IMG/VR virus record: IMGVR_UViG_3300010885_027838
Coordinates: 1-20,515 of that record
Source: a virus
Length of the DNA stretch: 20,515 nucleotides
Direction: 5' to 3' (one strand)
Shown here: piece after piece, positions 1-20,515 of the stretch
How positions within the stretch are numbered: the stretch's first letter is position 1
How the letters are laid out: each line of letters opens with the position of its first letter
Program-made: the position numbers and the translations under genes
Notes under the pieces: generated by a model
What the model was told of the DNA's origin: nothing
What the model saw: the letters and a program-made list of their open reading frames with translations, nothing else
Databases searched by the model: none

Positions 1-79
1 AAAAGACGACATCTGTCTCGCCTTCGGCTGTCGGGTAGTTGACGAGCGTTGTCGGCGTGAGTGTGTAGGTTATGGGCAT
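1..79 (-). CDS. Partial small phage protein, cut by the window edge
   Basis: The first 26 codons of a minus-strand gene are visible; the rest lies outside the window. The peptide begins MPITYTLTPTTLVNYPTAEG and has no stop before the edge. The start is well supported: a strong ribosome binding site (AGGAGA, six bases before ATG) is present and partly overlaps the TAG stop of the preceding fibre-like gene. It therefore belongs to the same late transcript. Its position after tail fibre genes suggests another small structural protein or an early part of a lysis or fibre gene. I do not recognise the family, and too little is present to assign a function. Confidence 0.6.
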   Translation of the reverse strand, partial: MPITYTLTPTTLVNYPTAEGETDVVF

Positions 80-88
80 TAACGTCTC

Positions 89-562
89 CTAATCATTCGT
101 CGTCTTTGCGGCGAGGTAGTACGTCGTGCCGCCGATCACCATTGTCACGGTGCGGTTGGGTGACGTGGGGGATACGGAGTTGACTACGTTGCCAATCTGG
201 ATGGGTGCAGGCGTCGTGCCGTCCGGCGCAAAAAACTTGAACGTGCCATTTGTCGTTACGTCGATCAGGCCGCCTAGAGCGTTAGTGCCATTGTCGAGAA
301 TTGATAGCTTTCTATCAGCAGTAGAGAAAAGATTGGTTCTGTTCTGCCAGTAAATTCCACTCGTAGACCCAGCCCGCAGAGCTCCAGAGCCTGCAAGAGT
401 GCCTCCTACCGTTAGGTTTCCGCTGATGTCCGCCGTCCCCGTCACCGCCAGCGCGTAGCCGAGGATGGTCGCGCCGCCGAGGGCGAGAGACGGAGCTGCC
501 TGCGCGCCCGTGAACGTGTTAGCGCCGAGGGTGGCGCCCTGCCAAGAAATTTGGATCGGCAT
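89..562 (-). CDS. Tail-fibre-like small structural protein (157 aa)
   Basis: The sequence is rich in Gly, Thr, Ser, Ala and Asn with short alternating hydrophobic stretches, as in beta-structured fibre proteins. Seen are an NTFTGAQ segment near the N-terminus, a Gly/Thr-rich middle (GNLTVGGTLAGSGA), and a C-terminus ending IGGTTYYLAAKTTND. Such segments are common in phage fibre and head-fibre proteins. I chose the ATG at 562 (MPIQISWQG) rather than an in-frame extension to 625, because the extension reads like noise and overlaps the upstream gene. The chosen ATG lies one base after the upstream stop, with a modest AGGGGAC ribosome site. The likely role is a minor virion or fibre-tip component; this is inferred from composition and position only. 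Confidence 0.65.
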   Translation of the reverse strand: MPIQISWQGATLGANTFTGAQAAPSLALGGATILGYALAVTGTADISGNLTVGGTLAGSGALRAGSTSGIYWQNRTNLFSTADRKLSILDNGTNALGGLIDVTTNGTFKFFAPDGTTPAPIQIGNVVNSVSPTSPNRTVTMVIGGTTYYLAAKTTND

Positions 563-563
563 C

Positions 564-980
564 TCAAGTCCCCTGCTGATACACGAGGCTCTGCGCTGCG
601 GTGCCAATAAACGTGATGGCCCCAACCGGACATTCAGCGCCAGTCAGCGTAATGGAGAAGCCAGCCAGCAGGGGCAGCCCCGTCGCAAGCACCGCAACGC
701 CGCCAGCAATATCGACGCTCATCTGCGCGTTGCCGATCGGGTTCCAGATTGAGATTGCTTTGCGCGCCGCGTTCGCCGCAATGAGCGTGGTCGAGGCCGG
801 CCCGGCCGTAACGGCAACCGCCGTGGGAGCGCCCCAGGTGATGCCGCCGCCTACGGGGGCGACGCCGCTTTCCTTGGTGATGATCCGGCCTGCAACATCT
901 GTTAGGATTTGCGCCGGACCTTCTACAAATGTCGGTGCCGTCGCCCGGTAGGTGCCGACGATTTCAACGGGATTGGGCAT
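564..980 (-). CDS. Small phage structural protein (138 aa), unknown function
   Basis: The protein starts MPNPVEIVGTYRATAPTFVE. It is hydrophobic and Ala/Gly/Thr-rich with alternating beta-like segments, and has no signal peptide or obvious membrane helix. A good ribosome site (AGGAGT, followed by GGAG) precedes the ATG at 980, and it lies inside the preceding 37-codon ORF. The gene overlaps that ORF by 17 bases and ends one base before the next start, so it is part of the tail fibre transcript. I do not recognise the family. Composition and position suggest a minor structural or fibre-associated protein, possibly a beta-sandwich decoration domain. That assignment is inference. Confidence 0.6.
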   Translation of the reverse strand: MPNPVEIVGTYRATAPTFVEGPAQILTDVAGRIITKESGVAPVGGGITWGAPTAVAVTAGPASTTLIAANAARKAISIWNPIGNAQMSVDIAGGVAVLATGLPLLAGFSITLTGAECPVGAITFIGTAAQSLVYQQGT

Positions 981-1077
981 GGTCTACTCCACTCCTGATT
1001 TCTGGAACATCATGCGCCCTGCCCCCGCCGTCAAAAGGCTGGAAGGCGAAGACATCGACGGGCGTGTTTTTAGGCAT
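964..1077 (-). CDS. Short hypothetical protein (37 aa) between two fibre genes
   Basis: This ORF begins MPKNTPVDVFAFQPFDGGGR and ends with TGA. It starts two bases after the stop of the tail fibre gene, with a GGAG ribosome site six bases before its ATG. Its last 17 bases overlap the next gene and contain that gene's ribosome site. It fills what would otherwise be an unexplained gap of about 100 bases in a cluster with almost no gaps. No domain is recognisable. It could be a small chaperone or structural peptide, or mainly a translated leader that couples the fibre gene to the next gene. Confidence 0.5.
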   Translation of the reverse strand: MPKNTPVDVFAFQPFDGGGRAHDVPEIRSGVDHAQSR

Positions 1078-1079
1078 TG

Positions 1080-2255
1080 CTATCTCCGCGACCATTTGAA
1101 GCCTGATGTACTGACGGTGTAGCGGTCCACCGTCGCCAGATTGGCGCGCGCCGCGATCAGGCCGGCGGCACTGGTGCGGACGGCCGCGTTGAGGATGCCG
1201 ACCCAGGCGCCTGGCACTGTGCCCAAGTTGGCTCCCGCTCCAGATGTCGAGCTGAGATCGGTCGGCGCAACATCGGCTTCGTCGGGACACATGACGCGGG
1301 CATAGATGTTGAGGGTGGCGTCGTAAATCGAAGCTGTGATATCTGCGAGGACGGAGAAATTTAGCGGAACGCTTATCGCATCCGTGCGCCGCGATGTGGT
1401 CAGCGTGTTGAGCAGGGAAACGTCAACACGGGGCGTCACCCATGCGAACTCGATCCCGCCGCCGGAAAGCTCGTAGGTTTTGAAGGGCACGATGGTTGCG
1501 CCAGACCGCTTGATCCAGCCGATAAGCCGCTTGTAGTTGTAGTTCGTCGGCATCGTCGGAGCCGTGTTCGAGGTCGAGAACAGCACATCGACGACGCCGG
1601 TATCCGAACGCTGGATGAGCCAGATGTAATAGTCAGTATCGGCAATCGCGCCAGTGTCGAGGCCGCCCTGCCCGCTGCCGACCACCCATGCTGCATCGAG
1701 GCGCTTGGTGGTCGCCGCCGCCAGCGTCAGCATTCGCAAGTTGGCACCGTCCATCGCGGAACCGACAGCGATGTCGATGTCGTTGGTCGCGTCAGCCACG
1801 TTGTTGGCGTAGGTGAGGCCCTGGATGGAACCGCGCGGGATGATCGGCGCCGCCCATGACGCATCGACGCCATCGGAGGTCAGAACATAGGTTGCGGCAC
1901 CGATGGCGAGGCGGCTGTAGCCCGAGGCGTCTCTGGTCAGCAGGTCGCCGCGCGTCGTGAGCGTGTCCGCAGCCCCTAGGCCCGAAATCGGATCAACCGT
2001 CCAGATCGTGTTGGCGTCCGCATCCTTCAGGATGACCTTGTAGTCGCCGGAGGTCAGGTAGATCGGACCGAACAGACCGTTCGCATCCGCCACCACAGGA
2101 TTTGCGTTGACGTTGCCGATCAGAAGATCGGCATTGGAATAGGTGTTTTTCGGCGTACTCGTCCCGGTGGTGTAGAAGTACAGCAGCGCCGCCGGGTAGG
2201 TCGTACCGTTGCCGGAAACCGGGGTAAAGCGCGGAGGGGTGAATATCGTGCTCAT
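1080..2255 (-). CDS. Phage tail fibre / tailspike-type protein (391 aa)
   Basis: The N-terminal ~95 residues carry the pattern common to many phage tail fibre head-binding regions: FTPPRFTPVSGNGTTYPAAL, then LYFYTTGT, NPVVADANGLFGPIYL, DYKVILKDADANTIWTVDP. The remainder is beta-rich and Gly/Thr/Ala-rich, consistent with a trimeric shaft and tip. The C-terminal half includes DTDYYIWLIQRSDTGVVDVL. The family attaches to the tail and contacts the cell surface. The ATG at 2255 overlaps the preceding ejection gene's stop by four bases (ATGA) and has a GAGGGA ribosome site. No pectate-lyase or endosialidase catalytic motif is evident, so I call it a fibre rather than an enzymatic spike. Confidence 0.85.
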   Translation of the reverse strand: MSTIFTPPRFTPVSGNGTTYPAALLYFYTTGTSTPKNTYSNADLLIGNVNANPVVADANGLFGPIYLTSGDYKVILKDADANTIWTVDPISGLGAADTLTTRGDLLTRDASGYSRLAIGAATYVLTSDGVDASWAAPIIPRGSIQGLTYANNVADATNDIDIAVGSAMDGANLRMLTLAAATTKRLDAAWVVGSGQGGLDTGAIADTDYYIWLIQRSDTGVVDVLFSTSNTAPTMPTNYNYKRLIGWIKRSGATIVPFKTYELSGGGIEFAWVTPRVDVSLLNTLTTSRRTDAISVPLNFSVLADITASIYDATLNIYARVMCPDEADVAPTDLSSTSGAGANLGTVPGAWVGILNAAVRTSAAGLIAARANLATVDRYTVSTSGFKWSRR

Positions 2256-4444
2256 CGTTCCCTCAGTGGATTGGGCTCGCTAAAGCCACCGCCTGCAGCG
2301 CCGGCAACGCCAGGGGAAAGGCGGGGACGGGCCTGCCGGGCCAGAAACGCCTCAACAAGCGAAAGGGCCTCAGCGTTCGCCGCCGGGCTTGGGTTGGCCA
2401 GCAGATCAGCCAAGCGGGCGCGCACGGGCTCGCTGGCCGCGTCAGTCTTCGCCATCACATCCTTGATGGAACGCCAGATGCCGAGAATATCTCCCCCAGA
2501 GGCAGGAGGGGCGCTCAGAGCGGTTTCGCGCACAAGGTTGGCGGCACGGTCGGCCGTTTCAGATCCCGCATTCACGCGGCTGTTTCCGGCGGCATACCGC
2601 AACTCAGCCCGACTGCGGCCCAGAATGTTTCCTGCGGTCTCTTGGTCGAAGATGCGGACAAGTTTGGATTGCTTGGCGTCGCTCTCGACGATGCTATCTG
2701 CGAGGCGGCGCGTGGACTTGGCGCCATCGAGCGCCGTGTCGCGCATGGTGTTTGCAGCGCCGACGCGGAGCGCCCGGAGCTGATCGGCGGTAGCCCTTGG
2801 CAATTCATCATGTAAGGCCGCATTCGAGGCCGCAACGCCTGCATCGCTCTGCCCGGAGCGCAGGAAATTCTGGCCGCGCGTAAGCCAACCTTCGCCGGTC
2901 CTTTTGTTGTAAAGGGAAACCGCTTCCCGGTACGCCGTGTCTGCTTCAGCAAGTGCTGGATTGGCGCGCTTCAGTTCGCGCACAAATTCATTGGAAGCAT
3001 CCTGCCACCAAGAAGCACCAGGAGCCGGCCTGCCGTTCGGGTCCATGCCGATGTTCTGGATGGCCCGCTTCACCTCGTGCATGATCTCGACGGGCGAAGC
3101 TGGCGTCCGGCTCATGCCGACGCGCGAGCCCTTTTCCTTGAGCATCACGGAGTCGATGGCCGCCTTAACCTCGGGGTTTTCGTACATCTGCATGAGACGT
3201 GGCGTCTGCTTCAGACCGGCCTCGTCCATTGCCCCGTAGGCCGTCGCCCCTACATGGCTCCTGTTGGCGTCCAGAAACCTGCGCGCATCGTAGATCGAGG
3301 GCACGTTTGCATCTTCACCCATGGCGTTGATGAACCGCTCGCCGGTCCGGGCGTTGCGGTTGGTGTAGGCCGTCGAATACTTGTTGGCCGCGTCGTTGCT
3401 CGTGAGCTTGCCCACCGTCGCTAGGCGCTCGGCGCCGCGTCCGGTATCCGCGACAAAAGCATCCTCTCCGAGAGTCGCGAGTTCATTGCGCGCGCGGCCG
3501 ACACCTCCATCTGAGGAGACGGCTTGTGCAAGGCGCCTGATCGCCGCGTCCTCCTCGATATTCCCGGCTCCACTGCGCGCTGCGTCCGCGAGCCTCGTCA
3601 GGAAGCCATCGCCCGCAACCTGCCCGCCCTCGGGAGCGGCAGCCGATAGAGAATTGGGCGTAACCTTCGGTGCGTATTTGTCAGCCACATCTGCGAGCCT
3701 GTTCAGGACGCGCGGCGCGGCCTTCTCGTAAAGGATGCTCGCGCCCTTTGCGACGACAGGAAGCGCGCCGCCAACAGCACCACCAACCACTGCGCCGGTC
3801 GTGGCGCCGCGCATCCGGTTATCGAAGCCGCCTTCGCCTTCTCCAAAACCTTGGGCACCACCGAGCAAAGCACCGCCGGCTGCGCCCTTGAGGACGTTTC
3901 TGACGAGGCCCGCGCCACCTCTGAGCAGAGTGCCGACGCCAGGGAGAGCAGACAGAGCCAGCCCGCCCGTGACGGTGCCCGCGATATTGCTCCCGGTTGA
4001 AAGGACGGGATTGCTTTCGGCGAAAGCCTTGCTCTTCGTGCGCTCCCTGTTCAGTTCCTCGTCGTACCGCTGATCGTAGGTCGGTGCCGTCGAGACGGTC
4101 TGGCCGGTCTTACCGAGCGACTTCTCAAAGGTGCTCGGGGCCATCATCCAATCAGAGAAGCCCGGCATGGCCGCGCGAACACTTGCGGCGAGTTCATCGC
4201 CTGCGCCAAGAGTGACGCCCTGCCCAAATGCCTGCGCCATGCCGTCAGAGACGGGCGCGGCTGGCGCAGCAGCGTCCTCGCCGCCCGCCTTAAAATACGA
4301 GCGGTTCAGCGGATTGCCCATTCTGCGCTTGCCACTGGGCTGCTGTGACGGCTCCCAATCCTGAACGCCGCCCAGCAGCATAGGCACGTCATCAAACGTG
4401 CCGCCCTTCTCGGCGAGAAATGGAACGTCATCGAACGCACCCAT
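2252..4444 (-). CDS. Large internal virion / DNA ejection protein with glycine-zipper segment (730 aa)
   Basis: This is probably the gp20-like ejection protein, expected to be packaged in the capsid and expelled into the envelope ahead of the DNA. Residues 4-8 and 17-21 are a duplicated FDDVP motif. Residues 68-93 include AFGQGVTLGAGDELAASVRA, a pattern I associate with phage internal proteins. Residues ~151-235 are a long Gly/Ala-rich region of zipper repeats (GGALLGG, GAVVGGAVGGAL) able to form membrane helices. From ~240 on it is helical and charged, with WWQDASNEFVRELKRANPAL near 480-500. It is much longer than P22 gp20 (about 471 aa). The start overlaps the upstream stop by one base (TAATG) and has an AAGGCAG ribosome site. 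Family-level assignment is firm; the exact role is inferred from position. Confidence 0.75.
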   Translation of the reverse strand: MGAFDDVPFLAEKGGTFDDVPMLLGGVQDWEPSQQPSGKRRMGNPLNRSYFKAGGEDAAAPAAPVSDGMAQAFGQGVTLGAGDELAASVRAAMPGFSDWMMAPSTFEKSLGKTGQTVSTAPTYDQRYDEELNRERTKSKAFAESNPVLSTGSNIAGTVTGGLALSALPGVGTLLRGGAGLVRNVLKGAAGGALLGGAQGFGEGEGGFDNRMRGATTGAVVGGAVGGALPVVAKGASILYEKAAPRVLNRLADVADKYAPKVTPNSLSAAAPEGGQVAGDGFLTRLADAARSGAGNIEEDAAIRRLAQAVSSDGGVGRARNELATLGEDAFVADTGRGAERLATVGKLTSNDAANKYSTAYTNRNARTGERFINAMGEDANVPSIYDARRFLDANRSHVGATAYGAMDEAGLKQTPRLMQMYENPEVKAAIDSVMLKEKGSRVGMSRTPASPVEIMHEVKRAIQNIGMDPNGRPAPGASWWQDASNEFVRELKRANPALAEADTAYREAVSLYNKRTGEGWLTRGQNFLRSGQSDAGVAASNAALHDELPRATADQLRALRVGAANTMRDTALDGAKSTRRLADSIVESDAKQSKLVRIFDQETAGNILGRSRAELRYAAGNSRVNAGSETADRAANLVRETALSAPPASGGDILGIWRSIKDVMAKTDAASEPVRARLADLLANPSPAANAEALSLVEAFLARQARPRLSPGVAGAAGGGFSEPNPLRER

Positions 4445-6501
4445 TATTCTGCCTTGTCCAATTCAGCGGGATCAACGCCAAGCTGCTTGAGTTTCGCGCG
4501 CACTCCAGCGGGATCGCGGCCCTCTCGGATTGCCTGCTGCGCGTCGAAGATGAGGCGCCCCTTATCCGCGCTATTAGCGGGAGGACCACCATCCCCAGCG
4601 GGGGCGGCGGCCTTCGGCGGCTCGTAGCGCTCGCCTCTCTTCAGAATTCCGGCCTTGACCATCATGGCCTCGACGACCTGCCGCCGATTCTCAGCCATCT
4701 GGGCAATGAGTTCTTTATTGGTCGCCTGACCGGGCTGCGGGAAGTACTGCTTGTCGGCGCTCATGAACTCGGACGTCCCGATAACAGCACCGGACTCGTC
4801 ACGAAGCTGTGAGTTCATGAAGTTACGCTTGGCCTGCTCGAAACGCTGATATTCTGAAGACTGCGCGTAGTTTCCCAGCCCACCCGGAAGCGCCTCCAAG
4901 AAGCGACCCTTGCTAGATGTGCCCTGAATGGCGAGATCGTTCAGAAGCGTATTCGCCGTCTCCATGCGCTGCGAGAAGCCGTAAGCCTTGGCTTGGGCCT
5001 CCGTCATCGGCTTCTCTTTGGTCGGCAGACCTTGGACCGGCGTAGCCGTGATCCCTCCGGGCGCGGCTGGGGCAACCGGAACGCCTTGGGGAGCCGGCGC
5101 AATGCCGGGCGAGGCGCCCTGCTGTGGCCCCCCCTGCGCGGAATATGTCGGCTGGCGCCAGCGCGACATGTCTTCCGCCGGGATCGTCGTGCCAGTTCCG
5201 GCGTCGAAATGCGGCCTGCCCAAATGATTGAACGCCGCCGCATATTCCGGCGTTGCAGCAAAGGCGGGGTCGTTCGCGCCCCGCACAAGGGCGTTGCGCG
5301 CCTGACTGTCCATGCCGTTGCCAGCGAACGGGCCGCCCATCCCAGCGCCCTGCTCCTTGGGTTTGGGCATGGGCCACAGAATGGGAGCCCCGCCGCCGGG
5401 CGGCATGACCTGCACGTAGCCCGGCACTGGAGAGAAGATTTTCCCGTTTTGTGTTCCGATCCTATAGCCGGCCGGAAGCTCCACGCCCTTCAACAATTCA
5501 TGCGGGATAGGCTGCCCTTGTCCGGGCTGAACGGGAATGCCTGATCCGTCGCCGGCCGGAGGAGGATCACCGCCCTGTGGCACGCCTGGGCCGCCCGGCT
5601 GCGCGGTCTGCGCCTGCAGGTTCGATTTTACCTTGGTGATGTAGTTGCGCGTCTCGGCCGGCAGCGCGGCAGGATTCGCGCCCGCGGCCACCCACTTCTC
5701 CGCGTTACCCGGCCCCCAATTATACGCAACGAGCGCGTGATCGAGGTTGCCGAATCTGTCCATCTGCTGCTTGAGGTACGCGGTACCCTTGTTGATCGAC
5801 TGGCCGACATCGAAGCGGTTCGTGACGCCGAGATCGGCGGCAGTGCCCGGCATGATCTGCATGACACCGCCGGCACCCGCCGGAGAAACGGCGTTGGGGT
5901 TGAACATGCTTTCCGTGCCTGCCACGGCCTTGATGAGCGGGATTGGGACTCCGTATGTCGTCGAGGCGGCGTTAAAGTGCTGGTCCCATTCAGCCGGAGC
6001 GGTCTTGCCGTCCGCTGTCGGCGGCCCATACGTCACGCCCTCGCCAGACCGCCTTAAATGCTCGGCAATGGGCGTCGCCTTATCGACGTTGAACTTCACC
6101 CATCCGGAATCGTACTGCGTCGGCCACTGGCTCACGTTCCGGCCAGAGGCTTCTGCTTCCTGCCTCACGCGATCGTAGAGCTGCCGCTGTGCCTCGGGCG
6201 GCGCATTGAGGATCGCCATGCCGTTTTGGGTGATGAAATCCGCGTCTTCCTTGACCTTGGCCCGCTTGTTCGCGTCCATCGAGTTGATGAGCGTCTGGAT
6301 CTTTATCAACGTGTCGGGGTGGCGTGTGGCGAGTTCGTTCTGCGCATTGGGATCGCCCGACAGAGCGCGCTGAATGAACGGTGCCGCCGACTTCCGGGCG
6401 TCACTTTCCTCCCGCAAAAGCGCATTCCGTTCGTCGCTCTGATTCAACTGCATAAGCGGGGCAAGCGTGCCGGCGACGTTCGGGAAAATGATCCCGCTCA
6501 A
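4444..6501 (-). CDS. Ejected lytic transglycosylase, gp16-like (685 aa)
   Basis: Residues ~170-295 form a soluble lytic transglycosylase domain. The catalytic Glu is at about residue 197 (AVAGTESMFNPNA), followed by GAGGVMQIMPGTA (210-222) and ALVAYNWGPG (256-265). The family cleaves peptidoglycan to open a passage for phage DNA. Helical sequence precedes the domain. A long Gly/Pro/Gln-rich linker (~300-490) follows it, then another helical, charged region to the C-terminus. Start choice: the codon is TTG at 6501, overlapping the upstream TGA as TTGA. No in-frame ATG occurs upstream before a stop, and the next downstream Met is residue 17. It sits between two other ejection genes, matching the P22 gp7/gp16/gp20 set. 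Length is slightly above P22 gp16 (about 609 aa). Confidence 0.9.
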   Translation of the reverse strand: MSGIIFPNVAGTLAPLMQLNQSDERNALLREESDARKSAAPFIQRALSGDPNAQNELATRHPDTLIKIQTLINSMDANKRAKVKEDADFITQNGMAILNAPPEAQRQLYDRVRQEAEASGRNVSQWPTQYDSGWVKFNVDKATPIAEHLRRSGEGVTYGPPTADGKTAPAEWDQHFNAASTTYGVPIPLIKAVAGTESMFNPNAVSPAGAGGVMQIMPGTAADLGVTNRFDVGQSINKGTAYLKQQMDRFGNLDHALVAYNWGPGNAEKWVAAGANPAALPAETRNYITKVKSNLQAQTAQPGGPGVPQGGDPPPAGDGSGIPVQPGQGQPIPHELLKGVELPAGYRIGTQNGKIFSPVPGYVQVMPPGGGAPILWPMPKPKEQGAGMGGPFAGNGMDSQARNALVRGANDPAFAATPEYAAAFNHLGRPHFDAGTGTTIPAEDMSRWRQPTYSAQGGPQQGASPGIAPAPQGVPVAPAAPGGITATPVQGLPTKEKPMTEAQAKAYGFSQRMETANTLLNDLAIQGTSSKGRFLEALPGGLGNYAQSSEYQRFEQAKRNFMNSQLRDESGAVIGTSEFMSADKQYFPQPGQATNKELIAQMAENRRQVVEAMMVKAGILKRGERYEPPKAAAPAGDGGPPANSADKGRLIFDAQQAIREGRDPAGVRAKLKQLGVDPAELDKAE

Positions 6502-7175
6502 GTGAATATCCCATTCTTCTTGTTGTAGCCGAGATATGCGCCGGCCATCACGTTGTTGACGCCCGAGCTGATACCGCTCGCCAGCGCATTCGCACCTGCC
6601 GCATAGCCGGAGCCGCGCGCCGCGCCGCCCTGCGTCAAATAGTTGCCACCTTGGCCGATCAACCCGGCAGCGGTGCCGCTGGCCTGAGCCTGGGCACTGT
6701 TACCCTGCCCAGCAGCAGTCGAGAGCTGGTTGAAATAGTTTCCGTATTCCTCGCTGGCGGCGCCCTGCCCGAACGCTGTGATGGCCTTGGTCTGCGCGCC
6801 CGAGCGCACCATGCCCTTTGACGCCGCCGAGCGATCAAGCGCCCTGCCACCCTCGTCGAGGCGCCACTGGTAGCCGGGGCTGGTCTCGAAATCCGCCAGC
6901 GCGGTCTTCTGCAGGCCCTTGGCGTTGGCGGCATCGACCCAGTACTGCCCGTAGTCGTTGCCGCGCTGCGTCAGCTCGCCGAGGCCGAGGAGCTGGGTGA
7001 TCTTGCCCAAGGCCGCCGTGCCGGAGCCCGTCCATGGCGATGCCTGCGCGCGAGCTTTGCCGGCCTCCGTAATGTTCTGTTGATTGGCTTGGTTGGCGGC
7101 GCCCCACGCCATCTCGGCGCCCTGCTGGGCGCCTTGCTGTCCAATCATGCCGGCAAGAGTGGAGAAAATCGCCAT
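6498..7175 (-). CDS. gp7-like DNA injection protein (225 aa)
   Basis: The protein contains ALADFETSPGYQWRLDEGGR, ALDRSAASKGMVRSGAQ and AASEEYGNYFNQL, a conserved order in phage DNA transfer or internal virion proteins. It is Ala/Gly/Gln-rich and starts MAIFSTLAGMIGQQGAQQGA, with a short hydrophobic N-terminus that could be processed or insert in membrane. I chose the ATG at 7175 because it shares one base with the upstream TGA (TGATG) and has a nearby AAGG. An in-frame ATG at 7190 would add five residues. Length matches P22 gp7 (about 229 aa). It lies immediately before the transglycosylase gene, overlapping it by four bases. Together these probably form the ejection apparatus. Confidence 0.8.
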   Translation of the reverse strand: MAIFSTLAGMIGQQGAQQGAEMAWGAANQANQQNITEAGKARAQASPWTGSGTAALGKITQLLGLGELTQRGNDYGQYWVDAANAKGLQKTALADFETSPGYQWRLDEGGRALDRSAASKGMVRSGAQTKAITAFGQGAASEEYGNYFNQLSTAAGQGNSAQAQASGTAAGLIGQGGNYLTQGGAARGSGYAAGANALASGISSGVNNVMAGAYLGYNKKNGIFT

Positions 7176-7618
7176 CAGAGCGCCTTGCAAAACGTGTGTT
7201 CGGCAAGGGCGTAGCCTGCTCGTTTGTAAACCTGAGCAAGCGCCTCGTGACGGAGACCATGTTCCGCCACCATGCCGAAGAATTTTACGTTGCGCGCCTT
7301 GGCGGCGGATTCGAGCTGCGTAAGAAGCTCTGCGCCAGCACCTTTCCGGTGGGCTGGCTTAATATACAGCCAAAGCTCCTGACCAATAAAGACTTTTTTA
7401 TTCCAATAAGCGGGCGAGGAAATCGCGCTGGCCATGCCAACCGCTTCTCCTCCCTTGTCGAGCACCAAGAGGATGCCGTTTTTCATCAATGCCGAGGCGG
7501 TTTCAGTGAACGAATCGCGACAGAACTTGGCGCGCGCCGCCCATCCCGCCTCTGCAAAAAACGCCTCGCCCATCTCAACGATGGCGGCCATATCGCGCGG
7601 TTCTGCGGGGCGAATCAC
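7175..7618 (-). CDS. GNAT family N-acetyltransferase (147 aa)
   Basis: The protein has the GNAT fold signature: N-terminal MIRPAEPRDMAAIVEMGEAF, a central strand (LWLYIKPAH, ~82-90), the acetyl-CoA pyrophosphate loop RKGAGAELL (~91-99), and a C-terminal YKRAGYALAEHTFCK. The family transfers acetyl groups from acetyl-CoA to amines; the substrate here is unknown. The start is GTG at 7618, chosen because MIRPAEPRD is a typical GNAT opening. The gene overlaps the injection-protein gene by one base (TGATG), so the two are co-translated. Upstream lies the plus-strand HNH cassette. It may modify a virion or host protein, but nothing in the sequence decides between these. Confidence 0.85.
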   Translation of the reverse strand: MIRPAEPRDMAAIVEMGEAFFAEAGWAARAKFCRDSFTETASALMKNGILLVLDKGGEAVGMASAISSPAYWNKKVFIGQELWLYIKPAHRKGAGAELLTQLESAAKARNVKFFGMVAEHGLRHEALAQVYKRAGYALAEHTFCKAL

Positions 7619-7661
7619 AGGCTGCCCCCACTCGTAGAAGCTGTGATTCCAGTGCGGTTTC

Positions 7662-7670
7662 TGCTATAAA
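7662..7670 (+). promoter_or_regulatory. Extended -10 promoter for the HNH endonuclease gene
   Basis: TGCTATAAA matches the extended -10 element (TG, one base, then TATAAT-like) at 5 of 6 positions of the hexamer. There is no good -35 at the usual distance (TGTGAT), which fits extended -10 promoters. It lies about 70 bases before the HNH start on the same strand, in a gap otherwise free of genes. This would let the HNH gene be transcribed independently of, and antisense to, the late operon. Confidence 0.45.
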
Positions 7671-7740
7671 TAAGCGGGCTGAAGAGTGCTGCAAACACAT
7701 CTCCAGCCCTAACCATCGACCGCCACCAAGGAACGATCAT

Positions 7741-8250
7741 ATGGCTGAAGTCAGCATACGGCCTTTTAAGTGCCCGCGTCATTGGACGCTTTCCCAACGC
7801 ATCGCGCACTACAGCAAAGCGCACCCAAGCGGTTGTGTGCTTTGGTGCGCCTCTACCAAGTTCGGCTACGGACAACTGAACTGGAAGGGCCGCCCACTGT
7901 TCGCGCATCGCCTTTCTTGGGAAGTCGCTAACGGTCCCATTCCCGCTGGAATGGAAGTCTGCCACCGCTGCGATGCTCCGCTCTGCGTGAACGTCTCCCA
8001 CCTGTTTCTCGGCACCCACGCCGAGAACATGGCGGATGCTGCCCGCAAGGGACGCCAGATGAGCGGTGAGGCCCGCTCTGCCGTCTCGCAGCGCGGCGCC
8101 GATCAGTGGAACTCCAAGCTGACCGCCGACGAAGTAAGAGCAATCCGGGCCGCCCCAGGGCCATACAGCGCCATCGCGCGCCAGTACGGCGTGTCCAAGT
8201 CGAATATCGTGATGATTCGAACGGGAAAGTCTTGGAGACATCTTCACTAG
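7741..8250 (+). CDS. HNH homing-type endonuclease with C-terminal helix-turn-helix (169 aa)
   Basis: Residues ~56-105 are an HNH nuclease of the phage free-standing homing type: AHRLSWEVANGPIPAGMEV, CHRCDAPLCVNVSHL, GTHAENMADAARKGR. His75, Asn84 and His87 are the likely core residues, with nearby Cys residues possibly binding zinc. Residues ~126-167 (KLTADEVRAIRAAPGPYS, then AIARQYGVSKSNIVMI) look like a DNA-binding helix-turn-helix. The start has an AAGGA ribosome site about eight bases upstream. The gene runs opposite to its neighbours and its TAG stop overlaps the convergent 89-aa gene's stop by four bases. Such genes nick or cut DNA at specific sites and spread between phages. The native target site is not identifiable here. 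Confidence 0.88.
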   Translation: MAEVSIRPFKCPRHWTLSQRIAHYSKAHPSGCVLWCASTKFGYGQLNWKGRPLFAHRLSWEVANGPIPAGMEVCHRCDAPLCVNVSHLFLGTHAENMADAARKGRQMSGEARSAVSQRGADQWNSKLTADEVRAIRAAPGPYSAIARQYGVSKSNIVMIRTGKSWRHLH

Positions 8251-8516
8251 ATCACTTTCCATGCGCTGCCGTTGCCGATCGCCTGCACGATGCTGGCCCC
8301 GCCGCCGGCCAACGTGTTGCCGACCGTCACCACGCTCGAATCGCCGCAGATGACCGTGTGCCCAAGCGTCGGCGTCATCGGGACGATCTCGGCGTAGGTG
8401 TAGATCGTGCGCGGCAAGACGCCGCTTCCGATTCCCTGCAGGAAGCCGATCAGGGCGCGCGTGGCCGTGCCGTCCCTGTTGACGACGGCCGCCTTTGTGC
8501 TGAGCGGCGCGGTCAT
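8247..8516 (-). CDS. Small putative tail-associated protein (89 aa)
   Basis: The protein begins MTAPLSTKAAVVNRDGTATR and ends GNTLAGGGASIVQAIGNGSAWKVI. Gly-rich C-termini ending in an aromatic followed by (R/K)VI are frequent in phage fibre-like proteins. The ATG overlaps the stop of the gp10-like gene as ATGA. It occupies the slot where P22 carries the tail needle (gp26), but it is far shorter and lacks the heptad repeats of a needle. I regard it as a minor tail component of unknown role. Its 3' end meets the plus-strand HNH gene, which separates it from the GNAT gene. Confidence 0.65.
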   Translation of the reverse strand: MTAPLSTKAAVVNRDGTATRALIGFLQGIGSGVLPRTIYTYAEIVPMTPTLGHTVICGDSSVVTVGNTLAGGGASIVQAIGNGSAWKVI

Positions 8517-9934
8517 CGGCTGAGCGGCTTAATCTCGGTCCGCATGCCGTAGAAAGCAGCCTTGACCGGGTCACTGAGCGATATTTCGACGGTGCGCTGC
8601 CTGAAGGCCCCAAGCCGCCTCCACATGGCACGGATGAGGCGGACGCCCATGAGGCCAAGGCTTGCCCTGCGCTCATTGCTCCAAGTGCTGCCGCCGTCGT
8701 CTGTGTAGCGCATCATCAATTCGGGATCGGAACCCTGCCCGGTCGAGATACCGACGCCCAATTCGCACTCGATCTCGAAGTCCTGCATGATCGCGCGCCT
8801 GCCCTCGGCGAAGAACGGCAGGCCGACGATCACGCGGCGGATGGGGCTGCCAAGGTCGTCATAGGTGTCGAGATCCAGCTCCGCGACGTTGCCGGCCTGA
8901 AGTCCCACCAGCGTCTTGCCGAAGGCAGCGAAGATGCACTGCACGTCCCAAATCGCGGGGGTGAGCGACGTGCCGGTCTGTCGCTCGTGCCAGATCGGGA
9001 TTCCCGCCACCGCAGAAGCCGCCGGATCGAAGCAGAACGTGCGATTTAGGCTGGGCAGGGTGAGCACGTAGAAATGATGACCGCCCTGAAAGTACGTCAT
9101 CCCATAGGCGTCGCTCACGGTACCGGTCCGCAGGATTTCCTCGATGGCGTGCGTCGAGATGCGCGCCGGCTGGTAGCCCTCGGCCCTGTAGATGATGCGG
9201 TCGTTGCCCAGCCAAAAAACGGAGTTGTCCATCTTGGCGGGGCTGAGCGCCGCAGCACAGCCGCGTTCGAGAAGGGCGCCTGGCACCCGCTCCAGCGGAA
9301 ACGGTGACGCGCCGGTATTGACCCACACCTCGACGGTGTCGGTGCCGAACAGCCAGCACTCGCGATGATCAACCAGAACGCCTATCAAGCCGTCCGGGCT
9401 GCTTTCCGCGCTAGCGAAGTCGAGGGCGTCGAAGGTCGAGAAGTCGAGAAGGCCGGAAAGGTAGAACTGGCCCGACCCATCGTTGCGCGTGCCCACCGCA
9501 TAGCCGTCGATGTAGGAGATGCTGGAAAAGCCCTCGGCCGGGTAGCCCGCGGATATGACCTTGGTGATGGTCGTGCCCACGATCACAAACATATCCGGCA
9601 CGACCAGCAGGCCGATCTGTGTCCCGTTGTTGATGAGCGTCGCCGCTCCGGTCGTCGGGATCAGGTCGCCGGCACACGGCGTCGCCATCATGTCCTCATC
9701 GACCCGGTACAGCGTGGCGCCGGACAGGATGTACGCATAGCCCTGCGCCTCAAGGCCTGCCCTGATCCGGTCGCCGCCGATGGTGCCCCATTCCTTTTGG
9801 CCCGGCGTGCCGTACAGAACGACCTTTGTGCGCGAGCCCTCGGGGGCCGCCTCGGCGTAGAGGTTCACCACGCGGGCCGCATTGACGGGGCGGCTGCGCT
9901 GCTGGGAGAAGCCTAGGGCGAGCGGGCCGCGCAT
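8513..9934 (-). CDS. P22 gp10-like tail hub / packaged-DNA stabilization protein (473 aa)
   Basis: The N-terminus MRGPLALGFSQQRSRPVNAA with VNLYAEAAPEGS and LYGTPGQKEW matches the opening of gp10-type proteins, which close the head-tail channel and bind spikes. Later segments such as FWLGNDRIIYRAEGYQPARI, FYVLTLPSLNRTFCFD, PIWHERQ and RYTDDGGSTWSNERRASLG recur in the family. Length is nearly identical to P22 gp10 (about 472 aa). I set the start at 9934; an in-frame extension to 10105 reads as non-coding and crosses a plus-strand ORF. The ribosome site is weak (GTGGGG). It follows a 196-base gap on this strand and overlaps the 89-aa gene by four bases. Confidence 0.85.
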   Translation of the reverse strand: MRGPLALGFSQQRSRPVNAARVVNLYAEAAPEGSRTKVVLYGTPGQKEWGTIGGDRIRAGLEAQGYAYILSGATLYRVDEDMMATPCAGDLIPTTGAATLINNGTQIGLLVVPDMFVIVGTTITKVISAGYPAEGFSSISYIDGYAVGTRNDGSGQFYLSGLLDFSTFDALDFASAESSPDGLIGVLVDHRECWLFGTDTVEVWVNTGASPFPLERVPGALLERGCAAALSPAKMDNSVFWLGNDRIIYRAEGYQPARISTHAIEEILRTGTVSDAYGMTYFQGGHHFYVLTLPSLNRTFCFDPAASAVAGIPIWHERQTGTSLTPAIWDVQCIFAAFGKTLVGLQAGNVAELDLDTYDDLGSPIRRVIVGLPFFAEGRRAIMQDFEIECELGVGISTGQGSDPELMMRYTDDGGSTWSNERRASLGLMGVRLIRAMWRRLGAFRQRTVEISLSDPVKAAFYGMRTEIKPLSR

Positions 9935-9953
9935 CAATATGCCCCACGCCCTA

Positions 9954-9982
9954 TGGACAAAAACAGGCCCAAATAGCAATAT
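9954..9982 (+). promoter_or_regulatory. Possible promoter for the 53-aa plus-strand ORF
   Basis: TGGACA at 9954-9959 matches the -35 consensus at five of six bases. A 17-base spacer leads to CAATAT at 9977-9982, which matches the -10 consensus at three of six. The predicted transcript start would fall at or next to the ATG at 9989. The ORF lacks a recognisable ribosome site, so a leaderless mRNA would fit. The -10 is weak, so this is tentative. Confidence 0.25.
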
Positions 9983-9988
9983 TCCGAT

Positions 9989-10150
9989 ATGGAAGAGCCC
10001 ATCCCAGACATCGTCGCCCGGCTGCGCCAGACGTTCGACCTCGACAATACAGACCCCTTGGACGCCATCGAGGTGTACATGGACGAGCGAGAGGAAGCGG
10101 CGCAAGAAATCGAGCGGCTACGGAAGATCATCAGTAATCCCCCTGCGTAG
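9989..10150 (+). CDS. Small charged protein (53 aa), probable plus-strand moron
   Basis: The peptide opens MEEPIPDIVARLRQTFDLDN and ends with an acidic/basic helix (EREEAAQEIERLRKI) that could form a short coiled coil. Small phage proteins with a DIVxRLR start and an E(I)ERLR end are familiar from phages of alphaproteobacteria, mostly of unknown function. Codons favour G/C at the third position, as in neighbouring genes. It runs opposite to the late operon. It lies in the only sizeable gap there, starts 54 bases from the gp10-like gene and overlaps the 3' end of the 500-aa gene by 20 bases. No ribosome site is evident. It may be an independently expressed moron. Confidence 0.6.
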   Translation: MEEPIPDIVARLRQTFDLDNTDPLDAIEVYMDEREEAAQEIERLRKIISNPPA

Positions 10151-11633
10151 TGGCGTTCTGATCGCGCGTTGCCTCTGCTGCCGCAGCGGTACCCGCTGCT
10201 GCCCCGGCGATGCCGTACATGGGGATTTCGCCGCGAACCATGCGCTTTACTACTTCGGCGGGTGACAGTCCCGTTAGTCGACTCGTCCGCTCAATACTCT
10301 CGTTGATGTTGGTGATCATGGGCGTGGCGTTGTAGCCAGCCTTCCCCCTCGCCTGTTCCTTCATATCCTTCGCGCCGGCCCACCCGACTTCCTGAAAAAA
10401 GCGCGGGTCCACGCCTCGCTCTCTAGCAATAGTACTGAGCGCATTTTCAAAATGCCCGTAGGTTCCCGGCGGCGGAACCGTCATTTTCGGATCGAAAAGA
10501 CCAGACATCTGCTCGTCTATGGTCGCGCCTTTGGTGTCGCCTAAGAAATTGCGGGAAAAGTTGTACCGCTTGGGGTTTTCCGGCGTGACGCCCTGGTCCT
10601 TCATCACCATTTTGTCGAACTGCTTCATGTTGCCGCCCGCGTAGCGCCCGCCGATTGGGAATGGGTATTCATACGAATTAGCGGGAATGCTGTTCCCGCC
10701 GGCCTTCAGGTAGTTGCCGTAATGCGCCATCAAGAAATTAGAGGTGGGGTCTGCGCCGCCTGTCGTTGCCGACATGGCGTCGGCGAACCGTTCTTTGAAC
10801 GCCAGCCGCCCTGCCTTCGGGCCGTACTCTTTGATGTACTCGGCCTCCAATTGGCCCATCTGGTACCAGTTGCCGGAGTCCTTTACTTGGAGCATTCCAC
10901 GGTCGTAGGCATCGTTCAGACCCTTTACCGCAGCGGGATTATTGGCGATGGCGTCGTACTTGGCCCGCGTCCCCTCCTGCGCCATACGGACATCAGCCGT
11001 CTCGACCCTCGCGGGGTATTTGCTGACATCTGCGTCAAACCGCTTTTCCGGGGGGAAATATGGCGTGTAGTTGCCGGCTTCGATGTCCTTCTGGACAGCC
11101 GAGCGAGATTTCTGAAAGTCTAACGCCTCTGTAGAAAGACTCTTTTGCAAGAAATCCTTTTTCTTATTTGGGTCATGTGCGAGGACGGGCGGGGCTATCT
11201 CCGGGTAACGATCCGCCGCCCACGGGTACTTGCCTAGAGGCGTTAGCGGGTTCGTGCCCTTCGTGATAAGTGCGGAACTTGGCACGGCCTCAACCACCGC
11301 CTTGTTCGCAACATTGAGCGCGGTTGCGCCCTTACCGGCGAGCCGCGTGCCCGGCACAACACCAGCCGCAGCCGCCAGCATGGTGGCAACGCCGCCCGCC
11401 GCGTCCCAGCCCCGCCCCTGCATCAGAGCGTTCATTGTCTCGCCGCTCGCGTCTACGGCGTCACGCACCGCCGCGCCCGGCGTTAGTTCAGCCACAGCAG
11501 CAGGGACGCTGGAATATGCCCGCCGCGCTTCCGGGGGAAGCATTCGCCACGCCAGCACAAGCGGGTTCGTCTCGGTATTCGCCGCAGCGTCAACCGCCCT
11601 GCCTAGCCAATTTCGGGGCTTGGGGTCGGCCAT
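10131..11633 (-). CDS. Large phage protein with two Ala/Gly-rich hydrophobic segments and a conserved-looking core (500 aa)
   Basis: It lies between the gp4-like and gp10-like genes, which are adjacent in P22. It begins MADPKPRNWLGRAVDAAANT. Residues ~77-98 and ~472-487 are Ala/Gly-rich and hydrophobic, like the zipper segments of ejection proteins. The core (~220-425) carries RFADAMSATTGGADPTSNFL, then NFSRNFLGDTKGATID, then ENALSTIARERGVDPRFFQE and VGWAGAKD. This order resembles phage domains with an A-x-S-P-x-x-N segment, an N-F-x-N-x-x-GD-x-x-x-x-TID segment and a final Q-x-x-x-W, sometimes regarded as DNA-glycosylase-like. That link is from memory and weak. The start overlaps the upstream stop (TGATG). 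Function is unknown; packaging in the virion is plausible. Confidence 0.7.
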   Translation of the reverse strand: MADPKPRNWLGRAVDAAANTETNPLVLAWRMLPPEARRAYSSVPAAVAELTPGAAVRDAVDASGETMNALMQGRGWDAAGGVATMLAAAAGVVPGTRLAGKGATALNVANKAVVEAVPSSALITKGTNPLTPLGKYPWAADRYPEIAPPVLAHDPNKKKDFLQKSLSTEALDFQKSRSAVQKDIEAGNYTPYFPPEKRFDADVSKYPARVETADVRMAQEGTRAKYDAIANNPAAVKGLNDAYDRGMLQVKDSGNWYQMGQLEAEYIKEYGPKAGRLAFKERFADAMSATTGGADPTSNFLMAHYGNYLKAGGNSIPANSYEYPFPIGGRYAGGNMKQFDKMVMKDQGVTPENPKRYNFSRNFLGDTKGATIDEQMSGLFDPKMTVPPPGTYGHFENALSTIARERGVDPRFFQEVGWAGAKDMKEQARGKAGYNATPMITNINESIERTSRLTGLSPAEVVKRMVRGEIPMYGIAGAAAGTAAAAEATRDQNATTQGDY

Positions 11634-12037
11634 CAGCCGTTGGAAAAGTTAAAGCGGCCGTACTGCCGGCGGCGAAGGGCCATTTCCGGGGCACTTGTGA
11701 TCGGCACGTAGTAGAACGCTTGAAGCGCCATCTTGGCCTTGTGGATCGCGTCGCGGTCGTCGTCGCTGAGTGGCACGCCGTAAGCGCCCGCAATCTCGCG
11801 CTGCAGCATCAGGCCGACGTTGCGAAGCTGTCCGTCCGGCACGTTGACGGTGGTGTCGAGGCTCGCGAGGTCGGTGTGCGCGTAGCGGATGCCCTCCGAC
11901 TCGAAACCCGCCAACAGGTCGTTGAGCTTCCTGAAGCCGTAGTTGCCCTGCGTGTCGGTCATGGATTCCTGATCGGCCACGACGCCCAAATCCTGCAGGG
12001 CCTCGGAAATCAGCGTGCGTGCGGTCTTAATGGACAT
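11633..12037 (-). CDS. P22 gp4-like head-tail connector (134 aa)
   Basis: The protein starts MSIKTARTLISEALQDLGVV and continues with FRKLNDLLAGFESEGI, VPDGQLRNVGLMLQREIAGA, YGVPLSD and a basic, aromatic C-terminus (RRRQYGRFNFSNG). This matches the gp4-type accessory factor that binds beneath the portal and seals DNA after packaging. It is somewhat shorter than P22 gp4 (about 166 aa). I placed the start at 12037, not at the in-frame extension to 12259. It has an excellent AGGAG site seven bases upstream, shares a base with the previous stop (TGATG), and the extension overlaps another gene. It is coupled to the 500-aa gene downstream. Confidence 0.85.
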   Translation of the reverse strand: MSIKTARTLISEALQDLGVVADQESMTDTQGNYGFRKLNDLLAGFESEGIRYAHTDLASLDTTVNVPDGQLRNVGLMLQREIAGAYGVPLSDDDRDAIHKAKMALQAFYYVPITSAPEMALRRRQYGRFNFSNG

Positions 12038-12366
12038 CACGAACTCCTGAGTGCAGGGCGGATATGCAGACGACCAGACACCACGACGACGTTGTTGGAC
12101 GTGACGGCCTGGTGCAGGAAATCTCCCGCAAGATTGATTGTGTCGGCGTTCGTGAGCGCGACCGTGAAGGAACCAGCGGACGCTGAAACCGTGGTGCCCG
12201 TCACCGAGAAAACCGGCGTGTCTCTGTTCGGATCCCACGGCGCGCGGCCCACCCGCCACGAGACAGTGAGCCCCGACAGGCTCTGCACCGCGTTGTTGGG
12301 ATCGCGGGCGTAGAGCGTGAAGGTGCGCGTCTCGCCGGCCATCATGTCGAGGTTTTGCACATTCAC
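12037..12366 (-). CDS. Small beta-sandwich-like phage structural protein (109 aa)
   Basis: The protein opens MNVQNLDMMAGETRTFTLYA and is predicted as alternating beta strands: LSGLTVSWRVGR, TPVFSVTGTTV, GSFTVALTNADTINLAGDF, VVVVSGRLHIRP. That layout resembles the Ig-like domain seen in BppU-type and other phage neck or baseplate proteins. The start is GTG at 12366, overlapping the previous stop as GTGA; Met8 and Met9 are alternatives. It lies directly before the gp4-like gene and is coupled to it, so a head-tail joining or decoration role is likely. No enzymatic motif is present. Confidence 0.7.
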   Translation of the reverse strand: MNVQNLDMMAGETRTFTLYARDPNNAVQSLSGLTVSWRVGRAPWDPNRDTPVFSVTGTTVSASAGSFTVALTNADTINLAGDFLHQAVTSNNVVVVSGRLHIRPALRSS

Positions 12367-12725
12367 GCGGCGACCCTCGGCCGACCGGGCTTGCGCTTCA
12401 CGAGATCGGCCACCGTCTCGGCACCGATGGCGTGAGCCGCTTCAACGAACGTCGGCGCCATGTCAGGCGAGTCGTTCCAGCCCTCCGGTACATCCGCGGC
12501 CGACTGAAACACCCGGCGCTGCCCATTCGGGCCGTAACGCCACGAGGGCCACGCCTGATGCACATAAGCCGCCGTTGCGATTGGCGACTTCACGTCCTCG
12601 CGGGCGCGCACCGCGTCCATGGCCGAAAAAACCGCTGTAACGATGGCCTCGGCCGACATCTTGGTGCGGCTGATCTTGTCGAAAGCGAAAATGCCGGCCT
12701 CAACCATAGCAACGCTGATTTTCAT
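12363..12725 (-). CDS. Hypothetical phage protein with AT-hook-like C-terminus (120 aa)
   Basis: The N-terminal ~55 residues (MKISVAMVEAGIFAFDKISR onward) look helical. A middle segment has WRYGPNGQRRVFQSA followed by DVPEGWNDSP. The pattern Y-G-x-x-G, F, V-P-x-G-W-x-D-x-P recurs in small phage head-region proteins of unknown role. The C-terminus is basic, with KRKPGRPR, which resembles the GRP core of an AT-hook that grips the DNA minor groove. The ATG shares a base with the methyltransferase stop (TAATG) and the gene overlaps the next by four bases. It may bind DNA at the neck or act in head completion; both are inference. Confidence 0.65.
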   Translation of the reverse strand: MKISVAMVEAGIFAFDKISRTKMSAEAIVTAVFSAMDAVRAREDVKSPIATAAYVHQAWPSWRYGPNGQRRVFQSAADVPEGWNDSPDMAPTFVEAAHAIGAETVADLVKRKPGRPRVAA

Positions 12726-13237
12726 TATGTTACCTTTTGCAAGACGAGGCGCAGCGATACGTTGTCATCCTCGTTGGACATGATGCGGAAATCGCCCCGC
12801 CAAACGTGACGGTAGTCAGTGCAAGAGGTTGTGCCGACCTGCGCGTAATGGTTTTGCGAAAGAAACCAAAAACATTCCAGCGGCAGGGCGCGAGTGTGGC
12901 CGGGGTCGCCCCAAACCCACGGGCCGGCCATGCTGGGCACAGTGATGAATACCAAACCGCCGGGCTTCAGGACGCGATGCAGTTCCGCAAACTGGCCAAA
13001 GAACCCCCGCCAATCGCCTTGGCGCCCGAAATGCTCCAGCACTTCAAACGCGTAGATTTCATCAAATTCCGCGTCCTCAAATGGATACGGAAGCGCATCA
13101 AGATCGTGAACCACATCGCAGCCGGTGGACGGGTCAATATCCAAGGTGACGAGATCTCCCCACTGGTCATCTCCGGCCACCCCCATGCGTTTCTCACGCG
13201 AGTTTCCGCACCCGAGCAAAAGATGCCGCTTGGTCAT
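12725..13237 (-). CDS. SAM-dependent methyltransferase, class I (170 aa)
   Basis: Motif I is LLLGCGNS (residues 6-12), followed by an acidic strand end TLDIDP (Asp33/Asp35), AFEVLEHF (63-70) and the RVLKPGGLVFITVPS strand (88-102). This is the Rossmann methyltransferase layout that uses S-adenosylmethionine. No DPPY-type DNA amino-methylase motif or PC motif of cytosine methylases is present, so DNA methylation is unlikely. The start at 13237 overlaps the glycosyltransferase stop as ATGA; a longer in-frame start at 13390 lies inside that gene and looks like noise. Coupling to a glycosyltransferase suggests modification of a sugar or of a virion surface group. The substrate cannot be read from the sequence. 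Confidence 0.85.
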   Translation of the reverse strand: MTKRHLLLGCGNSREKRMGVAGDDQWGDLVTLDIDPSTGCDVVHDLDALPYPFEDAEFDEIYAFEVLEHFGRQGDWRGFFGQFAELHRVLKPGGLVFITVPSMAGPWVWGDPGHTRALPLECFWFLSQNHYAQVGTTSCTDYRHVWRGDFRIMSNEDDNVSLRLVLQKVT

Positions 13238-13914
13238 GCGGCCATTTTCATTTGATCGCGAAGCCACTGCCCCCAATTGCCGGTGTAAGTTTGGGTTGGG
13301 CTGGTGTGGCGTAGTTCCATCTCGGCAAATGCCTTGATCTGACCGCCAGCTTCGCGCCACAGGCGGCAGAACTCGACATCCTCGCCCCAATATTCGCCGT
13401 CTCGCACTTCGGTCTTGAAGTACGCCTTCAGAGGGCCGTCTTCGTGGGCGTAGGTCGGTACATCCGACAAAGCCTCAAATACGAGGCGGTTGATCCGCAT
13501 GAATCCAGTCGGGACCATCTCACATGCAATCAGGCCCTCAGCGTCGGACCAAATCTCGCCCGCCATAGGGTTGACGGGCCATTCAGCGGGGTCTTTCTTT
13601 TTCGGATAGATGCCAGCCACTAGCGGCTGCGTGACCTGGCAGAGCCTCAACAGGCTTTCCGGCTCAAATCCGACATCGCCATCGAGGAAAATCATGTCCG
13701 TCGCTGTACCGCGCATAAACCGACCGGCAAGCACGTTGCGAACGTGATCTAGGTAGCAGCAGCCTTGTAGAACATCGACATCCTCGATCTTAATCCCCGC
13801 CGCATCGAGCGCCATGACCCCAGCGGCAAGGGACCGCTGGGCATCATCGACATAAGAATCGAGCGTATAGGCCGGCACGGCAATACGGACGCTCCGTGCC
13901 GGCCCAACACGCAT
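13234..13914 (-). CDS. GT-A type glycosyltransferase-like protein (226 aa)
   Basis: The sequence has the GT-A pattern: RIAVPAYTLDS near the N-terminus, DMIFLDGDVGFEPE with the likely metal-binding DGD at 78-80, VAGIYPKKK (99-107), VPTGFMRINR (134-143), GEDVEFCRLWREAGG (177-191), and a late His in ELRHTSPTQTYTG. The family transfers sugars from nucleotide-sugar donors. The gene begins directly after the TAA of the small capsid-associated gene, with no ribosome site, so it probably depends on translational coupling. A strong inverted repeat lies just inside the 5' end. Its co-translation with the methyltransferase suggests a small glycan-modification module in the virion operon. The acceptor is unknown. 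Confidence 0.82.
   Translation of the reverse strand: MRVGPARSVRIAVPAYTLDSYVDDAQRSLAAGVMALDAAGIKIEDVDVLQGCCYLDHVRNVLAGRFMRGTATDMIFLDGDVGFEPESLLRLCQVTQPLVAGIYPKKKDPAEWPVNPMAGEIWSDAEGLIACEMVPTGFMRINRLVFEALSDVPTYAHEDGPLKAYFKTEVRDGEYWGEDVEFCRLWREAGGQIKAFAEMELRHTSPTQTYTGNWGQWLRDQMKMAA
13870..13904 (-). promoter_or_regulatory. Perfect 11-bp inverted repeat inside the glycosyltransferase 5' end
   Basis: GGCCGGCACGG and CCGTGCCGGCC are exact reverse complements separated by 13 bases. They begin about 10 bases after the glycosyltransferase start codon on the transcript strand. The predicted RNA hairpin is very GC-rich. It has no following U-tract, so it is not a typical intrinsic terminator. It could slow ribosomes, mark an RNase processing site, or reduce expression of the enzyme relative to the capsid genes upstream. 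Confidence 0.5.
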
Positions 13915-14139
13915 TTAGGCGGCGCCCTTAATGAGTCCGAGCGCCACCAGGGACGCACGAAGCTCAATCACCAGCGTATTGCACGCAGTGGTCGAGGCGC
14001 CGGCAGTGATAGCGCCAGCGTCGGTGCTGGCACGCTGGGCGATTGGCGTCGCCAAGCCGTAGAAGCCAATCTTGTCGGTGGTGCCCTGCCCGTAGTTGGT
14101 ACCTTCGGTTCGGGCGTCTGAGAGTTGACGAGCTGCCAT
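13915..14139 (-). CDS. Small capsid-associated / head-fibre-like protein (74 aa)
   Basis: The protein begins MAARQLSDARTEGTNYGQGT and continues TDKIGFYGLATPIAQR, ending IELRASLVALGLIKGAA. Segments of the form DK(I/V)GFYG-x-x-P-x-x-Q and a final helix of the kind LR-x-x-L-V-x-x-G-L-I are common in small proteins beside phage coat genes, described as head fibre or decoration proteins. It has a good AGGAGA ribosome site and starts 23 bases after the coat stop. I infer that it decorates the capsid or forms a short head fibre. Its TAA directly abuts the next gene's ATG. Confidence 0.65.
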   Translation of the reverse strand: MAARQLSDARTEGTNYGQGTTDKIGFYGLATPIAQRASTDAGAITAGASTTACNTLVIELRASLVALGLIKGAA

Positions 14140-14162
14140 GTGATTCTCCTATGGCTTCAAAG

Positions 14163-15374
14163 TTAGGTCGTGCCCGAGAGGCGGGTTGCCAGATCCGGGT
14201 AGATCGCCTTGACGCCGTACAGCACGTCTAGGCGGATCTTGTCCTCGTCGTTGTCGCCGTCGAAGTACTTGAGGACGCGGATCGAGTAGCCGTTCTGGCT
14301 CTCGCGAGCCTTGAACACTGCAGAGTCCGGCATTTCCAGGTCAGCCATCACCAAAGCGAAGGCGTTCTTGTGAAACACCAGATTTTGCGCGTATTGCGTT
14401 GCGCCGGTGCCGATCATGACCAGTGCCGCGTTGTCGGCCGGAACCGAGTCTACCGTCTGGTACGGCCCCGACGTGATGATCGCCGGAGCGATCGACAGCG
14501 TGCAAGCCGTTCCTGTCGCAGTGATGTCCGCCTGAATGACGAACTGTTGCAGAACGCCCGTACTTTCTTTCGAAAGCGGGTTGACTGCATACACATCCGC
14601 AATGGTGAACACGTCGCCGGCCTTGAAGGTCGTCGAAGCGGTCCAATCGTCGGTGATGAGCGACTGCGTGTTCGTGTCCTTGCTCGTCGCATAGGTCACG
14701 TTCTGGTTGGCGCCGTTCACGAGGCCGCCACCAGCCGCCAAACCGTTGGTGTGCATGCGGATGTTCTGGTCCATCGCGGTGGAAATGCCGGCAACCATGC
14801 CGATGTCGCCGTTGCGATAGGCACCCTTGGCCACGTCCTGCATGTAGAGCGCAGTCTGCGAACCCAGGAAGCCCCAGGTATCGGCCGGCGACATGACGGC
14901 GCACCGCATGTCCTGCGGCACGGCGCCCTCGTCGAGACGCTGCGGCGCCTTGGCAAAGTCGGCGAACGAATTGACCGGCGAGACAGGCGTGCCGACCCAG
15001 TTCCAGACCTTGTTGTATAGGCCGCAAAGGTCGTAATCGATCTTGTTGGCGAGCGCGATAGCAGCGGGCTTGATATACCGTTCGCTGTATTCCTCGATTG
15101 ACAGGGTGAGATCCTGCGTCGTGAACGACCACGCGACATGCTTGCGGGATGAAATCTGAAGGCTGAACTTGCCTTCAGTCACGTCCTGGTTGATGGCGAC
15201 GGCGCCGTCGTTGGCAACGAACCGCACCGGACGACGCACGCTGATCGTGTCGCCGACCTTTACGAATTCCTTGCTGTAGTCCCGATAGACCTTCTTGCCC
15301 ATCACGAGGTTATTTTCGAGATGTGCCAAGCCCACCTTCGCGATGATGCTTGGCGTGATGATCGTGTTTGCCAT
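14163..15374 (-). CDS. Major capsid (coat) protein, P22 gp5-like (403 aa)
   Basis: The N-terminus MANTIITPSIIAKVGLAHLE with the following GKKVYRDYSKEFVKVGDTIS and RRPVRFVANDGAV is characteristic of the P22-type coat family, which forms the icosahedral shell with an HK97 fold. Further segments (LTLSIEEYSERYIKPAAIAL, KIDYDLCGLY, and a C-terminal IRLDVLYGVKAIYPDLATRL) also fit. Length is close to P22 coat (430 aa). The gene follows the scaffold, the expected order. The start is secure by homology, but the ribosome site is weak, and a stable hairpin ends two bases before the ATG. Expression is expected to be very high, so that arrangement is notable. Confidence 0.9.
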   Translation of the reverse strand: MANTIITPSIIAKVGLAHLENNLVMGKKVYRDYSKEFVKVGDTISVRRPVRFVANDGAVAINQDVTEGKFSLQISSRKHVAWSFTTQDLTLSIEEYSERYIKPAAIALANKIDYDLCGLYNKVWNWVGTPVSPVNSFADFAKAPQRLDEGAVPQDMRCAVMSPADTWGFLGSQTALYMQDVAKGAYRNGDIGMVAGISTAMDQNIRMHTNGLAAGGGLVNGANQNVTYATSKDTNTQSLITDDWTASTTFKAGDVFTIADVYAVNPLSKESTGVLQQFVIQADITATGTACTLSIAPAIITSGPYQTVDSVPADNAALVMIGTGATQYAQNLVFHKNAFALVMADLEMPDSAVFKARESQNGYSIRVLKYFDGDNDEDKIRLDVLYGVKAIYPDLATRLSGTT

Positions 15375-15376
15375 TT

Positions 15377-15399
15377 GACCTAACCATTAGGGTTAGGCC
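15377..15399 (-). promoter_or_regulatory. Hairpin abutting the coat protein start codon
   Basis: On the transcript strand, GGCCTAACC and GGTTAGGTC can pair over nine positions (one G-U) around the loop CTAAT. The stem ends two bases before the coat ATG. AAGGGG lies at the 5' foot of the stem; the only alternative site, TTAGG, is inside the 3' arm. Folding would bring AAGGGG next to the start codon. No U-run follows, so it is not a terminator. It sits in the 52-base gap between the scaffold and coat genes. Confidence 0.5.
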
Positions 15400-15426
15400 C
15401 CTTCGGACTCCGGCCTTCACAACCGT

Positions 15427-16308
15427 CTAGTTTCTGCCCCAGGTTCGGACCAACTCTTTTAAGTCCTTATGGGGCATCCGCTCGATCGACTGCTGGGCTG
15501 CCGCGCCACCGGACACTGATGCCGGCGGCGGCGGGGCCGATGAAGTTTTCGGCTTCGGCTTGGCGCTAATACGCGCCTCAACCGTTGCCAGTGCTTTTAC
15601 AGCCGCTACTGTCCCAAGGCGGGAAATTCTGAACGCCTCGTCCTCGTTGTCCGCCAAGTATTTGACCAAACCCGCCTTGTTTTCGGCTGCGTCCAGTAGG
15701 TAGTCACCGATCGTCTGGTTCATCGGGAAGCCTTCAGCCCTTACGGCCTCCAGTGCGTCCTCGAACCCCTCGATCCCTTTGCCTTGGCGCTTGGCTTCTT
15801 CGACGAACGTCTCGACCTTGACGGCCTGTGTTTGTTCGGCGGTGCGTCTGCCTGCTTCCTGGGCGTACTTGCCCATGGTCGCCTGCACTCGCTTTTCGGC
15901 CCGGTATTCAGCCTTGGCTGTGACAAAATCCTCGTACTTGATGAACTGTTCGGGACGGGGCTCGTCGTCGGTTGCGGTGGCAGCGGGAGTCTTGGGGATG
16001 TCGACCGTTGAAAGGACTTTTTCCGCAAGCATCTCCGCGTATTCCGCACGACGCAGCGCCTCGTGCTTTTCGCGGGTGAGTTCTGAAATTCTCTTTTGGA
16101 AACCGCCGCCGGACTTCTTGGGCTTGGGCTGTTCGCCTTCCGCCTCGCCGTCTTGCGTTTCCGCGGCTTCATCAGCCGGGGCAGTGGTCGCTTCTGCCGT
16201 ATCCTCGACCTGCTCAGCTTGTTCAGCCAGCGCGGCAGCCGCAGTTGCAGCCGCCGATTTCTCCGAAGCATCATCAGCTACGATCTTCGCCAAGTCAATA
16301 TCGCTCAC
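15427..16308 (-). CDS. Capsid scaffolding protein (293 aa)
   Basis: The first ~65 residues are acidic and Ala/Glu-rich. Then comes a basic KPKKSGGGFQKRISELTR segment and long charged helices likely to form coiled coil (~70-110 and ~125-175). A Pro/Ser/Ala linker follows, and the C-terminus is a short basic helix (MPHKDLKELVRTWGRN). Scaffolding proteins of this type use such a C-terminal basic helix to bind coat subunits and leave or are cleaved during maturation. Length matches P22 gp8 (about 303 aa) and it lies between portal and coat. The start is GTG at 16308, with an AGGTGA ribosome site. Identification rests on order and composition; there is no catalytic site. Confidence 0.82.
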   Translation of the reverse strand: MSDIDLAKIVADDASEKSAAATAAAALAEQAEQVEDTAEATTAPADEAAETQDGEAEGEQPKPKKSGGGFQKRISELTREKHEALRRAEYAEMLAEKVLSTVDIPKTPAATATDDEPRPEQFIKYEDFVTAKAEYRAEKRVQATMGKYAQEAGRRTAEQTQAVKVETFVEEAKRQGKGIEGFEDALEAVRAEGFPMNQTIGDYLLDAAENKAGLVKYLADNEDEAFRISRLGTVAAVKALATVEARISAKPKPKTSSAPPPPASVSGGAAAQQSIERMPHKDLKELVRTWGRN

Positions 16309-16322
16309 GAATCACCTCGTAG

Positions 16323-18440
16323 TTAGGCGGGCACTTCGGCTCCGCCGATCTCGACTGTCGGAGGAAGGTCGTCAGGCATGTCGCCGCCCATTTCGACGGT
16401 TGGCGGCAGTCCCTGCATTCCGGACGGCATCTGGCCGGGCGGCGGCTCTTGGCCCATGCCGCCCATCGGCGGCGCGGGTGGCTGCCCAGGCTGTCCGCCC
16501 TGCCCCTGAGCCTGCGTGGCTTGCTGCATGAATTGCAGGATCTGTGGCAGCGCCTGCGCCACAGCGGTGAGCTGTGCCCCAAGCTGGACGTTTTGAAGCT
16601 GTATGGTCTCGGTCTCCGCAATGAGCTTGTCGGTGGCCGCGCCGGCCTGCATCGCCTTGGCTGCCTCGACCGGGTCGGGCTTCTGTTCCTGCTGGATCGG
16701 CTCGCCGTTTTCGTCCAGGCCCATGGATTTCCGCATGCGGGCGGCAATCTCGCTCGCGCCTGGCACGTCCATATTTTTGATGATGATATCGCCCGCCACG
16801 CCAGCGAGCTGCGGAAATCCACGCAGTAGCTCGGTCATGAACGACGTAGCCTCGGCCCGCTGCGTGGAGAAACTAGGGCCGACCGTGACCGTGACGTCAT
16901 ACTCGCCGGCAGACATATCGTTGAGCACGATATCGCGGCCCGTGTGGTCCATCTGCGGCTCGTTGATCGTGACCATCTTGGCCGAGCCGTCCTCGCCCAG
17001 GGTCCGTACAACGCGCGTTGCGTCGTAAATCTTGGGGATCAGGTCCACGAGGATTTTGCCGCAATACTGAATCGCGATGCTGAGGTTGTCGATGTACTGA
17101 TACGTCCCCGTGTCGCCTTCCTGCTGGCGGGCCATGATCGCCCGGCCAGAGGTTTCGTTGCTGGGTGCGCCCAGCCCGGCCTTGTAGATGCCCGTCACGC
17201 CCTCAAGATCCTGCACCGCGAGCTGCGACTGTACGTCTAGCCCCTGGCTGGCGAGAGGCGGCTGGCTGCGTTGCGGCGCTCCATTGGCCTTCGGATCACC
17301 CTTGTAGAACAAGGCCGCCAGATTATCGGTGCCGGCGTTTTCCCATTGGTTTTCGTAGCCTGACGCCTGATCGGCCGTGAGGATAAACGGACTTTTCGGC
17401 TGCATCGCCACAGCCTCGACCGCCGCGGTGCGCGTGTAGTTGTAGACGCGCTGCGGGTCGCGGGCGTCATGGACCATGCCCTTTCGGGTGGTCATGCCGT
17501 CTAACGTGATCTCCTCGCCGGGGACGATGCAAATGGGGATGTACCGCCCCGCCCAATCGACGGGGTCCGAGATGATGGCGTTGCCGTTCACGACGCAGGA
17601 GCGAACTTGCTGAATCTCGACATCACGCTCTTGGGCGACGGCGGCGAGCTGAACGCTCTCCGGCACAGGATCGTCCGCATATCGGACGGTCTGATCTTCA
17701 AGAAGCTGAAGCCGCTTCTTGACCGGCGTGCGATACCAATACTGCGCGATGACGACCGTGTCCGTCGTGCGCCACGACAGGCCGCCAGTGTTCGCCACGT
17801 TCGCAGGGATGCTGTCCGCCGGGAAATTGGGATACTTGGCCTCATAGGATTCTTTCGCTAGTCGCTCGAAGATGAAGCCATAGCGCATGTCTGACTTGTC
17901 GGGTTCCTGCGCCATCGGATCAACCAAAAGCTGGAACGGGTCCGCCGATCGCTTGATGCGGATGTCCTGGTCGAAAGCATCGTCGCTGCTGTATTGCGTG
18001 ACGACGTACCAGCCACCGATGCCTGCAATCGCCGCATTCTCGGCCGCCTTGGTGTAGGCCGAGCGAGCGACGCTCTGCTGTTCGATGTTGCGGATCAGGC
18101 CGTTGAAGATTTCGGCCGCCTCAATCGTGGCCCCGTCTTTGGCCGGCAGAACCTTGATGCTGGGCGGGTTTTTCCGCACTTCGCCGGTCAACTGCCGCAC
18201 GAAGCCGGGGATGCGGTTCATGGTCAGTGCGGGGCGGTTGGAATCCTTGCGGCGCTGCAGGGCCGTCATATCCCACTGCGCCTCGCCACCGATATAAAAC
18301 CGCTGGCAGTCGCGGCCCGTGATGACGTTATCGTACTCCTGCATCCACGCCTCGTTGGCATGCCGTAACGCCATGGTGTGCAGGTCGGTCTTGTCCTGCG
18401 GGATGCCGGAGGGAACGCCGCCGCGTGTGGTTTCAGCCAT
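16323..18440 (-). CDS. Portal protein, P22 gp1-like (705 aa)
   Basis: The portal forms the ring at one capsid vertex through which DNA enters and leaves. The sequence has the P22-type opening (MAETTRGGVPSGIPQDKTDL, later GGEAQWD and NRPALTMNRIPGFVRQL), SADPFQLLVDPMAQEPDKSD in the middle, and SGRAIMARQQEGDTGTYQYI followed by QYCGKILVDLIPKIYD. The last ~100 residues are Gln/Gly/Pro/Met-rich, with a tandem 14-residue repeat at the end. Length agrees with P22 portal (725 aa). I chose the ATG at 18440, which shares a base with the terminase stop (TAATG); an extension to 18608 overlaps the terminase gene and looks non-coding. It is co-translated with the large terminase, its docking partner. Confidence 0.9.
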   Translation of the reverse strand: MAETTRGGVPSGIPQDKTDLHTMALRHANEAWMQEYDNVITGRDCQRFYIGGEAQWDMTALQRRKDSNRPALTMNRIPGFVRQLTGEVRKNPPSIKVLPAKDGATIEAAEIFNGLIRNIEQQSVARSAYTKAAENAAIAGIGGWYVVTQYSSDDAFDQDIRIKRSADPFQLLVDPMAQEPDKSDMRYGFIFERLAKESYEAKYPNFPADSIPANVANTGGLSWRTTDTVVIAQYWYRTPVKKRLQLLEDQTVRYADDPVPESVQLAAVAQERDVEIQQVRSCVVNGNAIISDPVDWAGRYIPICIVPGEEITLDGMTTRKGMVHDARDPQRVYNYTRTAAVEAVAMQPKSPFILTADQASGYENQWENAGTDNLAALFYKGDPKANGAPQRSQPPLASQGLDVQSQLAVQDLEGVTGIYKAGLGAPSNETSGRAIMARQQEGDTGTYQYIDNLSIAIQYCGKILVDLIPKIYDATRVVRTLGEDGSAKMVTINEPQMDHTGRDIVLNDMSAGEYDVTVTVGPSFSTQRAEATSFMTELLRGFPQLAGVAGDIIIKNMDVPGASEIAARMRKSMGLDENGEPIQQEQKPDPVEAAKAMQAGAATDKLIAETETIQLQNVQLGAQLTAVAQALPQILQFMQQATQAQGQGGQPGQPPAPPMGGMGQEPPPGQMPSGMQGLPPTVEMGGDMPDDLPPTVEIGGAEVPA
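16326..16409 (-). repeat. Tandem 14-residue repeat at the portal C-terminus
   Basis: The last 28 residues of the portal are two units, LPPTVEMGGDMPDD and LPPTVEIGGAEVPA, sharing LPPTVE(M/I)GG. The DNA of the two copies differs at several synonymous positions, so the peptide seems to be kept by selection rather than by recent duplication. Confidence 0.6.
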
Positions 18441-19918
18441 TACGATGCCATCCATCCGCCCTGCTGGCGGGGCTTCTTTGCTTCCTTGACCGTCGTGGCC
18501 GGGAACATCTGATCGAGCAAGCGCCCAAAGAGGCTCAGCACGTCCACGCCGTCGTCGTTCTTGGCCGCCGGGAACGCGAGAAGCTGGGCCACGAGCGGTT
18601 TCACCCACTCGGCATGGCGCGGGAAGTAGACCTTGCCCAACGCCATACGACCACGAATGCCCTGTGCCCTGGTGGGCTTGTCGGCAACGCTGGTGAACTG
18701 CTCGCGGTAGAAGCTGATCTTGCGCTCGTTCATGCGCTGGTCAATGAACGGCCCCAAACTCTTGATGATCTGGCCGGATTCCTCGGCCCAACTCAACGGC
18801 TTATGCCGAGCGCCCATGTCCAGCAGGACTTCGACCCATACGTCGGATGCGGTCTGCCCGCGCCACCAGTCAAGCAGGTACAGGTTTGCGTCCGGGTCGA
18901 TGCCGGCAACGCCGTGTTCGGTGTAGTCGCCGCCCTTGTCCGTCACCGCGTAATCGCTGGCGCCGTAGGTGCGGAGGTTGGCGGGCCGCTCGTCGTAATA
19001 CTTGATCCATTCGGCCTTGAAGTAGCCACCAGCCTCAGGGACCGGATTCTGTTGGTAAAGCGCAGACCATTCCATCGGGGGCGTTTCGGTCTGCCGGCGC
19101 TTCAGAAACGCGGCGTAGTCGTATCCGCCGGGCTCGTCCCACAGGTACTCCCCAGGCTTGCGGCCCAGCACGTCGCCATCAAGGGCGATCGCGGGGATGG
19201 AGACGATGCGGACTTTCTGGCCGGTCTGCCCCGCCTGCTCGATCACGCGGCCCGCGAGGTCGTCCATGTGCCAGCGGGTGTGCATAATCACGCGCTTGGC
19301 ATTGGGCTTCAGACGCGCGCTGAAGTCGTTGATGTACCACTCCCAAACCCGCTCCCGGACGCGCTCGCTATAGGCGTCCTCCTTGGAACCGAAGGGATCG
19401 TCGATGATGCCGAGATCGGCGCGGAAGCCTGCGATACCGGCCTGCACGCCAGCCGCCAAATACTCCCCGCCAGTGCTGAGCGCCCAGCGATCGGCTGCCT
19501 GGCTGTCCGTCGCCAGACTGATGCCCAGCACGGCAGAATGCGCCACGATGAGGTTGCGGACGCGCCGCCCCCACTTCGCTGCCAACTCTGCGCTATGCGA
19601 CGCGGCAATCACGGATTTGCCCGGATTGTTCGCCAGCCACCACGGTGGGAAGGCGACGCTGACATGGTGGCTCTTGGCGCTGCCCGGCGGGGCGAAGATG
19701 AGTAGCGTGTCGTAGTCGGTCGCCAGCATGAGGGCGACCATTTCCTGCACGATGAGCCTGTGATGCGAGGCGGGCTCAAAGCCAAGGGTGCGGCACCACT
19801 CAATGCAATCCCGCCTTATCGCGCGGCGTCTGAGCAATTCCCTCGCCGCTTCCGCCCGCGACAATGGCCGCGAGTTCTGCGTCTCCGATGGTGCTCGGGT
19901 CGTTGCGGAAACGGACAT
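18440..19918 (-). CDS. terL: Terminase large subunit (492 aa)
   Basis: This is the packaging motor and headful nuclease. The ATPase part has a Walker A-like loop FAPPGSAKSH (75-84), Walker B LGIIDDPF (169-176) and a coupling motif MHTRWHMDDL (212-221). The nuclease part has GASDYAVT (Asp322), WAEESGQI (Glu379/380) and DDGVDVLSL (Asp459). N-terminal residues ~20-60 (RAEAARELLRRRAIRRD, then FEPASHHRLIVQEM) fit the family opening. Length matches P22 gp2 (about 499 aa). The ATG at 19918 has a GAGGAC ribosome site and lies inside the small terminase gene, giving a 119-base overlap. A TTG at 19864 would shorten the overlap but lacks as good a site. Confidence 0.92.
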   Translation of the reverse strand: MSVSATTRAPSETQNSRPLSRAEAARELLRRRAIRRDCIEWCRTLGFEPASHHRLIVQEMVALMLATDYDTLLIFAPPGSAKSHHVSVAFPPWWLANNPGKSVIAASHSAELAAKWGRRVRNLIVAHSAVLGISLATDSQAADRWALSTGGEYLAAGVQAGIAGFRADLGIIDDPFGSKEDAYSERVRERVWEWYINDFSARLKPNAKRVIMHTRWHMDDLAGRVIEQAGQTGQKVRIVSIPAIALDGDVLGRKPGEYLWDEPGGYDYAAFLKRRQTETPPMEWSALYQQNPVPEAGGYFKAEWIKYYDERPANLRTYGASDYAVTDKGGDYTEHGVAGIDPDANLYLLDWWRGQTASDVWVEVLLDMGARHKPLSWAEESGQIIKSLGPFIDQRMNERKISFYREQFTSVADKPTRAQGIRGRMALGKVYFPRHAEWVKPLVAQLLAFPAAKNDDGVDVLSLFGRLLDQMFPATTVKEAKKPRQQGGWMAS

Positions 19919-20249
19919 TTAACTTGTCCTCAAACATGCCGATGGACTTGCCCTGTAGTTCGCTGGCACGGATAGCGGAAGCGTATATGCCTCCAGCCGT
20001 CGCGAGCTTGCGGACGTTCTCAATGTCTTTCAGAACTTTCTCGGCGGTGATTTCAAGTCGGCCCGCGATCCTAGAACCACCAGCAGCAATTGCGTTCGCC
20101 ACGTCAACATTGGTCAACAGACGCGAGCCGATTTGCTTTGCCGTCTTCTCCGAGTACCCAGCACGAATAGCCGCCTGCGTGGCGTTGCTGTCGATCAGGT
20201 ATTCAGCGACGAAGCGCGTCTGCTTTGGGTTGAGGGGCTTCTTGCCCAT
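19800..20249 (-). CDS. terS: Terminase small subunit (149 aa)
   Basis: The N-terminus KKPLNPKQTRFVAEYLID followed by NATQAAIRAGYSEKTAKQIG and LLTNVDVANAI is the signature of Terminase_2-type small subunits, with a helix-turn-helix that recognises the packaging site. Residues ~65-115 are helical and likely form the oligomer core (EKVLKDIENVRKLA, then ASELQGKSIGMFEDK). The C-terminal ~40 residues (DAELAAIVAGG onward) would contact the large subunit and overlap its gene. Length is close to P22 gp3 (162 aa). The ribosome site is weak (GAGAA). Upstream is an 85-base gap with no convincing terminator; a promoter there is possible but not clear. Confidence 0.9.
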   Translation of the reverse strand: MGKKPLNPKQTRFVAEYLIDSNATQAAIRAGYSEKTAKQIGSRLLTNVDVANAIAAGGSRIAGRLEITAEKVLKDIENVRKLATAGGIYASAIRASELQGKSIGMFEDKLNVRFRNDPSTIGDAELAAIVAGGSGEGIAQTPRDKAGLH

Positions 20250-20334
20250 GCCGTTTCTCGCTGTTGTGAGCGGGTACGGCCTCTGTCAGTACGGATGGTG
20301 TATTTTGTTTGGCAAGTAAAAAATTCGGCCACGC

Positions 20335-20511
20335 TCATGCTGCTTGCAATCTACGTCGCATGTTAATTCGCGCCAATGCCGCAAGGTGCAGAGGCGATAT
20401 GCCGGTCTGAACGTCGTGTTGCTGCATCTTGCGACAGACCTGGGCGTGGTCCCTGTTCAAATACGCAGCGGTCGCGCGGACAGAGTAGCCGGCGCGCGCC
20501 ATGCACTTCAT
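20335..20511 (-). CDS. Small putative helix-turn-helix protein at the window edge (58 aa visible)
   Basis: This short ORF, upstream of the terminase genes on the same strand, reads MKCMARAGYSVRATAAYLNR and then DHAQVCRKMQQHD, ending in a basic RRRLQAA. The GYSVRATAAYLNRDHAQVCRKM stretch has the spacing of a helix-turn-helix (a T/S-x-x-x-x-A-x-x-L opening, a turn, then a recognition helix). It could be a small DNA-binding regulator or packaging accessory. Only four bases remain before the window ends, and the frame stays open to the edge, so the ATG at 20511 may be internal and the gene longer. No family is recognised. Confidence 0.5.
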   Translation of the reverse strand: MKCMARAGYSVRATAAYLNRDHAQVCRKMQQHDVQTGISPLHLAALARINMRRRLQAA

Positions 20512-20515
20512 CGTG

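Follow-up and report, generated by a model that had tools for sequence, protein, structure and literature searches.

A structural-module gene of a virus fragment encodes a protein with a predicted, diverged HhH-GPD-type DNA glycosylase fold

A 500 aa protein encoded among the head and tail genes of a short-tailed phage (virus record IMGVR_UViG_3300010885_027838) has a core that, in a predicted structure, is well supported as a diverged HhH-GPD-type glycosylase fold retaining a putative catalytic pair. The window analysed is the whole 20,515 nucleotide stretch (positions 1 to 20,515 of the record). We infer the activity, catalysis, substrate, packaging and ejection of this protein, and the explanation favoured here, to which we give a probability of roughly 60%, is that it is a packaged and ejected base-excision-like enzyme with a diverged DNA glycosylase/AP-lyase core of the HhH-GPD type, sister to the Pfam family DUF7178 (PF23802).

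The gene is on the minus strand at positions 10131–11633, with an ATG start at 11633, and matches exactly the 500 aa ORF listed in the initial annotation; the plus-strand frame over the same interval is interrupted by stops. The TGATG coupling to a gp4-like gene that had been described was seen at the junction, which reads ...GGCTGATGGCC... with overlapping stop and start. The flanking genes were also as described. Upstream is a gp4-like head-tail adaptor gene (Ad3, 11633–12259, minus strand; phrog_637, E 8e-6) with a true start likely near 12043, and downstream a gp10-like head closure gene (Hc3, 8513–10105, minus strand; phrog_578, E 2e-103; Pfam Phage_stabilise, 1.3e-6) with a true start likely near 9934. 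Genes in the window were named from Pfam and PHROG scans, and those without a family scan from their sequence. The minus-strand order is TerS-like, TerL, portal, scaffold-like, major-capsid-like, several small genes (including methyltransferase-like and glycosyltransferase-like genes), gp4-like adaptor, glycosylase-like gene, gp10-like head closure and a GNAT-like gene, followed by a P22 gp7-like DNA ejection protein (6498–7190; phrog_598, E 5e-24), a 685 aa protein with an SLT transglycosylase domain (4444–6501; Pfam SLT, 3.5e-27) and a 730 aa protein matching phrog_5880 in PHROG (2252–4444). The last two are probably ejection proteins, and phrog_5880 genes also adjoin relatives of the glycosylase-like gene in other contigs.

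Three further features of this region were recorded. The methyltransferase-like and glycosyltransferase-like genes, which overlap each other (12725–13914, minus strand) between the capsid-like and gp4-like genes, are an unusual cargo for a P22-type head module. The GNAT-like acetyltransferase gene (7175–7618, minus strand) separates the gp10-like region from the gp7-like ejection gene. A small plus-strand ORF (9989–10150, 53 aa, MEEPIPDIVARLRQTFDL...EIERLRKIISNPPA) in the gap before the gp10-like gene overlaps the 3′ end of the glycosylase-like gene by 20 bp and could be a real, very small phage gene encoded on the other strand.

The protein is made up of four parts. Residues 1–130 (11244–11633) are variable, were modelled by AF2 with pLDDT values of only 28–62 in blocks of ten, and include an Ala/Gly-rich hydrophobic segment. 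Residues 131–232 (10938–11243) form a conserved, family-specific leader domain of two strands and a helix with a QKDIEAGNYTPYF motif, as judged from the alignment and the AF2 model; a relative in Microcystis phage MJing1 aligns only from residue 225 onward, after most of this domain. The helical, glycosylase-like core spans residues 233–439 (10317–10937; pLDDT about 95) and is followed by a C-terminal part, residues 440–500 (10131–10316), in which conserved helices continue to about residue 478 and give way to a disordered, Ala-rich tail. The motifs quoted in the initial annotation, SATTGGADPTSNF (288–300), NFSRNFLGDTKGATID (358–373) and QEVGW (414–418), are all present, as are its two Gly/Ala hydrophobic segments (about 78–94 and 473–487). 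Among 25 stand-alone relatives checked, 16 have similar segments on the N-terminal side of the core and 12 have them on the C-terminal side.

In the full-length AF2 model, confidence was high from about residue 131 to 478, and the core model had a pLDDT of 94.7 and a pTM of 0.92. When the PDB was searched with Foldseek, the top match was the Ogg2 of Thermotoga, with weak E-values of 0.065 for the whole model and 0.025 for the core. Comparison of the core model using VIA-align, where a middling Z can come from a common helical arrangement, placed the Ogg2 enzymes first (Tm, Z 9.7 over 179 residues with rmsd 3.6; Mj, 9.3; Sso, 8.8), their rows covering 167–179 residues, nearly all of Ogg2, at rmsd 3.5–3.7. 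AGOG (Z 6.3), hOGG1 (6.0), MutY (4.7) and EndoIII (4.1) came further down. HhH-GPD glycosylases accounted for 14 of the top 15 rows (Z 9.7 to 3.6) and the best unrelated row scored 2.6. With the full-length model the Ogg2 enzymes again led. The suggestion of a glycosylase-like domain was therefore upheld by the fold search on the predicted structure, in which the best matches were 8-oxoguanine and related HhH-GPD DNA glycosylases; outcomes that would have spoken against it, namely the lack of a helix-hairpin-helix-like or enzyme-like fold or a match to an ordinary structural family, were looked for and not found.

The modelled core is all-helical with a helix-hairpin-helix beside the putative active site. 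The canonical Gly-x-Gly hairpin (LPGVG or KGIG) before the Lys is absent, with NPKR in its place here and mostly [NQT]PKR in the family, and because of this replacement the core is called HhH-GPD-like and not a canonical member. Between the hairpin and the Asp there is one invariant Gly (G365) and no conserved Pro. The chain runs about 60 residues beyond the point where the C-terminus of Ogg2 aligns, and the protein was not filed as Ogg2 because the C-terminal lysine that reads 8-oxoG in Ogg2 is absent. A direct hhalign comparison of the glycosylase-like family with Ogg2-like proteins was not significant (E 0.14), and searching the PDB by sequence with the family alignments gave no real match. 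DUF7178 together with the MJing1 protein matched the Ogg2-like proteins with E 1.6e-5 (7.4e-7 in a control run in which shuffles reached 0.18 at best). The sequence link of the 500 aa protein to Ogg2 is one that runs through DUF7178 and the fold.

The catalytic pair of MjaOgg is Lys129 and Asp147, 18 residues apart, and its base-stacking residue is His133 (PMC5069365). The other Ogg2 enzymes among the PDB matches have the same Lys/Asp layout. K355 (codon 10569–10571, minus strand), which aligns with the catalytic Lys of the Ogg2-like proteins, and D373 (codon 10515–10517, minus strand), which aligns with MjaOgg Asp147, are also 18 residues apart and are proposed as the Schiff-base lysine and the catalytic aspartate. 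Both are invariant in all 46 sequences of the core alignment (at most 93% identical), and a Lys 18 residues before the Asp is a feature of the bifunctional (lyase) subclass. The same pair and a late Trp (W418) are invariant in seven intermediates, nine DUF7178 proteins and four Ogg2-like proteins. In the AF2 model, K355 is the first residue of the second helix in a helix-loop-helix (332–344, 355–363) and D373 precedes helix 374–380. This is how an HhH-GPD site should be arranged, although the hairpin Gly-x-Gly is gone. F359 occupies K+4, the position of MjaOgg His133. As the search that gave the largest set of loci (128) used the TIDEQM pattern, conservation of Q375 and D373 in that set is partly selected. 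Members of the 41-locus set, obtained with QKDIEA and GNYTPYF patterns only, likewise keep the K and D, as do intermediates found by other patterns.

The initial annotation had correctly pointed to TIDEQM in place of TxDxHA and had raised the possibility of a divergent, inactive domain. The residue lost is the His at D+2, and not a catalytic one: this position is His in Ogg2 and the intermediates, His or often Trp in DUF7178 and Gln throughout the family of the 500 aa protein. Because only this His became Gln, while K355 and D373 are invariant, inactivity is unsupported and is not favoured. A version of the same idea is that a dead glycosylase fold, no longer cutting bases, has been retained as a clamp with a DNA-binding or structural role that coats or guides DNA during packaging and ejection, or pads the neck beside the portal. 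The loss of the hairpin glycines, the change at D+2, and the location of the gene between connector and tail-hub genes here and beside the portal elsewhere would fit. However, K355 and D373 are invariant across four divergent groups, and a protein serving purely as a scaffold would have no need of the two together; a module whose position varies between phages and whose fusion partners are enzymes is unlike a fixed structural part, making a clamp unlikely.

The relationship to DUF7178 emerged from a weak tblastn match of residues 355–429 to gp203 of Gordonia phage Yvonnetastic, a member of this Pfam family. A search with gp203 gave 132 phage records, and several, including actinophage records, call the gene ‘glycosylase’ or ‘N-glycosylase/DNA lyase’. 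DUF7178 is the DNA-glycosylase-like phage domain to which the initial annotation alluded. Comparison of the glycosylase-like family with DUF7178 using hhalign gave E 2.9e-6 with 29 sequences and 6.8e-8 with 46, over 174 columns, the best E among reversed and 30 column-shuffled controls being 0.037. The 500 aa protein itself falls below the DUF7178 gathering cut-off and is unlisted at E up to 1, and was not filed as DUF7178 for this reason; its family was filed as a sister to DUF7178. The MJing1 protein passes the cut-off (29.1 versus 27 bits) and matches the glycosylase-like family with an hhalign E of 5.5e-14 (BLASTP 3e-8 in one single comparison), and a protein of Roseobacter phage CRP-901 is a second intermediate. 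A literature search found no paper naming DUF7178 and none on MJing1. Two DUF7178-type genes, PP885686.1 gp111 and PP978820.1 gp106, are annotated as ‘portal protein’ and ‘glycosyltransferase’, respectively, and these labels are probably misannotations.

When viral contigs were scanned with the 500 aa protein alone, three loci were found, and the same single-protein search of genome contigs found no relatives. Alignment-based scans of viral contigs gave 41 loci and then 128, of which 80 were kept. In total, the scans yielded 108 copies of the gene, a figure that counts redundant contigs, and retention of the core at more than 100 homologous loci in viral contigs is more than would be expected by chance. 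An alignment search covering the genomes of about 85,000 species of bacteria and archaea found one MAG contig, in which the gene follows a portal gene, and the family is therefore essentially confined to phages. The 500 aa protein matched no family over the cut-off in Pfam, PHROG or NCBIfam; the NCBIfam scan gave no match of any kind, and no ejection-protein family was matched in the Pfam and PHROG scans. Low-scoring matches to the Pfam GP11 baseplate wedge (E 0.002, 18 bits against a cut-off of 27, over 53 residues only), phrog_13499 (E 0.4) and PADLOC JetB (0.017, judged to be chance) were rejected.

Across 50 surveyed fragments, the gene lay among late or structural genes in every case with enough identifiable neighbours. 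The portal was recognised in 23, and in 19 of these the glycosylase-like gene was no more than two genes away. In some relatives, of 850–1,729 aa, the module is joined to ART-PolyVal, PBECR5, LPD23, SLT transglycosylase or cell wall hydrolase domains, and several of the polyvalent-type fusions are encoded right after the portal, including a 1,729 aa protein with ART-PolyVal, PBECR5 and the glycosylase-like module (L048, 5924–11110). At least two disparate effector domains in one polypeptide were found in L048 and another relative (L051), but only one enzyme-like domain could be recognised in the 500 aa protein. The idea of an ordinary P22 neck component was set aside because the position of the gene varies freely between phages. 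The earlier proposal of a fourth ejected protein is compatible with the gene order and with the SLT, cell-wall hydrolase, ART-PolyVal and PBECR5 fusions, though not proven by them. Phage polyvalent proteins have been inferred to be packaged and injected (PMC5512222). As some relatives are fused to enzymes thought to be injected by phages, the 500 aa protein may be an injected DNA-acting tool that serves early in infection.

The stand-alone DUF7178 genes of actinophages and T7-like phages were not seen beside structural genes. Several deposited records of T7-like marine phages and of Anabaena phage A-4L have them in the first 0–3 kb; should these records begin at the left end of the genome, the genes would sit where the earliest genes enter the cell. 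Both this placement and placement in a virion module would be appropriate for an enzyme required as soon as infection begins. The single-domain DUF7178 genes, found among small non-structural genes in actinophages and near one end of T7-like records, could instead point to an ordinary DNA repair enzyme that the phage expresses but does not package, its gene being in the late module by chance. This is rather improbable, as the family of the 500 aa protein is among late or structural genes where neighbours are recognisable, some relatives are fused to wall-degrading domains typical of virions, and the hydrophobic Gly/Ala flanks recur. A DNA hypermodification enzyme that alters or exchanges phage DNA bases, like the phage PaMx11 glycinyltransferase PUGT, is very improbable: PUGT (8z2n, Z 3.8) was the only non-glycosylase in the top 15 structural rows and methyltransferase-like and glycosyltransferase-like genes are nearby, but PUGT ranked under MutY and each of the three Ogg classes, the families scanned in the window (the record being a fragment) included no recognisable base-hypermodification pathway, the Lys/Asp pair retains glycosylase/lyase spacing, and fusions to host-directed and wall-degrading domains suggest delivery and not replication-coupled modification.

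According to the favoured explanation of an ejected base-excision-like enzyme, the 500 aa protein would be a late, virion-associated protein packaged with the gp7-like, SLT and phrog_5880 ejection proteins, and would enter the cell together with the genome. The helix-hairpin-helix region (helices 332–344 and 355–363) would bind double-stranded DNA and a base would be flipped into a pocket of which F359 and W418 are probably part. D373 would act as the catalytic carboxylate when the glycosidic bond is broken, and a Schiff base formed by K355 may nick the backbone. The DNA target at the start of infection could be the incoming genome, cleared of base lesions, or host DNA, which would be attacked or edited. 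The fusion partners lean towards host conflict and the Ogg-like fold towards lesions. A more specific possibility, held only tentatively, is that the packaged glycosylase/AP lyase removes particular bases, either normal or modified, from host or defence-modified DNA.

DNA glycosylases are known from repair and, recently, also from bacterial anti-phage defence. A glycosylase encoded among particle genes, with relatives fused to ADP-ribosyltransferase, RNase-like and wall-degrading domains, would mean base excision delivered during infection, and an injected base-excision effector would be a new enzymatic class among polyvalent and ejected proteins. DUF7178, an unnamed family of many actinophages and T7-like phages, would gain a concrete biochemistry in the form of a Lys/Asp pair for which a Schiff-base intermediate is predicted. 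Other glycosylase genes were met at plasmid loci. On Rhizobium and Agrobacterium plasmids (L123 and L124, 1–1526 in each), an Ogg2-like N-glycosylase/DNA lyase gene is flanked by genes for a TIR-domain protein and a 7-cyano-7-deazaguanine synthase, and the gene ends overlap; the glycosylase had no PADLOC match and the locus looks like an undescribed defence-type operon. On Pseudomonas plasmids (L125, L126), an 8-oxoguanine-glycosylase-like gene is directly 3′ of a DNA adenine methylase gene, with start and stop overlapping.

Among known systems, the Ogg2 enzymes (MjaOgg, SsoOgg, Tm1821) are the best structural matches, with the same 18-residue Lys/Asp spacing and a conserved late Trp, but they are only about 9–13% identical to the 500 aa protein, which lacks the Gly-x-Gly hairpin and the C-terminal lysine sensor, has Gln for His at D+2 and has the leader domain in addition. 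DUF7178 (Yvonnetastic gp203, Mycobacterium phage Sheen gp85) has a common core of WY, [AL][ST]..N, K...F..N..G......D and Q...W. Its members are stand-alone proteins of about 200 aa encoded outside the structural module, with H or W where the 500 aa protein has Q at D+2, and without the leader domain and hydrophobic flanks. The P22-type ejection proteins gp7, gp16 and gp20 belong to the same gene module and have Gly/Ala-rich hydrophobic segments like those of the 500 aa protein; they are not known as DNA glycosylases. Some relatives join the module to domains of the polyvalent proteins (Iyer et al. 2017; ART-PolyVal, PBECR, LPD). The word ‘glycosylase’ is absent from the main text of that 2017 survey (PMC5512222), and a literature search found no paper joining a DNA glycosylase with polyvalent proteins, ART-PolyVal and ejection. 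Brig1 is host-encoded, belongs to the uracil-DNA-glycosylase superfamily and has phage DNA as its target. It and other antiphage DNA glycosylases (PMC11078745) use base excision in phage-host conflict, as is proposed here, but unlike Brig1 the 500 aa protein is phage-encoded and has a predicted HhH-GPD-like fold.
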